This document shows, one piece after another, positions 1 through 64,000 of a stretch of 64,000 nucleotides of DNA (position 1 is the first letter of the stretch; every line of letters starts with the position of its first letter). The notes beneath the pieces are model-generated. The model saw only the letters and a list, made by a program, of their open reading frames with translations, did not search any database and had not been told where the DNA came from. This DNA comes from Fibrobacter succinogenes (lineage in GTDB: Bacteria > Fibrobacterota > Fibrobacteria > Fibrobacterales > Fibrobacteraceae): the NCBI GenBank assembly GCA_902776765.1, contig CACYRP010000002.1, forward strand, positions 1 to 64,000, read 5' to 3'. Both the position numbers and the translations under genes were made by a program.

Positions 1-1
1 G

Positions 2-1057
2 ACCGGCAAACCCATCGCCTACACCGCTCGTGAATTCGGCCTCGACCCGAAAGACATCGACAAGCTCGCCAGCAACGAAAACCCGTTTGGCCCGAGCCCA
101 AAGGGCATGGCCGAAGCTCGCAAGGCTTTGGAAGAAGTGAACCTCTATCCGGATGGCGGTTCTTACGACCTCATCGGAAAGATCGCTGAATTCCGCGGCG
201 TAAAGCGCGAACAGATTGCTGTTGGCAACGGCAGTAACGAACTTTTGGACATGATTGCCCAGGTGTTCCTTGGTCCCGGCACCGAAGCCGTCATGGGCAA
301 CCACAGCTTCGCCGTCTATAAGCTTGCAACGATGGCCATGAACGCCAAGCTCGTCGAAGTCGATATGCCCGCTCCGGGATACAACTACGACCTCAAGGCC
401 ATGCGCGCCGCCGTGAACGAAAAGACCCGCATCGTGTTCCTCGCTAACCCGAACAACCCGACCGGTTCAGACCTCACCGCGAAGGAAATCCTCGACTTCG
501 CCGACAGCCTCCCGGAAACTTGCGTTCTCGTGATGGACGAAGCCTACACCGAATTTATCGAAGACACGCCGGAACTCGTCCCGGATTTCAACAGCCGCAT
601 CGCCGCAGGCAAGAACATCATCTGCTGCCGTACATTCAGCAAGATTTACGGTCTTGCAGGCCTCCGCGTGGGCTACTGCATCACCCGTCCGGAAATCGTG
701 AACCTCATCAACCGCGTGCGTGAACCGTTCAACGTCAACAGCATCGCCCAGGCTGCCGCCATTGGCGCCATCGACGACCAGGAATACGTGAACAAGGTAC
801 GCGAACTCAACAAGAAGGGTCTCGAACAGCTCAAGGCTGGCTTCAAGGAAATGGGCCTCCCCTACGTTGATAGCCATGCGAACTTCATCGCCGTCAGCGG
901 ATTCAAGGATCCGATGGACGCCTTCAAGTTCTTGCAGGCCAAGGGCACTATCATCCGTCCGCAGCCGGCAATGGAAGACGTGCTCCGCATTACCGTCGGT
1001 ACCGAAGCTCAGAACAAGAAATGCCTCGAAAACATCAAGGCATATCTCGGCAAGTAA
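2..1057 (+). CDS. hisC: Histidinol-phosphate aminotransferase, 5' end cut by window
   Basis: PLP-dependent class I/II aminotransferase that converts imidazole-acetol phosphate and glutamate to histidinol phosphate in histidine synthesis. The reading frame is open from base 2 (TGKPIAYTAREFGLDP), so the real start lies upstream of the window. Visible hallmarks are the N-terminal LASNENPFGPSP segment, LANPNNPTG, VMDEAYTEF and the PLP-lysine motif TFSKIYGLAGLRVGY, followed by the late RITVGT motif with the phosphate-binding Arg. About 351 residues are present, so only the first few are missing. The following pseudouridine synthase frame starts inside its last codons. Paralogous aminotransferases of this fold exist, but the motif set favours HisC. 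Confidence 0.9.
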   Translation, partial: TGKPIAYTAREFGLDPKDIDKLASNENPFGPSPKGMAEARKALEEVNLYPDGGSYDLIGKIAEFRGVKREQIAVGNGSNELLDMIAQVFLGPGTEAVMGNHSFAVYKLATMAMNAKLVEVDMPAPGYNYDLKAMRAAVNEKTRIVFLANPNNPTGSDLTAKEILDFADSLPETCVLVMDEAYTEFIEDTPELVPDFNSRIAAGKNIICCRTFSKIYGLAGLRVGYCITRPEIVNLINRVREPFNVNSIAQAAAIGAIDDQEYVNKVRELNKKGLEQLKAGFKEMGLPYVDSHANFIAVSGFKDPMDAFKFLQAKGTIIRPQPAMEDVLRITVGTEAQNKKCLENIKAYLGK

Positions 1058-1902
1058 ACCGAGAAAGAGACTGCACAAAGCCCGCGTCTGGCGCCACTAA
1101 CGCCAAAGTTCATGGCGTTGCCCGTGTGATTTCTAAGCGCGGTTTTTGCAGCAGAAGCCAAGCAGAAAACCTGGTCCGCGAGGGCCGGGTTTCTTTGCGT
1201 GGTAAAATCGTCCGCGACCCGGAAACTCCCGCCCGCGAAAACGACGAAATTTGCATTGACAGAAAGCCTATAAAAGCAAGCGAGTTCGTTTACTTTATGA
1301 TGAACAAGCCCCGCGGTTACGTAACCACGGCAAACGACGAGAAAGGGCGCGCAACCGTCATGGACCTTTTCCGCGAAGAGTACGCCAAGATGTTCCCCGG
1401 CAAGCCTGTACCGCACATTTCGCCCGTGGGCAGGCTCGACGCCGCCAGCGAAGGACTGTTATTGTTCACCAATGACACCAAGTGGGCAGACACTTTATTA
1501 AAGACGAAAGATGCGATTCGCAGTAAGGTCACTGAGCACGCGGAAGTACCCCGAATCGGAAATGAACCTCTCGCATATCCCCACACCAAAATCTACCGCG
1601 TGCAGGTGGGGGGCCACCCCACTGCCGACGACCTCGCGAAAATGGAGAAAGGCTTTTTCGTCTCGCCCCGCGTCTTTGGCGAAAAAGAAGAATTCATGCA
1701 CGCCGTGCGCGCCGTTTTCCACCGCGAAAGCGAAAAGAACTGTTGGCTCGAAATTACTTTAGACGAAGGCAAAAACCGCGAAATCCGTCGCATGCTAGCA
1801 CACCTCGGCTACGAAGTCTTGCGCCTTGTCCGCATCAAGTTTTGCAGTTATGAATTAGGCGATTTAAAGCAAGGCGAAATCAAAGAATTTCACCTAAAAT
1901 AA
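1021..1902 (+). CDS. RsuA/RluB-family pseudouridine synthase
   Basis: Pseudouridine synthase that isomerises a uridine in rRNA. An S4 RNA-binding domain comes first (RVISKRGFCSRSQAENL, about residues 36-52), then the catalytic domain with the Asp-containing motif GRLDAASEGLLLF, and finally the family's NREIRRMLAHLGYEVLRLVRI segment. The only in-frame ATG lies 37 bases inside the hisC 3' end; a GTG at 1126 would cut into the S4 domain, so the overlapping ATG is preferred, although no good ribosome site is visible. The subfamily (RluB, RluE, RluF or RsuA) cannot be settled by eye; the S4 domain argues against RluE. Confidence 0.85.
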   Translation: MPRKHQGISRQVNRERDCTKPASGATNAKVHGVARVISKRGFCSRSQAENLVREGRVSLRGKIVRDPETPARENDEICIDRKPIKASEFVYFMMNKPRGYVTTANDEKGRATVMDLFREEYAKMFPGKPVPHISPVGRLDAASEGLLLFTNDTKWADTLLKTKDAIRSKVTEHAEVPRIGNEPLAYPHTKIYRVQVGGHPTADDLAKMEKGFFVSPRVFGEKEEFMHAVRAVFHRESEKNCWLEITLDEGKNREIRRMLAHLGYEVLRLVRIKFCSYELGDLKQGEIKEFHLK

Positions 1903-2071
1903 AAAAAAACGAATAGTACTCCATTTTCTCAGCGCATGCATTTGCAAAAGAATTTCAAAAATATTTCAACTATAAAATAAATTTATTAGCAGCTATAAAT
2001 ATTTAAAATACGGCCACCACAGCAATTATTACTTATAAATTAAATCTATAATTCACGATATTAATTAAGTA

Positions 2072-2101
2072 TTGGACAAAGCTATAACTGCGTTCTATAT
2101 T
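2072..2101 (+). promoter_or_regulatory. Candidate sigma-70-like promoter for the metY cluster
   Basis: TTGGAC at 2072-2077 and TATATT at 2096-2101 are separated by 18 bases, about 30 bases upstream of the metY start. The whole stretch 1903-2130 is AT-rich with no gene. I looked for SAM-riboswitch-like stem patterns here and saw none. Seen by eye only. Confidence 0.4.
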
Positions 2102-2130
2102 TTCGTCAAAAAAAACATTGAGGCTTTTTG

Positions 2131-3483
2131 ATGACGAAGATAACGAAAACTCCTTCTAAAAAGAAAATCGAAACAGCGAATATTTTTGATTCAAGCACCT
2201 GGAATTTTGGAACAAAGTGTTTACAAGCTGGTTGGAAGCCCAAGATTGGCGAGCCGCGCGTGCTCCCCATTTTTCAATCCACCACATACAAATACGAAGA
2301 CGTTGACGAAGTCGAAAGACTTTTTGCATTAAAGCAATCGGGTAACAAATACACACGCACAGGAAACCCGACTGTCGCCGCATTCGAAAGCAAGATTACA
2401 GAGCTCGAAGGCGGCGTAGGCGCAGTCGCTACGGCATCTGGACAATCCGCAGTACTCTTGGCAATTTCAAACCTTGTAAAAGCGGGAGACCACGTTGTAG
2501 CGAGCAAACACATTTACGGCGGCAGCTACACATTGCTTAGCGTAAGGCTTGCAAAACTCGGCATCGAAACCACATTCATCAATCCCGAAGATTCTATCTC
2601 GGAGCTCCGCAAAGCATTCCGCCCGAACACCAAAGTTCTTTTCGGCGAAACCATCGGAAACCCCGCCCTGGGCGTTCTAGATTTCGAAAAATTCTCGAAA
2701 CTCGCTAAAGAATTTGACGTACCATTTTTAGTTGACAACACTCTCGCCACGCCATTTCTCGTAAAGCCTTTGCAGCACGGCGCCAACATCGTCATTCATT
2801 CCGCAACAAAATACATTGACGGTCACGCTGTAGCCCTTGGCGGCGTTGTCATTGACGGCGGCAATTACAATTGGGAAAACGGAAAATTCCCGGATCTCGT
2901 AGAGCCCGATGCGCAATACGCAAACACTTCTTATACACAAAAATTCGGCCGAGCCGCCTTTATCGCAAAAGCAAGAGCCCAATACTTGCGCGATTTCGGA
3001 GCCTGTTCAAGCCCATTCAACGCATTTCTCTTGAATCTCGGTCTCGAAACACTCCATTTGCGCATGCCGCAACACAGCAGTAACGCATTGGCCTTAGCAG
3101 AATTCCTTTCCAAAAATCCGGCCGTCAACTGGGTCAACTATCCTGGACTCAAATCTAGCCCGAATTTCAAGCGCATTCGCAAATACTTCGATTACCAAGG
3201 TGGAAGTGGAGTTCTGACGTTCGGTCTCAAGGGCGGCAAAGCCGCCATCCGCTCATTTGTCAAAGCATTGAAAGTCGCTGCTCTCGTTGTGCACGTGGGC
3301 GATGCCCGTACAAGCGTTCTGCATCCGGCAACAAGTACGCATTCGCAGCTTTCCCCTAAAGACAGGCTTGCCGCAGGCATCCCGGACGATATGATTCGTG
3401 TTTCCGTTGGCATCGAAGACCCACGCGACATCATTGCTGATTTCGAACAAGCTATTAACGCAAGTGTAAAAGGCGGTAAATAA
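2131..3483 (+). CDS. metY: O-acetylhomoserine sulfhydrylase (Cys/Met metabolism PLP enzyme)
   Basis: Cys/Met-metabolism PLP enzyme, most likely using O-acetylhomoserine with sulfide or methanethiol to give homocysteine or methionine. Recognisable parts are QSTTYKYED, YTRTGNPT, the glycine-rich ATASGQSA cofactor loop, the LVDNTLATPF aspartate motif, the SATKYIDGH lysine (about Lys227) and the C-terminal RVSVGIEDPRDIIADFEQA. At 450 residues with an insert around GNYNWENGKFPDLVEP it fits MetY better than the ~390-residue MetB/MetC type. ATG at 2131 is chosen over TTG at 2128 because TTGAGG lies at the right distance. It is followed immediately (stop at 3481-3483, next start at 3484) by a methyltransferase, so the two are probably co-translated. 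Confidence 0.85.
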   Translation: MTKITKTPSKKKIETANIFDSSTWNFGTKCLQAGWKPKIGEPRVLPIFQSTTYKYEDVDEVERLFALKQSGNKYTRTGNPTVAAFESKITELEGGVGAVATASGQSAVLLAISNLVKAGDHVVASKHIYGGSYTLLSVRLAKLGIETTFINPEDSISELRKAFRPNTKVLFGETIGNPALGVLDFEKFSKLAKEFDVPFLVDNTLATPFLVKPLQHGANIVIHSATKYIDGHAVALGGVVIDGGNYNWENGKFPDLVEPDAQYANTSYTQKFGRAAFIAKARAQYLRDFGACSSPFNAFLLNLGLETLHLRMPQHSSNALALAEFLSKNPAVNWVNYPGLKSSPNFKRIRKYFDYQGGSGVLTFGLKGGKAAIRSFVKALKVAALVVHVGDARTSVLHPATSTHSQLSPKDRLAAGIPDDMIRVSVGIEDPRDIIADFEQAINASVKGGK

Positions 3484-4443
3484 TTGAGTATCATCGTTGA
3501 TGTAAAAAAATACTTAGGCCTTGATAGCGCACCCAAACGCATTAAAGAATACCTGTCCATCGAAGTCGCTGACCACGCTTATCTGCCCAAAGTAGAAGAC
3601 ATCAAAAGCGATTGGGTTGCTTATATTGCAGCCCCCGCCTTCAAGCTGATTCGCGAAAAAACAGGTAACAACATTGAAGCGTTCGCCTCAATCGGAACGG
3701 GTTCCGGCATTGATGTATTGACAGGAATTGAGCTTCTAGGCGCAAAGCGAGTCGGTTTCACCGATTTGCAAAAGAGCGTTGTTACCACAGCCGCACAGAA
3801 CGTCAGAAACAACATAAAAGATTTTAAATCCATTGAATTCGAATTCGGCGATGGAGATCTTTTGCAACCGATTCAACACGGCAAGCGAAAATACGATGTC
3901 ATTTACGAAAACCTTCCCAATGTTCCGCTAGCAAGCAATACAAAGATCGAAGACAACAGAAACAGTGGACATTATCTCGAAAAAAGAGAAGAACCAATTC
4001 CGCAATTTGTACATGAGCAGATGCTTGATTTGCACTATCTCGCACTCAAGCAAGCCCGAGAATACCTGGCAGATAAAGGAGCCGTCTATTCAACGCTCGG
4101 GGGCCGCGTACCATTGAGCGCATTCATCAAGCTTGGTGAATTGTCTGGGCTCTCTTCCGAAATTTTCACATATTCATGGAAAGTGCAAGCCGAGCCCAAA
4201 GACGTTATTTCAGGTTACGCCGCCCAAGAAGAAGCTGGGCTTGGGCCATTCCACTTTTACCGGGCCAAAGATTTGCAAAAAGCCTTCGCCTCTGTACAAG
4301 TCCATGAATCCGGCAGCCACGCCTTTGAAATCGAAAAGAGCCTCGAACAATCAAAACTTACAGCCTCCGAAGCATACGAAGCATTCAAGCAAGGTGAAAT
4401 CATAGGCCATACAGTCGCAGTTCTAAAGTCTAGTTTAAGATAA
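3484..4443 (+). CDS. SAM-dependent methyltransferase resembling the methionine S-methyltransferase N-domain
   Basis: Class I Rossmann-fold methyltransferase. Motif I is SIGTGSGID (about residues 69-77), an acidic residue follows in GFTDLQ (94), and the substrate loop reads YENLPN (141-146) where N6/glutamine methyltransferases have NPPY. The downstream pattern (GAVYSTLGGRVP, then a strand EIFTYSWKVQAE and a terminal FHFY) resembles, from memory, the methyltransferase domain of plant methionine S-methyltransferase (MMT), which also has a degenerate IPQ-type motif. It starts with TTG directly after the metY stop and is followed after 7 bases by a DMSP-lyase-like cupin. Substrate is inferred from context: methionine or another thioether is plausible, but a PrmC/HemK-like role cannot be excluded. 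Confidence 0.6.
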   Translation: MSIIVDVKKYLGLDSAPKRIKEYLSIEVADHAYLPKVEDIKSDWVAYIAAPAFKLIREKTGNNIEAFASIGTGSGIDVLTGIELLGAKRVGFTDLQKSVVTTAAQNVRNNIKDFKSIEFEFGDGDLLQPIQHGKRKYDVIYENLPNVPLASNTKIEDNRNSGHYLEKREEPIPQFVHEQMLDLHYLALKQAREYLADKGAVYSTLGGRVPLSAFIKLGELSGLSSEIFTYSWKVQAEPKDVISGYAAQEEAGLGPFHFYRAKDLQKAFASVQVHESGSHAFEIEKSLEQSKLTASEAYEAFKQGEIIGHTVAVLKSSLR

Positions 4444-4450
4444 GGCATTC

Positions 4451-5053
4451 ATGAAAAACGTTATCTACAATTTAATTGAAGAATCTCAAAAGTTTCTTTT
4501 CAAACGTGCAAAAATAGACGATAAAATCGGCCTAGAAGCAGCCAAATTTGCCGTTCGCGACATTCCCAAACTCAGTGGCAAATTCGAGAAAAGCAATTCG
4601 CCTTTAATCCGCTGGATCAAAGAAGCTGTCAAGCATGGCAGCCCCGAAACAAAGGACTTGCTAAACGCTTTGGAGCCAGCACTCCCCTACCTGCCATGGA
4701 AATACAATTACGAGCCGCGCCCCGACATGCCTGATTTAGGCAATCAAATGGGATGGGGCGAAATTCTCGGCCCAGAAGCCCCGTATCACGATGAACACTT
4801 TTGCTTCGGATTCACGCTTCTCGGGAAAAACACATTTTACCCTTCGCATTTGCACCCCGCCACAGAACTGTATGTCGTTCTTTCAGGGCATGCTATCTGG
4901 ACATTAGACGGGCACTCCAAAATAAATGGTCCTGGTGAATTTATATTGCATCCATCAGACCACATCCATTCCATGCAAACCGAAAACGAGCCCATGCTTG
5001 CGCTTTACACCTGGAGCGGAAAAGACGTAAAAACGCTTTCGAAATACGTGTAA
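4451..5053 (+). CDS. Cupin protein of the DMSP lyase-like family
   Basis: A 200-residue protein with a helical N-terminal half (residues 1-90, ending LPYLPWKYNY) and a C-terminal cupin barrel. The metal-site signature is HLHPATELY (His133, His135, Glu139, Tyr141) with a second motif HPSDHIHSM (His173), followed by LALYTWSG. This layout (LPW.Y, then HxHxxxExY, then a late His and a YxW strand) is that of cupin DMSP lyases such as DddL/DddQ, in which the motif Tyr acts as base. It is third in a metY - methyltransferase - cupin cluster, so a lyase acting on a methylsulfonium compound (DMSP or S-methylmethionine) is a reasonable inference. The substrate is not shown by sequence; a sugar isomerase-like cupin is the alternative. 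Confidence 0.65.
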   Translation: MKNVIYNLIEESQKFLFKRAKIDDKIGLEAAKFAVRDIPKLSGKFEKSNSPLIRWIKEAVKHGSPETKDLLNALEPALPYLPWKYNYEPRPDMPDLGNQMGWGEILGPEAPYHDEHFCFGFTLLGKNTFYPSHLHPATELYVVLSGHAIWTLDGHSKINGPGEFILHPSDHIHSMQTENEPMLALYTWSGKDVKTLSKYV

Positions 5054-5058
5054 TAATT

Positions 5059-5338
5059 TTATTTTTCAAGTCGTTTATTGACATGGGCCTCAACTACATT
5101 CACAATGTAGTCACCCATTTTTTCGCAATCGTCGATGACATCCAGCCGATACCTGATTCAGATAATTTGCAATTTCAACTTCAAAGCTATCGCTAGCGGT
5201 TTCATACTTTTCAATATGTTCAAAGAGCTTGTCAAAATTCTCCTCTTTCTGAGCCTTGAGAAGTTCTGGTACCAGGCGAAACATTTTCTGAATTTTTTCA
5301 ACAAACAAATCAATTTCTTTGCGGGCTTCGAATAGCGA
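5059..5338 (-). pseudogene. Remnant of a Na/Pi-cotransporter PhoU-like domain, frameshifted
   Basis: On the minus strand, FEARKEIDLFVEKIQKM and the helices after it as far as EVEIANYLNQ look like the PhoU-like C-terminal domain of Na/Pi cotransporters. Just after NYLNQ the frame is lost, but the next frame continues the same fold (RLDVIDDCEKMGDYI) to a TAA at 5059-5061. The loop normally joining these helices is missing, so a small internal deletion plus frameshift is likely. Nothing resembling the transporter's membrane part remains upstream, where nadK begins. It is convergent with the cupin gene, whose stop lies 5 bases away. Confidence 0.6.
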
Positions 5339-5372
5339 AATAAACCAAATAAGAAACATCACGTTTACCAAA

Positions 5373-6257
5373 TCAAGCCGATCTCGGTTTTCCCGTCCAG
5401 CCCAGTTTTTCGCGAAGAGCGCCCACAAAACCTGTATGGCGCATGCGAATGAAAGTCGTCACAAGCTTACTTTCAGAAAGCATCACATATTCGTCCGATT
5501 TCATTTCGAGCGTAATGCGACCATCAAAAACGAGGTCGAGCGAACAATTCACCGCCGATGCTAAACGCAATTTTTTATCCGTGAGCGAAAGCACCAGCGG
5601 ACGCACCGAAAGACTGCTCGGCGCCACAGGCGTTAGCACCACCGCAGGCGTCGAAGGGTGGATAATCGGGCCTCCAGCCGCTAAGTTGTACGCAGTCGAA
5701 CCTGTCGGCGTCGAAACGAGAATCGAATCCGCCCAGTATTCCGTAAGGCACGTATCATTATAAGCGACATTCACGTTCACCATGCGTTCGGGAGCACGTG
5801 CACGTACGTGGACTTCATTCAGCACCGTTTGCTTTGCTATGCACTTTTTTCCGTGATAAACAGCAGCTTCAATCATCATGCGTTCACGCGTCGAAAAATC
5901 ACCTGCAATCAAGCTATCGAGCGTCTTGGTCAAGCCTTCCACGCGCGATTCCGCCAAGAAACCGACACGGCCCGCATTCACGCCGAGAATCGGGATGTTG
6001 TGGCCAAGCGCCATATGCGCTGCCGTAAGCACCGTGCCGTCGCCGCCAACAGCAATCAGCAAATCGGTCTTCTGCAACGCAGATTCTTTCACCACGCGAA
6101 TTGGCTTTTTCACGAGTTCCTTCAAGGAATCGAGAGCGTAAAACTTTACCTGCGGATGTTCGAGCGCCCAAGCAGAAATCTGCTTCAAGGCACAAGCCAA
6201 ATCGGCACTTTTGTCCTTAAACCCGACAATCCCAATGTTGCTGAAAGACTTATTCAT
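5373..6257 (-). CDS. nadK: NAD kinase
   Basis: Phosphorylates NAD to NADP in the cytoplasm. The family signatures are all present: GGDGTVL near residue 70, GVNAGRVGFLAE, the LNEVHV segment with the conserved Asn-Glu, and STPTGSTAYNLAAGGPI. About 294 residues, the usual length. ATG at 6257 is preferred because GAGGG sits just upstream; the earlier in-frame codon at 6269 is a TTG within that ribosome site. The gene stands alone, between the decayed transporter fragment and the aromatic amino acid operon on the same strand (about 60 bases from the latter). Confidence 0.95.
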   Translation of the reverse strand: MNKSFSNIGIVGFKDKSADLACALKQISAWALEHPQVKFYALDSLKELVKKPIRVVKESALQKTDLLIAVGGDGTVLTAAHMALGHNIPILGVNAGRVGFLAESRVEGLTKTLDSLIAGDFSTRERMMIEAAVYHGKKCIAKQTVLNEVHVRARAPERMVNVNVAYNDTCLTEYWADSILVSTPTGSTAYNLAAGGPIIHPSTPAVVLTPVAPSSLSVRPLVLSLTDKKLRLASAVNCSLDLVFDGRITLEMKSDEYVMLSESKLVTTFIRMRHTGFVGALREKLGWTGKPRSA

Positions 6258-6318
6258 TTTCACCCTCAAGTTTCGCGTTCGTTCAATGCGTAGCCTTTAT
6301 ACCTTCCGCGCACAATCC

Positions 6319-7698
6319 CTAGCCCGCTTTTTCAGCGTTCTTCTCGGCGTGTTCAGCAACAAGCACGTTCTTTAATTTCTCATATACGCCCGGGAACACA
6401 GCTTCAATCTTATCCATATTCTCAACCGGTTCATCGTTCTGCAACGCAAGCGAAAGTACGCTCAAGGCAAGCCCCATCTGTGCCGATTCCCCTGCATCAA
6501 AATCACTACCGTTCACAATCGTTTCCAAACCGCGAATGACAAGGCCATCGTCATACACACCCACTTCGGCACCCGTCTTGCGCAAGTTCACCGCCAACAC
6601 TTCATTCTTCGGGCGCATTTCAACACGCACTTCTTTAGGCACGCGCAAAATCGTTTCGCCTTCGGCGTAGCAAGCCGCCACCGCCAACAGCGGGTATTCT
6701 TCGAGCGCAGTCGCAATCACGTCTTCGCTAAAGCGGCGGCCCTGCAAACGCTTTCCAGAGGCAAGCGGCTTGATTTCCACATCGCCAAAAACATCACCGT
6801 ACTTTTCTCGACGGCTCACCGTTTCCACATTCGCGCCCATGCGCTTGAGACATGTGAGCGCCCCCGCGCGGCTGCTGTTCAAATCGACATTCAAAAGCTT
6901 GATGACGTTGTCCTTGGGCATATTGCCAACCGTCGCCAAGACTGCAAAAGCAGTCGCTTCTGTGGTATCGCCCGGCACATAGTATTCACGCGCCGTGATC
7001 ACCTTCGTCTCCGAAAGTTCCGTAAATTGCGTACGTTCAATCTTCTTGCCCTGCGCAATCATCAAGCGGCGTTCAAATTCGCTCAGCTGTTCCATGCCGC
7101 GGCCCTCGTACTTTACCGCCGCGCCAAAGTAAATGAGCATTTTGGTCCACTGGTCATGAACCGTAGACTTTTCTTCGAAGTTCAAATATTCATTACGGAT
7201 AAGCGCACGGAGCAAAAGTCTGTTGCGCATCACAGAAGAAACATTCCCCAGCGAATCTTTCTTGACATTCAGTTCATCGCGCAAAAAATTAAAGACAAAC
7301 TTTGCAGGTTCATCTTTTTGCACCTTAATCTTGAAATACTTCTGGACAGTTTCCTTTGCGTTATTCACGCGGGCAATTCCCGCATCGTCCACTTCGGCAG
7401 CAAACGTATAAAGTTGTTCATCGTCCTTGCTCGCAAGCGTCCAAAGCATTACATTATCAGCTTCGTTAAACTTAATCGGGAGCATCGTCGGCACAGGATA
7501 CTGAAACCCCTTGCCATTGAGCACCAGCTGGTGCCCTTGCAATTCGTAAGACAACCCAAAATCCTTAAGAGCCTCGGCATATTTTTCACTGCCACTCGCC
7601 CACGCGAAATCTTCCAGCACGGTGCGGCCATTCACAAGGAGCGCCATCACCAGTGTCAAATTCATCCGTTCTCGGTCGGGGTTCATCAAGAATTCCAT
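6319..7698 (-). CDS. EPSP synthase-fold protein with altered active-site motifs
   Basis: A 459-residue protein that aligns by eye with 3-phosphoshikimate 1-carboxyvinyltransferase: PDRERMNLTLVMALLVNG occupies the place of the N-terminal PGDKS..R motif, GDTTEATAFAVLA matches GDISSAAFFL, and EYPLLAVAACYAEGETIL matches the late DAP.LAVAA..AEGET motif. It ends one gene after tyrA and two after chorismate mutase, which supports a place in aromatic synthesis. However the Lys and Ser of GDKS, the nearby Arg, the PEP-binding GNAGT.MR motif and the late RVKESDR motif are all changed or not visible. It may be a very divergent AroA or a non-catalytic paralogue. The AAGGAA site before ATG 7698 supports the start. 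Confidence 0.6.
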   Translation of the reverse strand: MEFLMNPDRERMNLTLVMALLVNGRTVLEDFAWASGSEKYAEALKDFGLSYELQGHQLVLNGKGFQYPVPTMLPIKFNEADNVMLWTLASKDDEQLYTFAAEVDDAGIARVNNAKETVQKYFKIKVQKDEPAKFVFNFLRDELNVKKDSLGNVSSVMRNRLLLRALIRNEYLNFEEKSTVHDQWTKMLIYFGAAVKYEGRGMEQLSEFERRLMIAQGKKIERTQFTELSETKVITAREYYVPGDTTEATAFAVLATVGNMPKDNVIKLLNVDLNSSRAGALTCLKRMGANVETVSRREKYGDVFGDVEIKPLASGKRLQGRRFSEDVIATALEEYPLLAVAACYAEGETILRVPKEVRVEMRPKNEVLAVNLRKTGAEVGVYDDGLVIRGLETIVNGSDFDAGESAQMGLALSVLSLALQNDEPVENMDKIEAVFPGVYEKLKNVLVAEHAEKNAEKAG

Positions 7699-7728
7699 CG
7701 TCTTTTCCTTAAATTCCTTATTTATAAA

Positions 7729-8946
7729 TTAACGTCTTTCTTTAACTTCGTATTCCAAATACTGCAAAGTCTTAACTGCGCGTGCGGCTTCTTCTTCGGT
7801 CTTGAACGCAAGCAAGAGCGTTCCCGCCACGTTTTCGCGAACCTTCATGAGTTCGATATCGCGAATGTTAACGCCTTCTTCGGCCAGCGGCTGCATCACG
7901 CTCAAAAGCGCGCCCGGTTTATCCTTGAGCTGCACCGTAATTTCGTAGAACGAGGCGGTGTTGTTGCGGCCAGGGGCAAACAAGCTCGCACGGCCATCGT
8001 TACCCGCCTTGAAAATATCCGCAAGCGCCTGCGAATTATCTGCCACCACACTCTGTTCATCATTTTCAAAATTGCCCGAAGCCGGTTTGCCGTTCTTCAC
8101 AACGTTGAGTCCAATCATCGCCGCAATCGTCTTGTCGAGCCCATCACGAAGTTCGCAAAGAGCACGCGTCGTCTCGTCGCGATTGGTCACTGCAATATCG
8201 TGCCACATTCCCCAACCCGAAGCAGCAATACGTGTCATATCGCGGAAAGCACGCCCCGCAAAATGCTGGTAGTTGTGCGAAAGCAAACGCTCCGGCAAAT
8301 TCCCAGCCAGCGTCGAACTCAGCATCTGCGGCATGTGACTCACCCACGCCATCGTGCGGTCGTGATGTTCCGGCGGAAACACCACTGGATTTGCACCCAC
8401 AAAATGAATCAACTCCAACAGCGGAGCATAAACCGATTCTTCCGTACCTTCGGGCGGACAAACAAACCAATACGCATTTTCAAAAATCGCAGGATCGTTG
8501 TATTCGCAAGTGCGTTTCTCGGAACCCGCCATCGGGTGGCTACCGACAAAGCGGAACGGACGCGGCAAACGCATCCCCGCCTTGCAAATTTCAACCTTCG
8601 TCGAACCGATATCGCTCACCAGGATTTCTCGACCTGCGGCGACTTCAGAAGCAGCCCACGAAACACGGCCCAGCGCATCAATCATCTTTAGAATGTGGAT
8701 AATCGGAGCACAGAGCAAAATCAAGTCGCTACCTTTCGCCCACTTTTCAGTTTCATCATACTCGAAAAATTCATCGGCAAGTTCAAGCTCACGAGCGCGC
8801 TTAAGCGTCGCAAGCGAACTCACCGCACGGATAACCGTCGGGAGTTTAGCCTGTTTGATTGCGGCGGCAACGGAACTTGCGAGCAGGCCAAAGCCCACCA
8901 TAGTAATGCGGCGAAAAGAAAGTCGCCCACTAAAACCATCAGCCAT
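7729..8946 (-). CDS. tyrA: Prephenate dehydrogenase with C-terminal ACT domain
   Basis: NAD(P)-dependent oxidative decarboxylation of prephenate to 4-hydroxyphenylpyruvate for tyrosine. A Rossmann start (ITMVGFGLLASSVAAAI), the SDIGSTK motif, the catalytic-site GSHPMAGSE motif and HHDRTMAWVSHMPQ are clear. Residues about 330-405 form an ACT domain (YEITVQLKDKPGALLSVMQPL), which in this family binds the end-product amino acid, so feedback control by tyrosine is likely. Its start codon overlaps the stop of the chorismate mutase gene (TAATG), pointing to translational coupling. Confidence 0.93.
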   Translation of the reverse strand: MADGFSGRLSFRRITMVGFGLLASSVAAAIKQAKLPTVIRAVSSLATLKRARELELADEFFEYDETEKWAKGSDLILLCAPIIHILKMIDALGRVSWAASEVAAGREILVSDIGSTKVEICKAGMRLPRPFRFVGSHPMAGSEKRTCEYNDPAIFENAYWFVCPPEGTEESVYAPLLELIHFVGANPVVFPPEHHDRTMAWVSHMPQMLSSTLAGNLPERLLSHNYQHFAGRAFRDMTRIAASGWGMWHDIAVTNRDETTRALCELRDGLDKTIAAMIGLNVVKNGKPASGNFENDEQSVVADNSQALADIFKAGNDGRASLFAPGRNNTASFYEITVQLKDKPGALLSVMQPLAEEGVNIRDIELMKVRENVAGTLLLAFKTEEEAARAVKTLQYLEYEVKERR

Positions 8947-9209
8947 TATTCTTCCACCTTGCGAGTTTCTTCCATGATGACACGGAAAATGTTCCTGAAT
9001 GATTCTTCGGAGAGCGGGCCACCAGCCTTTCGAGCCTTTTCGGCAACCCCGTTCAGCACTGCCGTTTCGCGACTTTCGTCATACACAGGCAGGCCCTTCT
9101 GCTTCTTGATTTTTCCAATCTCGGCAGCGTATGCAGCCCTCTTGTTGAGGATAGCCATCAGTTCATCATTCAGTTCGTCAATGCGAATGCGCCATTCATT
9201 AATATCCAT
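8946..9209 (-). CDS. Chorismate mutase, AroQ type
   Basis: An 87-residue all-helical chorismate mutase, the monofunctional form of the domain found at the N-terminus of PheA/TyrA. It makes prephenate, the substrate of the next gene. The pattern R.RID.LND.L...LN.RA.YA.EIG.IK, followed by YDESRE, carries the conserved Arg/Lys/Glu active-site residues. First gene of the chorismate mutase - tyrA - EPSP-synthase-like operon. Its stop shares bases with the tyrA start. Confidence 0.9.
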   Translation of the reverse strand: MDINEWRIRIDELNDELMAILNKRAAYAAEIGKIKKQKGLPVYDESRETAVLNGVAEKARKAGGPLSEESFRNIFRVIMEETRKVEE

Positions 9210-9548
9210 ATTCGAGAATGTAGAAAAAATAATCTAGCCATACGGCAAACAACAACGTCAAGCATCATATATTGGCGAACCATATTGCCGCAATTCCACC
9301 TATTGTATAGTAAAAAAGCAACGGAAATATATTTAGGACGTCAGCGACCCATTGGGGTAAGTTTTCCCCAAAAGCATAGCTTATTCATACATTACCAATA
9401 AATATTTCGTTTTGTCTATTTGTAACAAAGCGGCATCCCTTACGACGCAGAACAGCAAAACGAAAATCGCTTCTGCCACAAAAACCGAGGTTGGAACACA
9501 AAAAGCTAGCCAAAGCCAGTGCGAATTTCGACAGTTTCTTTTTACATT
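9210..9548. other. Intergenic region with one small hairpin
   Basis: No convincing gene in this 339-base stretch between the polysaccharide kinase gene and the chorismate mutase operon, both on the minus strand. It should hold the 3' end of the long polysaccharide transcript and the promoter of the aromatic operon. The only structure noticed is TTGGGG / CCCCAA at 9352-9371 with an 8-base loop; no clear U-run follows it, so terminator function is uncertain. A minus-strand open frame runs from wzc sequence out to 9385 but has no recognisable features. Confidence 0.5.
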
Positions 9549-11711
9549 TTACGTTTTTTCGCCGTATCTGTAACGGGCTCCATACCCATAACCATAGCCG
9601 TAACCGTAACCATACGAATTGCCTTCGTCTACACATTGATTGAGTGCAATGGCCTTTTTATCAAGCTTCGCATAGTTCATCTGCTCAATAATCTCTTGGA
9701 TATTTTCCATCGATTGTTTCTTGTATTCCACAACAATCAAACCAAAATCAACAAGCTTTGCGATAGACTGAGCATCAGACACCAGCGAGTTCGGCGGCGT
9801 ATCAATAACGACCACATCGTATTTTTTTCGACATTCCTGCACCAACTCGGCAAACGCCTTAGACGCAAGAATCTCGCCAGGATTAACCACATGCGAACCA
9901 TTCGGCAAAAAGTATGCGCCATCTCCCAGATCAACGACAACGCTATCCAAAGTGGCCAACTTGGCAACCACGTCAGAAACGCCCTTTTCACGCTTGTGCG
10001 AAAGACGGGACTTGCGCAAGTCCGCATCAATAAACAGCGTACGCTTTTCGTGCTTGGCAAAAAGATATGCAAGGTTTAACGAAACAAAACTCTTCCCCGC
10101 ACCGGGCGCAATCCCCGTCACCATTAGCACCTGGCCACCGTTTTCTATGCACGAGAATTCCAGCGCCGTACGCAAGGCACGCATTTTTTCGATAGCAATA
10201 TCCTCAGAATCCACCTTCGCCAATATAAAGCGCCGATCGTTCACGCCAGGGAGCTTACTGCTAATTTTTGTCTTGGGAATTTTTGCATAAACGCTCACGC
10301 CAGTTTCACGTTCAATCTCAGAAGAAGACCCTACACCACGATTACGGAAACGATTCCGCAAAAGAACAAAAATCCAAGCAAGGCCAAAACCACAGCCAAA
10401 GCCAATCAACACAATCTTCTTACGATTGGGTTTAACAGGTTTTTGGTGAATGAAAGCCGGGTCCACAATACGCACATTACCAATTTCGCTAGCACGCACC
10501 ACACGAAGCTGCTGTATGTTGTTCAAAACAGACGTGTAAAGTTCGTTATTGATTTCTACATCTTGCTGAAGCTTCAGCAAATCCTGCTGCGTTGTCGGGA
10601 GCACCTTAACCTTACTTTCTTCCTTGACAATTTCCTTACGGAGACGTTCCTGCCGCGAAACAAGAGCCTGCATGGCCGGATGGTCTTGCTTGAACAAGCG
10701 GCTCTTTTCCTGATATTCCTGCTGTAACGAAAGTAACTGCGTTTTGAGTTCTACCTGGCGCGTCAATGTACCACGAGTTTCAGCATCCAAATCAACAGTC
10801 CCGACCTTGTTTCGGTAACTCGTCAAAAGCTGTTGGGCCGAATCCAACTTTGCCTTAATCGTCGGCAACTGTTCTTCCAAAAATTCAAGCGACTTTTCGG
10901 CTTCGGCACTGCGCATTTCGACATTCTGGCGCACATACATTTGGGCAATAGCGTTAAGCACAGTTGCAGCACGGTCAGGGTAACGGTCCATATACGAAAT
11001 TTCAAGAATGTTCGTATTCTTCCCCTTTTCATCGGCATTTACAGCACCCTGCAAACCCTCAGCCACACTAAGGACAGACGACCTATACAAAACAAACTTC
11101 TGCCCTGGGAGAGCATCAATAGACCTTACACAAACCGCAACGGAATCGGCCCCCACAGGAACACGATACGTTTCACCCACCTTGCCCACGACAACACTCA
11201 TTCCAAGCGGAGAGAACAATTCATAAGAATCATCCGACTTCACCTCGGCAATCCAAGACCCCTTTTCATCCATCAGTGACATGGGCGGTTCAAACAAATC
11301 CATGTCCATGCGACCTTCACGATGCATCAGACGATCGAAAAAATCAATCGGCTCCGCGCCATAATTCAAATGCAAAGACTCAACCACCGGCATCAGCACA
11401 CTAAGGCTCTTGATTAAATGAATCTCGGCCAAGGCAGGGCTCTGCGATTGGAAAAGATCACCAAATTCCGAAATCGCCTTACCGCTTTTTGACTTTGTAT
11501 CTAACTGGAGCATCGCCGTACTTTGGAACACATCCCGGCAGTAACGTGCGTCAATAATCCCCGCGATTAAACCCGCTAACGAAAGGACCACAAAAACAAG
11601 CCAATTACGGCGAAAAATATTGACTAAACTGAAAAAATCCTCAGTGATATCCGTCGGTTTAAAAATCACAGGAGACGGCATACGCTGATTTTGTTCTGGA
11701 ATATTTGTCAT
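9549..11711 (-). CDS. wzc: Wzc-type polysaccharide co-polymerase and tyrosine autokinase
   Basis: Inner-membrane protein that controls chain length and export in Wzy-dependent capsule or EPS synthesis. In order: Wzz domain with first membrane helix at about 37-54, long periplasmic coiled coil (about 265-400), second helix at about 433-451, then a BY-kinase domain with Walker A GIAPGAGKS (533-541), Walker A' FIDADLR (560-566) and Walker B VVIDTPP (634-640). The tail (700-716) has eight tyrosines, six of them in an unbroken Gly-Tyr repeat, the expected autophosphorylation cluster. It is the last gene of the polysaccharide locus. No wzb-type phosphatase or wza exporter gene is in the window. Confidence 0.92.
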   Translation of the reverse strand: MTNIPEQNQRMPSPVIFKPTDITEDFFSLVNIFRRNWLVFVVLSLAGLIAGIIDARYCRDVFQSTAMLQLDTKSKSGKAISEFGDLFQSQSPALAEIHLIKSLSVLMPVVESLHLNYGAEPIDFFDRLMHREGRMDMDLFEPPMSLMDEKGSWIAEVKSDDSYELFSPLGMSVVVGKVGETYRVPVGADSVAVCVRSIDALPGQKFVLYRSSVLSVAEGLQGAVNADEKGKNTNILEISYMDRYPDRAATVLNAIAQMYVRQNVEMRSAEAEKSLEFLEEQLPTIKAKLDSAQQLLTSYRNKVGTVDLDAETRGTLTRQVELKTQLLSLQQEYQEKSRLFKQDHPAMQALVSRQERLRKEIVKEESKVKVLPTTQQDLLKLQQDVEINNELYTSVLNNIQQLRVVRASEIGNVRIVDPAFIHQKPVKPNRKKIVLIGFGCGFGLAWIFVLLRNRFRNRGVGSSSEIERETGVSVYAKIPKTKISSKLPGVNDRRFILAKVDSEDIAIEKMRALRTALEFSCIENGGQVLMVTGIAPGAGKSFVSLNLAYLFAKHEKRTLFIDADLRKSRLSHKREKGVSDVVAKLATLDSVVVDLGDGAYFLPNGSHVVNPGEILASKAFAELVQECRKKYDVVVIDTPPNSLVSDAQSIAKLVDFGLIVVEYKKQSMENIQEIIEQMNYAKLDKKAIALNQCVDEGNSYGYGYGYGYGYGARYRYGEKT

Positions 11712-11777
11712 AAATAATATCTATAATTTTTTATCAGCAAAGCTAAGTAAATTATTAATTTGCAATATAGCAAAACT

Positions 11778-12527
11778 TTAGCTTTTTACATAATTTTGCA
11801 ACAAAATTCCGATCTTCTCGCGAAAAACTAGCGTCAAGAACACTGCGTTTCCTATAACATATCTACGCCACATGCGGCGAGGTTCCTGAAGCAACCGGTA
11901 CAGCCACTCGAAGCCCGCACGCTGCCACCACAACGGAGCACGCTTGCATGTCCCCGCAAAAAAATCGAACACCGCACCAATCGTACCTACATGGCAATGG
12001 ATGTTCAAGCGGTCCCAGTTAGCATAAGTCCATTTTTCTTGCTTAGGAGCAGTCATGCCAATCCACAACAAATCCGGATTAGCCTCATTAATCGCATTAA
12101 TCATTCTCCGGTCATCCTCAACCGTAAACTGAGACTTGTAAGGCGGAGAATATGTAACAACCTGCAGGTTCGGATAATGCGACGCCGCTTTTTCACGAAT
12201 TCGCCCCAGCACATTTTCACAAGATCCCAGGAACATCACCTTGCCACCGGCCTTGTTGAGGCGGCACATCTCGTACGTAAACAAATCCCACCCGGCAACA
12301 CGTTCCTTGGGCTGAGACTTAGCCTTGAGGAAACGGCAAGCACGGACAATACTTGCACCATCGGGAATCAACACATCCCCTTTTGTAAGCGACTCTTCAA
12401 AAAGGACATCTCTGCGGGCGTTATTGAAAGAAAACGCATTGATCGTGTTGATCAACAGCTTGCCATCGGGCAATTGCTCCAATTCTGAGCGGCAACAGAG
12501 AAGATTCAAGTCTTTAATGTTGAGCAT
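11778..12527 (-). CDS. WecG/TagA/CpsF-family glycosyltransferase
   Basis: GT26-type transferase that usually adds the second sugar to an undecaprenyl-diphosphate-linked primer at the cytoplasmic membrane. Typical segments are NTINAFSFNNAR, VLIPDGASIVRACRFL, VAGWDLFTYEM, VMFLGS, PDLLWIGMTAPKQEKW and GTIGAVFDFFAGT.KRAPLWWQRAGFEWLYRL.QEPRR. The C-terminal basic helices suit membrane association. It lies just upstream of wzc and downstream of a break in the locus where a transposase fragment sits. Sugar specificity cannot be read from sequence. Confidence 0.9.
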   Translation of the reverse strand: MLNIKDLNLLCCRSELEQLPDGKLLINTINAFSFNNARRDVLFEESLTKGDVLIPDGASIVRACRFLKAKSQPKERVAGWDLFTYEMCRLNKAGGKVMFLGSCENVLGRIREKAASHYPNLQVVTYSPPYKSQFTVEDDRRMINAINEANPDLLWIGMTAPKQEKWTYANWDRLNIHCHVGTIGAVFDFFAGTCKRAPLWWQRAGFEWLYRLLQEPRRMWRRYVIGNAVFLTLVFREKIGILLQNYVKS

Positions 12528-12726
12528 CGCTTACATCCAATTACACTTATTAAAATAGCAAATTATAATATTTTCGGAAGATATTTTTTAGAAAAATTGC
12601 ATTTTTTTTGAATGCAAGCCAGGAGAGACTCATAGAAATTCAAGAAAAAGAAGTGCAGGCATACGGAAAAGCTTACACGCGACCCCATGCTCAAGGGCAG
12701 TTTTTGTAGCCCGACTATAGGTGGTG

Positions 12727-12754
12727 TGTAAGCTTCCCCATGGGGAAGCTTACA
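12727..12754. repeat. Perfect 28-bp palindrome
   Basis: TGTAAGCTTCCCCA followed at once by its exact reverse complement. A further copy of part of the arm, AAGCTTACAC, occurs about 55 bases to the left, near 12668, inverted relative to the left arm. The ATG of the small open frame at 12740 lies at the centre of symmetry. May be a recombination or transposition scar. Confidence 0.85.
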
Positions 12755-12937
12755 AGCAAGTATATGACCTTTGAATACGAACTTCATGAAAGCAAGGAAG
12801 AGGGCCGTGCAGAAGGAAAGCTCGAAATGGTCGACGCCATGTTTGAAAAGACCAAGTTGACCGACGAAGAAATTTCCTCCATTTCTGGCATTTCCCTGGA
12901 AGAAATTCAAAAGCGCCGCACGCAACATCAAAAATAA
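12740..12937 (+). pseudogene. C-terminal fragment of a PD-(D/E)XK (Rpn-like) transposase protein
   Basis: A 65-residue open frame with YELHESKEEGRAEGKLEM followed by a helical tail. Such Glu/Gly/Arg helical tails are typical of the C-terminus of Rpn/PD-(D/E)XK transposase-family proteins, one of which is intact at 55245-56237. The nuclease domain is absent and the frame begins at the centre of a 28-bp palindrome, so this is best read as a leftover. It is the only plus-strand coding sequence within the otherwise minus-strand polysaccharide locus. It could instead be a small expressed protein, but no ribosome site is clear. Confidence 0.5.
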
Positions 12938-12967
12938 AACCGAGACTTTTCCCATTGGCAGCCTATC

Positions 12968-12990
12968 ATGCCCGAGTTAGTCTCGGGCAT
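12968..12990. terminator. 9-bp perfect hairpin, possible terminator
   Basis: ATGCCCGAG and CTCGGGCAT around a 5-base loop, between the transposase fragment and the minus-strand glycosyltransferase at 13012. No U-run follows on either strand, so it may be a factor-dependent terminator or a repeat element. Confidence 0.4.
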
Positions 12991-13011
12991 ATTTGGTTGC
13001 GGAGGCTTTAT

Positions 13012-14142
13012 TCACAACAACACGTCTTTCAATATCCCGACAATTCGATTTTCAAAAGACGGCAGCGTGTATTCGGACTTGAACTTTTTATAGCCGTTTT
13101 CGCCGTACTGGATCCGCAAATTTTTATCAAGCAAAAGCTTTTCTAGGGCTGTAGCCAAAGATTCCGCATTATTGCGTTCGCAAATCAAGCCGTTTTCGCC
13201 ATTTACAACCACATCAGGAATTCCACCTTCATTTGTCGAAACGACAGGAAGCTTATATTCCATTGCTTCTAAATTAACCAAACCGAAAGTTTCGTTATGG
13301 TAAAACGTCGGGAATGCAAAAATATCGGCGTTTTCAAAATAGGGTGTTTTTTCGGAGCCGTACTTGCGCCCCGCATAAAACGCATACCCATCCAACCCAC
13401 GATTTTTCACTTCTTCATCAAAACGCGCCGCATTCAGTTCATCAGTTTCGCCACCGACAAAATCACAAGTAAAGCGAACCGACCGATCCTTCAAAATTTT
13501 CAACGCATCGAGAAGGACAATCACCCCTTTCGAAACAATCAAGTTCGACAGAAATAAAATCTTGGGGTTTTCATTATGACGTTCAGCAACGGGTTCTTCC
13601 TGTAACGATTCCGGAATTCCATTGGGGCAGACAAATACATTCTCTTTCGCCACGTACTTCTTTACATCTTCGTAAAGAACATTCGCCAAAAGAATAACCT
13701 TGAGCCCTTTAAAGAACTTTTTATACAGGATATTGTCCAGGAACTTGCCTTGCCGACTAGCAACACCCTTGTTGTGGTAATGAACGACAATCCGAGCATT
13801 CGGGGAATATTTCTTTAGACAACGCTTGATATACAGAACGACAACAAAATCCTTATAGAATGCGCCGCCCGCAGCATTGGGGGTAATGTAAACTAGGTCT
13901 GGCAGGAATTCTTTTATTGCTTTCTTAAAACGCTTTAGTTGGGACAACAGATTGAAAATTTTCTTGACGCCGCCCTTGCCAATGTCATCAAGATTTTTGG
14001 CAAGCATCATATTTTCAAAACGACAGTCAAAAGAATCATTCACGATTTTAGAATCATGAATATACTTGCCGACCATCGCCGCCCCGTGAACCGGAGGCGG
14101 CATGTGCATAATGAAGAGGACTTTGGGTTTAGAATTTGGCAT
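13012..14142 (-). CDS. GT4-family glycosyltransferase
   Basis: GT-B fold retaining glycosyltransferase of 376 residues. The N-terminal half starts VLFIMHMPPPVHGAAMVG, and the nucleotide-sugar-binding half has ILFLSNLIVSKGVIVLLDAL and the classic E-rich motif FAFPTFYHNETFGLVNLEAMEYKLPVV with GGIPDVV after it. Probably adds one sugar of the polysaccharide repeat at the inner face of the membrane. Its start overlaps the end of the phosphotransferase gene upstream by 14 bases. Donor and acceptor are unknown. Confidence 0.88.
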   Translation of the reverse strand: MPNSKPKVLFIMHMPPPVHGAAMVGKYIHDSKIVNDSFDCRFENMMLAKNLDDIGKGGVKKIFNLLSQLKRFKKAIKEFLPDLVYITPNAAGGAFYKDFVVVLYIKRCLKKYSPNARIVVHYHNKGVASRQGKFLDNILYKKFFKGLKVILLANVLYEDVKKYVAKENVFVCPNGIPESLQEEPVAERHNENPKILFLSNLIVSKGVIVLLDALKILKDRSVRFTCDFVGGETDELNAARFDEEVKNRGLDGYAFYAGRKYGSEKTPYFENADIFAFPTFYHNETFGLVNLEAMEYKLPVVSTNEGGIPDVVVNGENGLICERNNAESLATALEKLLLDKNLRIQYGENGYKKFKSEYTLPSFENRIVGILKDVLL

Positions 14143-15031
14143 CCAAAATCTCCTTGTACCTTACAAGCATATAAGCATCCTGTTTTCTTGTAAATTCCTC
14201 AATTTTCAACAAAGCAAAATCTTTGAGATACGGTTCCCAGTCATTAACACCGGCTGATTCAAAATAAGAATCAATCAAAGTTCTATTTTTCTGCATTACA
14301 TTTTCAAAAGATTCTTCTCGACGAATCAAAAATGCAGTCTGGAAAATATACGTGAAAAGATCATGCCCTAAAGCTCTTTCTCCCGCCATTTCCCAGTCAA
14401 TGACTTTAAGACGTCCATCGATCTCTAGCATATTCCACGGGCAAAAGTCCCCATGCGAAAAACACGTTTTCAAACAATTCGCATTCAGACTATCGTCATA
14501 ATGATAGGCCCGGAGAGTTTCAAGAATTTGGAGAATTTCTTCATCAGAAATTTGCCCATGAACATGATTTCCATCAACACATTCCGTTTTCAAAAAAACA
14601 TAATCATCTGTAATTTTACAATCAAATAGCTTTGGCACTAATCCCGAATCAGCCAACTTTTGAAACACAAAAATCTCGTTGGAACTAAGCTTTTTAGCAT
14701 TTTCCTTTTGGGAGAGTTTTGCAAAGAAATGCAACCCCGCCCCATCATAACCCAAGATACTTTTCTTTTGATCCGAGCTAGGCGTTCCATAGTTAATGCC
14801 GAAAACAGATTCAGTCCCCAAAAGAGACTGCAACAAACCAAAGTCTTGCACAGAAGACGACTCAACCCTATTAAGATAGCGCACCAACGAACAATGCAGA
14901 AAAAGCCACCAATACAGCTTGGCAACAACGCCACCATAATTCCCGTACAACGAATAGATAAACCGACTTTTCTTTGTCAGTTTAGGGAAAAAGTAGCTTG
15001 TCGTTTTTGTCTTGAATCTATAAAGGGTCAT
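14129..15031 (-). CDS. APH/choline-kinase-like phosphotransferase
   Basis: 300-residue protein with the kinase motifs FSHGDFCPWNML (catalytic HGD..xxN loop) and LKVIDWEMAG (DFG-equivalent Asp), as in aminoglycoside phosphotransferase and choline/ethanolamine kinase families. In a polysaccharide locus it more likely phosphorylates a sugar or a small polar substituent than an antibiotic; this is inference. It overlaps both neighbours (4 bases with the gene upstream), so it belongs to the same transcript. The N-terminal ~100 residues are poorly conserved with anything I recognise and carry aromatic-rich segments. Confidence 0.7.
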   Translation of the reverse strand: MTLYRFKTKTTSYFFPKLTKKSRFIYSLYGNYGGVVAKLYWWLFLHCSLVRYLNRVESSSVQDFGLLQSLLGTESVFGINYGTPSSDQKKSILGYDGAGLHFFAKLSQKENAKKLSSNEIFVFQKLADSGLVPKLFDCKITDDYVFLKTECVDGNHVHGQISDEEILQILETLRAYHYDDSLNANCLKTCFSHGDFCPWNMLEIDGRLKVIDWEMAGERALGHDLFTYIFQTAFLIRREESFENVMQKNRTLIDSYFESAGVNDWEPYLKDFALLKIEEFTRKQDAYMLVRYKEILDAKF

Positions 15032-16248
15032 TTTGCATCCTCAGCAACCGCGTTTTCGTAAATCTTGCAAAGAATCTCAGACTTACTTTCCCAAGAGTTT
15101 TCCTCGGCTCTTTTTATAGCCCCTTCGGAAAGCCGCTTCAATAGACTTCTGTCTTTATTCAACCGCTCAATGGCTTTTGCAAAGTCACAAACAATTTGAC
15201 GTTTATTATCTACACGTATTTTTATGCCACAGTTGTCCGTAATCACATTAGCAAAACCTAAATGATTCAGAGCAACAACAGGCAATCCCAAAGACAAGGC
15301 TTCCAACAAAACCGTAGACGTTGCGTCACTCAACGAAGTCTGCATAAACACATCACACCCCTGCATAATCTGCAAAGCATTTTCCCGTGGCAAATTTCCA
15401 TGCCAAACGACATTTTTCAAACGCAAGTCATTCGACAATTTCATCCATTCTTTTCTTTTGGGACCATCCCCAAGAACATGCAATTCAACATTATCTAGCC
15501 CGACCATTGATTCCAGCAAAAAGTTGAGAGACTTTCTTGGAATATGCAACCCGCTCCAGCAGAGTTTCAATACACCATCCGCTTGAGAAAAAATCTTTCC
15601 CGACTCAGTCATTTTCGTTAAGCCAACTTCTGGTAGAATAACGTTGTCTTTATGGAATAAACGTTTTACAGTATCGGAGTCCTCTTGGGTCGCGCACATA
15701 ATTTCAGAGGCTTTTTCAATAGCATTTCTAACCCTACGAGAAGTCCTCATTTGCCATAAGTTCAGCAGATTCCTGCTAGTATAGAAAACCAGCCCATAAA
15801 AGCCCATTGTATAGAGCAACTTCCAGGGAGTTATATTAAACCCACCGATAGGCCCCCACACAAAAGGCTTGTTCATTCGCCACAAATAGCCGGGTTCACG
15901 ATACCCGATCATATTTAGCTGGTGTACTAAATCAAAATTTTCTTTTTTATCTAGCTCAAGAGCAAGCTTTAGAACCTTCTTTTGCCAAGCCTTATAAAAC
16001 CAATAATAGGATGGCGGCCAAATTTTACGCAATAGATTATGACGAGCTCTTTTTACAAAATAAAACCTACAATATTTAAATTCGTCCGGATGGTTCGCCA
16101 AATATTCGGAAATTACACTTTCGTATTTACTTTCAGTGATTATGTGCAATTCATGATTTTTCGACAAGCACTTGACAAAGTTCCAACCCATTCCGGGTTC
16201 AGAACCTTGATAAGGAGAACATGCGTATGCATTAACTAAGACTTTCAT
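15028..16248 (-). CDS. GT4-family glycosyltransferase
   Basis: 406-residue GT-B transferase. Starts MKVLVNAYACSPYQGSEPGMGW, a common opening of GT4 enzymes with the glycine-rich acceptor loop, and continues with PFVWGPIGG. The C-terminal half has LKLCWSGLHIPRKSLNFLLES, GDGPKRKEW and DVFMQTSLSDATSTVLLEALSLGLPVV, including the conserved glutamate. Start and stop each overlap a neighbour by 4 bases. A role in adding one residue of the repeat unit is inferred from location. Confidence 0.88.
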   Translation of the reverse strand: MKVLVNAYACSPYQGSEPGMGWNFVKCLSKNHELHIITESKYESVISEYLANHPDEFKYCRFYFVKRARHNLLRKIWPPSYYWFYKAWQKKVLKLALELDKKENFDLVHQLNMIGYREPGYLWRMNKPFVWGPIGGFNITPWKLLYTMGFYGLVFYTSRNLLNLWQMRTSRRVRNAIEKASEIMCATQEDSDTVKRLFHKDNVILPEVGLTKMTESGKIFSQADGVLKLCWSGLHIPRKSLNFLLESMVGLDNVELHVLGDGPKRKEWMKLSNDLRLKNVVWHGNLPRENALQIMQGCDVFMQTSLSDATSTVLLEALSLGLPVVALNHLGFANVITDNCGIKIRVDNKRQIVCDFAKAIERLNKDRSLLKRLSEGAIKRAEENSWESKSEILCKIYENAVAEDAK

Positions 16249-17573
16249 CGAACATCATCTATTTTAAAACGTTTACTCATCATGGCTGTAATAGCCTGCA
16301 TCGCAGCATCGATACTTTCTTCGGGTTTTACAGTTGTATCGATCCATACTGCATTTTTTCTCGCATTACAAAATTTTTTTAGCACCTTTGTTTGACGAGT
16401 CACTTCTTCTAGAGATGTTTCTGGCTTGCGCGCATAGATTTTCTCAGGATTACCACCTAAGCACAGAATCAAATCCGGTGATGGAACAAATAATTCTCCA
16501 AATTTAATTATCCAATTAGGAAGTTTTATTCTAAAACGTTTTTGATCAAAATAGTAGTCATAGTAATATCTATCGAAAATAAATACCTTAGATTTTGAGT
16601 GTATTTGAACCCATATTTTCTTAAAATATCCAACCGTATAATCAATTAAATAATATCCCCATCGGATGATAGAACCTGCAAATCCAGATGCCTTTTGAGC
16701 ATGTGGGGTTATACACACTACATTATCTTTTGTTTTTTCTTTTTTTCCTAAAACAACCCCTAAATCAGGAATCAAATTAGGTCTTAAATGATTGTATACT
16801 ACAAAATGATGAAAGCATTCATTTAATATGGGCGTTATAGAATTAATGATAAAACTCTTTCCACTTCCATCAGTACCCTCAACAACGATTACATAGCCAG
16901 GTCTCTTCTTAAACAACCTAAAGAATGCAAAAAACCTATCTTTCAGAACAGAAACCAAACGACCATTAGTCACACTTCTTTTTAAAAGTCTTTGCAATTT
17001 TTTCTTGTCTTTCATTAAATCATTTTTATTTAAATGATTTTTTATAAAAGAAAGAACCCCATCGCCATATATACTTTGAATTTCCGCAAAACATTCCTTA
17101 TTATTTTCTGTCAACACTTTCAAAAATTCATCAACATATTTGTCTTTCGCCTTTCCTGTATAAAGGATTTCTTTAAAGAAATCTACATAAAAGCCTTTTT
17201 CTAACGAAAGAACCTTAACAGAATTATAATCTATTACAAATTTTCTTAAATAACAAATTGGATAATATTCACAACCTCGAAATCTAAGTCCCTTATAAAA
17301 AACATCTATTTGCACGCCCCATTCCGGTGTTATAAATCTATAAAACTTGGTTATAGGATTTTCATAAAAAGCAGCCAATACAACATTTCCACTTTTTGCA
17401 ATTTTTTTTATTACAGCATCTAATATTTTTACACCCGCATAATCGACAACAATATCAATATCACTACCACCAGTATCCTTTGGCAAATATCGATATTCCC
17501 CAAATACGAAGTAATCAACTTCGTTTTCATTCAACTTCGAAAAGAAAATTGTTAGAAATTGTTCTTTGGTCAT
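16245..17573 (-). CDS. Nucleotidyltransferase-like domain fused to a thymidylate kinase-like domain
   Basis: Two domains in one 442-residue protein. Residues to about 135 resemble a minimal nucleotidyltransferase: GGSDIDIVVDYAG gives the GS..DxD metal motif and IDVF a third Asp. From about 225 onward it is a P-loop kinase with VVEGTDGSGKS, FDRYYYDYYFD and a TRQTKVL lid-like segment, as in thymidylate kinase. Such kinase-like proteins occur in polysaccharide loci, where they are unlikely to serve dTMP. ATG 17573 is chosen over a TTG nine bases earlier. Very AT-rich. The substrate of either domain is unknown. Confidence 0.7.
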   Translation of the reverse strand: MTKEQFLTIFFSKLNENEVDYFVFGEYRYLPKDTGGSDIDIVVDYAGVKILDAVIKKIAKSGNVVLAAFYENPITKFYRFITPEWGVQIDVFYKGLRFRGCEYYPICYLRKFVIDYNSVKVLSLEKGFYVDFFKEILYTGKAKDKYVDEFLKVLTENNKECFAEIQSIYGDGVLSFIKNHLNKNDLMKDKKKLQRLLKRSVTNGRLVSVLKDRFFAFFRLFKKRPGYVIVVEGTDGSGKSFIINSITPILNECFHHFVVYNHLRPNLIPDLGVVLGKKEKTKDNVVCITPHAQKASGFAGSIIRWGYYLIDYTVGYFKKIWVQIHSKSKVFIFDRYYYDYYFDQKRFRIKLPNWIIKFGELFVPSPDLILCLGGNPEKIYARKPETSLEEVTRQTKVLKKFCNARKNAVWIDTTVKPEESIDAAMQAITAMMSKRFKIDDVR

Positions 17574-17600
17574 ACAACACAAGCTCTCAAAAAAATCATA

Positions 17601-18686
17601 TTAACTTTTTTTATCCAATACAAACTGGCATATTTTTTTCTTATACTGAACATGGATTTTTTTATAATTTTCAATATTTTTCTTAAACCGATTGAGACAC
17701 TCCCCATCCATTAATTTATTTAAACACCCCTCATTTAAATCATTTAAATCTGTATACAAGAAACCAACCTTATTATCTTCTATAAAATCTAAAGCCGTAC
17801 ATTTTCTCCCTATTACAGGAACACCAGCAAATAAAGTATCATATACAACGCCACTACTTCTACGCGAATATTCCCCCTGGTAATTCAGTATTGTATATTT
17901 AGAACTTTCAAGATAATTCTTATATTCCTCATCACTTACATATCCAATATGTAGTTTAATATTGCTGGCTCCTTCACAAACCAATCTCAATTTAGATTCT
18001 AGTTCAGCATTTTGTGTTTTTCCCGCAATTACAATCATGTACTTTGTCTTAGCAAAAAATTTAGCAACATCCACAAAGCCTTTTTCTTCTGCAATTCGCC
18101 CAACCATACAAAAATCATACAAATATTGTTGTTTAGATTCGATCAAATCAAATTCTTGCGATCCTGTATAAATATAGTCGGGAACAACACAATAAGGAAT
18201 TCCATAAGCCTTACCAACTTCATCATTCGGACAAATCATTCCATCTATTTTATTTTTCGCAAAATAGTATATTATTCGTTTAAAGAATGACCTTACGCCT
18301 TCGTTGCTATATTGAATCATAAATAGATTACTAGTCCTACGATAAAGTAAAGCTATAGCTATAAGTACAGTAACAACGGATCCCTGCTGAATAACAATAG
18401 TTTGATTTTTAGCTTCTCTAAAAAGTTTTATAGCATTTTTCATTATATGCCATTTGTCTTTTAGCGATGTTCCACAAACATTATATGGAAGAAGCAGCAG
18501 ATTTTCATCTTTAAAACGTTTTTTATAAACAGGACCACCAGCAACAACAACATCACAAGAATTATCAAATAACAGCTGATACATTGCTGCAATAGGGAAA
18601 AAATGCCCCGTAGAAATTCCATTAACGCAGTGACTTCGCAAATCTGCAATATATAAAGTTTTTTTCATTTTATGCTCGTTGCTCAT
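17601..18686 (-). CDS. Glycosyltransferase, GT4-like
   Basis: 361 residues with a degenerate GT-B pattern: KTLYIADLRSHCVNGISTGHF at the start, then YDFCMVGRIAEEKGFVDVAKFF and MIVIAGKTQNAELESKL, and SSGVVYDTLFAGVPVIGRKCTAL in place of the usual EAMA.G.PVI motif. Its low base composition matches its neighbours. The start could be ATG 18686 or the second ATG 18 bases in; neither has a strong ribosome site. A transferase role is likely, the sugar unknown. Confidence 0.7.
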   Translation of the reverse strand: MSNEHKMKKTLYIADLRSHCVNGISTGHFFPIAAMYQLLFDNSCDVVVAGGPVYKKRFKDENLLLLPYNVCGTSLKDKWHIMKNAIKLFREAKNQTIVIQQGSVVTVLIAIALLYRRTSNLFMIQYSNEGVRSFFKRIIYYFAKNKIDGMICPNDEVGKAYGIPYCVVPDYIYTGSQEFDLIESKQQYLYDFCMVGRIAEEKGFVDVAKFFAKTKYMIVIAGKTQNAELESKLRLVCEGASNIKLHIGYVSDEEYKNYLESSKYTILNYQGEYSRRSSGVVYDTLFAGVPVIGRKCTALDFIEDNKVGFLYTDLNDLNEGCLNKLMDGECLNRFKKNIENYKKIHVQYKKKICQFVLDKKS

Positions 18687-18689
18687 TTA

Positions 18690-19679
18690 TCAAATCAACC
18701 TTAAAATTGCCTTCCAATCGTAATTGGTTTGTTGAAAGGTTTGTAAAAGAAATCTACTTAAAGACCTAACAAAATAGGCAACAATAATTACTCCAATCAT
18801 AATCAACGGTATATTTAAAGGGAAAATACAATTCAACTTTGTGGTAAACACAAGTCCCTGAGCTAAATAAACTTCAAGACACAAGCCTCCAATAAAGAGG
18901 ATTATAGGCCCGATAATTTTTTTATGCACCACTTTAATCATAAAATCAGATTCACAGAAGTTCCATAAAAAATAACATACACCGAATAATGGTAAAAGAG
19001 ATAAAAGTTGTATACTTTCAAGATTATTCTGTTTTGTATAGACGTATATGCCATAAAAGGCAACAACACTAACAATGGTAGCTAGTAACGAAATCATCGA
19101 TCTATATATTTTTGTCGTTTTTTCAAAATATTTTTTTCCACATATAGCCCCAAATAGCATATACATAAAAAAGAAGCAATACTTAAAAAATGTCGCTCCA
19201 TAAATATTACAAGCAGATTTAGGTTCTACACCTATAAAGATATACCATAAAACAGTTATAACGCCAACAAAACAAAGCACCAAATTCAAATGAGAAGAAA
19301 AATATTTCCTAATGGGATATAAAATAGCATAGTATATAAATATGCAAGAAATAAACCATCCCGAACCAAGATTTGCTTTTATTACATATTGAATTTGATC
19401 CATATGATAATGAGCAAATAGCAAGGACATTACTATTACAGTGGGGTATATTCTTTGAATTCTTCTTTTATACCAATTGGGAAAATCAACTATTTTTCCT
19501 AAAAACAAGGTATATCCAGAACAGAAAAAGAAAAGAGCATCACCAATGGCACCTCCTGTTGCAAGAAACGCGTATTTGCCATACATTGCTGACATATGGC
19601 TATTCATAACAAGAATAGCAGCAAAAGCCTTAAGAGCTTCAATACCCAAATCCCGATTATTTAAAACAAACGTTTTCAT
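18690..19679 (-). CDS. Acyltransferase 3 family membrane protein
   Basis: Integral membrane O-acyltransferase (OafA/YrhL-like) of about 329 residues with around ten membrane helices. The N-terminal LGIEALKAFAAILVMNSHMS segment holds the conserved His, and FFFCSGYTLFLG and the WYKRRIQRIYP Arg-rich loop are family marks. These enzymes transfer acetyl or similar groups from cytoplasmic acyl-CoA to sugars. Its start codon overlaps the end of the polymerase gene by 4 bases. It probably decorates the repeat unit. Confidence 0.85.
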   Translation of the reverse strand: MKTFVLNNRDLGIEALKAFAAILVMNSHMSAMYGKYAFLATGGAIGDALFFFCSGYTLFLGKIVDFPNWYKRRIQRIYPTVIVMSLLFAHYHMDQIQYVIKANLGSGWFISCIFIYYAILYPIRKYFSSHLNLVLCFVGVITVLWYIFIGVEPKSACNIYGATFFKYCFFFMYMLFGAICGKKYFEKTTKIYRSMISLLATIVSVVAFYGIYVYTKQNNLESIQLLSLLPLFGVCYFLWNFCESDFMIKVVHKKIIGPIILFIGGLCLEVYLAQGLVFTTKLNCIFPLNIPLIMIGVIIVAYFVRSLSRFLLQTFQQTNYDWKAILRLI

Positions 19680-20929
19680 ATAATAGAATTACCTTTAAAC
19701 AACAAAACAATTTGTTCATCATTCATACTTAAAAAACGTTTTGACAGACAACAACCCAATAAGATATAGAAAAACATGTGGTAGTAACGACATCCAAGTA
19801 AATCACCGATGAAACCGCATAAAAACCATCCCGTAATCACAACAGCACAGCATTGAATAAATTTATTATTTGATTTCCAAAGCCCTTTATAAATAGCATA
19901 GACCAAAAGTAAATTGTATAAAAATACATAAACAATGCCACCATGCATCAAAAAATTCAAAAAAACAACTTCTATCCCCATACGCCCATGCTTTCCATTA
20001 CGGCCTTCATCAAACCATTCTGAATAATAATGAGCATATGCACCTTTTCCCCACACCCAACTTTCTGATTTGGCCAAATCCAAAGCCATTTCTCGGTACA
20101 AAAAACTTCTCGTATCAGCAGCAAGATCTCTTTTGCCCGTATTATCAATTATATAAGTCTGGATTTTTTCAAAAAAAGTTTGATTATAGACATTACTTTT
20201 AAATAAAATCGGAATAAACAAAAAGAATGGCAAAACTAAGCATGTTATGCAAAAAAATCTTATAATATTAATCTTTTTTATTTTATAGACTAACACGTAA
20301 GCAGTCAAACCAAACAACAATAACAAATAAAAAATCCTTACAGAATCATATTTATCGGAAGCTCCGAGCAACGCTTGTAAAACAGCAAATCCAATAAGAA
20401 TCTTATATTGTCGTTTTACATAAGGAAAAAAAACAGAAAGGCAAATAACAAGATGAGCTAAAGGATATTTATGCCATAGAAAACATAATGCTCCCCAAAA
20501 CATATATTGATAATTTATCTTACTTAAAAGAAAAACACTTAATGGTTTTGTCGATAGATAAGTAAATAAAGGAGGAACAAAAAGCAAAGCAGCCATTTCA
20601 TTTCCAAATAGAGTAGCCCACTTATTTCCAAAAGCATACATATCATAATTTTCATTAAAAACAGAACGAATTATGGCTATAACCCCTAATATAAGAATTA
20701 AGCGCAAAAGAAAATTAGAAAATTTGTCAAAATCATTTTCTCTTATAAATCTATATGGAAAAACAGCCATAGATAATATCATCAAGCAAACAAAAAACAT
20801 TCTAACAACTCTAGGAGCCATAAAAGAATGTCCCCAAAAAAAAGCAACAATCATTGTAGCTATAGTTACGAACACAATAGACAATCTTATATTTCTATAA
20901 CTTTCCATTTTTCTACCACTTTGTTTCAT
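19676..20929 (-). CDS. Wzy-like O-antigen/EPS polymerase
   Basis: Hydrophobic protein of 417 residues with about ten to twelve membrane helices and a longer outer loop near residues 250-320 (ADTRSFLYREMALDLAKSESWVWGKGAYAHYYSEW), the layout of O-antigen ligase/polymerase proteins. With Wzx and Wzc in the same locus it is the best candidate for the polymerase. Sequence conservation in this family is poor, so the call rests on topology and context. A second ATG (20908) has a better ribosome site and may be the real start. Confidence 0.7.
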   Translation of the reverse strand: MKQSGRKMESYRNIRLSIVFVTIATMIVAFFWGHSFMAPRVVRMFFVCLMILSMAVFPYRFIRENDFDKFSNFLLRLILILGVIAIIRSVFNENYDMYAFGNKWATLFGNEMAALLFVPPLFTYLSTKPLSVFLLSKINYQYMFWGALCFLWHKYPLAHLVICLSVFFPYVKRQYKILIGFAVLQALLGASDKYDSVRIFYLLLLFGLTAYVLVYKIKKINIIRFFCITCLVLPFFLFIPILFKSNVYNQTFFEKIQTYIIDNTGKRDLAADTRSFLYREMALDLAKSESWVWGKGAYAHYYSEWFDEGRNGKHGRMGIEVVFLNFLMHGGIVYVFLYNLLLVYAIYKGLWKSNNKFIQCCAVVITGWFLCGFIGDLLGCRYYHMFFYILLGCCLSKRFLSMNDEQIVLLFKGNSII

Positions 20930-20967
20930 TATAAAAATTTTCTGAAAACTAAATACTTAGTAGAAGG

Positions 20968-21828
20968 CTACCTGATGTTCATAATCCGATATTTCAAAAT
21001 AATCTTACACAACCAAACAAACAAACGCTGTTTCACGCATCTAAATAGAGACATTGGATAATCCCTTATTTCAAAGGAACCTGTATCAAAATCTTCTGAC
21101 AAAGAACCTATTTCTTGCCGACTCGCCATAATTCCATATATTTTTCCACAATGGCGATACGTTCTTAAAAGATGAGGTTCCAAAATATTTGGATAATAAT
21201 TTAAACAATATGTCCCATATGTTTCAAACTCACTAAATCCATTGCTAACATTAGGATCTACAGCCCTTAGGATTACTTCATACCATTCAAATGACGCATT
21301 CCGCTCATGAATAACCCGAACCATTTCTTGAACTATTTTTACATTAAAAAACATATGTTCCGAAATAAAACTATAATCTGCTTTTTTAGGCGCATCAAAT
21401 AGCTTATCTATACATGAAAAGTATGGAGCATTATGTTCCCATTTTGGAAAAAACAGGTATTTACCATTTTTTTTAAACTCAATCGGATTCAACGGAACCG
21501 TATCAGCATCCCAAACAAGATATTCCTCATTAGCATATTTACTTAATGCAAAACCAATTTTTAGAAATTGTTGAAAATACCATCCATAATTTTTGAACTT
21601 AAAAGACCTACAATCAATAGCGCATTTAATTCGTTTTAAACAAAGATTTGGCAATAATTCATCTTCATCAATAAGAGTCACATTTTCATAACTTTTTGTA
21701 ATATACCTGAAATTTCTTTTATTCGTAACAACATAAACATTTAAAGGATTTAAATTTTTTTGAATAAAATGGATATTTTTGTTAAAAAAAAGGCATTCCT
21801 TAAGAGCTATACAAATAACGACATCCAT
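20968..21828 (-). CDS. Probable glycosyltransferase of the DUF6492 type
   Basis: 286-residue soluble protein with a GT-A-like layout: short N-terminal strands (VVICIALKEC..), NVYVVTNKRNFRYI, then EYLVWDADTVPLNP, a clear DxD-type metal/nucleotide-sugar motif, and a later FPKWEHNAPYFSCI segment and SEHMFFNV. This pattern is familiar from a family of putative glycosyltransferases in polysaccharide clusters. It lies among known transferase genes. Moderately sure of the family, not of the sugar. Confidence 0.65.
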   Translation of the reverse strand: MDVVICIALKECLFFNKNIHFIQKNLNPLNVYVVTNKRNFRYITKSYENVTLIDEDELLPNLCLKRIKCAIDCRSFKFKNYGWYFQQFLKIGFALSKYANEEYLVWDADTVPLNPIEFKKNGKYLFFPKWEHNAPYFSCIDKLFDAPKKADYSFISEHMFFNVKIVQEMVRVIHERNASFEWYEVILRAVDPNVSNGFSEFETYGTYCLNYYPNILEPHLLRTYRHCGKIYGIMASRQEIGSLSEDFDTGSFEIRDYPMSLFRCVKQRLFVWLCKIILKYRIMNIR

Positions 21829-21832
21829 AAAT

Positions 21833-23026
21833 TCACCTCGTTATTGAAATATAAACATTCATCAAGTCATCAATAATTTTTTGAGGAGAATGACGAGTCA
21901 AAGCTTCAATTCTCGCATTTCGTCCCAAATTTTCAGCAAAACTTTTACATTCGCAGATTTCTTTTATTCTTGATGCCATCATAAAAATATCATTTGCAGG
22001 AACTAATACACCTGTTTTTTCATGCCTTATAATAGAAGAAACTCCGCCTACATTACAAGCAACAATAGGTATTCCTAACACTTGTGCTTCACATACAGAA
22101 TTTGGACTATTTTCTATATATGACGGATGGACGAAAATATCTGCATCAACAATAGAATCAACTAAATTTTTCGCATCTACAACACCTTTGAGTACTACAT
22201 TTACGTCCTTACATTTTAAACACGTTATTTTTTCCCAAGTTTTCATTTCGTGTACACCATAAACATTCCAAATAAAGGGAAAATTCAACTGCTTTAGTAT
22301 TTTTGCAACACGAAGAATAACGTCACCACCTTTATACAAAGGCCCTGAAATAACCGAAATTATTTTTTTTATTTTTTTATTTTCTACAAATTTCCATATT
22401 CTATCCGAATAATAAATTTCAGGCCGCAGCATTTCACTACAATAATAATATTTCGATTCAGGATTTAATAATAAAGAAAGCCTTTTATCCCAGTCCGTTC
22501 TTCCCATATAATTTTTACAAGCTCTAAATATTTGCAATTCTCGTTTAACATTTCTATCAATTCCCAACTTCATTATATAATTTTTCACACCAGAAAAACA
22601 AAATTCAGACCACGACATCGAATATGGTAACCACGCCTCTCTACAAGCCGTTAAAATTCCCTGTAAATGAATTACAACAGGAACATTTGTACATGTCGCC
22701 ACTAAACCAAAGACTTGTTCAGTTCCAAAAACATGAATCACATCCGGTCCAAAATCCTCTATAATTTTTTTTATTTCGCATAAGCATTCTTCTTCTTTTG
22801 TTTTGTAGCGCCAAAAAGAATGTCTTATTGCCTTTATTCCATAATAAATAAAGCTATCATTTTCTTGTTTAAAGTTGTAATTCCAAGGAAATGCGATCGC
22901 TAGTTGAAAATCACTTGCCACGTGAAACATTAGCTCCCTTTGTAGAGAAGCAATCCACCCCCCCCCATTATGAGAATCTCTATTAGCATATAATGCAGGA
23001 TTTCCAGAAAACCAAAGAACCTTCAT
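21833..23026 (-). CDS. GT4-family glycosyltransferase
   Basis: GT-B transferase, about 397 residues from the chosen start MKVLWFSGNPALY. That ATG (23026) has AAAAGG at good spacing; the longer frame from 23074 adds hydrophobic codons without a ribosome site. Features: GPDVIHVFGTE, VVIHLQGIL, the donor-half strand IISVISGPLYKGGDVILRVAKIL and DIFVHPSYIENSPNSVCEAQVLGIPIVACNVGGV. Ends 4 bases before the next gene. Part of the AT-rich block. Confidence 0.88.
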   Translation of the reverse strand: MKVLWFSGNPALYANRDSHNGGGWIASLQRELMFHVASDFQLAIAFPWNYNFKQENDSFIYYGIKAIRHSFWRYKTKEEECLCEIKKIIEDFGPDVIHVFGTEQVFGLVATCTNVPVVIHLQGILTACREAWLPYSMSWSEFCFSGVKNYIMKLGIDRNVKRELQIFRACKNYMGRTDWDKRLSLLLNPESKYYYCSEMLRPEIYYSDRIWKFVENKKIKKIISVISGPLYKGGDVILRVAKILKQLNFPFIWNVYGVHEMKTWEKITCLKCKDVNVVLKGVVDAKNLVDSIVDADIFVHPSYIENSPNSVCEAQVLGIPIVACNVGGVSSIIRHEKTGVLVPANDIFMMASRIKEICECKSFAENLGRNARIEALTRHSPQKIIDDLMNVYISITR

Positions 23027-23081
23027 ATAAAACCTTTTATCAACTAAAAAAATTGAACAAATTAAACAAATCATTCAATAA

Positions 23082-24221
23082 TTAACTTATAATATTAAGC
23101 CATTTTTCACCAATAGTATTAATATCGAATAATTTCGCCTTTTCAAAGGAATTCTCAGCAAAAGATTCACACAAAGAATTGTTTGACATCAATAATTCCA
23201 ATTTATGCACATAATCTTCAACATCAAAAGGTTTTACGATAAAGCCATTTCTATTATCATCAATGACATCCGTAACAGCCGCATAAGAACCAAATTGAAG
23301 GGGAACACAACCATAAGTCATAGCTTCAGTAATCGTCAATCCCCATCCCTCAAAAATACTTGTCATACAAAAAATTTTCGCCTTTTGATAAAAAGGCGTC
23401 ATATCAACATGAAAACCGCAAAACTCCACTAACAGAATTTCATTTTTTTCAATATAGTCAATTAAAGAATTCTTTAATTCGCCATCACCAACTATTTGCA
23501 GTTTCCAATTTGGAAATTTTCTATATACTTTAGCCCAAATATCTAATAAAAAGAACAACCCCTTTTGTGAATTCAATCGTCCACAAAATAAACACACATT
23601 TTCTTTTTCTGCAGGAATTTCGGATGGACGTAAAACCGTTACCGGATTTGGAATACTTACCAATTTACTTACATTCAATTGATGCGTTACGGATTTATAT
23701 GCATCAATGAAACCACTTGACAGCAAAACATATTTTTTGCAAATACTATATAGCTCACGATGTCTCAAACTATTAAGATAGCATCCCTTAATTTTTCTTA
23801 AAAAATTTATAAAACCTTTTTTTCCAAATGCAGAAAATGATTTATTGATATAGTCTGGAACATTATGCTCCACTTCTATAAAATCTATTTTTTGGTCAAT
23901 TCTTTTTTGTGCTTTAATGAAAGTCTTGTACGTATTAGCATATGAATCCTGATTTATAACCAAATCAATTTTTTGAAATGTTAAGAAATCCGTCAATAGC
24001 TTTTCATTTTTTTTTGACAAGAAATCATTATCACCAGAACAAAAATAACCAACCTTCTTATTCAATAAAGGAAGCAAATCATTTTCACATTGAGAACTAA
24101 AAGAGAATATGAACACCCTAAATTTGTCATATTGGCATAAATAATTTGCTAAATGGGTCGTAACACATTCAATACCACCGTATCCTGGATAACGGCCCAA
24201 AAGAAATAGCAAATTTTTCAT
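23082..24221 (-). CDS. GT4-family glycosyltransferase
   Basis: 379 residues. N-terminal LLFLLGRYPGYGGIECVTTHLANYL carries the glycine-rich acceptor loop; the donor half has VCLFCGRLNSQKGLFFLLDIWAKV, LQIVGDGELK and the E-motif region IFCMTSIFEGWGLTITEAMTYGCVPLQF. The start overlaps the preceding GT2 gene by 4 bases. Likely one of the sequential transferases of the repeat unit; linkage unknown. Confidence 0.88.
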   Translation of the reverse strand: MKNLLFLLGRYPGYGGIECVTTHLANYLCQYDKFRVFIFSFSSQCENDLLPLLNKKVGYFCSGDNDFLSKKNEKLLTDFLTFQKIDLVINQDSYANTYKTFIKAQKRIDQKIDFIEVEHNVPDYINKSFSAFGKKGFINFLRKIKGCYLNSLRHRELYSICKKYVLLSSGFIDAYKSVTHQLNVSKLVSIPNPVTVLRPSEIPAEKENVCLFCGRLNSQKGLFFLLDIWAKVYRKFPNWKLQIVGDGELKNSLIDYIEKNEILLVEFCGFHVDMTPFYQKAKIFCMTSIFEGWGLTITEAMTYGCVPLQFGSYAAVTDVIDDNRNGFIVKPFDVEDYVHKLELLMSNNSLCESFAENSFEKAKLFDINTIGEKWLNIIS

Positions 24222-25159
24222 ATTTTTCCCAAAAAACGTTTGATTTGCATTTTTGCAATATAAAAAAACACTTCATGAATTGCAATATTAAGCTTATTTA
24301 CTCCATAAAAAAAACTTTTAATAAATCCACATTTTAGAAAAGCATTCCGTAAAGCAAACAAATATTTACTTTTTTTCGTCAAAAAAATTAAATTAGATAT
24401 ATCGACATTTCCATCGCAAAAACCACGTTTAATACGGAACTCTTCATCAGCAACATCTTTTATCACATCCGGCTCAATAAGATGAGACGACAAAGAGGAT
24501 CCTTGCCCTAAAGAGACCAAATCATTCACCCTATAGTAATAAACGATTTCGCTCAAAAAAACGATTTTTTTTGCAACAAGCATGCATTGAAAAACATACA
24601 ATTGATCTTCGCACCAATTTATTTTCTCATCAAAAGCAAATTGCATAGCAATATCTTTTCTGATACAAGAATTCCAAACAAAACCACAATAATGGCTAGA
24701 CTCCGCCAGTGATAATATTTCGCTTTTACTACTTAGAACTGATTTTGAGGGAACTCGAAAAGATTTCGATTCTTTTTTTGATAGGAATACCTGTTCAAAG
24801 CCTCCCTTTATAAGATCACCATTATTAAAATGCAGACTATACAACTCCAAAGCATTTGGTGGCAAATAATCATCAGAATCACAAAAAGTAATCCAACTCC
24901 CAGAAGCCTGCTTAAGTCCTAAATTGCGAGCTACACTAACACCTTCATTTTTCTTATGGAAAACTTTAAAACGAGAATCTTGCGAACTATACTTGTCACA
25001 AACCGTTTCAGAGCCATCTGAACTACCGTCATCAACAAGTATAACTTCAAAACTTTCAAAAGACTGTTTCGCAATACTATCAAGACAACGTTCGATATAT
25101 TTTACAACGTTAAATACAGGTATAATAATAGATATTTGAGGTTTATTCAGATCATGCAT
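24218..25159 (-). CDS. GT2-family glycosyltransferase
   Basis: Inverting GT-A transferase of about 313 residues. ISIIIPVFNVVKYIERCLDSI, VILVDDGSSDGSETVCDKY and GVSVARNLGLKQASGSWITFCDSDDYL (the DxD region) leave no doubt about the fold. The ATG at 25159 overlaps the stop of the upstream pyruvyl-transferase gene (TAATG) and is preferred to a GTG four codons earlier. A C-terminal basic amphipathic stretch may bind the membrane. Confidence 0.9.
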   Translation of the reverse strand: MHDLNKPQISIIIPVFNVVKYIERCLDSIAKQSFESFEVILVDDGSSDGSETVCDKYSSQDSRFKVFHKKNEGVSVARNLGLKQASGSWITFCDSDDYLPPNALELYSLHFNNGDLIKGGFEQVFLSKKESKSFRVPSKSVLSSKSEILSLAESSHYCGFVWNSCIRKDIAMQFAFDEKINWCEDQLYVFQCMLVAKKIVFLSEIVYYYRVNDLVSLGQGSSLSSHLIEPDVIKDVADEEFRIKRGFCDGNVDISNLIFLTKKSKYLFALRNAFLKCGFIKSFFYGVNKLNIAIHEVFFYIAKMQIKRFLGKI

Positions 25160-26301
25160 TACGAAAGCCACTTCTTTAAGAAACTAATTGATTCATTTTT
25201 ATATTTATCCAGTCTTTTATAGACATCATCGTAATCAATGCTATCAAAAATATTAGCTTCACATTTTTCAACGTTTAAAACTAATCTCGATTCCAAGCCA
25301 AACATTTCTAAAAAAGATTGAAACCTTGACAAGCCGCGTCCGATATTACCAACAACAACAAAAGTTTTCCTAAAAATAATCGAGAATACACAGGCATGAA
25401 AACTGTCCGTTACAACAAAATCTGCATCCTTGAAACCCTGAATCCATTGTTCCACAGATGGTTGGATTCTATCTTCCAACGGAGCATTCCTATCGTCAAC
25501 CTTACTATTTACACTAAACGGAGTCAATCGTTTTGTTTTTGCAATGTCATCTATAAGTTTTCTTTTTTCAGTCGAGTCATCCATTATGTAGCATAGCAGA
25601 TTACCTTTACTTTTTTTCTGATTACTAGGAATAAGACTTTCATAATCACTCCTATCTAGCAGCAAAGTAGGGTCAAGAACATGAACAGCTCTTTTAAAGT
25701 TTAAAAATTCATCACACAGCTTAATGCCATTTTTTTCTCTCACACTAACAGCGTCAAACTTTTGAATAAACTTTCTACACTTTTTTGTGTCCTTGTCAGA
25801 ATATTCCCAAGTATCCGTTCCAAACGAAGCCGCATAAGAAACCCTTTTTAGATTTTTCCATTTTTTTGTAAAATCAAGATATGGAGCTGTTACTGACTGC
25901 AACATAGATCTAGCATAAACGGCCCGCCAGATTTGATCGCTACCAACAACAATGGTATCATAATCATGTTCTTTTATCTCAGAAAATTTTTCGATATGTC
26001 TCAGATGAACATGTTTTTCAATAAAAGGTCGAGTGTAAACTTGAGTAACTATATCACGATCAAGGCACTTATTATAGTCCTTTTCAAAGCAAATCCTATA
26101 ATGTCTTCTAAGAATCAATTTTTTCAAAAACCTGTATGCATATGCAAATGGCTTCTTATAAAAAGGCAAAAAATGATATCGAGATTTGTCAATAACCTCA
26201 ACATTATGCCCCATACGTTCCAAAACAGTCTGCAGAGCATAAGCCTGCAAAATACCACCGTAGTTGGTGTGAAGGGGTAAGGTTAAAATGCCGATTTTCA
26301 T
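25159..26301 (-). CDS. Polysaccharide pyruvyl transferase family protein
   Basis: 380 residues starting MKIGILTLPLHTNYGGILQAYAL, the characteristic opening of the PF04230 family, with YDTIVVGSDQIWR and VSYAASFG in the middle and ADFVVTDSFHACVFSIIF towards the end. Family members transfer pyruvate from PEP to sugars as ketals, though some act in other ways. In this locus it suggests an acidic, pyruvylated polymer. It is coupled to the GT2 gene through a TAATG overlap. Confidence 0.88.
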   Translation of the reverse strand: MKIGILTLPLHTNYGGILQAYALQTVLERMGHNVEVIDKSRYHFLPFYKKPFAYAYRFLKKLILRRHYRICFEKDYNKCLDRDIVTQVYTRPFIEKHVHLRHIEKFSEIKEHDYDTIVVGSDQIWRAVYARSMLQSVTAPYLDFTKKWKNLKRVSYAASFGTDTWEYSDKDTKKCRKFIQKFDAVSVREKNGIKLCDEFLNFKRAVHVLDPTLLLDRSDYESLIPSNQKKSKGNLLCYIMDDSTEKRKLIDDIAKTKRLTPFSVNSKVDDRNAPLEDRIQPSVEQWIQGFKDADFVVTDSFHACVFSIIFRKTFVVVGNIGRGLSRFQSFLEMFGLESRLVLNVEKCEANIFDSIDYDDVYKRLDKYKNESISFLKKWLS

Positions 26302-26324
26302 ATTTCTCTACTCCGTCACATTTT

Positions 26325-27293
26325 TCATTTTACTTGCAACAATTTTCTTGGCAAAGACAATATAATCTGCATTTTTTTATCAACCGATTCCGAAAAAAGA
26401 AATACACAAACAGTAGCAGGGATAACAACTACAATCAAAGCATATCCGAGAAAGCAGTTCATATACGGCTTCAACAGGAACCAACATAATGGCATAATAA
26501 AAGCCATATGTAACAAATAAACGTTCATCGTTCTTGAGCCAAAACAAGTAAACCAATATTTTTTATTTGGCATAATTGCTATTAAAGACAGAGACATTAG
26601 TATAGTTAAACAGTAATTAATCCAACGAAAAGCAAAACCCATTAAATGCATTCCATGACAACTTCTAAAACCAGTACCATAAGGAAATCCATAAAATTTC
26701 ATGGTTAGCAATATATATATATAAACGCAGATTACCATGCAAATCAATCCTGTTCTTAACTTAAATTGTAAATTATTTTTTTTCAAAACAATTCCAAGGA
26801 CAAAAAAAAGATAAAAAGACATAACGCGAGGGATATCAAAGTAATCATTCGACACACATTTAAATCCACAAATAAAAGCTATTACAAATGCGATTACAAG
26901 CAATTTTTTCTCATCAAAAAATTTCAATAAAACGGGTGTGACAATGTTATATATGAACAGAACCCACAAATACCACATTGCATAACCAACTTTAAGAGGA
27001 ATACCGTTAGGATATGCACCTGACGCCACCCCAATAAAAATATTCAAAATAGAGAACATAATGCAAGGATAAAGATATCTATATATAGAAAAATTTATGG
27101 TTCGTTCCTTATAAAAGTATCCGGATATAAGGGTAAATAAAGGCATTGTAAATGTCATTATGAAAATCCAAAGAAATTGAACCCATCTATCACCTTGCAA
27201 TTGATAAGGAACAATACAATGAGTTAAAACAACCATTATCATCAAAATGACTTTCAAATTATCCCAAAGATAAATTCTCTGATTTTGTAACAT
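26325..27293 (-). CDS. Acyltransferase family membrane protein
   Basis: 322-residue polytopic membrane protein, second acyltransferase-3-like protein of the locus. The start RIYLWDNLKVILMIMVVLTHCIVPYQ holds the conserved His near the end of helix 1, and FTMPLFTLISGYFYKER is the second family motif. It adjoins a SGNH-like gene, a pairing seen in sugar O-acetylation systems. Probably transfers acetyl or a similar group to the polysaccharide. Confidence 0.8.
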   Translation of the reverse strand: MLQNQRIYLWDNLKVILMIMVVLTHCIVPYQLQGDRWVQFLWIFIMTFTMPLFTLISGYFYKERTINFSIYRYLYPCIMFSILNIFIGVASGAYPNGIPLKVGYAMWYLWVLFIYNIVTPVLLKFFDEKKLLVIAFVIAFICGFKCVSNDYFDIPRVMSFYLFFVLGIVLKKNNLQFKLRTGLICMVICVYIYILLTMKFYGFPYGTGFRSCHGMHLMGFAFRWINYCLTILMSLSLIAIMPNKKYWFTCFGSRTMNVYLLHMAFIMPLCWFLLKPYMNCFLGYALIVVVIPATVCVFLFSESVDKKMQIILSLPRKLLQVK

Positions 27294-27321
27294 ACAAGTT
27301 TTTCCTAAAGAATTATTCTTC

Positions 27322-28266
27322 TTAAATAAGGTTCAAGTCTGTCAACAACTGTTTCGTAAAATACTTTGCTCCTAAATCATTGAGAAATAAAGCACTTGCA
27401 TAATAGGAATCTGACATAAATCTATTATCTCGTGAATAATCAATAAAAGCATAGCCTTTATTGATTACTGCATCTACTAAGGGTTTAATATACTGCAGCT
27501 TAAACGCTTCCGGTATTTGATTATAAAGAGATGAATGCATTGGAGGCATAACAACAACAGGTTTGAATCCTCGTTCTGTGCAGAAATCCAACATTTCACA
27601 GAGAGTTTCTTTGCGAGATTTTATTTCACTCATATGTGATGATGATATCGGAGCTGACAACTCCGTAATTGAGAATTGAGCTTTCCATCCCTTAATTAAA
27701 TCATCCGCACTTTTTTGAAGATTTTTGGGGACAGTCTTACGAATTACAATCTTTTCCAAATTTCTCTTTACTATTGATAAAAATTTACGCATAAATTCAC
27801 GTGTAGTTTTTATTACACACTCTTTAGGTATTACAGAAAATGGACTACGATATAATTGATAAGCCTTCGTTCTTTCTGACTCATCAAAATTTGATATTGT
27901 AGCGGGGTGCAACATTGGATAATATTTAAAATTATGCTCCTTATTGTATTTAACAACCAATCCAGAAAAAGGACATATTGGAATTAAAACTGTACAATTC
28001 TTTTGAAAATAGCTAAAATAATTCTTTAAAATGTTGAAATCATGAACCAACGACTGGGGCCCCAAAGCAAAGTTAAACCCTTTTATCGGTATTCCTTCAT
28101 AATTAAAATTATGCATTCCACTTCCACTACCTGTATTAACCACTTGCAACCCAAAAGTATTTAATTTATATATTTTCTCGGCACCGCCCCATAGCGATTT
28201 ATACCATGAAGTTTTTCGCACGAGCTTATTAAATACAGAAATAATTTTTGATTTAATTTTTGACAT
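27322..28266 (-). CDS. SGNH-hydrolase-like protein, possible O-acylation partner
   Basis: 314 residues. VVNTGSGSGMHNFNYEG and NFALGPQSLVHDFNILKNYF resemble the first two blocks of SGNH/DltD-like proteins, and FLNDLGAKYFTKQLL resembles the last block, where the catalytic Asp-x-x-His normally lies; here the His position is not obvious. The N-terminus is basic, without a clear signal peptide. Next to an acyltransferase gene, it may act on acyl groups of the polymer, but the missing residues make catalysis uncertain. Confidence 0.5.
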   Translation of the reverse strand: MSKIKSKIISVFNKLVRKTSWYKSLWGGAEKIYKLNTFGLQVVNTGSGSGMHNFNYEGIPIKGFNFALGPQSLVHDFNILKNYFSYFQKNCTVLIPICPFSGLVVKYNKEHNFKYYPMLHPATISNFDESERTKAYQLYRSPFSVIPKECVIKTTREFMRKFLSIVKRNLEKIVIRKTVPKNLQKSADDLIKGWKAQFSITELSAPISSSHMSEIKSRKETLCEMLDFCTERGFKPVVVMPPMHSSLYNQIPEAFKLQYIKPLVDAVINKGYAFIDYSRDNRFMSDSYYASALFLNDLGAKYFTKQLLTDLNLI

Positions 28267-28284
28267 AACTATTCTCTATGTGCA

Positions 28285-29205
28285 TTAAAAACCAGGGCAT
28301 CCCTTTGATTCGGGAAGATACTGATAATCAATATTAAAAGAAGATAATTCTTCAATTTCTGTATCAGTCATACAAAAATCAAAAACAGCTATATTTGATT
28401 GTAATCTATTTACATTTGTAGATTTTGGTATAGGAATTAAATTTCGCTGTATATGGTATCGAAGTAATACCTGACCTATATTCTTTCCATACTTGCAAGA
28501 AATTTTCTCCAAATACTGTAGGAATTCTATTTCTTTTTTACATTTGAGTGTTTGCAATGGTGAATAGACCATCATTTGCACTTTTTTTGATGTATAGTAA
28601 TCAATCAAAACTTTTTTCGTATTCAACGGAGAAGTCTCTATTTGATTAACCATTGGAACGACTGTTCCTGATTTAAGCAATTTGTCTAAATGACGCTCAT
28701 AGCTATTGCAAAGGCCAATAGCCCTTACCTTGCCAGCCTTATAAGCTTGTTCCATTTCGTACCAAATTTCTTCAAAAAAATCTGGATAAGGACGATGCAT
28801 GAGCAAAAGATCAATATAATCAGTTTTCAAAAAACGTAAACTTGTCTCAATTTTTTTTGTAACAATATCATGACATGCATGATTTGAGCGCATATAAGGT
28901 GAATTTTTCCAAAAATAAATTCCCTTGTTCATCCCCGGGGTAATTTCATTTTGTCTATAAAGTTCATCGCTAATCTTTGTCACAATAAACAATTTTTCAC
29001 GAATATTACCTCTTTTATGATATAAATTGGAAAAACTATTTCCCAAATCTTCTTCATTATAATAATTGTCTGCAGTATCAAAAAGTCTATAGCCACAATC
29101 ATATGCTGTCAACACAATTTGGGATAATTGACTTCCGAATAGCGGATAGGTTCCTAAACCGATTGACGGAATTACAACTCCATTATTTAATATCATTTTA
29201 TTCAT
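28285..29205 (-). CDS. Aldo/keto reductase
   Basis: NAD(P)H-dependent TIM-barrel oxidoreductase, 306 residues. The catalytic tetrad is visible: Asp in RLFDTADNYYNEE, the Tyr in the same motif, Lys in LFIVTKIS and His in LLMHRPYPD. PIPKSTNVNRLQSN near the end is the cofactor-phosphate region. In this setting it may reduce a keto-sugar or act on a side-group precursor; that is inference. Overlaps the flippase stop by 4 bases. Confidence 0.9.
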   Translation of the reverse strand: MNKMILNNGVVIPSIGLGTYPLFGSQLSQIVLTAYDCGYRLFDTADNYYNEEDLGNSFSNLYHKRGNIREKLFIVTKISDELYRQNEITPGMNKGIYFWKNSPYMRSNHACHDIVTKKIETSLRFLKTDYIDLLLMHRPYPDFFEEIWYEMEQAYKAGKVRAIGLCNSYERHLDKLLKSGTVVPMVNQIETSPLNTKKVLIDYYTSKKVQMMVYSPLQTLKCKKEIEFLQYLEKISCKYGKNIGQVLLRYHIQRNLIPIPKSTNVNRLQSNIAVFDFCMTDTEIEELSSFNIDYQYLPESKGCPGF

Positions 29206-30728
29206 TTTTTGTATTTAGATTTTATAAAAGATTTTATTTTTAGTCGCATTTCTGCATTCATACCGATAGTCCAAACCGTCCCCATTATGGAAAGGGTTGT
29301 CATGCAGCACGTAGCTATCAAACGAATGAACGAAGGTTCCATAAATCGATTGAACAGAAAATACGGGCCAATAAAGGAAACCACTGTCACAGCCGCACAT
29401 CTGAAATGAACATTCAACAAATAATGTCCAATATTATATTTTACATATTTACGCACAATAAAGACGCTTATAAATTCTGACAGAAACATTGTTATATTCG
29501 CAGCCCAAAACACACTTTCCGGTTTTCCGCCCAACTTTAGGAATATATATGCCAATGGGAAAGCAAAACAAAGCAATGAACCAACAACGATATTTGCAAG
29601 AAATAATTTTCCAGTCGCATGAAGAACGATTGTTCTTGGAGTTTTTAAAGCCTGAATCATGCAAAGGACAAACACGAGAATTAGAAAAGATACCGAGTGA
29701 TCGGGATATTCACCCAGCCAAATCTTCAACACATAGTCAGCCTCAAGGCAAAGCGGAAGGATAAAAATCCATAAAAGGTAAAATGAAAAAGTGCTACTGA
29801 GATAAACAAGTTTAAACATCTCCTCTATTTTACCAACCGCATACAGTTTTATAATTTGAGGACGAACCGCAGTTATGAAATTATTGCCAAATTGAGTAAT
29901 CGCACCCTGTACCTGATAAGCCACAGCACGAGCCGCATTCACAACAGGTCCAAAGAATACGTTCAACAAGAGATTTAACCCCTGTCCTTGTGCCAAAACG
30001 GAAACATTTCCAATCAAGTCCGATCCAGAATATTTAAACATATCCTTGTAGAGTGTCTTATCCTTGCACAATTTTAAACGACTTTCCGAATAACGTCTAA
30101 TGCAGTAAATCCGGTAAAAAAGAATTATAGACACATTAAGAAGGAAAAGAAGCGAAGCATAGAAGATCAGTCTATCAAATGACGCATGAGCAAGAGAAAC
30201 TACAATCGCTAATTTTGCTATAGACTCCAACATCCCCACATAGGCGTATATTTTCATATTTTCGTGAGCAATTATCGTTGCCTGATATGGGACCTGCGTC
30301 AATGAAACAAATGCAGAGAGAATTGAAATTTGATAAACCCAAAATGCGGCGTTCAGTCGGCTTTCAGGAATAACCATCTTTTCATAGAAAAACCAGAGAC
30401 CAACACTTTCCGCCAACAAAATAATTATTATCCCAATAAAAACATGAGTCAGTAAGGCCGCATTAAAAATGCTATTTAGTCGTACAAAATCTTTCCTTCC
30501 AAGTTCAAAAGTAATATAACGCGAAGTCGCTGCACCTAGCGATCCGTTAAGAAATGAGAACATTGTAACAATGCCACCGACAGCATTGTATATACCAAAA
30601 TCTTCAATCCCTAGCGTCCGCAACACGACTCTAGATGTATACAAGGACACCCCCATAATAAGGAGCATCCTGAAATACAGAAAAAGAGTATTTTTTGCAA
30701 TACGTTTATTTGCAGATTCTTCGGCCAT
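29202..30728 (-). CDS. wzx: Wzx-type polysaccharide flippase
   Basis: 508-residue MOP/MATE-superfamily membrane protein with about 12-14 helices. The start RIAKNTLFLYFRMLLIMGVSLYTSRVVLRTLGIEDFGIYNAVGG is the typical opening of polysaccharide flippases. It would move the lipid-linked repeat unit across the inner membrane before polymerisation. It is downstream of the Fe-S/acyltransferase fusion gene and overlaps the aldo/keto reductase. Confidence 0.9.
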   Translation of the reverse strand: MAEESANKRIAKNTLFLYFRMLLIMGVSLYTSRVVLRTLGIEDFGIYNAVGGIVTMFSFLNGSLGAATSRYITFELGRKDFVRLNSIFNAALLTHVFIGIIIILLAESVGLWFFYEKMVIPESRLNAAFWVYQISILSAFVSLTQVPYQATIIAHENMKIYAYVGMLESIAKLAIVVSLAHASFDRLIFYASLLFLLNVSIILFYRIYCIRRYSESRLKLCKDKTLYKDMFKYSGSDLIGNVSVLAQGQGLNLLLNVFFGPVVNAARAVAYQVQGAITQFGNNFITAVRPQIIKLYAVGKIEEMFKLVYLSSTFSFYLLWIFILPLCLEADYVLKIWLGEYPDHSVSFLILVFVLCMIQALKTPRTIVLHATGKLFLANIVVGSLLCFAFPLAYIFLKLGGKPESVFWAANITMFLSEFISVFIVRKYVKYNIGHYLLNVHFRCAAVTVVSFIGPYFLFNRFMEPSFIRLIATCCMTTLSIMGTVWTIGMNAEMRLKIKSFIKSKYKK

Positions 30729-30734
30729 TGAGTT

Positions 30735-32540
30735 TTACGGTCTCCAATAAATATTTTCCGCAACCACCTTAGCAGGGTTACCTGCAACAATAGAGTGCGC
30801 CGGCACATTACTCGTCACAACACTATTTGCAGAGATAACAGCCCCATCACCTATTGTCACGCCCTTCATAATCTGGGCGCCAGAGCAAATCCAAACATAA
30901 TTTCCTATGATGACAGGAGCTTTATCTTTATAACCAACCTGAATAATCTTGTGCCCACCGTTATTATCGCGAATCCAAACATCGCGACCAATGCGGGTGA
31001 AATCGCCAATCCAAATTTTTTCGGAACAGACGATTTTCAGTCCCATGTTGGTTGCACCGGGACCAAATCTCAAAAGTGCATTTTTAAAAATTTGTATATC
31101 GCTTGTGGTCTTGATGAAATTATTTCCGTCAATCTGTAATGTTCCGCCATCTTCAATGAGAAGAGCAGTTTCTTCTTTTGTCTTAAAGTTCCGTTTTTCG
31201 CCAAAAGTGAACGAACCGTTGTTTACGACAATCTTTGCTGTCCCTCGCAAGTCAATGGCACAATGGCTCTTGACTGTAAAAACATTGCCATTCCAAAGAT
31301 TCGCTTTAACATGCCTGTTAAAGAAACTATAACGCAAAGTTCTTATTACATCAATCGGCTTTTTCTTGTTGTGATATAAAAATCTAAGTAAGTTTTTAAT
31401 TTTAGACTTGAAAGTCACCTTGTGCGTATGCCCTGGGAAATACTTGTTTGCAACTTCATCAAAGGGCATTGTATCCATATCTTTGAACAGAGCATTTCGG
31501 TCTATTGGAGGATACTTGACCGGCTCAAGAAGAGCAGAACGATTGCCTGGCAAAATGTCATTTACAGTAAACTCGCGACAAACAAGTTTGCTTTTTATCT
31601 TTTCAAAGAAGGCTACACCTTTGGGCGTATTGAGCATCACCATCGATGTACCAAGGTTTTGCTCCAAATCTGGAGCAATTTTTTCAACGCCCCAGAAATC
31701 GCCAAGAGTGATGTCTGAATTGCGCGGAATTTCCTTGAACTTGCAATCATAGCAAGACGGGCGTTCAAACATGTTCCAATGATAGCCGCGACGGTAATGA
31801 TCGTCGTGCCCTTCGCCGTAATATTCCTTACCGTTATCAAAGACAACTTTGCGAGCCAGACTATGCCAGCCATGTTCTTTGTTCTTAGCCTTGACATAGA
31901 TAACCTTACCGCCATATTGCTTTTCAAGCATATCCATGTATTTACGATATGCCTTAGGCGAATTCGTTGCACGGCAAAGGAAATCGACAATTATCAAATT
32001 CTCGTAGTCTTTTCCAAGATAACTGCGCAAAGCACCCATCTGGCAGGGAGAACCGCATGCAAGTACTTTTTCTCCTGCAACAAGAAGTCTTTTGATTTCT
32101 TTATAGAGACCGATTGCGGAACTTTGAACATATTTGCTGCTTCGCAAACGGGCCAAATCGCTTTTGTTGTTCGAGATAAAATTGCAGACAGTCAAATCTT
32201 CGTTTTGGACCGCGCCACTTACGTATCCGCCATCTTTGTACATTGCATTGGCTAGTGCCGAAAAAAATCCACCTGAGGTGCTGTCAAAACGGATGGCAAT
32301 ATTCTTGTGATATCCGCCAATGACTTTAGGCGGATTCAGTTTTTCTGCGGATTTGACTTTGTCCATGTTCTGGAGCGGGCAAACTTTGTTGCACATGCCG
32401 CAGTTTACGCACTTTTCCAAATCGATTTTCGGATACCAGAAACCTTCTTCATCTTGTGGGAATGAAATTGCCCCCTTGGGACAAATATCGCCACAAGCGT
32501 TACAACCACAACATTGTTCTTTGTTTGTAATCTGAATCAT
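30735..32540 (-). CDS. Fe-S F420-dehydrogenase-beta-like domain fused to hexapeptide acyltransferase
   Basis: 601 residues. The N-terminus has two ferredoxin-type clusters: Cys10/11, 13, 16, 20 and Cys44, 47, 50, 54 (CVNCGMCNKVCP). Residues about 70-400 match the coenzyme F420 hydrogenase/dehydrogenase beta-subunit family (FDSTSGGFFSALANAMY, RSSKYVQSS, ACGSPCQMGALR, DITLGDFWG). From about 430 to the end it is a left-handed beta-helix O-acyltransferase (IWIGDFTRIGRDVWIRD, VIIGNYVWICSGAQIMKGVTIGDGAVISANSVV, SIVAGNPAKVV). The two are usually separate genes in EPS loci. It probably reduces and acetylates a sugar substituent, but this is inference. Confidence 0.8.
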   Translation of the reverse strand: MIQITNKEQCCGCNACGDICPKGAISFPQDEEGFWYPKIDLEKCVNCGMCNKVCPLQNMDKVKSAEKLNPPKVIGGYHKNIAIRFDSTSGGFFSALANAMYKDGGYVSGAVQNEDLTVCNFISNNKSDLARLRSSKYVQSSAIGLYKEIKRLLVAGEKVLACGSPCQMGALRSYLGKDYENLIIVDFLCRATNSPKAYRKYMDMLEKQYGGKVIYVKAKNKEHGWHSLARKVVFDNGKEYYGEGHDDHYRRGYHWNMFERPSCYDCKFKEIPRNSDITLGDFWGVEKIAPDLEQNLGTSMVMLNTPKGVAFFEKIKSKLVCREFTVNDILPGNRSALLEPVKYPPIDRNALFKDMDTMPFDEVANKYFPGHTHKVTFKSKIKNLLRFLYHNKKKPIDVIRTLRYSFFNRHVKANLWNGNVFTVKSHCAIDLRGTAKIVVNNGSFTFGEKRNFKTKEETALLIEDGGTLQIDGNNFIKTTSDIQIFKNALLRFGPGATNMGLKIVCSEKIWIGDFTRIGRDVWIRDNNGGHKIIQVGYKDKAPVIIGNYVWICSGAQIMKGVTIGDGAVISANSVVTSNVPAHSIVAGNPAKVVAENIYWRP

Positions 32541-33988
32541 TTAAGCAATCCACGTTGAACTTTTCCGCTAGATGTTTTGGGAATTTCGTTTACCCACTCA
32601 TAAACGGCAGGAATCTTATAACCTTCCAATTTTCCTGACAAAGTTGAAGATATTTCTTCAAATGTTGGACGCTCTGCGTTCGGCTTTGCCACCAGACATG
32701 CTTTCACGACCTCACCAAGAACTTCTCCAGGATCTGGAATTGCAATACAGGCTGATTCTGCAATTCCTGGAATCAAGGCTAGCTGGTCTTCAACTTCAAT
32801 AGGGCTTACTTTTTTCCCGCCAACATTGATGAGTTCCTTTTTGCGACTTTTCAAGAATATGTAACCGTCTGAATTTTTTGTACCCCAGTCGCCGGTTCTG
32901 AAGTAATTACCAAAAAAAACATCATTGTTTGGATGGTTGAGGTAGCCCTGCGTTACATGTTCTCCTTTAACGCAAATTTCCCCTTCATTTCCTAACGGTA
33001 GCGTATTGCCAAATTCGTCAAAGACTTGAATATCCGTATTTGGAGAGGCCTTGCCAACACTATTTAAGGCATTAGCATCTTCATGAAATTCCATAAATGC
33101 AGAACGCGAAGCCTCGGTAAGACCATAATGCATGGTTACGCGGGTGTTCGGCAAAAGCGATGCTAGTTCGTTTTTATCACTTTCGGAAAAATAGGCGCTG
33201 CCCATTTCTATGTACTTGAGTTGGGACGCATAATTGCCAAGCTGGTTGCCGCTCATCTTTTGCAGAAATTTCCAGCTCGAAGGCACCATAGTAAAACCAG
33301 TTACGCCATCTTCTTCAAAGCTTTTGTAAATACGTTTTACATTCACAAAACTTCCGAGTAAAATCAAAGTTTGCCCATTGGACAAACAACAACGAACGCG
33401 TCCGAGTCCAAAGGAATGACTGATGGGAAGTGCTAGCAACTCAACATCATCGGTTTTATTGCGAATGAAATCATTGATATTTCGAGCTGCTGCCGCTTCG
33501 TTTTTAAACGTCAGGGGTACTCCCTTGGGTGTTCCCGTTGTACCTGTCGTAAAAAGAATGTCAGCCACAGAGTCCATATCGGGGAAAGCAACCTCCGATT
33601 GAAGTCCGCTTTCTTGGAAAGAAAAATCCTTGAGAGATTTATTTACCCAAGGTCCTTGAATTTTATCAAAACCGATGACAACAAAAGGATTTAGTATTTG
33701 GGCAATAAAATCAAAGCGGATCGGATTTGTTTCTGGATCAATGGGGGCTACTTTAAGCCCTGCCAAATGTGCTCCGAAATAAGCGTATGCAAATTCAATG
33801 TGTTTCCCGGCAGCCAAGATAACGCATGAACCTTTTCGATAATTTGGCATGCCCTCAAAAAAAATTTTTGCAGCGAGGCCACGACTAACCAATTCGCCGT
33901 ACGATACCGCTGTTTTACCGCTTTTTAAAGCGATTTTTTGAGGATTCTGCTTGGCAAACTCAAATATGGACTGCTCAACCGAAATCAT
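32537..33988 (-). CDS. Acyl-adenylate-forming ligase (AMP-binding)
   Basis: 483-residue ANL-superfamily enzyme that activates a carboxylic acid as acyl-AMP, with the P-loop LFTTGTTGTPKGVPLTF (145-161), the YGLTEA motif, the YFRTGDWG hinge region and the C-terminal catalytic lysine in KTSSGKVQRG. It overlaps by 4 bases the acyl carrier protein gene just upstream, so it most likely loads that carrier. The acid is unknown. This pair suggests that a carrier-bound acyl or amino-acyl group is added to the polysaccharide. Confidence 0.88.
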   Translation of the reverse strand: MISVEQSIFEFAKQNPQKIALKSGKTAVSYGELVSRGLAAKIFFEGMPNYRKGSCVILAAGKHIEFAYAYFGAHLAGLKVAPIDPETNPIRFDFIAQILNPFVVIGFDKIQGPWVNKSLKDFSFQESGLQSEVAFPDMDSVADILFTTGTTGTPKGVPLTFKNEAAAARNINDFIRNKTDDVELLALPISHSFGLGRVRCCLSNGQTLILLGSFVNVKRIYKSFEEDGVTGFTMVPSSWKFLQKMSGNQLGNYASQLKYIEMGSAYFSESDKNELASLLPNTRVTMHYGLTEASRSAFMEFHEDANALNSVGKASPNTDIQVFDEFGNTLPLGNEGEICVKGEHVTQGYLNHPNNDVFFGNYFRTGDWGTKNSDGYIFLKSRKKELINVGGKKVSPIEVEDQLALIPGIAESACIAIPDPGEVLGEVVKACLVAKPNAERPTFEEISSTLSGKLEGYKIPAVYEWVNEIPKTSSGKVQRGLLK

Positions 33989-34215
33989 TTTGAGGCGAGT
34001 TTTTGGGTGAGAGAGACAAGATCAGAAATATCTTCCAAATCCATAATGTCAGATTGACTAAACTTGATAGAAAATTCCTTTTCAAGGTTTGCAATAATAT
34101 TCAAGTGATTCATCGAAGTCCATTCCGGCATGTCTCCAATGCCACAATCGAGTTCTATCGAGGACGGTTCAACTTCAAGAACTTTTGCAATGACATTTAT
34201 AATTTGTTCATCCAT
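33985..34215 (-). CDS. Acyl carrier protein
   Basis: 76-residue four-helix carrier. The phosphopantetheine site is PEWTSMNHL with Ser34, where most ACPs read DSL; the W-[TD]-S form is common in carrier proteins paired with single adenylating ligases. Acidic throughout. Translationally coupled to the ligase gene that follows. Confidence 0.88.
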   Translation of the reverse strand: MDEQIINVIAKVLEVEPSSIELDCGIGDMPEWTSMNHLNIIANLEKEFSIKFSQSDIMDLEDISDLVSLTQKLASK

Positions 34216-34285
34216 AAACTACACAATCTCCCTATATACAGATGCTATACTTACACATGGTTTTAAAATTTTCCCCTCTCCCACC

Positions 34286-35383
34286 TTACTTCACCAATCC
34301 CTTTTCGAGGTATTCGGCGAGATTAATGCGGGTGACGCTTGCGACATGGTCGGCAGCGACTTTTTCCATATCGTGCTTAACCATGATTTTTACAAGTTGT
34401 TCGAATGTCGTCTTTTGCGGATTCCAGCCGAGTTCGGCCCTCGCCTTGGTCGGGTCGCCCCAGAGGTTCACCACGTCAGTCGGGCGGTAGAAATCTTCGG
34501 ACACGGCCACAACGGTCTTGCCCGTAGCAACATCGATGCCCTTTTCATGGACGCCTTCGCCTTCCCAGTGGAGTTCAATACCTGCATACTTGAACGCGAG
34601 TGTCGCAAATTCACGAACGGTGTGCTGCACGCCGGTCGCGATCACAAAATCTTCGGGCTTGTCGTGCTGCAAAATGAGCCACATGCATTCCACGTAGTCC
34701 TTGGCGTAGCCCCAGTCGCGGAGGCTGTCGAGGTTGCCGAGGAACAGGCAGTCCTGCTTGCCCTGGGCGATACGGGCGGCGGCGAGCGTAATTTTGCGGG
34801 TCACGAATGTTTCGCCGCGGCGTTCAGATTCGTGGTTGAAGAGGATGCCGGAGCAGCAGAACATGTTGTAAGCTTCGCGGTATTCCTTGATGATCCAGAA
34901 ACCATAGAGCTTGGCGACGGCGTAGGGGCTGTACGGGTGGAACGGGGTGTTCTCGTTCTGCGGAACTTCTTCGACCTTGCCGTAGAGTTCGCTAGTGCTG
35001 GCCTGGTAAATGCGGCAGGTCTTTTCCAAATGATTGGTACGCACAGCTTCAAGAATGCGGAGCACTCCGGTGGCGTCCACGTCGGCGGTAAATTCTGGGG
35101 AGTCAAATGAAACCTGCACATGGCTCTGTGCAGCAAGGTTGTAAATTTCAGTCGGCAGTACCTTGCCCACGACTTTCACGAGGCTCATGGAGTCGCCCAT
35201 GTCGGCGTAGTGCAAATGGAAATTGGGCCTGCCTTCGAGGTGTGCAATGCGCTGGCGAAAATCCACCGAAGAGCGGCGGATGATGCCGTGGACTTCATAG
35301 CCCTTGGCCAGCAAAAATTCAGAAAGATAGGAGCCGTCCTGGCCCGTGACACCGGTGATAAGAGCTATGTTTCGTTTTGTCAT
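34286..35383 (-). CDS. gmd: GDP-mannose 4,6-dehydratase
   Basis: Short-chain dehydrogenase-family enzyme making GDP-4-keto-6-deoxymannose from GDP-mannose. The NADP loop is [15 protein letters not shown] (10-24), the catalytic Tyr/Lys pair is in [14 protein letters not shown], and the substrate segments [19 protein letters not shown] and [16 protein letters not shown] are diagnostic. 365 residues, normal for the family. Together with the next gene upstream it forms the GDP-L-fucose pathway, so the polymer probably contains fucose. Confidence 0.96.
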
Positions 35384-35402
35384 TTTTTCCTAGTCTTTAT
35401 TT

Positions 35403-35454
35403 TTAGATTGCTTCGCAGCGCTCGCAATGACGTTTTTTATTCGCAATGACGTTA
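35403..35454. repeat. Short direct repeat between gmd and fcl
   Basis: TCGCAATGACGTT occurs twice within about 30 bases, preceded by GCTTCGCAGCGC. The sequence resembles dispersed intergenic repeat elements rather than a regulatory site. Confidence 0.45.
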
Positions 35455-36624
35455 ATGAGCGAGGCTCTGTTTATACCAATTGAACAACTTCTGTACGCCT
35501 TCGTCAATTTCGACTTTGTGGGTCCAGCCGAGGCTGTGGAGCTTGCTCACGTCGATGAGCTTGCGCGGGGTGCCGTCGGGTTTGCTGGCGTCGAACACCA
35601 CTTCGCCTTCGAAACCAACCGCCTTGACGACGAGTTCGCTGAGTTCACGGATAGTGAGCTCCTTGCCCGTGCCCACATTGATGTGGCAGTTGCGGATTTC
35701 GCCAAGGCTCGGGATGGCACCGCCACGGCCTGCGCTGTGGTTGCGGTCCACGGCGCCGTCTACGCTTGCGCCGTAATGCACGCTGGAGTATTTTTCAATG
35801 CCGATGATATCGCTGAAATTCACATTCAAGAGCACATGCACCGAAGCGTCGGCCATGTCTTCACTCCACAAGAATTCGCGAAGCGGCTTGCCGGTGCCCC
35901 AGAGGGTCACCTTGTTGTTCTCGACGCCGTACTTGGCGAGCACACGTTCAATTTCTCCGCGGGAAGCACAGCCATCAATACCTTCGACGGGGCGCTTGTC
36001 CATGTCGACCTTGACGCTTGCCCAGTCGTTGTCGTGAATGAGCTTTGCCAGATAAATTTTGCGCATCATGGCCGGCATCACATGGCTGTTTTCCAGATGG
36101 AAGTTGTCGTTCGGGCCGTAAAGGTTCGTGGGCATCACGGCGAGGTAGTTGGTGCCGTACTGCAGGTTATAGCTTTCGCACATTTTGAGGCCCGCAATCT
36201 TTGCGATGGCGTATTCCTCGTTGGTGTACTCGAGTTCGCTCGTGAGGAGGGCGTCCTCCTTCATGGGCTGCGGGGCGTTCTTCGGGTAGATGCATGTCGA
36301 ACCGAGGAACAAGAACTTCTTCACGTTGTGGGCGTAGGCTTCGCTAAACACGTTGCACTGGATTTTCATGTTCATCATCATGAAGTCGGCACGGTACAGG
36401 GAATTTGCCATGATGCCGCCGACAAAGGCTGCGGCAAGCACTACTGCGTCGGGACGTTCTTCATCAAAGAACTTCTTGACGGCATACTGATCCGTAAGGT
36501 CAAGTTCCTTATGTGTGCGCCCGACAAGATTATTATACCCGCGAGACTTTAAATTATTCCATATTGCAGACCCCACCAATCCACGGTGGCCAGCGACATA
36601 AATCTTAGAGTTCGTATTTAGCAC
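35452..36624 (-). CDS. fcl: GDP-L-fucose synthase
   Basis: Epimerase-reductase that converts GDP-4-keto-6-deoxymannose to GDP-L-fucose. KIYVAGHRGLVGSAIW is the cofactor loop, EYAIAKIAG holds the catalytic Tyr-x3-Lys, and GPNDNFHLENSHVMPA and FDASKPDGTPRKLIDVSKLHSLGW are family hallmarks. At 390 residues it is about 70 longer than the E. coli enzyme, because of two insertions near residues 195-225 and 265-295; related longer forms are known in Bacteroidota-like lineages. GTG is the start, with AGGTGA at good spacing. First gene of the polysaccharide locus. Confidence 0.94.
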   Translation of the reverse strand: MLNTNSKIYVAGHRGLVGSAIWNNLKSRGYNNLVGRTHKELDLTDQYAVKKFFDEERPDAVVLAAAFVGGIMANSLYRADFMMMNMKIQCNVFSEAYAHNVKKFLFLGSTCIYPKNAPQPMKEDALLTSELEYTNEEYAIAKIAGLKMCESYNLQYGTNYLAVMPTNLYGPNDNFHLENSHVMPAMMRKIYLAKLIHDNDWASVKVDMDKRPVEGIDGCASRGEIERVLAKYGVENNKVTLWGTGKPLREFLWSEDMADASVHVLLNVNFSDIIGIEKYSSVHYGASVDGAVDRNHSAGRGGAIPSLGEIRNCHINVGTGKELTIRELSELVVKAVGFEGEVVFDASKPDGTPRKLIDVSKLHSLGWTHKVEIDEGVQKLFNWYKQSLAH

Positions 36625-36875
36625 AAATCACCTAAAGCAATCAAAAACATTAAAATCTTTCATTTAGACAATTTTTCGCCACAGTACCGAAGGAACCTAG
36701 TTTTTTTAAAAGCAATAAAAAAGCTCAATTTCTTCATTTAATGTGTAAAATAAATCCAAATAGTACGAAAAATATAAGAAATAAGACGGAATAATTCAAG
36801 ATTATCCATATAAATAGAGGCAAAAATGTACCCAACCAACACCCAAGGTGGGAATAAAAACAAACGATTTAAATT
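36625..36875. other. AT-rich region upstream of the polysaccharide locus
   Basis: 251 bases without a gene. It should hold the promoter of the long minus-strand polysaccharide transcript and the 3' end of the mscS gene. I searched for JUMPStart/ops-like elements and saw none; no promoter stood out. Confidence 0.4.
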
Positions 36876-38039
36876 TTACGGAATGCGGTTCGCGTACTCA
36901 TACAGCGAAAGCCCGAATTCAGGGAGCGCCGCAATCAAAAAATCGAAAATATCGGACTGCACATTTTCATAATCTTCCCACTTTACCGTATTCGCAAAAG
37001 CATAAATTTCAAGCGGAAGCCCCATCGGCGTAGGTGCAAGTTGTCGAGTCATTAAAGTCATGTCTTGCGCAATAGTATTTCTGCTGCGGAGGTACGCTGT
37101 ACAAAACGCCCTGAATGTTCCGATATTTGTCAAATGTCTTCCGTTCAAGTGCGTAATCGTGTCATTTTCCGTCACTCCAGAAGACTTGCCGATTTCATTT
37201 ATTTTTTGCACTAAATACGGGCGCAAAATATCAATTTTCATGAGCGTCTCAATTTCGTCTTCCGTTAAAAAGCGGATGCTCTGCTGGTCGATATAAAGCG
37301 AACGTTTGATGCGGCGACCGCCAGATTCCTGCATCCAGCGCCAGTTGCGGAATGAATTTGTTATCAAGTCATACGCCGGAATCACCGACACCGTATTGTC
37401 CCAATTGCGAACTTTCACGGACGTAAGCGTAATGTCGACAACCGAACCGTCTGCGTGGTGCCGTTCTATTTCAATCCAATCCCCTTTGCGTAGAAGGTCC
37501 GATATATTTATTTGTATTCCTGCAACTAGGCCAAGAATCGAATCGCGGAACACCAAAATCAGCACCGTCGCCATCGCACCAAGAGCAGACAAAATAATCA
37601 CAGGACTCTTATTGACGACCTGCGATGCCACAAGAATCGTCGCCACGCAGAACATGACAAGCTTGACCGCCTGGAAAATTCCGTGCAGTGGGCGCACCTT
37701 CATCCGAGCATTGCGTTCATTCAAATTTTCAATCACATCCAGAACGGCACTTGCTAAAAGGAACGACACCACCGTGAATAAAATATTCCCTACATGTTCG
37801 CAAACATCGTAGATAAAACTTTCCTTTGTAAGAATCTGCGGAAACGCATTTACAAAGAACATCAAAGGCACAAACATCAGCCCTCGCGTGATGACGCCTT
37901 TATTCACAAGCAGGTCATCAAATTTATTCGGAGTCTTTGCCGCAATCCATTTCGCCAGCGGATGGACCACGAAATAAAGGAGCGTGTACGCTAGTATAAC
38001 AGAAACTACAAGAATTGCAAATTGAAGATAATCATCCAT
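36876..38039 (-). CDS. MscS-family mechanosensitive channel (YbdG-like)
   Basis: 387-residue membrane protein with four to five N-terminal helices followed by the MscS pore helix and beta domain: SALGAMATVLILVFRDSILGLVAGIQI and GDWIEI, then VKVRNWDNTVSVIPAYDLITNSFRNW. The extended length and the C-terminal part resemble YbdG/MscM-type proteins, which respond to mild osmotic stress. ATG 38039 is chosen over a TTG three codons before. Divergent from galE with a 59-base gap between starts. Confidence 0.9.
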   Translation of the reverse strand: MDDYLQFAILVVSVILAYTLLYFVVHPLAKWIAAKTPNKFDDLLVNKGVITRGLMFVPLMFFVNAFPQILTKESFIYDVCEHVGNILFTVVSFLLASAVLDVIENLNERNARMKVRPLHGIFQAVKLVMFCVATILVASQVVNKSPVIILSALGAMATVLILVFRDSILGLVAGIQINISDLLRKGDWIEIERHHADGSVVDITLTSVKVRNWDNTVSVIPAYDLITNSFRNWRWMQESGGRRIKRSLYIDQQSIRFLTEDEIETLMKIDILRPYLVQKINEIGKSSGVTENDTITHLNGRHLTNIGTFRAFCTAYLRSRNTIAQDMTLMTRQLAPTPMGLPLEIYAFANTVKWEDYENVQSDIFDFLIAALPEFGLSLYEYANRIP

Positions 38040-38098
38040 AAAACTCAATCTAAAAATTTTCGTATATTATGTTTCGAACTATAATCTTTGGAGCAATC

Positions 38099-39115
38099 AT
38101 GAAAATAGCTGTTATGGGTGGCGCCGGTTATATCGGAAGTCATACAATCATTGAGCTTTATAAAGCAGGCCATTCTGTCGTTGTAGTCGACAACCTCGTG
38201 AATTCAAGCAACGAATCTCTCCGCCGCGTGGGCGAACTCGTTGGCTCCACCATCCCGTTTATAAACGCCGACGTCCGTGACGCTGCTGCCATGGACAAGA
38301 TTTTTAGCGAAAATAAATTTGACGCATGCATCCATTTCGCTGGACTCAAGGCCGTGGGCGAATCGGTCGCCAAGCCGCTCGAATACTACGAAAACAACAT
38401 GAACGCCACGTTCGTATTGTTAAACGCCATGCGTAATCACGGCTGCAAGAACCTCATTTTCAGTTCGTCCGCCACGGTTTACGGCAATCCGGCCATCATC
38501 CCGATTACCGAAGAATGCCCGAAGGGTGAATGCACAAACCCTTACGGCAAAACAAAGTCCATGCTCGAAGAAGTGCTCCGCGATGTGCAAAAAGCAGACC
38601 CGGAATGGAACGTCGTTTTGCTCCGCTACTTCAACCCGATTGGCGCGCACCCGAGCGGCCGCATCGGTGAAGATCCGAACGGAATTCCGAACAACTTAAT
38701 GCCGTACATTACGCAAACAGCAGTCGGCCTCCGCAAAGAACTCGGCGTGTTCGGCAACGACTACGATACACCCGACGGCACGGGCGTTCGCGATTACATC
38801 CACGTTTGCGACCTCGCCGCAGGCCACGTTGCCGCACTCCAAGCTATCGAACGCAAATGCGGGCTCGCCATTTACAACCTTGGCACTGGCCACGGCTATT
38901 CCGTGCTCGACGTGGTCAAGGCTTTTGAAAAAGTAAACAACATAAAGATTCCTTACAGCATCAAACCGCGCCGCGCAGGCGACATCGCCACATGCTATTG
39001 CAATCCGCAAAAGGCATTCGATGAACTCGGCTGGAAGGCTCAATACGGCATCGAAGAAATGTGCCGCGACGCCTGGAACTGGCAAAAGCAAAACCCGAAG
39101 GGTTACAAGGGATAA
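38099..39115 (+). CDS. galE: UDP-glucose 4-epimerase
   Basis: Interconverts UDP-glucose and UDP-galactose. MKIAVMGGAGYIGSH is the NAD loop, SSSATVYGNP and NPYGKTK hold the catalytic Ser and Tyr-x3-Lys, and RYFNPIGAHPSGRIGEDPNGIPNNLMP is diagnostic. 338 residues. ATG 38099 has GGAG at the right distance; the earlier ATG at 38069 lies in what looks like promoter sequence. It could supply UDP-galactose to the nearby polysaccharide locus, though it is transcribed separately. Confidence 0.96.
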   Translation: MKIAVMGGAGYIGSHTIIELYKAGHSVVVVDNLVNSSNESLRRVGELVGSTIPFINADVRDAAAMDKIFSENKFDACIHFAGLKAVGESVAKPLEYYENNMNATFVLLNAMRNHGCKNLIFSSSATVYGNPAIIPITEECPKGECTNPYGKTKSMLEEVLRDVQKADPEWNVVLLRYFNPIGAHPSGRIGEDPNGIPNNLMPYITQTAVGLRKELGVFGNDYDTPDGTGVRDYIHVCDLAAGHVAALQAIERKCGLAIYNLGTGHGYSVLDVVKAFEKVNNIKIPYSIKPRRAGDIATCYCNPQKAFDELGWKAQYGIEEMCRDAWNWQKQNPKGYKG

Positions 39116-39135
39116 ACCCCACCACCAACATTGTC

Positions 39136-39157
39136 ATTCCCGCCTCAGAGCGGGAAT
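39136..39157. repeat. REP-like inverted repeat
   Basis: ATTCCCGC, a 6-base loop, then GCGGGAAT. The surrounding GTCATTCCCGC...GCGGGAATCTC wording is like dispersed intergenic repeats of many genomes. Lies between the galE stop and its terminator. Confidence 0.6.
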
Positions 39158-39163
39158 CTCCAA

Positions 39164-39201
39164 TAAAAAAACGCAGCAAAACTGAACTGCTGCGTTTTTC
39201 T
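39164..39201. terminator. Bidirectional rho-independent terminator
   Basis: ACGCAGCA (39171-39178) pairs with TGCTGCGT (39188-39195) around a 9-base loop, with A-run before and T-run after. It serves galE (+) and the convergent small secreted protein gene (-). Confidence 0.9.
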
Positions 39202-39229
39202 TTATCATGTGAGCATAGCTCAACAAAAC

Positions 39230-39706
39230 TTAGTCGCGATAGTCACGATGGTGGTGCCTCTTACGCGGCGGTTCCGGGCGGTTGTAATTGCGATGGAAAT
39301 CTTCGCATTCGCTAATGCTGCGGGCCGCAAAGAACTTATGACGCTTCGGATCCATACATTCGATACGGTCTGCACGGTCGCGACGGTAATCAATTTGCAT
39401 CCAAACTTCACCATTGTTGCAATAGAAGTCGAACTTGCGTTCCTTCTCGCCACGATAGCATTCGCCACGGCTATACATTTTCTGATCGTTGTCGTAGCGT
39501 TCTGCATGAATCCTGTCATGACGATCACACTTCGGTTCTGCAAACTTACAAGTTATCAAAGGTTTAGCCGGAGCCGGAGGAGGTGGCGGAGGAGGAACAG
39601 CTCGGGAGCTTTCTTCCTTCTTGGGTTCAACGTTAATCGTCAATGCCATTGCAGAAGTGCTAAGCAGCATCAGCGACATAGCGCAGGTAAGCATAAGCTT
39701 ATTCAT
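39230..39706 (-). CDS. Secreted Pro-rich, His/Arg-rich protein of unknown function
   Basis: 158 residues with a clear signal peptide (MNKLMLTCAMSLMLLSTSAMA), then a linker with a run of seven prolines (residues about 39-45), then a domain with six cysteines (CKFAEPKC, GECYRG, FYCNNG, RIECMD, SECEDF) that could form disulfides. The tail is strongly basic (PPRKRHHHRDYRD). No family recognised. The AAAGAGG ribosome site supports the start. Stands alone between two terminator/spacer regions. Confidence 0.7.
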   Translation of the reverse strand: MNKLMLTCAMSLMLLSTSAMALTINVEPKKEESSRAVPPPPPPPAPAKPLITCKFAEPKCDRHDRIHAERYDNDQKMYSRGECYRGEKERKFDFYCNNGEVWMQIDYRRDRADRIECMDPKRHKFFAARSISECEDFHRNYNRPEPPRKRHHHRDYRD

Positions 39707-39883
39707 AAAACCTCTTTTATATTTTTAATGTTACAACGAGTTTAATATATTAAAAATATTATTACAAAACCAACAAACTTCCAAAAAAAATGACCCTATA
39801 TAAAATAAGGTCTTAAAAAGATAGATTCTGCCTATACTTTAAACACAATCAAAAGATTTAAACTATAACAAAGAATCTCGCCT

Positions 39884-40474
39884 TTAGATTAGTTCTTCAG
39901 CGGTGATTTTTTCGTCGTGTTCGGGTTCCTGGTAGCAGGACTCCGGTACCTGGACTTGGTTCTGGAAATAAGCCTTGTGCGCTGCAATCACTTTTTCACG
40001 AGCAAACGCGGCATCCTTCCATTCCCCAATCTGCACATCCTTGCCTTCTAGTTCCTTGTAGTTCTGGAAGAAGTTCTTGGTAATGCGGAGGAACATCTGG
40101 TCCACGTCAGTGATGTCGCAGAACGGGCGCGGGTTAAATATAGGCACTCCCAAAACCTTGTAGTCCTTCTTGCCACCATCGGTCATGTCGAGCGCACCGA
40201 TCACACGGCACGTGCAAACCGTACCCGTAATCATGGAAGCTGGGCTATAAATCAGCATATCCAAAGCGTCACCGTCATCGGCCTTGGTGCTCGGGATAAA
40301 GCCGTACGTGCAGGGGTAGCTCATGGAACTCAAAAGGCAGCGGTCCAGACGAAACACGTGCAAACGTTCATCATATTCATACTTCAAGTTCGTGTCTTTG
40401 CCGATTTCCACGACGCAATCCACTTCGTAGGGATACTTGCGTCCGATAGGAAGATCCAAATAATTAATTGCCAT
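39884..40474 (-). CDS. ppa: Inorganic pyrophosphatase, family I
   Basis: Soluble Mg-dependent enzyme hydrolysing pyrophosphate. YGFIPST and DGDALDMLI with the metal-binding Asp residues, followed by GGKKDYKVLGVP, are the core motifs. 196 residues, near the length of long bacterial forms, with an extra acidic C-terminal tail. GGAGAACAA before ATG gives a good start. Single gene. Confidence 0.93.
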   Translation of the reverse strand: MAINYLDLPIGRKYPYEVDCVVEIGKDTNLKYEYDERLHVFRLDRCLLSSMSYPCTYGFIPSTKADDGDALDMLIYSPASMITGTVCTCRVIGALDMTDGGKKDYKVLGVPIFNPRPFCDITDVDQMFLRITKNFFQNYKELEGKDVQIGEWKDAAFAREKVIAAHKAYFQNQVQVPESCYQEPEHDEKITAEELI

Positions 40475-40582
40475 TTGTTCTCCGTAGGCCCACTTTGAGC
40501 CACATTATCTTTTTGTTACAACTATAAGTACTAATTTAGCATTTATCCCAAAACTGTAAAGGATTTATTTACCTAGATGCAA

Positions 40583-41351
40583 CTAATTATCCAGATTATC
40601 TTCTATTTTCGAATTTTTTTTACTGTAAACCGGCTGTTTTACCCCAAAAGCTTTATTCCTGCCCATTTTGCGACCAAGAACATTATAATAAGCCCGCGTT
40701 GTTTGAAAAGATTCTAAAACAGCATCACTTTCGCCACCGACATGACCAGAAACCCTTTTGTATAACCCCTTGCCATTTTTTTCGCAAGGCGTTTCAATCC
40801 ACCACCAAGAGTCTTGCGCTTTTGTACTAATCCAACCGCGTTGAGTTCCTCGCTCCGGATTCAGCGAATAACACTTTCCCGGTTCCATATTGTGTAATCC
40901 GCTACTATATATTTTTCCTGGAGTATATTCTTGATCGGCACCCGCAACAAACGCATTACCTTCACTGGACGAAGACATTTGTTTTGAACTACTCGATTCT
41001 ACTAATTTCGAAGAAGAAGACCGTTCACTATTAACAGAACTGCTCGACTTCATTTCCGTTGATGACGAAAAAACTTCGATTGTCTTGGAGCTACTTGATT
41101 TGAGTCGATGACGATGACGCAATTTCCTTTTCAGAACTAGAAGAATTTTCTTCAGATGAACTACTTTCCATTTTACTACTAGAGCTTCGATTACTGTTGC
41201 CTCTATTTTGCAACTCAGCACAAACATCATCCATGGCTTCTATATTAGGATAGACAGAAGTTCCATTTTCCTTAAAAACTATTGTCATCTCCGCACTTTT
41301 CGCAGCATTTCGAATAGCATCAAAAAGGAAACTTTCTGAAAGATTACTCAA
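40583..41351 (-). pseudogene. Ser-linker secreted-type protein, frameshifted
   Basis: Two overlapping minus-strand frames form one protein with repeated SSSS linkers: the first ends in EIASSSSTQIK at a TAG (41091-41093), the second picks up at once with LKSSSSKTIEV and runs through YTPGKIYSSGLHNMEPGKCY to a tail AYYNVLGRKMGRN. Poly-Ser linkers of this kind are typical of Fibrobacter surface proteins and the tail recalls T9SS-like sorting domains. A good ribosome site (GAAGAGG) precedes an ATG run at 41371, but that frame stops after seven codons, so a second shift near the start is likely. Either a pseudogene or a phase-variable gene. No signal peptide is seen in the present form. Confidence 0.6.
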
Positions 41352-41432
41352 TAAAACACCATCATCATCATATAAAACCTCTTCTTTTTTAATTTATAAA
41401 AATTTATACAAAGTCCAATATTTCCAACTCAT

Positions 41433-41471
41433 AAAAAAAGCTCCATTTCATCAAGAAATGGAGCTTTTTTT
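41433..41471. terminator. Strong bidirectional terminator
   Basis: GCTCCATTTC pairs with GAAATGGAGC around a 5-base loop, flanked by seven A and seven T residues. It ends the Omp85-like gene on the minus strand, just before the Ser-linker gene. Confidence 0.92.
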
Positions 41472-41490
41472 AACAAATTATATTTTCCAC

Positions 41491-42801
41491 TTACCTTCCA
41501 CGCCATCGCTGCGTCGTTGTTTTGGCATTGATACCCCAGCTAAACTTGGGTTTCCCTGTATCCGGGCTGTAGCCGACTTCAAAGCGGATTCGATCAAGCG
41601 CCGGGATTACGATGTGGAGACCGCCATAAAATGCTCCTTCGTAATTTTTCCAGCCGGGAGCGCCTTTATTCCAAAGTACACTAGCGTCAAAGCCAGCCAC
41701 AAGTTGGATTCCATAAAAGAAATTGACGCCCCACAAAGATGCCGAACGACGTTCCAATAAAACAAAACGTTCTTCAAGATTCAAAAGCATTTCGTGAACG
41801 CCCAAGTGCTGAGCATCCGGCCCATCAAGGCCACGGAAAGAGTTCGTTCCACCGTGATAGAAATAATCGTAATGTTTCACATCACCTGGACGAATACGAA
41901 TAAACGCTGTAGCACCGGTTACAAAACGGCCCATTGGGTAATAAGCACGCACATCTTCTAAAAATTCCACAAAGTTTTCGCCACGCGAACCACCAACGCC
42001 CACATGCGTCACTCCACTTTCAAAATAAATGCCCTTACGAGTATCAAGTTCGCTATCGCGGAAATCAAAAGCAAATCCAAGACCGAATTCAGGCAACACG
42101 CCGGGACCCTTTTCAAGATAACGATAAACTATTTTTCCGAGTACGGAAAAATGAGGAATCAGCTTCCAATTTACATCCAAACTAAGTAACCAACTAGCAT
42201 CCTTAAATTTGCGAAGGTCATCCCAGCTATCCGTTCGCGTAAAATCGATATTCCAGCCCAAAGGCAAGCCCAAGAAATAGGGCGAGCTCATGTAAAAAGC
42301 GTACTCATTTTTTTCAAAGAAAGGGGCTACTGCGGTGCGGTAATGCACTTCGGCACGAATGTCTTCGCCAAGCACATTCAGATTCGCAAGAGCAAGCCCA
42401 ATCATGAATCCATCGCGATCGGTCGTTTTGCTATCCGGCGAAGGGATCCAGCGGAAGATTTCCTTGAAATGGTAGGTTAATTTAGACGAGAGACGAGAGA
42501 CGAGAGACGAGAGAGAGTCGCCAGATGCGGAAGTTTCACAGGTTACGGTAATTTCGGTAAACAGGTCGAGATCTTGCAAGCGAAGTTTTTCCGCTTCAAA
42601 AGTTTTCTGCGAAAAAGTGCTCCCCACCTTGTGGGAGAGTTCGCGCCATACAACATGAGGTTTTGTATGCTTAAGCCCTTCCAAGTCAATGGATTCAATT
42701 TTTGTTCCGTCAGCACAACCAACAGCGACAGACTCACTAGAACTCTGGTCGGCAAAAGCGAGCACCGCAGAAAACAAAAAAGCAAAACCGATTATTTTCA
42801 T
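41491..42801 (-). CDS. Omp85/BamA-like outer-membrane beta-barrel protein with one POTRA-like domain
   Basis: A 436-residue protein with signal peptide (MKIIGFAFLFSAVLAFA), then one POTRA-like unit (IESIDLEGLKHTKPHVVWREL, GSTFSQKTFEAEKLRLQDLDLF) and a beta-barrel rich in alternating aromatic residues with the Omp85-type FHRL-like region (GGTNSFRGLDGP) and ending near FEVGYSPDTGKPKFSWGI. Much shorter than BamA; closer to TamA-like or small surface-antigen proteins. Its job may be outer-membrane protein or lipid handling. ATG 42801 is chosen because the longer frame begins with TTG. It carries a 7-bp tandem repeat at 42484-42511 that can change the reading frame. Confidence 0.8.
   Translation of the reverse strand: MKIIGFAFLFSAVLAFADQSSSESVAVGCADGTKIESIDLEGLKHTKPHVVWRELSHKVGSTFSQKTFEAEKLRLQDLDLFTEITVTCETSASGDSLSSLVSRLSSKLTYHFKEIFRWIPSPDSKTTDRDGFMIGLALANLNVLGEDIRAEVHYRTAVAPFFEKNEYAFYMSSPYFLGLPLGWNIDFTRTDSWDDLRKFKDASWLLSLDVNWKLIPHFSVLGKIVYRYLEKGPGVLPEFGLGFAFDFRDSELDTRKGIYFESGVTHVGVGGSRGENFVEFLEDVRAYYPMGRFVTGATAFIRIRPGDVKHYDYFYHGGTNSFRGLDGPDAQHLGVHEMLLNLEERFVLLERRSASLWGVNFFYGIQLVAGFDASVLWNKGAPGWKNYEGAFYGGLHIVIPALDRIRFEVGYSPDTGKPKFSWGINAKTTTQRWRGR
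42484..42511. repeat. Four tandem copies of AGACGAG inside a coding region
   Basis: Four exact 7-base units, followed by AGAGAG. They encode the SLSSLVSRLSSKL stretch of the Omp85-like protein just after its POTRA-like domain. Since 7 is not a multiple of 3, gain or loss of a unit shifts the frame. Confidence 0.9.
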
Positions 42802-42905
42802 AAAATCTATCACTCTCCCCAATATAGAAAAAACAAGGGATTATTTAGCGATTTCAACGGGACTTTGAAAAATTGTTATATTTGGTTCACCAAACTGAGG
42901 TGATT

Positions 42906-43367
42906 ATGTTAGACTTTCTCGCAAACTATTGGCCATACCTAGTCGTTCTGGTCGTGGTCGTTCTTTTATTCTTTGTTCTCCGCGGATTCCTTAAAGGTTT
43001 GAAGGCCAGAAGCCCCTTCAACATGGAAAACATCCGCAAGAGCACCGAGCCGAACTTCCTCGCCCTCCAGCAGAAGTCCAAGGCTTTGCTCGCCGACGCC
43101 GACATGATTTGCGAAATCAAGCCGGGCAGCGATCAGGTCATCCCCAAGAAAGAAGACGTTAAATTTTTCCGTCGCGCCGTTTCGCAAAAGTTCAAGCTTG
43201 CCGTGTTCCAGGTTCCGGGCACGAACAAGGTCGTGTTCTTCTTCTGCAAGACTGAAGCAGGCATCAAGAGAAGGCTCCAGAACTTGGTCATCAACCAGAA
43301 GTACCGCGAAGGCAAGCACCCCTACATTGACGAAGCTACCGGCGAAAAACTGAGATATCCAAGGTAA
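42906..43367 (+). CDS. Small membrane-anchored protein of unknown function
   Basis: 153 residues: one N-terminal membrane helix (about residues 9-28, YWPYLVVLVVVVLLFFVLRG) and a soluble basic C-terminal domain of mixed alpha/beta character (FRRAVSQKFKLAVFQVPGTNKVVFFFCKTEAG). GAGGTGATT before ATG 42906 fixes the start; the longer frame from 42873 lacks one. No family recognised. Divergent from the outer-membrane protein gene. Confidence 0.75.
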   Translation: MLDFLANYWPYLVVLVVVVLLFFVLRGFLKGLKARSPFNMENIRKSTEPNFLALQQKSKALLADADMICEIKPGSDQVIPKKEDVKFFRRAVSQKFKLAVFQVPGTNKVVFFFCKTEAGIKRRLQNLVINQKYREGKHPYIDEATGEKLRYPR

Positions 43368-43371
43368 CCGA

Positions 43372-43420
43372 AGGTTACCAGTTACTAGTTCTAAGTTTAT
43401 AGTTACTAGAAATTGTTAGA
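43372..43420. repeat. GTTACTAG-type intergenic repeat words
   Basis: Contains AGTTACTAG twice with related words (GGTTACCAGTTACTAGTTCT). The same words recur at 46.1, 50.8 and 59.9 kb. Not coding. Confidence 0.7.
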
Positions 43421-43437
43421 AAAAAAATTCTAAAGCT

Positions 43438-43472
43438 GTTGCCCCGGTCACTGCGCCGGGGTCAACTTTTTT
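43438..43472 (+). terminator. Rho-independent terminator
   Basis: GTTGCCCCGG pairs with CCGGGG(T)CAAC and is followed by a T-run. Ends the small membrane protein transcript before the helicase gene. Confidence 0.8.
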
Positions 43473-43507
43473 AAAGAGTACCCCAACAAGACAAAACGAG
43501 AGTCCCA

Positions 43508-46036
43508 ATGCGCACGTACAAAGATTTAGCCATTGCCGAAGAAGAAGACAAGCTAGTCCACGCTATCGAAACATCGCGGAATTTGCTTATCGAAGCGCCT
43601 ACTGGTAGCGGTAAATCATTGTACATTCCGTGGTTTCTGAGCAGGCACTTTAGCGGGCGCATTGTCGTTTTGCAGCCAAGGCGAATCGCGGCACTGGCCC
43701 TCGCCCAATACTCCGCAAAATTGCACAACGAACCGTGCGGCAAGACGGTCGGCTACCAGTTCAGGCAAGACAGTTGCAAGTCGAGCGAAACAAGAATTTT
43801 GTTCCAGACGTACGGTAACTTTTTGCAAGAACTTTTGCATGGAAAGTTAAACGCCGATTGGGTTGTGTTCGATGAATACCACGAACGCCGTGCAGACATG
43901 GATTTGCTGTTCGCGTATTTGACGAAGAATGCGAACATGCCACGCATCGCGGTAATGTCGGCGGCATTGAACCGCGATGAACTCGAAGCTGCGCTTGGCG
44001 TGAAATGTTTGCAGCTCGGTCATCCGCTTTATCCTGTACAAATTCTGCACCAGAAACCCGCCGCCGGCATAAACATTACCGCAGGCCAAGGAATCGAAAG
44101 CGAAGTGGTTCGTGCATTGCGCACATTGTACCGCAATAACATTTGGCAAACGACGCTCGTATTCTTGCCTGGCAAAGCTGAAATTGCACGTTGCCACACC
44201 GCCGCAAGCGAGGCGCTTGGCGACAATGTCGCAGAGTTCCTTGAACTCTACGGCGGCCAAGATCGTGAAACGCAAGACCGCATTTTCGAAGAAACGGAAC
44301 GCCCGCGTGTCATCTTCACGACCAACATTGCAGAAACATCTATTACAGTGCCAAACGTGACAGGCGTTGTCGATAGCGGCATCGAGCGCGTGAACGAATA
44401 CGACGACAGCAAGAAAGTAAACGTATTGCGCACATTGCCGATTTCGTTGCAAAACGCCATCCAGCGCAGTGGCCGCAGTGGCCGTACACAGAACGGTTGT
44501 GCTATCCGCCTTTGGACCGAAGATGCCGAAAAACACATGCAACAAGGCATCGTGCCCGAAGTATTGCAAATCGAGCCTTCGGAATTGATTCTGCAAAAAG
44601 CAATGCTGGAAACCCCAACATTCAAAATTATTCTCCCTACAGCGATTCCCGAAGCGCGCGAAATGACCGCTACGGCGATGCTCGAAAACTTCGGCATGCT
44701 CAATGACGGTTGCATCACGGAACTCGGCAAGCGCACCGTCCAAACGCCGATTTCAAATATTCCGCTCGCCCTCATTCTCGCGAAGGCAAACAGCGCTGCA
44801 GACCTCCCCGACTTGCTCCTCGCCGCCATGGCATGGATCCACTCGGGAACCGAATTTGTCCAAAAATCTAAGACCTCGCTTGATCTATTTACGCTCGCGA
44901 AAGACACCCTTTCAAAAGCAATAAACGCCCCGCGCGAAGTCACATTCACGCTAAGGCAGTTGAGGGATTACCGTGATAAAATTGCAAAGTCCACCACAGT
45001 GGGCGACCTCAAAGGACCTGAAGGTCCGACCCCACACCTCATAGCCCAAAAGCTCCTTACCTCATTCCCGGATGCTCTTGCAACACCAAGCGGCAATGTT
45101 TACAAATTAAGCAACGGCAATACCATCCGCCTGCAGGTGGCCGAGGCCCCCTACGCGATACTCGCGCTTTCGATGCTCCGCACCGAAGCAGGCTCCAAAT
45201 CCGAATTGCGAGTAAATCTCTACGCTCCCGTTCCCAAAGATTTGCTCGAAGGCGATAGCGAAATCGTTCGCTACGAACTGCTGTGGCGCAGCGGTCAAGA
45301 ACGTTTCATCGGCATCGAGATTCACGAAAGCGAAAGCCCGAACGGTGACGTGCGCGAAATCAGCCGCAAAGAAATCCTCCCGCAAGAAGCCTCGCCCAAG
45401 GTCCTCGAAAAACTCAAAGAACTCACGGTAGATGCTTGGCGCGACAAGCTCGAAAAAGAAAATTGGACAGGCCGCTACCTCACGGAAAATTTGCAGACAC
45501 TTCTTATCAAGATGTGCCTTGCCGCAAAGCTTTATCCGGAATACGGTCTTCCGGAATTCAACGACGAAGACATGGAACTCATTTTCAACGAGCTTACCGA
45601 CGGAATCTTTTTGCTGCGCGACATCAACGAAGACCGTTACAGAAACATCGTTGAAGATTACTTTGGCAAGTCCATGCTCGCGTGGTTGCAAAAAACATTC
45701 CCCGATCACTACGTTCTCCCCAACGGCAAACGCGCCCGCTACAGCTACCAGGCAGTCGCTACCGCCGACGAACAGAGTAGCGGTAAAATTGTACAAAGCG
45801 CAGACGGTGTTCTCGTTGAAATTTCCGCACGCATCGAAGACTTTATGCAGCTCCGCGGAGAACACAAAATCGCCGACGGAAAGCTCAAAGTGCGTTACGA
45901 CATTCTAGCGCCGAACTTCCGCACCATTCAAAAAACATGGGACCTCACGAGCTTCTGGCAAAACACCTACGCCGAAGTCCGCAAGGAACTCCGCGGAAGA
46001 TACCCCAAGCACCCGTGGCCTGAGAGTGTAATGTAA
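43508..46036 (+). CDS. hrpB: DEAH-box ATP-dependent helicase, HrpB type
   Basis: 842-residue helicase. Motif I IEAPTGSGKSLYIP (29-40), LQPRRIAALALAQ, the DExH box FDEYHERR (122-125, DEYH), VMSAAL, then the helicase C part with FTTNIAETSITVPNVTGVVDSG and QRSGRSGRTQ, followed by the long HrpB-specific C-terminal region ending RPEWRYHPWPESVM-like (here YPKHPWPESV). HrpB-type helicases occur widely; the RNA or DNA target is not certain. Stands alone between two repeat-rich intergenic regions. Confidence 0.92.
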   Translation: MRTYKDLAIAEEEDKLVHAIETSRNLLIEAPTGSGKSLYIPWFLSRHFSGRIVVLQPRRIAALALAQYSAKLHNEPCGKTVGYQFRQDSCKSSETRILFQTYGNFLQELLHGKLNADWVVFDEYHERRADMDLLFAYLTKNANMPRIAVMSAALNRDELEAALGVKCLQLGHPLYPVQILHQKPAAGINITAGQGIESEVVRALRTLYRNNIWQTTLVFLPGKAEIARCHTAASEALGDNVAEFLELYGGQDRETQDRIFEETERPRVIFTTNIAETSITVPNVTGVVDSGIERVNEYDDSKKVNVLRTLPISLQNAIQRSGRSGRTQNGCAIRLWTEDAEKHMQQGIVPEVLQIEPSELILQKAMLETPTFKIILPTAIPEAREMTATAMLENFGMLNDGCITELGKRTVQTPISNIPLALILAKANSAADLPDLLLAAMAWIHSGTEFVQKSKTSLDLFTLAKDTLSKAINAPREVTFTLRQLRDYRDKIAKSTTVGDLKGPEGPTPHLIAQKLLTSFPDALATPSGNVYKLSNGNTIRLQVAEAPYAILALSMLRTEAGSKSELRVNLYAPVPKDLLEGDSEIVRYELLWRSGQERFIGIEIHESESPNGDVREISRKEILPQEASPKVLEKLKELTVDAWRDKLEKENWTGRYLTENLQTLLIKMCLAAKLYPEYGLPEFNDEDMELIFNELTDGIFLLRDINEDRYRNIVEDYFGKSMLAWLQKTFPDHYVLPNGKRARYSYQAVATADEQSSGKIVQSADGVLVEISARIEDFMQLRGEHKIADGKLKVRYDILAPNFRTIQKTWDLTSFWQNTYAEVRKELRGRYPKHPWPESVM

Positions 46037-46048
46037 AACATGAAACGT

Positions 46049-46193
46049 AGTTGGCAGAACTTAGTTACTAGGTACTAGAAATTCTTTAGTTACTAGAATT
46101 CTTAATATGAAATTCTCTAGTAACTAGTAACTCGAAACTCTTAACTGTTGCGAAGCAACCTCAGTAACTAGGAACTCAGAACTAGTAACTTTT
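46049..46193. repeat. GTTACTAG-type repeat cluster with hairpin
   Basis: At least six degenerate copies of TAGTTACTAG or its complement CTAGTAACT, with a small hairpin GTTGCgaaGCAAC near its middle. It fills the gap between two convergent genes. No gene or classical terminator seen. Confidence 0.8.
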
Positions 46194-46198
46194 AAGTT

Positions 46199-47770
46199 CT
46201 ATTTCACGCTATACACAGCAAGAGTCTTGCTGTACTCGTAACCGACAACTAAAAGCGGCTCGCCATTAGGGCTCTTTTCTGCAGGGATAAACAAAATGCC
46301 TTCGGGGCCACGATCCTTCGGGTTCAAATAAAAATCTACGATTTTCGGGGCATTCCCTTTTTCGACGCCAGTAATATCGAACACGGCCACAGCGCTCGTG
46401 CGTTCAAGACCTGCGAATACATAACGTTTTTCGCCAACGACACCCGTTGTCACATTTTCCGGTTCGCAGCCCTTATCTTCGCTGCGAGCATCCATCTTGA
46501 CTTTACCTTTCTTGGAATTCCAGTTAAAATAGTCCGGAGCGACCTTAGCGATTGTTTGCTCAAAAACGTCACCAGAATCCCACATCAAGTGCCCAGTTGC
46601 ACCATCAAAAATGCTAATGGAACGCGAGCCAAAAGAATACATGTAAGGGCACTTGCCATTTGCAGTCTTATCGGGAGCAACATCGCAACGTTCCAGGCTG
46701 CTCACCGTCACATTTTTCAAATCGTCCAGCACACTTGATGTAAACACAGCCGGGTCAAGCACGCCCTGCTGCGAAAGCATCATCGGTGTAGTCACATCCG
46801 TCCAAGCCTTGTAATCATTGACCGGAGCGCCTTCATTCGCCGTCACGACAAACGTCTTGTTGCTCACCGAGAACGATGAAATTCCATCCGGCTGGCGCAA
46901 GCCACGCAATGGATAATTCTTGATTTCAATAGCCTTGTTCTTCTTGACATCAAGCCCGTTACCCAACACAGAATGGTCCACATAACCGAGCGGGAACACA
47001 TCCAATATTTTCTTTGCGGCCACGTCGAACTTCACAAGGGCGTTGTTTTCTTGCAAGCTAATCCACGCGGTTTTAGAATCTCCAGAAACCGTAATGTATT
47101 CCGGTTCAAGCGACTGGACAAAGCTCTTCACGCCCGTTTTGCGAACGCCCTTCGCCATCAGTTTTAACGAATCAAGCCCATCAAAACCCACTACCGTTTT
47201 TTGCGGCTTTTTCCAAGCTTTCGCAAAGTCCGTCGCATTAGCACCCGCAGCAATCGACAAAACGCCAATACCACCTTCCGGGTCTTCAGTGAACGTCTCG
47301 TCAGGAGAACCTTCACAAGCGACAAGCAAATTCTTTCCGTCTGGCGTAAACGTAATCATGTCGGGCATGTAGCAGAGTTCATGCAAACCAAGAACTTCTA
47401 GTTTCTTGTTGTAGCGCATCACCTGCACGTGGCCTTTTTTCCATTCAGGATTATTCAAGAGGCTTACCGCCACAAGGTCACCATGAACCGTCACGCTAGA
47501 GGCGCCGCCCGACAACTTGATTTCGTTCAGTTTTTTAGGATTCAGTGGATCAGCCAAATCCACAACTTCCATGACGTTTTCGCCACCGACCACAAACAGC
47601 ACGTTCTTTTCGGGCATGAACGCCGAAATTTCAGCCGTCGTCATGGGAATCGAAGCCACCTGCTTTAGCGCCGTTCCCATCTGGAACGGGCCCGCCGGAA
47701 CATCCGACTTTTTCGCAAACGAAACGCCCGAGCACAAAAGCAGACTCATGGCTAAAGCGGTACACTTCAT
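46199..47770 (-). CDS. Choice-of-anchor-I-type secreted beta-propeller protein
   Basis: 523-residue exported protein. The signal peptide is MKCTALAMSLLLCSGVSFA; ATG 47770 is chosen for the GGGAGA site before it. The rest is a repeat-rich propeller with VVGGENVMEVVDLADPLNPK, FTPDGKNLLVACEGSPDE, EPEYITVSGDSKTAWISLQENNALVKFDV, FVVTANEGAPVNDY and GPEGILFIP, the pattern of choice-of-anchor-I/'mesenchyme-specific' surface proteins often linked with alkaline phosphatase-like domains. Function in the envelope is unknown. Next to a small coiled-coil envelope protein on the same strand. Confidence 0.8.
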   Translation of the reverse strand: MKCTALAMSLLLCSGVSFAKKSDVPAGPFQMGTALKQVASIPMTTAEISAFMPEKNVLFVVGGENVMEVVDLADPLNPKKLNEIKLSGGASSVTVHGDLVAVSLLNNPEWKKGHVQVMRYNKKLEVLGLHELCYMPDMITFTPDGKNLLVACEGSPDETFTEDPEGGIGVLSIAAGANATDFAKAWKKPQKTVVGFDGLDSLKLMAKGVRKTGVKSFVQSLEPEYITVSGDSKTAWISLQENNALVKFDVAAKKILDVFPLGYVDHSVLGNGLDVKKNKAIEIKNYPLRGLRQPDGISSFSVSNKTFVVTANEGAPVNDYKAWTDVTTPMMLSQQGVLDPAVFTSSVLDDLKNVTVSSLERCDVAPDKTANGKCPYMYSFGSRSISIFDGATGHLMWDSGDVFEQTIAKVAPDYFNWNSKKGKVKMDARSEDKGCEPENVTTGVVGEKRYVFAGLERTSAVAVFDITGVEKGNAPKIVDFYLNPKDRGPEGILFIPAEKSPNGEPLLVVGYEYSKTLAVYSVK

Positions 47771-47811
47771 ACAATCTCTCCCATGCGGCACAGCCGCGAT
47801 TTTGCCAAAAC

Positions 47812-48297
47812 TCAATCGAGAATCAGCCACATAATAAGCATGCCAAGTCCAAAACTCGCGGCCATAGACGCCGACTGAACAACGACATCGGACTTACCCT
47901 TTTCTTTGTCGGCTTTTTCCTTGGCTTCTTGCTTTTCAGCTTGTTCCTGACTAGCTTGAATAGCAACACTTAAAGCCTTGGCGCAGGTTTCGTTGTTCTC
48001 CTTGAGCGCGTTGTAGCTCTGTTCCCAATTCTCGCACTTTGCACGTTCCAGTTCAAGGTCCGAACGGAGCGCCTTTTTTTCTACAGTGCAAGCGCTATCG
48101 CGGAGCGCCATCACGCTATCGCGAACCGCAAGTTCAGCAATGAGTTCGGCTTTTTCAGCCGCATTCGCACTCGATGCCGCAGCACCATCAGTCACACTTT
48201 TAGCACTCTGCGCCAGAGCCGGCGATACGGCAAAAACAGAAACAAACAAAAAAGAAACAGCCAACAATTTCACAAAAGAGCGAACAACAGAAACCAT
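47812..48297 (-). CDS. Envelope coiled-coil protein of unknown function
   Basis: 161 residues: signal peptide ending near ALAQ, a central coiled coil (about 45-135, Ala/Glu/Lys-rich with two cysteines) and a C-terminal membrane helix (MAASFGLGMLIMWLI). GAGGCTTGT before the ATG supports the start. No family recognised. It lies between the propeller protein and the PfkB kinase, both on the same strand. Confidence 0.75.
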   Translation of the reverse strand: MVSVVRSFVKLLAVSFLFVSVFAVSPALAQSAKSVTDGAAASSANAAEKAELIAELAVRDSVMALRDSACTVEKKALRSDLELERAKCENWEQSYNALKENNETCAKALSVAIQASQEQAEKQEAKEKADKEKGKSDVVVQSASMAASFGLGMLIMWLILD

Positions 48298-48308
48298 ACA
48301 AGCCTCAA

Positions 48309-49268
48309 TTACATCTGTGCCAAGATGCGCTTCCAGCCATCTTCCGGAATCTGCGCACCCATCACCTGAACGACTTCGTTAGACACGATGCTACCGAGGT
48401 TCCCCGCGCGTTCCATGTTCCAACCGTTCATATAGCCGTAGAGGAATCCCGATGCCCAGAGATCACCAGCACCCGTCGTATCGATAGCCTTAGCGGACCC
48501 AGCCGACACGCGAGTAATCTTACCGTCCTTTGCAATCAAGGCGCCGCGCTTGCCAATCTTCACCACAGCGACCTTAGCCTTCTTGGCAAGGACTTCGAGA
48601 GCGGCTTCTTCCTTGACACCTGCATAAGCAAAAGCTTCGTCTTCGTTTGCAATGATGATATCAATCATCTTGTTTTCGAAAAGTTCATCGAACAGCTTGC
48701 GACAAGCATCGACCACGCCAAACGAGCTAAAGTCAAGCGCCGTTTCTACACCGAGACTGCGTGCAAGTTCAAAAGACTTCTTGAAGCATTCGCCGTTGAA
48801 CGCACGATAGCCTTCGGCATACAAAAGCCCCACACCGTCATAAAGCGCAGGCGTAAAATCATCAGAGCCCAAAAAGTCCGAAGCACCGAGATAAGTCCAC
48901 ATGGAACGCTGTGCATCCGGCGTCACTGCAGAGAAAACGCAACCCGTGGCAGCACTAGAAAGCCCGACCTTAGATTCGACACCGTTATTCTTCAAGTGAT
49001 CTTGGAAAAGCTTGCCGAGTTCATCATCGCCCACTTTGCTGATAAAAGCGGCCTTGCCACCGAGACGAGCCACGCCCACCATCGTATTGCAAGTCGAGCC
49101 GCCCGGCACGCGAATTGGATTTTCGAGAGAACCAAGGAACTTTTCCATCTGCGGCCAATCAACCATGTTCATGCCGCCCTTCTGGACGCCTTGTGCAGCA
49201 ATCCATTCATCGCTCACGTTAGCCAAAATATCAACAAGGGCTGCGCCCATACCAAGTACTTTTTTCAT
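48309..49268 (-). CDS. PfkB-family carbohydrate/nucleoside kinase
   Basis: 319-residue ribokinase-fold kinase with GGSTCNTMVGVARLGGKAAFISKVGDDELG and the ATP/catalytic motif DTTGAGDLWASGFLYGYM. The N-terminal GMGAALVDILANV and WTYLGASDFLG are close to adenosine/sugar kinases of this group. The substrate cannot be settled by eye. Its ATG overlaps the rhomboid stop region, with GGAGGA as ribosome site, so it is translated together with rhomboid and coaD. Confidence 0.88.
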   Translation of the reverse strand: MKKVLGMGAALVDILANVSDEWIAAQGVQKGGMNMVDWPQMEKFLGSLENPIRVPGGSTCNTMVGVARLGGKAAFISKVGDDELGKLFQDHLKNNGVESKVGLSSAATGCVFSAVTPDAQRSMWTYLGASDFLGSDDFTPALYDGVGLLYAEGYRAFNGECFKKSFELARSLGVETALDFSSFGVVDACRKLFDELFENKMIDIIIANEDEAFAYAGVKEEAALEVLAKKAKVAVVKIGKRGALIAKDGKITRVSAGSAKAIDTTGAGDLWASGFLYGYMNGWNMERAGNLGSIVSNEVVQVMGAQIPEDGWKRILAQM

Positions 49269-50161
49269 TAGAATCCTCCGCGACGGCGACGTATACGGTC
49301 ACCCGCTTTTAGTAAAAATTCACGTTCTGCTTCACTCAAGGACTGGATACCATTCCGTTCCACTTTCTTGAGAATTTCGTCCATGCGCTGCTGTTCATCT
49401 ACGTAGAACACTTCGCCTTCGAGAACTTCCGGTTCCTCAACGCTGTCACGTTGATAAGAGCGCGAGCGCGACTGCCCGCTGCTATACTTTTCGGGATTGC
49501 TTGAAAACAGGCGGAAAATTGCCGAGAGCGGTGAATGGTAAAGCACCTTCGGTCCGTTCTGGTAAACCGCCATGTAAAGGAATCCAGCAACCACGCCGCC
49601 CAAATGGGCAAAGTGCGCAATCATGTCGCCCGAATTTGCAAAAAGAATATCGAGCGCAATCATCACCCATATAGCATGCTTAATCTTCATCGGGATGATA
49701 AAGAACATGAGCAGCATGCGCTCCGGGAAGAACTTATAATAGGCCACAAACACGCCCATCAAGGCGCCCGACGCACCGATAATCGGATTGTTCGTAAGGC
49801 CGAGCAAGCACATGAAAAAGCTGAACAAAGCCGCAAAAATCCCGCAGAAAAAATACATGGCGACAAAGTGACGCGAGCCCATCCATTCAGCCACCTCGGA
49901 ACCGAACATCCAGAGCATGAGCATATTGAAGAAGAAATGCATAAAGTCGAAATGGATGAACATGTACGTCACGTAACGCCACAGTTCAAGCGGAACCCTC
50001 GGCATAAAAGCTCCGTAGTAACTGATATAGTCCGTCAGGCTGCCATAGCCAGCCCCCAAGTCCACCTCAAGCCCTCGCCCCAAGAAAGCGATGATAAAGA
50101 TAGCCGCATTGGCAAGCAACAGCGTTCGCAATGCACCGGGTAAATATTTAAATGGCTTCAT
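49268..50161 (-). CDS. Rhomboid-family intramembrane serine protease
   Basis: 297 residues, six membrane helices. The catalytic dyad is Ser131 in GASGALMG and His186 in AHLGGVVAGF; the HFFFNMLMLW helix carries the conserved Asn. A soluble acidic/Arg-rich C-terminal tail (about 230-297) follows, ending GDRIRRRRGGF. It cleaves membrane helices of other proteins; the target is unknown. Overlaps coaD by 4 bases. Confidence 0.92.
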   Translation of the reverse strand: MKPFKYLPGALRTLLLANAAIFIIAFLGRGLEVDLGAGYGSLTDYISYYGAFMPRVPLELWRYVTYMFIHFDFMHFFFNMLMLWMFGSEVAEWMGSRHFVAMYFFCGIFAALFSFFMCLLGLTNNPIIGASGALMGVFVAYYKFFPERMLLMFFIIPMKIKHAIWVMIALDILFANSGDMIAHFAHLGGVVAGFLYMAVYQNGPKVLYHSPLSAIFRLFSSNPEKYSSGQSRSRSYQRDSVEEPEVLEGEVFYVDEQQRMDEILKKVERNGIQSLSEAEREFLLKAGDRIRRRRGGF

Positions 50162-50724
50162 ATAACCTTCCTAAACTCTTTTAATAGCATTGAGACCATG
50201 TTTTTCGGCACGAACTTCGAGAGGATTGCTTTCTGTTCGGCATAGTTTTTGGACGCGCCGCACTTGAGGAGTTCGCGCACAAGGGAACTACTCACCACGA
50301 GATGTTCCTGCGCACTAAGCAAGAGCACCGTTTCAACATCGTCAAAAAGCACCTTGTTGTTCCAGGCAACCGCCTGCTCCGCATCCAAGTCCGACGCATT
50401 GCGAATGCCACGCACCAAGTAACGCGCCCCCACGGACTTCATAAAATCAACCGTGAGCCCGCTATGAACAGCGACCTTCACATTCGGGATTCCAGAAACC
50501 GCAGCTTCCACTAGCGCCTTGCGCGTTTCGGCATCAAACATGTTTTTCTTGTTTGCATTTTGCGCGACAACGACAATCAAAGAATCAAACATGCCCGCAG
50601 CACGTTTTACAAGGTCAAAATGCCCCACCGTAAACGGGTCGAATGAACCTGCGAACACCGCCACACGGGATTCGCGGCAAGCCTCCAAAGCAGCCCCACT
50701 TAATTTCTTCGATTTCCACTCCAT
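50158..50724 (-). CDS. coaD: Phosphopantetheine adenylyltransferase
   Basis: Makes dephospho-CoA from ATP and 4'-phosphopantetheine. VFAGSFDPFTVGHFDLVKRA is the nucleotidyltransferase motif with T/HxGH, GIRNASDLDAEQAVAWNNK and SSSLVRELL are family segments. About 20 residues longer at the N-terminus than typical (core starts near residue 21); an internal start is possible but none is clear. First of the coaD - rhomboid - PfkB kinase group. Confidence 0.92.
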   Translation of the reverse strand: MEWKSKKLSGAALEACRESRVAVFAGSFDPFTVGHFDLVKRAAGMFDSLIVVVAQNANKKNMFDAETRKALVEAAVSGIPNVKVAVHSGLTVDFMKSVGARYLVRGIRNASDLDAEQAVAWNNKVLFDDVETVLLLSAQEHLVVSSSLVRELLKCGASKNYAEQKAILSKFVPKNMVSMLLKEFRKVI

Positions 50725-50740
50725 GTAGTATAATTTATAA

Positions 50741-50957
50741 AATTAGTTACTAGTTAATAGTCGATAGTTACTCGTTAATAGCAAAAAGTACCTTTGAAAT
50801 TAGTTACTTGAATTGAGTTACTAGATACTAGTTAGAAGTTACTAGTTAATAGTTACTAGAAGACTTAAGAGACAAAAAGCATTTTGTTTAATGCAACCTA
50901 GTAACTCAAAACTCAGAACTGCGACAAAGTCGCCCCAGCAACTTAGAACTATAAACT
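50741..50957. repeat. Long GTTACTAG-type repeat cluster
   Basis: About ten degenerate copies of AGTTACTAG/AGTTAATAG plus a GCGACaaaGTCGC hairpin (near 50920). Fills the gap between coaD and rsmD. No gene or recognisable terminator. Confidence 0.8.
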
Positions 50958-50965
50958 AGCGATGA

Positions 50966-51493
50966 TCACCTGAAAATAATCAGCGACGATTCCCCGTAAC
51001 GGCGAACTTGGCCTTCGCTAGCCCATTCGGGCAACTTGCGGCTCGGAGCTTCAAAAACAGCGACACCACCAGGATTCAACCACTTGATAAAAGGCCGTAA
51101 ATCCGGGTAATCCATATCCTTGAATGGCGGATCGGCATAAATCAAATCAAAGCCGCCATTGGCGCAAACGATTTCACGTTTGAGCGTAAGAACATTTGTC
51201 TCAAATAATCTGAGTCTAGACTCCGCACCCACGGACTTGTACGAACGTTCAATCATTTTCGCCTGCGGACGAGCAAGTTCCACCGCGGTAACGCTTTCGG
51301 CACCACGGCTTACAGCCTCAAGCCCCATAATGCCGCTCCCGGCAAAGAGGTCCAGCATACGAAAACCTTCGACACCCTGCAATATGTTAAAGAGAGCTTC
51401 CCTTGTTCGGGAAGCTGTCGGACGAGTTTTCATGGTGTCCGGGGACTCGATATTGCGCCCCCGCAATGAACCGCCAGTAATACGAATAGGCAT
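50966..51493 (-). CDS. rsmD: 16S rRNA (guanine966-N2) methyltransferase
   Basis: SAM-dependent methyltransferase of 175 residues. MPIRITGGSLRGRNI and RPTASRTREALFNIL open it, LDLFAGSGIMGLEAVSRGA is motif I and YADPPF is the catalytic D/NPPF motif. The ATG (51493) lies just after the TAG of the upstream pil-like gene; a longer frame would reach back into it. Confidence 0.92.
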   Translation of the reverse strand: MPIRITGGSLRGRNIESPDTMKTRPTASRTREALFNILQGVEGFRMLDLFAGSGIMGLEAVSRGAESVTAVELARPQAKMIERSYKSVGAESRLRLFETNVLTLKREIVCANGGFDLIYADPPFKDMDYPDLRPFIKWLNPGGVAVFEAPSRKLPEWASEGQVRRYGESSLIIFR

Positions 51494-51494
51494 A

Positions 51495-52487
51495 CTAACG
51501 AAGCACAAACATTTCGACACGCATGTTCGTAATCAAGAACTTCTTGGCATATCTAAGGTCAGCCTTCGTGACGCCCATGCGAATCGGTGAATTTGCAAAA
51601 ACATTCAAGAAGTTCAGCAAATCAGCAAAGTCAGCCGTCGACGTAACGTTGTACGCATAGCGTTTGTACACACCGAAATCTTCGACAACAGGCTTTTCCA
51701 AACCTTTCAAGTGAACCTTGTTCGAAGAAGCAAGAGTCTTGAACGCCTTAACTTCAGACGAAATTTCGCTCGCAGGGACAAAGCCTCGCACTGCATCCAA
51801 ACGAACTTGAGGAACAGAGAACTGACCAAACGCAGCAATTTCAGTTGCAGCTTCCGATGCAATCGGCGACTGGAAAGACTTACTTACAGCCTTGAGTCTA
51901 TCCATAAGCGTATGCTGCGAAGAGGCCTTCATAGCAATACCGCGCAGGTAATAATAGTTCGGAGCTTGGTAGACGCATTCCGAGAAACCGATATCGTCAG
52001 GCACAGCCGTATTCAAGAAAGAAAGGAACTGCGCAAGCGAAGTCTTCTGGTACGAAAGTTTTTCGAGCGGGAGATAGCTGTTGTAGCCTGTTCGTTTGTT
52101 ATTAAACAATGCCTGAGGCTTAATTTCGCCCACAATATCCTTCACAGACATAGCAGCACGAGCCTTCGCCACAGCTTCTTGCTGTTGAGCAATTTCTGCA
52201 GCGGTCGGACTAGCAGGGGCCGTCGGCTTCGGAGGAGCCGCCTTTTTAGCTCCAATCAAACTCACATAAGAGTCAGGGAGAACTCCATCCAATGCAGCAG
52301 GAACACCGCTCAAGCTCAAGTAACAGCTAAAGGCAACAAAGGCAAACAAAGCCGCAGCGGCAATCGTCAGATACTTTCTCTTAACACGACGTTCAACATC
52401 TGCAACGTTCGTCACATGCAACTGCTGCGAGACACTACCGATGGAGGATGTCCTTTCCGCCACCGCAATAAGGTTCATATGAATCAT
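51495..52487 (-). CDS. PilN/PilO-like pilus-assembly protein
   Basis: 330 residues: a short cytoplasmic start (NLIAVAERTSS resembles the NL start of PilN that binds PilM), one membrane helix (about 40-58, LTIAAAALFAFVAFSCYLSL), a Pro/Ala linker, and a periplasmic domain of ferredoxin-like units. It lies directly after the pilM-like gene, whose stop overlaps its start (ATGA) with GGAGGG before it. Probably the inner-membrane link of the type IV pilus/competence machine; the exact PilN or PilO identity is unclear. Confidence 0.6.
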   Translation of the reverse strand: MIHMNLIAVAERTSSIGSVSQQLHVTNVADVERRVKRKYLTIAAAALFAFVAFSCYLSLSGVPAALDGVLPDSYVSLIGAKKAAPPKPTAPASPTAAEIAQQQEAVAKARAAMSVKDIVGEIKPQALFNNKRTGYNSYLPLEKLSYQKTSLAQFLSFLNTAVPDDIGFSECVYQAPNYYYLRGIAMKASSQHTLMDRLKAVSKSFQSPIASEAATEIAAFGQFSVPQVRLDAVRGFVPASEISSEVKAFKTLASSNKVHLKGLEKPVVEDFGVYKRYAYNVTSTADFADLLNFLNVFANSPIRMGVTKADLRYAKKFLITNMRVEMFVLR

Positions 52488-53395
52488 ACACCCTCCATCT
52501 GGTTCAAGGCTGCGCCAACGGCACCGACACAGTAAACCATGTTAATGGGATCAACGCTATCATCAGACGGGAGCTGAGCAAAAGACCTCAATAGCGACAC
52601 GTTGTAATCACCCAGCTTTCCCATGAGGAGTTCGACAAAAGAATCTTCCGTAGCCATTTCACCGCACAAGCGAACATCGTTCACACCGGTGACAACATTT
52701 TCTGATTCAGCCAACTTCATCTGTTCAACAATTTCATTGGCAAGAATCGGATATGCGGCATCAGCAGTTTTACCCACCATCGAAAGAGTAGAAACGCAGC
52801 GCAAAGCCAAGAGTTCGTCACGACGCATCCAAGCTATCGTCACTCCGTCAAAGTCTGCCTTCACGACGCAAATAGCACCCTTAATCTTATCGCCAACATC
52901 CATCACATTCATGAGCGAAAGCACATCGACTTCCAAGGACTTCGGTGCCAGTACGCGGGAACGGAAACCCTTGCGTAGAGCGTCGACCCATTCCTTGCGG
53001 ATGGCCATCACCAGTTCATTATAGCCCAAAGAATCATCGCCACTCAATGTCATGGAATCAACAATGTAAGCATCCACGCCGGCATTCGTGAAAAGTTCCA
53101 TATACCACTTCAGATACTGAGCCTTGTTAGAGGCAGCCTCAGGCGGTATATAGACCTTGCGGATAATTGACATTTTTGCAGGGACTGTAACTGAAGTTGC
53201 TACGATATCCTTAATTTCATTTTCATCGATCCACTGCTGGAGTGTGTTTTCGAAAAGGAAGATATCATAAATGGGGTTGCACTCCACCGGGAGGACCGCC
53301 AATTTGACAACCTTCTTTGCAGAAGAGTCCACGAGAGCGACCTTCATATAGTGGTCGCCGACTTCAACACCAAGGTATAACTTTGATTCGCTCAT
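52484..53395 (-). CDS. PilM-like pilus-assembly actin-fold protein
   Basis: 303 residues. YLGVEVGDHYMKVALVDSSAKK is the first nucleotide-binding block of the actin/hexokinase fold as in PilM, and a late block VYCVGAVGAALNQME matches the final adenosine loop. PilM binds PilN and sits under the pilus machine in the cytoplasm. The gene is coupled to the PilN/O-like gene downstream. The pilB gene of the same system is 8 kb away. Confidence 0.75.
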   Translation of the reverse strand: MSESKLYLGVEVGDHYMKVALVDSSAKKVVKLAVLPVECNPIYDIFLFENTLQQWIDENEIKDIVATSVTVPAKMSIIRKVYIPPEAASNKAQYLKWYMELFTNAGVDAYIVDSMTLSGDDSLGYNELVMAIRKEWVDALRKGFRSRVLAPKSLEVDVLSLMNVMDVGDKIKGAICVVKADFDGVTIAWMRRDELLALRCVSTLSMVGKTADAAYPILANEIVEQMKLAESENVVTGVNDVRLCGEMATEDSFVELLMGKLGDYNVSLLRSFAQLPSDDSVDPINMVYCVGAVGAALNQMEGV

Positions 53396-53427
53396 ATATA
53401 TACTTATGTAAAGTTTTCTTCCTAAAA

Positions 53428-53997
53428 CTAATCAAAAATTATCGATTGTAACATGTTTTCAAGTTTTTTCTTTCCAATTCCATGCACTTTTTTCAAATCT
53501 GAGGGGTTTTTGAACGGTCCGGAGGCATTTCGACGCTCAATTATTTTCTCCGCGAGCTTAGGCCCCACCCCTTTTAGCGCACATAAATCATCCACACTAG
53601 CCCTATTGATATGGAGTGGAAGTTCAACTTTTTTCTTCGGTTTTCGGTGATAATCTGATGCTGCTGGCCGAGTTTCATGCCCCATCGAAACCTGTTCCGC
53701 TAGGGTATCTACTTTATTCATAACAGTAAAGGAGTCCGCACTAGCTATAGCAGACGAGGCATTCATTTTTAGCCCAGATGTCCCAAAAACCTCAGGCGTA
53801 GCCCTTTCTAGATTAGCCTTTTCATGAGCTGACGGTAGTGAATTCGCGACAAAAACGGCTTCCCCCACCTCGAATGTTTCGATAGACGGAAGTCCCCAAG
53901 GGAGATAACGGACAATCAAACCAATTGTAAAAAGGATTATTGCAAGTTTGAGTATTCTTTTTTCAGATGCGTTCATTGCCTTTTTGTGAGTGTTCAT
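53428..53997 (-). CDS. ComEA-like helix-hairpin-helix protein
   Basis: 189 residues with an N-terminal membrane helix (ILKLAIILFTIGLIVRYLPWG), a variable linker, and a C-terminal double HhH DNA-binding domain (INRASVDDLCALKGVGPKLAEKIIERR, SDLKKVHGIGKKKLENM). In competent bacteria ComEA pulls DNA across the envelope. It overlaps the kdsB end, and pilM/pilN/O-like genes follow, so competence and pilus functions are grouped. Start is uncertain (53997 or 53976). Confidence 0.8.
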   Translation of the reverse strand: MNTHKKAMNASEKRILKLAIILFTIGLIVRYLPWGLPSIETFEVGEAVFVANSLPSAHEKANLERATPEVFGTSGLKMNASSAIASADSFTVMNKVDTLAEQVSMGHETRPAASDYHRKPKKKVELPLHINRASVDDLCALKGVGPKLAEKIIERRNASGPFKNPSDLKKVHGIGKKKLENMLQSIIFD

Positions 53998-54709
53998 CAA
54001 AAGAAGGATATAGCAAACGATCTAATAAAATATTCTCAACGTGGGTAGCGTCCGACGGGACATCCACCGAGATGCTCGGATACGAACTCTGGACAATGCG
54101 AATCGGGCGACGCCCAAGGATTCGCATTTGCTCCAGCGAGCGTTCCAGCTCAATTTTGTTCTGCGGAAGCGATGCAAACTCGTCGCGGGCTTCGCGGGAG
54201 TAAGCGTAAATGCCCTGGTGCTGGAACCAACGGTCCACTTCTGCAGGCGGTACCGATCGCGTAAAATCGATAGCCTCACCATCGCGAACGAGCACTTTCA
54301 CGACAGTCTTAAGTTCTGCTTCTGCTGGATCCAGCGGGCACGCCACCGTAACCCAGCAGTCAGGATGCTCCGAAAGGTCTTTCGCCACATCGCGGAGAAC
54401 CGAAGGTTCTACAAGCGGCTCATCGCCCTGGAGATTCACGACTAGGTCGAGACCGAGCTTTTGGGCCGCCTCCGCAACGCGGTCAGAACCGGTCGCACAT
54501 TCCCCCGTCATCACGCAATCAAAGCCAGCCGCCGTGACCACCGCTTCAATTTCTGCACTATCCGTTGCACAGACAATGCGGTCGAAACATCCGGCCAGGA
54601 GCGCGCGTTCCAAGGTACGGACAATCATCTCCTTGCCGTTGAGCTTCAGGAGAGGTTTTCCCGGGAATCTGGACGAGCCCATGCGGGCAGGAACAATGCA
54701 ACTGACCAT
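53963..54709 (-). CDS. kdsB: CMP-KDO synthetase (3-deoxy-manno-octulosonate cytidylyltransferase)
   Basis: Activates KDO with CTP for lipopolysaccharide. CIVPARMGSSRFPGKPL is the nucleotide motif, NLQGDEPL and HQGIYAYSREA are family segments. 248 residues from ATG 54709, the usual length; the frame reaches back to 54823 but with no homologous sequence. An LPS-type outer membrane is implied. Confidence 0.94.
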   Translation of the reverse strand: MVSCIVPARMGSSRFPGKPLLKLNGKEMIVRTLERALLAGCFDRIVCATDSAEIEAVVTAAGFDCVMTGECATGSDRVAEAAQKLGLDLVVNLQGDEPLVEPSVLRDVAKDLSEHPDCWVTVACPLDPAEAELKTVVKVLVRDGEAIDFTRSVPPAEVDRWFQHQGIYAYSREARDEFASLPQNKIELERSLEQMRILGRRPIRIVQSSYPSISVDVPSDATHVENILLDRLLYPSFDEHSQKGNERI

Positions 54710-54830
54710 GTTCAAAGCGAAAAAGCGTAACGAGATGCGCGAAATTCGACAAAAAAGCCGACTATAACGCGCCCGCAATACAAAGCACAACTTGTCATTG
54801 CAAGGAGTGCTGCGATGCGCCAAGCTCTAA

Positions 54831-55112
54831 CTACATCACCTTCGGGATGGCGAAGTGGTCGTTTTCAACAGCCGGAGCGTTAGCAAAAGCCTGGTCGAGC
54901 GTAAAGCCCTGCACCGGCACGTCTTCGCGGAGGATTGTTGCACCGTTTTCGACAGCGGTCATCGGTTCCACGTTCGAAAGGTCCAAAGCCTTCAATGCTT
55001 CCAGATGGTCGAGCATTTTGTCCAAGTGACCCTTGATAGCCGGAATATCTTCTTCAGCAATACTTAGGCGAGAAAGCTTCGCCAGTTTCAATACTTCTTC
55101 ACGTTCAAGCAT
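54831..55112 (-). CDS. gatC: Glutamyl-tRNA(Gln)/Asp-tRNA(Asn) amidotransferase subunit C
   Basis: 93-residue subunit of GatCAB, which makes Gln- or Asn-tRNA from the mischarged forms. EVLKLAKLSRLSIAEEDI and the C-terminal half (VEPMTAVENGATILREDVP) match GatC well. Normal size. gatA and gatB are not in the window. Confidence 0.93.
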   Translation of the reverse strand: MLEREEVLKLAKLSRLSIAEEDIPAIKGHLDKMLDHLEALKALDLSNVEPMTAVENGATILREDVPVQGFTLDQAFANAPAVENDHFAIPKVM

Positions 55113-55144
55113 AAAAACCTCTTTTTTACGGAATGCAAGATAGA

Positions 55145-55244
55145 AAAATTTAGTGATTAGTGGTTGGTGATAAGTGGTTAGGATTTATGAATTAAGAATA
55201 AAAATTTCATTTTTAATTTTTCATTTTTAATTTTTCATTTTTTA
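55145..55244. repeat. AT-rich short direct repeats
   Basis: GATTAGTGGTTGGTGATAAGTGGTTAGG is followed by about three copies of TTTTTCATTTTTAA. It lies downstream of the Rpn nuclease gene and upstream of gatC. No gene; the gatC promoter should be here. Confidence 0.7.
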
Positions 55245-56237
55245 TCAGGAATGCCTACTTTGCCGAAGGACTTCAAGCCTAGCCTCCATTTCAGCAATTT
55301 GCTCTTCGGACACGCCCATTTCTCGTAGAACTTTTTGTGTGTCAGTACGATTCTGAACAATTTTTGCTTCAGCAATTTCAGCTTTTTGATGTTCTGCTTC
55401 GGCTTTCTGGCGTTCCGCTTCAATCAGCTTTTGCGCCTTGGCTTGAGCATCGGCAATTCTCTGGCGGTAAACATCGCCAGCGCTGACGAATCCGTACTTC
55501 TGTCCAATGCTCTTGAAAGCCATGTTCAACTCCTTCATAACTTCTTTACCGAGATACTCTGCTAAATATAGACTTATTTTTTCGAGCAAATAAGAGCACT
55601 CCTTGTCTGGCATTTTTCGCAATCTCGGCTTGAACCGGTTAAATATATCAAGGATGGCATCCTTGTCGTAAGCATGCGCCATCATCGCGATTCCTAAGCC
55701 TGTCGCGACATCTTCGCAAGCGAGGCAGTCGCTGTCCGGAATGTCCGACATATTCACAAACGCACAGCGGAACGGCAGCACCATGCCGTGAAAATATGCG
55801 GGATAGTCCTTCTCAAGCAATTCTAGCGGGTTCCAGTTATCACACCCGTTATAGAATATGATAGCCATCGTCGGGAGTCCATCAAATAAACGACCTTTGT
55901 CGAAACGTTTCATCACAGAACGCATGTAACGCGCAACCTGGTTGAACATATTGGCATCGCGACCGGACTTGTGTTCCACGAGGATTCCCACAAATACGGG
56001 CGCACCCGTCAAGACATTCACTCGGAAAGCCAAATCCGCGTCACCCGTTTCGTACACTTCGGAATACGAATCCGGAATGCGGACAAGCGTGTCCAAATTT
56101 ACCGCAGCAAGGAAATCAGCCACGTCAACATTTACTTTACCCGCAAGTTCAAGCAGCAGCCTGAGGTGATTTACATCAGAAAAAAGCCAGCGAAAAAACG
56201 GGTCGTGCGGCTTTCTCGCCTCTTGTTTTTCTTCCAT
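55245..56237 (-). CDS. Rpn/PD-(D/E)XK nuclease-family transposase protein
   Basis: 330 residues. KPHDPFFRWLFSD is the usual opening of the family. The nuclease core has DADLAFRVN (Asp), PVFVGILVEHKSG (the E-x-K motif) and MAIIFYNG. A long charged coiled coil with repeats of AEHQKAE-type follows (about 270-320). Such proteins promote recombination (RpnA-like) and often occur in many genomic copies. A hairpin in the upstream region can cover its ribosome site. Confidence 0.85.
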   Translation of the reverse strand: MEEKQEARKPHDPFFRWLFSDVNHLRLLLELAGKVNVDVADFLAAVNLDTLVRIPDSYSEVYETGDADLAFRVNVLTGAPVFVGILVEHKSGRDANMFNQVARYMRSVMKRFDKGRLFDGLPTMAIIFYNGCDNWNPLELLEKDYPAYFHGMVLPFRCAFVNMSDIPDSDCLACEDVATGLGIAMMAHAYDKDAILDIFNRFKPRLRKMPDKECSYLLEKISLYLAEYLGKEVMKELNMAFKSIGQKYGFVSAGDVYRQRIADAQAKAQKLIEAERQKAEAEHQKAEIAEAKIVQNRTDTQKVLREMGVSEEQIAEMEARLEVLRQSRHS

Positions 56238-56240
56238 AAA

Positions 56241-56298
56241 ATATCCTTTCTCTTTTGAAAGAAATTTTCATAAAAGCAAACGATATAAGAAAGGATAT
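56241..56298 (-). promoter_or_regulatory. Inverted repeat able to mask the Rpn ribosome-binding site
   Basis: ATATCCTTTCT (56241-56251) and AGAAAGGATAT (56288-56298) are exact inverted copies of 11 bases. On the minus-strand mRNA the copy next to the gene is AGAAAGGATAT, which includes the AAAGGA ribosome site 9 bases before the ATG. The loop is about 36 bases. Two direct copies of ACGATATAAGAA lie just beyond, at 56280 and 56304. Confidence 0.55.
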
Positions 56299-56423
56299 AG
56301 ATAACGATATAAGAAGCTCAGTTCATCAGAACTGTTGTCTATAATCTAACAAAGTTATTCAAGAAAAGCAAGAGGTTGTTTTGTCGGGCGTTCATTTTGT
56401 CAACTACTGTTAGCAAACAAAGT

Positions 56424-57125
56424 TTATTCAGAAAAGGTAAACGGAATCGTGACGGTTGTTTTGCCGTATTTTGTTGAGTTAAACCTCCAATGGCTCACTT
56501 TTTCTAGTATTTCCGCATCAAAATTGCGATTTTGAGTTGTAGAGGAAACGATGGAAATATCAGAAATTTCACCTTTTGGAGCAATTGTAAATTTTAAGGT
56601 AATTTTACCTTTAATTCCAGGATTTTTTCTCAGATGTTTGTAATAAGTAAAGTGAAGCCCCGGTGTTCGTTGACGAATAATTTTCACAATATCCGAAGCA
56701 GAACGAGAAGCCTTCTTTTCATACTTGAAATCAATATCACTTATAGAAGGTAACTTAATGGTTCCCTTATATTTAATTCTTGTATGAGGATCATCTGGAG
56801 ATTGGAAACAAGTCTCCCCAACAGAAATACATAAGCCAGGTATCGGCTTACCACGACGATACCAACTACTATCTAGACCTGCAGAGGAACTATCATTTTT
56901 TAAGGTCCTTTGATGCGCAACATTATCATTAGATTCTACAACATTATAATCATCCTTGAAACAACAAATAGGTTTTTCATTTTTCTGAGATGTAGTCAAA
57001 TCCTTCGTTGCAGTCAAATGGCTAGACTCAGTCACTCTTTTTTCTTCTTTGCAACCAGAAAGTACAAAGGCAACACTCGCGACGACAATCGCGATGAAAA
57101 AGTTTTTCATTTTAAAAATTTTCAT
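56424..57125 (-). CDS. Lipoprotein with TonB/AgmX-type C-terminal domain
   Basis: 233 residues. Signal peptide with lipobox VLSGC (cleavage before the Cys), a low-complexity polar linker, then a C-terminal domain (LRKNPGIKGKITLKFTIAPKGEISDISIVSS, LEKVSHWRFNSTKYGKTTVTIPFTF) like the TonB-C or AgmX/PglI fold. GAGGCGAAT before ATG 57125 supports the start. Such single-domain lipoproteins are of unknown role, perhaps envelope sensing or gliding-type complexes. Confidence 0.75.
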   Translation of the reverse strand: MKIFKMKNFFIAIVVASVAFVLSGCKEEKRVTESSHLTATKDLTTSQKNEKPICCFKDDYNVVESNDNVAHQRTLKNDSSSAGLDSSWYRRGKPIPGLCISVGETCFQSPDDPHTRIKYKGTIKLPSISDIDFKYEKKASRSASDIVKIIRQRTPGLHFTYYKHLRKNPGIKGKITLKFTIAPKGEISDISIVSSTTQNRNFDAEILEKVSHWRFNSTKYGKTTVTIPFTFSE

Positions 57126-57242
57126 ATTCGCCTCGCATTCTTTCAGCACTGCAAACGTGAGAACATCTGAATATCATTTACAAAATCGCAAAAACAACGC
57201 CAAGCGTTTTAATGAAAATTTACATGTAACGGGAGAAATGCC

Positions 57243-59768
57243 CTACCCTATAATTTCCAGCGCAGCGTACTTGAGGATAATAGTGCGGTTGATGTTTTCG
57301 CGATCAAAGCGAACATCAACGCGAGCGTTGTCGCCACTGCCATAAGCCTTCATGATAACGCCATTGCCGTACTTAGAATGTCGAACACGTACACCAGCCT
57401 GATAGGGATTCTGGTTTGCAACCTGGCTATATTCATCGTAAACAACTTTCGGGCCACTCGGAGCCGCAGGCTTCGGTGAAGCCACTTTTATCGGATTGCG
57501 ATAGACGATATGCTTGTCGTTCTTTTTGATGGAAGCAGGCACTGCCGCCGGGCGCGAACCATAAGAGCCGTACGAAGAGCCTCCATAACTGCCGGAGCCG
57601 CTACGAGAGCTTCCGTAAGAATTTCCGCTGTATGAGCCGCCGGACGAACGGGAACTTCCATAAGAATTTGACGAGCCATACGAGCCGTAAGAAGGCTTAG
57701 AGCGTGTATTCCCGACAAAGCTAGGAACAGATGGGCGTGTATTCAAACACGGCGTAAAGTCCACAACAGACGGATCCAATTCTCTAAGGAATCGGGACGG
57801 AGCAAATGGACGGATGTTGCCTTGGAAGAACCTGCGTTCAGCATGGTACAAATAAAGTTTCTTTTCAGCACGGGTGCAACCCACGTAGAACAAACGACGT
57901 TCTTCTTCCATCTGCTCGTTAATTTCGGCCATCGAGAGCATCGATGTTCCACGCACCAGCGGGAATATTTCGTCATCGCAGCCTGCAAGGTGAACCGTAT
58001 TAAATTCAAGGCCCTTCGCCATGTGGATTGTCATGAGCGTCACAAGGCCTTTCGACGTATCGACCTTTTTGTCGCCATCCGTCAAAAGCGAAATGTCCTG
58101 CAAGAACGCATCGAGAGTCGCCCCCGGATGGTCTTCGTCAAATTCGCGGATAGCATTGATCATTTCGTCCAAGTTCGCAATGCGTTCATCAGCGGTGGTT
58201 TCGTCTTCCTTGCGCAAGAAATCCTTATAACCCGTCTCGTTGATAATCGTCTCGGCGAGAATCGGGAGCGGAGTCTCGCCCGAATTCATCATCTTTTTCC
58301 AGCGGATGACCAGGTCGGTAAAGCCTTTCAGCTTCGGCGCGCCGCGCCCCGTGCCGTTCGCTTCGGCCAAGAGGTTGTCCCACAGCGAACCCTCGCCCGC
58401 TTTTACCTTGGCGAGCACGCCTTCGACAGTCGTCTTGCCGATAGCACGCGGCGGCGTGTTGATCACGCGCAAGTACGCGGCATCGTCCTTTTCGTTCGCG
58501 AGCACGCGCAAATAAGCGAGCACATCCTTGATTTCCTTGCGGTCCCAGAACCTTGTACCGCCAAAAATCACCGACGGGATACGCAAATCGTTGAGAGCCT
58601 TTTCGAGCAAACGGGACTGCGCGTTGGTGCGGTAGAAAACAGCCGTTTTTGCATAAAAATCAGGACCAGCTTGCGCAATTGCCTTTGCAATATTCGATGC
58701 TTCGGAACGGTCATCCTCGAAATAGCGCACATGAATGAGTTCGCCTGCTTCTTCCTTGGAGAATACGTTCTTCTGCATTTCTGCAGGGCGGACGTTATGA
58801 GCAATCACGGAACCGGCACCCTTCACAATATTTGCAGTCGAGCGGTAATTGCGTTCCAGCTTTACAATCGTCACCGGGGCAAAATCGCGGTGGAAGTTGC
58901 GGATAATCTTGATGTTCGCGCCACGCCAGCCGTAAATACTCTGGTCGTCATCGCCCACCACCGTCACGTTTTTGGTTTCTGGATTGATGAGCAACTTCAA
59001 AAGTTCATACTGCACATCGTTCGTGTCTTGGTATTCATCGACCACGACATACTGGAATTGATGACGCAAAGACTCGACCAATCGAGGCACCATCTGCAAC
59101 ATCTTGACCGTGTTGAAAAGCAAGTCGTCGAAGTCCATCGCGTTCGACTCCGAAAGCTTTTTCTGGTAAGCCGCATAATACTTCGCATAGCGTTCTTGGT
59201 CTGCAAATTCCGCATTCATCATTGCAATGTCTGGAGTCTGCAATGTTGCCTTGTCGCCTTTGTACAAAATCGTATTCTTGTAGCGCGAAATCGCACCATG
59301 AACCTTTTTCAGCTCGGCAGGGTCATAATCATCGCCCAAATCGTCCTTCAAGATTTCCTTGAGGATTCGCTTTTGATCATCATCATCATAAATCGAAAAG
59401 TTCGCATCGAACCATTTGCCACCAAGCGCCTGAATCACGAAATCCTTTGCAAGGCAGAGCTTCAAAAGCTTAAGACACACTGAGTGGAACGTGCCCATCC
59501 ACATGAACGGCAAACGATTATCCAACAGTTTCTGAATACGGTCCTTCATTTCGCGAGCGGCCTTATTCGTAAACGTCACCGCCAAAACGCGATTGGATTC
59601 CACATTGTGGAACGAAACCAAATGAGCAATTTTGTAGGTAATGCAGCGCGTCTTTCCCGAACCAGCACCGGCAAGAATCAGCATCGGGCCATTAATCTTT
59701 TTGGCGGCCGCCGCCTGTTCTGGGTTCAATTCTTTATCTAAAACACTACCATCTACAATATTTGCCAT
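57243..59768 (-). CDS. pcrA: UvrD/PcrA-family superfamily 1 helicase
   Basis: ATP-dependent 3'-5' DNA helicase for repair and replication. Motifs: LILAGAGSGKTRCITYKIAHL, MWMGTFHSVCLKLL, YVVVDEYQDTNDVQY, VVGDDDQSIYGWRGA, RNYRST, VTLMTIHMAKGLEF and EERRLFYVGCTRA. 841 residues. Between the helicase core and the C-terminal Tudor-like end (GVRVRHSKYGNGVIM) it has a Ser/Tyr/Gly-rich low-complexity region of about 50 residues (690-739). Start supported by AGAGG before the ATG. Confidence 0.94.
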   Translation of the reverse strand: MANIVDGSVLDKELNPEQAAAAKKINGPMLILAGAGSGKTRCITYKIAHLVSFHNVESNRVLAVTFTNKAAREMKDRIQKLLDNRLPFMWMGTFHSVCLKLLKLCLAKDFVIQALGGKWFDANFSIYDDDDQKRILKEILKDDLGDDYDPAELKKVHGAISRYKNTILYKGDKATLQTPDIAMMNAEFADQERYAKYYAAYQKKLSESNAMDFDDLLFNTVKMLQMVPRLVESLRHQFQYVVVDEYQDTNDVQYELLKLLINPETKNVTVVGDDDQSIYGWRGANIKIIRNFHRDFAPVTIVKLERNYRSTANIVKGAGSVIAHNVRPAEMQKNVFSKEEAGELIHVRYFEDDRSEASNIAKAIAQAGPDFYAKTAVFYRTNAQSRLLEKALNDLRIPSVIFGGTRFWDRKEIKDVLAYLRVLANEKDDAAYLRVINTPPRAIGKTTVEGVLAKVKAGEGSLWDNLLAEANGTGRGAPKLKGFTDLVIRWKKMMNSGETPLPILAETIINETGYKDFLRKEDETTADERIANLDEMINAIREFDEDHPGATLDAFLQDISLLTDGDKKVDTSKGLVTLMTIHMAKGLEFNTVHLAGCDDEIFPLVRGTSMLSMAEINEQMEEERRLFYVGCTRAEKKLYLYHAERRFFQGNIRPFAPSRFLRELDPSVVDFTPCLNTRPSVPSFVGNTRSKPSYGSYGSSNSYGSSRSSGGSYSGNSYGSSRSGSGSYGGSSYGSYGSRPAAVPASIKKNDKHIVYRNPIKVASPKPAAPSGPKVVYDEYSQVANQNPYQAGVRVRHSKYGNGVIMKAYGSGDNARVDVRFDRENINRTIILKYAALEIIG

Positions 59769-59814
59769 CCTGCACCTCTAGTCGATATACAGATGTGCAA
59801 TATAGAAAATAGGT

Positions 59815-59880
59815 CATAGGTTTTAGGGGTTAGGCTTTAGGAAATAGCCATTAGTCTTTGGTTACTAGAAATTGCGCTAG
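59815..59880. repeat. Degenerate TTAGG and GTTACTAG words
   Basis: Runs such as TTTTAGGGGTTAGGCTTTAGG followed by TTGGTTACTAGAAATT, resembling the other intergenic repeat clusters. No gene. Confidence 0.55.
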
Positions 59881-59889
59881 ATTGATGAG

Positions 59890-59910
59890 ATGGCGGATCA
59901 GGTCCGCCAT
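59890..59910. repeat. Perfect 8-bp hairpin, REP-like
   Basis: ATGGCGGA, loop of 5, TCCGCCAT. No T-run. It sits between the helicase start and the pilB terminator; it may be part of a dispersed repeat. Confidence 0.55.
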
Positions 59911-59959
59911 AACGCTATAAAAGGCTGATGCTACACCATGTGCGGCATGAGATTCAGAC

Positions 59960-59983
59960 AAAAAAGCCCGCCGAAGCGGGCTT
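59960..59983 (-). terminator. Rho-independent terminator of pilB
   Basis: AAGCCCGC and GCGGGCTT around a TTCG tetraloop on the minus strand, followed there by TTTTTT. Ends the thiL-pilB transcript. Confidence 0.9.
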
Positions 59984-60054
59984 AACAATGCGAAAAAGCT
60001 TTTTTCAATGCATTACTGTCTATTTCACACTACCTGTCACCTATAACCTAGCGA

Positions 60055-61980
60055 CTATTCATCCGCAGTAGATGCGCCGATGGCCTGTTCCAAAGTGGTC
60101 TGGCCCTGGAGCGCCTTGTTGATACCGTCCATACGGAGCGTAATCATTTCGCAAGACTTGATGGCCTCGCGCTTGATTTCGTCACCGGAAGCACGCTTAA
60201 TCACAAGGTTACGTACAGATTCATTCGGCACGAGGAACTCGTAAATACCGCAACGGCCCTTGAAGCCCGAACCATCGCACTTTTCGCAGCCACGGCCATG
60301 GTAGAACTGCATGTCCGGAGAAAGGTGGAGTTCATCGCGGAGTTCCTGAGAAATCTCGACCGGTTCCTTACAGTTCTTGCAAATGCGGCGCACAAGACGT
60401 TGAGCCAAGACGCCCTTAATTGCGGTAGAAACAAGGAACGGTTCCAATCCCATTTCGAGCAAACGAGGGAAAGCACCTGCAGCGTCGTTTGTATGGAGCG
60501 TACTGAAGACCAAGTGACCCGTCAAAGCAGCTTCGATAGCCATCGTCGAGGTTTCTTGGTCACGCATTTCACCGATCATGATAACGTCCGGGTCCTGACG
60601 GAGCAAGGCACGAATGCCCGCCGCAAAAGTAAAGCCTGCGGCATTGTTAATCTGCCCTTGGTTCACACCATCAATATTCAATTCCACCGGGTCTTCCATC
60701 GTCGAGATGTTGATCGTCGAGTCAAGAATTTCACGAATAGAAGCATAAAGCGTCGTAGATTTACCGGAACCCGTCGGACCGGTAACCAGCACAATTCCGT
60801 TAGGAGCATTAATAGCATCGATAAACTGCTTGAGCACACGTGGGTCGAAGCCCATTTCCTTTAGCGGGAACTGACCCGAGTTCGGGTCCAAAATACGCAT
60901 AACGATTTTTTCGCAAACGCCACGCTTACGCAGAGAAATCGGGAACGAGCTCACACGAAGGTCAACTTCGGCGCCCTTGTAACGCACGGTAAAACGTCCG
61001 TCCAACGGTTTACGTTTTTCTGCAATGTCCATTTTGGACAAAAGCTTAATACGCGAAAGGATCTGCGGCATCAAACGTGCCGGAATCGGAGACATCACCT
61101 GCAAGTCACCATCGATACGGTAGCGCAACTTGAGGAATGTTTCTTGCGGTTCAAGGTGAATATCAGATGCATGGCGGGCAATGGCTTCGTGAATAAGCGT
61201 TGTCACGATTTTCACGACCTGACGACCTTCTTCGTCGGTCAATTCCGGTTCGTCGCTGTTGCCCTGACCGCGTTCGACAGTTTCAAGTTCGTCATCACCA
61301 GAAGACCCGATAAGATCAGCAAGGGATTCTTCAGCCGGGCCGTGGTTCGCAAACAAGATATCAATCGTCTTCTTGATGTCCTGTTCAGAAGCCATGACAA
61401 CGTCAACGTTTTTCTTGACCTTGAACTTGATGGAGTCTCTCAAGCGCACGTTCGTCGGGTCGGCCATGGCGACCACGAGTGCCTGACGGGAATCCTTGGT
61501 CACATAAAGAGGAACAATCTTGTGCGTCTTGCACTGGTCTTCCGAAATATATTCGTAAACCTTATCATCCAGTTTGATGGCATCGAGCTTTACGAACGGG
61601 ACTTCGAACTGGCAGCAGAGAATGTCCGTGAGTTTCTTTTCGTCGATGAACTTCAAATCGACGAGCACTCGACCAAGACGTTTACCCCCCGACGTTTTCT
61701 GCTTTTCAAGAGCTTCATTCAATTGATCTTGGGTAATAAAGCCCTGATCCAAGAGCATTTCACCAATACGCTTCTTGGTGACACTCTGCATCTGAACGCC
61801 AAGAATATCAGTCAGTTGTTCCTGCTTGACCATGCCAGCCTTCACAAGAATCTGGACAAGGGTCACCTTTTTCCCCAACTGCGCCTGGTACTTGACTTCG
61901 TCTTCGGCGTACTTCAACTGGTCTTCGTTAATCAGGTTAACACGAACCAGCAACTGTCCTAAGCTGTTTGAATCCTTCAT
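60055..61980 (-). CDS. pilB: Type IV pilus assembly/type II secretion ATPase
   Basis: 641 residues. Two N-terminal MshEN-type domains (about 5-65 and 70-205), of the kind that can bind c-di-GMP, then the GspE/PilB ATPase: ASDIHLEP (272-), Walker A GPTGSGKST (401-409), DPVELNIDGVNQGQIN, a Walker B region and a four-cysteine zinc site (CKNC, CEKC). Drives pilus extension or secretion. ATG 61980 overlaps the thiL stop (ATGA); the longer frame lies within thiL. Confidence 0.92.
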   Translation of the reverse strand: MKDSNSLGQLLVRVNLINEDQLKYAEDEVKYQAQLGKKVTLVQILVKAGMVKQEQLTDILGVQMQSVTKKRIGEMLLDQGFITQDQLNEALEKQKTSGGKRLGRVLVDLKFIDEKKLTDILCCQFEVPFVKLDAIKLDDKVYEYISEDQCKTHKIVPLYVTKDSRQALVVAMADPTNVRLRDSIKFKVKKNVDVVMASEQDIKKTIDILFANHGPAEESLADLIGSSGDDELETVERGQGNSDEPELTDEEGRQVVKIVTTLIHEAIARHASDIHLEPQETFLKLRYRIDGDLQVMSPIPARLMPQILSRIKLLSKMDIAEKRKPLDGRFTVRYKGAEVDLRVSSFPISLRKRGVCEKIVMRILDPNSGQFPLKEMGFDPRVLKQFIDAINAPNGIVLVTGPTGSGKSTTLYASIREILDSTINISTMEDPVELNIDGVNQGQINNAAGFTFAAGIRALLRQDPDVIMIGEMRDQETSTMAIEAALTGHLVFSTLHTNDAAGAFPRLLEMGLEPFLVSTAIKGVLAQRLVRRICKNCKEPVEISQELRDELHLSPDMQFYHGRGCEKCDGSGFKGRCGIYEFLVPNESVRNLVIKRASGDEIKREAIKSCEMITLRMDGINKALQGQTTLEQAIGASTADE

Positions 61981-62963
61981 AGATGTGACCACGCCTGAGC
62001 GTTTAAAATTATCCTTCCACCGACTTGTTTTTTGAAAAACACACCACACCCCGAATTGACTAATCCAATTTCATGAATTTCGGCAATTTTGGGCGTTCCT
62101 TTTAAATATATACTATTTGAACCATCAAATGTAAACAGAAGTTGATATTCTTCACCCCCATTTAGCGCAAATTTAAGGGGCGAAAGCCCAAAATAATCGC
62201 ACATTTCGATTACATCTGGGTCAATCGGCAATTTTTTTTCGTCAATTTCGATAGAAACGTCCGAGGACAGCGCCAAATGGTTCGCCTCGGAACTGAGCCC
62301 GTCGCTAATATCCATGCAAGCGCCACGCACCCCTTGCTTTACCAGTTGCGCTCCAGCATCTTCGCAAATTTGCGGGGACAAATGGTAATCGACCAGCCGT
62401 TGGAAGCGAGAAGCCTCCTCGGGATGGTTCATCAAAAGCCAAAGTCCGGCATCGGATTTACCAAGAGTTCCTGTCACAAAAACGCGGTCACCCGGTTTTG
62501 CACCACTACGGAGGAGCGTTATTCCATCGTCGGTCTTACCAAGAAGGGTTGTCGAAAACATCCCGACATCGCCCGAAACCGTATCACCCCCAATCAACGT
62601 AATTCCTCTTCTGGCAAAGCCTTGCGAAACAGCTTTTGCAATTCGATCACAAGTTTCTTTGCTCCAGGATTTATTGACGCAAAGTCCAAAGAGCGCGATG
62701 CAGGGGCGACCGCCCATCGAAGACACATCTGATACGTTAGACACAATGTGCTTCTCGACCGCCTGCTCAGGACTAGACCAGTCTAGCCTGAAGTGCGTGT
62801 TCTCGACCGAGAGATCCTTTGTTGCAAGCCAGCCATCAAAGATGGCGCAATCATCCCCGGCAGACAACCAACTGCGGTGCGCCGGCGAATCGCTTTTTAA
62901 GGGAGCGACTCCATCCAAAATTTTACTGACGAACCTAAATTCGCCAAGATCTGGGAATTTCAT
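61977..62963 (-). CDS. thiL: Thiamine-monophosphate kinase
   Basis: Makes thiamine diphosphate from thiamine monophosphate. Opens with FPDLGEFRFVSKI, has GDDCAIFDG near residue 40, the NVSDVSSMGGRPCIALFGLCV metal/ATP loop, GGDTVSG and the MDISDGLSSE motif. About 328 residues. Upstream TTG codons in frame are ignored in favour of ATG 62963. Coupled to pilB by a 4-base overlap, an unusual partner, perhaps only shared transcription. Confidence 0.9.
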   Translation of the reverse strand: MKFPDLGEFRFVSKILDGVAPLKSDSPAHRSWLSAGDDCAIFDGWLATKDLSVENTHFRLDWSSPEQAVEKHIVSNVSDVSSMGGRPCIALFGLCVNKSWSKETCDRIAKAVSQGFARRGITLIGGDTVSGDVGMFSTTLLGKTDDGITLLRSGAKPGDRVFVTGTLGKSDAGLWLLMNHPEEASRFQRLVDYHLSPQICEDAGAQLVKQGVRGACMDISDGLSSEANHLALSSDVSIEIDEKKLPIDPDVIEMCDYFGLSPLKFALNGGEEYQLLFTFDGSNSIYLKGTPKIAEIHEIGLVNSGCGVFFKKQVGGRIILNAQAWSHL

Positions 62964-63027
62964 ATTTTTCAAGGTCAATTCTATTTTTCACTCCATAATT
63001 TAACAATAAACTTTCTATACTTTAAGC

Positions 63028-63483
63028 GTGGGACACATATTTTTTATAACGCCATCGTCGCCCGGCAGTCTAGACAAGTTAAACCAGTGGACTTTCCGCT
63101 GGCTTTTAGAGCATGGGAACATGGCAGACGATTCCACCCTCTATACATGCAATTCCATCGAAAGCGCCCAGAGCCTTTTGGAATCTGCACTCATCATCGG
63201 TCAATCGCCGGCGCTGATTATCTTTGATCACGCCAACCATGCGACCGAGAAGAACCTTGCATTCAGCAAGGAACTCCACAACGGCATTCCGGAATCTTGG
63301 ATTATCGAGATCATCCCGGACGACATGCCGCTCCCCGAAGATTCCAGGGACGAAAGCACGTTCTGGATCAGGCGCCCCGTAAGCGAAGAAGAATGGTGCG
63401 CCACGCTCGAAAACGTTCTGCACAAGAACGGATGTCCGCAATGGGCCAAGTGGACCCAGCACAAGAGCTACAGAGGATTTTAA
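63028..63483 (+). CDS. Hypothetical protein
   Basis: 151 residues, GTG start. The start HIFFITPSSPGSLDKLNQWTFRWLLEHG and later ALIIFDHANH and WIIEIIPDDM suggest an alpha/beta domain, perhaps receiver-like, but no conserved phospho-acceptor site is obvious. It is 15 bases before the next gene on the same strand, so they are probably cotranscribed. No family recognised. No strong ribosome site before the GTG. Confidence 0.6.
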   Translation: MGHIFFITPSSPGSLDKLNQWTFRWLLEHGNMADDSTLYTCNSIESAQSLLESALIIGQSPALIIFDHANHATEKNLAFSKELHNGIPESWIIEIIPDDMPLPEDSRDESTFWIRRPVSEEEWCATLENVLHKNGCPQWAKWTQHKSYRGF

Positions 63484-63498
63484 CAGAGGTTTTTAACC

Positions 63499-64000
63499 GT
63501 GATTAAAGGCGTCAGCTATTTTGGTGTGCGCTCTCCGAAGCTCGCGCACATGGATCTTGTACATATAAAAGAAGCGGGATTCAACGCAGTACTCCATACG
63601 TGGAGCGAAGAAGACCTGCAATATTATTACGACACCATGAAGGAAATCGTGAACGAGTCTGTCGCCATGGGGCTCTCCGTTTACGTGAACCCGTGGGGGG
63701 TCGGTCGCGTTTTTGGCGGTGAAGCTTATTCGGAACTCACTGCCAGGAATCATGACATGTGCCAAGTCGCCCTCGACGGAAAGCCGAAAGTCGCCGCTTG
63801 CCCGAACCATCCAGAATTTCGCGCTTACATGCACAAGTGGATTGCAACGGTTTGCGACACGGATGTTTCTACGATTTTCTGGGACGAGCCGCACTTTTAC
63901 TTCGAGAAGGGCGGGCTTAGCAACTGGAGCTGCCGTTGCGAAAAGTGCCGCGAGTTGTTCCGTGCTCGCTTCGGGTACGAAATGCCCGCCGAACTTACAG
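63499..64000 (+). CDS. TIM-barrel-like (glycosidase-like) protein, 3' end cut by window
   Basis: GTG start at 63499 with AGAGG nine bases before. The open frame runs to the window end: GVSYFGVRSPKLAHMDLVHIKEAGFNAVLHTWSEEDL, then GLSVYVNPWGVGRVFGG, PNHPEFRAYM, and STIFWDEPHFYF with a clear acidic pair, followed by four cysteines CRCEKCRE. This is the look of a glycoside-hydrolase-type or related (beta/alpha)8 barrel. Substrate unknown. The rest lies beyond the window. Confidence 0.6.
   Translation, partial: MIKGVSYFGVRSPKLAHMDLVHIKEAGFNAVLHTWSEEDLQYYYDTMKEIVNESVAMGLSVYVNPWGVGRVFGGEAYSELTARNHDMCQVALDGKPKVAACPNHPEFRAYMHKWIATVCDTDVSTIFWDEPHFYFEKGGLSNWSCRCEKCRELFRARFGYEMPAELT

Follow-up and report, generated by a model that had tools for sequence, protein, structure and literature searches.

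The gene metY and the two genes that follow it, for a SAM-dependent methyltransferase (MT) and a DddQ-type cupin, are almost always inherited together and point to an undescribed small-molecule sulfur pathway in some Fibrobacter strains. We analysed a window of 64,000 nucleotides from Fibrobacter succinogenes (positions 1 to 64,000 of contig CACYRP010000002.1) together with related genomes; its closest relatives that bear a name are Fibrobacter genomes. The co-inheritance of MT, cupin and MetY is the strongest new result, and the trio is a real, selected module that combines a clear DddQ-class cupin with a new MmtN-related branch of methyltransferases, its predicted chemistry being plausible. 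If this holds, DMSP-lyase-type chemistry and an MmtN-type methyltransferase would be joined in rumen and gut Fibrobacter as a unit inherited together, with a bearing on the origin of rumen dimethyl sulfide (DMS) and on the function of many non-marine DMSP_lyase members. A sequence-only reading of this DNA had called such a pathway unexpected in a fibre-degrading gut bacterium, and the host bears this out. Among the titles and abstracts searched, which included few subscription journals, we found no paper relevantly linking Fibrobacter with DMSP or DMS metabolism and no report of DMSP-lyase-type chemistry or an MmtN-type methyltransferase in rumen or gut Fibrobacter. As the three proteins are small, the prediction is directly testable.

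Layout, selection and co-inheritance of the three genes

The three tightly packed genes noticed in the sequence-only reading were confirmed as open reading frames within 2131-5053, all on the plus strand (Table 1). TTG is the start codon of MT in 9/33 homologues and ATG in the others. An Rfam search of positions 1500-6500 returned 0 RNAs, and a SAM riboswitch or other RNA 5' of the cluster was rejected, being absent from the window and from five related loci. Median dN/dS values of 0.07 for MT, 0.07 for the cupin and 0.03 for metY, with no internal stops, reveal strong purifying selection on all three genes. Homologues that are 92-98% identical are found with the order unchanged in a second Fibrobacter genome, which together with these low dN/dS values (~0.03-0.07) argues against a chance assembly. 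Beyond the cluster, positions 5056-5428 on the minus strand look like a PhoU-like remnant with a frameshift, adjoining the end of an NAD kinase gene; reading the ORF at 5111-5428 together with the frame that ends in DVIDDCEKMGDYIVNVVEAHVNKRLEK would give a single protein across two frames.

Table 1. Features of the window at the metY-MT-cupin cluster.
Feature	Position	Strand	Remarks
A+T-rich intergenic stretch upstream of metY	1903-2127	.	presumed promoter region, from sequence
metY	2131-3483	+	ATG at 2131; in-frame TTG at 2128
SAM-dependent methyltransferase (MT), 319 aa	3484-4443	+	TTG start abutting metY stop
DddQ-type cupin, DMSP_lyase family, 200 aa	4451-5053	+	ATG start

Of 168 Fibrobacterota genomes, 32 have a true MT homologue, 30 belonging to the window's genus and 2 to a sister genus; five further genomes matched solely through short PrmC-like stretches and are left out of this count. 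The same 32/168 genomes carry the PF16867 cupin, which also gave a weak match in one distant genome, and MT and cupin genes are adjacent in 32/32, 10-30 bp apart. An orthologue of MetY (at least 88%) is present in 29/30 MT carriers of the window's genus and in two genomes of the sister genus, one of which has no MT; it accompanies MT and cupin in 30/32 genomes and occurs in one other genome among 111 of the family. It is contiguous with MT-cupin in 16 genomes, lies 2.5-4.1 kb off in 12, past an SsuA-like binding protein and metK, and is found 40 kb off in one genome and on another contig in one. The linkage proposed earlier is thereby upheld by a co-occurrence stronger than the window alone could have revealed (32/32 for MT-cupin, 30/32 for MetY); as to gene order, that of MT and cupin was kept in 32/32 genomes and contiguity of metY in 16 alone.

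Mapped onto an rpoB tree that covers 50 genomes, the presence pattern requires at least 6 changes, compared with an average of 16 for shuffled labels, indicating that the trait for the most part runs in clades and was gained or lost independently in some cases; MetY follows most of the MT-cupin presence changes. Near-identical MT genes at L030, L086 and L088 (genomes G015, G150 and G138) occur in genomes that stand apart by rpoB, and these isolated cases could be recent transfers or metagenome-bin contamination. At L071 of G159 (5948-8384), MT is interrupted by an ISL3-like transposase gene and lacks its linked metY, beside an intact cupin gene; judged by its sequence, this copy of the module is decaying. 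No MT homologue was found on plasmids or in viruses. One GTDB-wide pattern scan located MT outside Fibrobacter in a single Marinobacter MAG, and a search of 392 genomes of Marinobacter's order gave no further homologue.

Two kinds of neighbourhood surround the trio in Fibrobacter. The neighbours in lineage A can be a sulfate ABC transporter, a LysE protein nearest to a cysteine/O-acetylserine exporter, and bioB; those in lineage B are an SsuA-like binding protein, metK and MoeB/ThiF, with a rhodanese/DsrE2 protein a few genes on (for the sulfate transporter and metK, the names come from the sequences rather than from a family scan). In Marinobacter, a LysR-like gene lies upstream of the MT homologue, and downstream come a cysteine-synthase/CBS-like gene and a gene for an EamA-type transporter; that genome has no PF16867 cupin. 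What these settings share is an MT next to a PLP enzyme of the sulfhydrylase type, together with amino-acid export. At the lineage B loci L022, L026, L027, L070, L079-L081, L084, L085 and L088, metY is flanked by genes for a LolD/FtsX-type ABC transporter and an SsuA-like lipoprotein; metK is divergent, and the match of the binding protein to SaoX is weak. The minus strand of L027 encodes, at 13890-14897 near the module, a 335-aa protein that combines rhodanese and DsrE2-like domains with weak similarity to TusA, perhaps a sulfur-relay fusion.

A DddQ-class cupin and an accessory sulfhydrylase

The HxHxxxExY...H signature of DMSP lyases, from which the cupin had been assigned at first, is present, and a search against the Pfam DMSP_lyase family (PF16867) gave 88.1 bits for a cut-off of 27 (7e-25); the cupins from all 32 carrier genomes exceed this cut-off. 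Among structures in the PDB, the protein is closest to DddQ (1e-16, ~30% identity). Catalysis by DddQ depends on Y120, H123, H125, E129, Y131 and H163 (PMC4437653). These six active-site residues align with Y130, H133, H135, E139, Y141 and H173 of the cupin, all invariant in 35/35 sequences, as is W188. By these sequence features, the cupin belongs to the DddQ class of the DMSP_lyase family with its catalytic residues intact, and a metal-dependent, lyase-type chemistry is plausibly predicted. It shares the family score and the six residues with DddQ of Ruegeria (PDB 4la2, 5jso), a metal-dependent enzyme that splits DMSP into DMS and acrylate, and differs from it in its ~30% identity, its non-marine anaerobic host and its constant pairing with a methyltransferase. 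Most of the DddQ residues also recur in PF16867 proteins from soil bacteria, where the gene neighbourhoods are not related to sulfur; the signature therefore points to lyase-type chemistry rather than to a particular substrate. Since the cupin's AlphaFold model is poor (pLDDT 49.6), its fold search served as supporting evidence alone and the sequence decided. Fibrobacter is strictly anaerobic, which makes a lyase a better fit for the cupin than a dioxygenase. A role as MTXu-5P methylsulfurylase was also considered; no such structure was among the matches listed.

The assignment of MetY as a sulfhydrylase likewise stood, with 555 bits against TIGR01326 (O-acetylhomoserine sulfhydrylase; cut-off 495) and 1e-122 against PF01053. 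Its nearest solved structure is 8sf5, an OAH/OAS sulfhydrylase (2.7e-132), and its close solved structures also include FUB7, a MetY relative producing a non-protein amino acid. Since the genome encodes further MetY paralogues (38-53% identity, one of them beside cysK), the copy in the window, referred to as MetY*, classifies by sequence as an extra, accessory O-acetylhomoserine/O-acetylserine sulfhydrylase, a PLP enzyme. With MetY O-acetylhomoserine sulfhydrylases it has in common a full-length match above the TIGR01326 cut-off; what sets it apart is that it tracks MT and cupin and is not universal in the genus. Another MetY-like paralogue (genome G000, contig C20, 26677-27918; L050) has one in-frame TGA and may be a pseudogene or an assembly error.

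The methyltransferase: nearest MmtN by fold, nearest PrmC by plain sequence

MT had been likened to the plant methionine S-methyltransferase (MMT) on account of its YENLPN loop and C-terminal strand pattern, both of which are found in the protein. Fibrobacter PrmC shows NLPY at the same place, so the YENLPN loop by itself is no argument for MMT rather than PrmC. MT reached the cut-off of no Pfam or NCBIfam model, the weak matches being mainly PrmC/PrmA types; TIGR03534 (PrmC) gave 28 bits for a cut-off of 199, and the motif is NLPN rather than of the NPPY type. The full-length sequence score puts MT nearer PrmC than MmtN, and hhalign paired it with Fibrobacter PrmC at 94%, over the SAM domain; it is in the N-terminal half that MT resembles PrmC/HemK. 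PrmC/PrmA are thus the best families by plain sequence, all below cut-off, which counts in part against the proposed likeness to MMT.

The comparison of folds had a different outcome. We searched the PDB by Foldseek with an AlphaFold model of MT built from five sequences (pLDDT 67.8, more confident in the core, poor at the N-terminus and in the 147-176 loop). All nine MmtN chains took ranks 1-9 (E 8e-14 to 3e-12, whole-chain alignments), the next match followed at 6e-10 and no PrmC appeared in the top 50. With hhalign, MT matched MmtN at 66% (169 columns, 25% identity) and plant MMT weakly, at 11%, a result to which we give no weight. In shuffle tests over the C-terminal half, the Marinobacter homologue scored z 6.3 against MmtN and z 1.0 against PrmC, a match to the former alone; for the C-terminal half of the window's MT alone, the score against MmtN was not significant (z 0.9). 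The MmtN letters in these comparisons are the target letters of PDB alignments whose queries were a plant fragment and chimeric probes; the probe tails, partly invented, carry no evidence, and target letters alone were used. The best evidence, that of the modelled fold included, places MT in the wider MmtN/MMT-like fold group as a separate, distant branch and not as an MmtN. What survives of the proposed resemblance is therefore a real, distant relation to MmtN/MMT, visible in the fold, in hhalign and in the C-terminal shuffle test; the loop is undiagnostic.

All 34/34 MT homologues have GxGxG and an acidic residue after strand 2. G71, G73, G75 and D94 of MT match the GxGxG and Asp69 of MmtN, and Leu102 is also retained. 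Cys121 and Arg132 occur in all MmtN enzymes (PMC9135737). At these two positions, which in MmtN serve SAM and methionine, MT has Asn143 in place of Cys121 and Lys154 in place of Arg132 (Ala in the Marinobacter homologue), which makes it a separate branch rather than an MmtN; Glu127 is replaced by Leu149, and the acceptor is probably not methionine itself. Glu250 of MmtN aligns with the invariant Glu282 of MT across a gapped region; position 257 (His/Arg), considered as its counterpart, was ruled out by the full alignment. The MmtN trimer latch loop bearing Tyr160 and Pro169 is deleted in MT, and the Pro169/Arg183 phosphate pocket was not found.

In sum of likenesses, MT shares with MmtN (PDB 7VVV/7VVW/7VVX), its best fold match among solved structures, the GxGxG, Asp69, Leu102 and loop proline positions and a collinear C-terminal pattern; it differs in its ~19% identity in the fold alignment, an extra N-terminal stretch of ~25 residues and an extra C-terminal segment. 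With the N-terminal domain of plant MMT it has collinear C-terminal motifs, seen in the weak hhalign match, at very low identity and without an aminotransferase domain. The PrmC/HemK release-factor methylases resemble it in the SAM-binding half and the NLP loop; its C-terminal half is unrelated to theirs by the shuffle test, and its score is far under the PrmC cut-off.

A candidate sulfur module and its alternatives

We tentatively favour, as a possibility short of an even chance, a functional sulfur module in which MT methylates a small sulfur metabolite and the cupin carries out a beta-elimination. What the data establish is family, residues and co-inheritance; substrate and direction are predicted. 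MetY*, or a cysteine/homocysteine pool fed by it, would supply a thiol or thioether amino acid, and MT would methylate a small sulfur metabolite, with sulfur as the likeliest acceptor atom. In the metal-dependent cupin, whose metal would bind the carboxylate, a tyrosine base would then abstract the adjacent proton, and the beta group would be expelled. That group may be dimethylsulfonium (from S-methylated S-methylcysteine or a DMSP-like acid), released as DMS together with an unsaturated acid, either dehydroalanine (giving pyruvate and ammonia) or acrylate. The module might dispose of or convert excess methyl groups and reduced sulfur, or make a small sulfur compound. In favour of it are the co-occurrence even where MetY is separated, the presence changes on the rpoB tree that MetY mostly follows, the MT-cupin adjacency, the DddQ residues, the sulfur-gene neighbours, the genes beside the Marinobacter MT and the anaerobic life of Fibrobacter, which suits a lyase. 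Against it are the absence from MT of Cys121, Glu127 and Arg132, the NLPN loop like that of amide/amine methylases, the soil PF16867 relatives, the Marinobacter MT without a cupin and the failure to find AcuI. Given the missing MmtN residues, the NLPN loop and the full-length score nearer PrmC, MT may instead methylate nitrogen or some other atom.

The fully specified version, in which an MmtN-fold branch builds a beta-sulfonium carboxylate, the DddQ-type cupin cleaves it to DMS and a dedicated sulfhydrylase supplies the thioether, giving this anaerobic gut fibre degrader a self-contained route of S-methylation and C-S cleavage outside marine DMSP metabolism, is doubtful. Cupin DMSP lyases abstract a proton from the alpha position, upon which the sulfonium leaves from beta (PMC4437653). 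The sulfur of S-methylmethionine is at gamma, and this compound would thus not be a natural substrate of a DddQ-type cupin; a beta-sulfonium carboxylate (S-methylated S-methylcysteine or a DMSP analogue) would fit the cupin better. The route suggested from the sequence, in which methionine becomes S-methylmethionine and the cupin then releases DMS from it, is accordingly unsupported as written, in view of the gamma sulfonium and the replacement of Cys121, Arg132 and Glu127 in MT; the general idea of methylation followed by C-S cleavage stays.

A serious alternative, likewise short of probable, is a small non-protein amino-acid pathway without a sulfonium, in which MetY* would make a gamma-substituted amino acid, MT would methylate it on N, O or S, the cupin would eliminate or isomerise, and the product would be exported. 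It would account for the N-methylase-like NLPN loop, the replaced methionine-site residues, FUB7 among the close solved structures of MetY and the exporter-like genes beside PLP enzymes (LysE in lineage A, EamA in Marinobacter); against these stand the complete DMSP-lyase active site of the cupin, the sulfur-centred neighbourhoods of both Fibrobacter lineages and an MT fold nearest to a sulfur methylase.

It is improbable that MT makes S-methylmethionine from methionine, with DMS freed by the cupin, or on MetY* when sulfide replaces it at the gamma position. MT does have its nearest fold in MmtN and an invariant Glu282 aligned with Glu250, and metK adjoins it in lineage B; set against this, Cys121, Glu127 and Arg132 are replaced, the first and last of which occur in all MmtN (PMC9135737), and a gamma sulfonium is unsuited to DddQ-type beta-elimination. 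In the genome, ~93% complete, so that absences of genes are not final, we found no stand-alone homocysteine S-methyltransferase, which argues against an S-methylmethionine cycle; the one PF02574 match lies in a 1198-aa ORF consistent with MetH. Nor was an AcuI/YhdH acryloyl-CoA reductase found there.

The last absence bears on a further, quite improbable reading, the use of imported DMSP or a similar plant or dietary sulfonium, which the cupin would cleave and whose sulfur MetY* would fix, MT having a side role. Some plants produce DMSP, the cupin is closest to DddQ, and SsuA-like and sulfate transporters lie nearby; this reading leaves the strict cupin-MT linkage unexplained, has no AcuI/YhdH for the acrylate, and needs a route from DMS to sulfide, of which none is known in an anaerobe with these genes. 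Finally, it is very unlikely that MT is a PrmC-like macromolecule methylase sitting by chance beside sulfur genes: the PrmC/PrmA family matches and the 94% hhalign result over the SAM domain are outweighed by the nine MmtN chains that top the fold search without a PrmC in the top 50, by the C-terminal half of the Marinobacter homologue (z 6.3 with MmtN, 1.0 with PrmC; 0.9 with MmtN for the window's MT), and by the patchy presence of MT, tied to that of the cupin.
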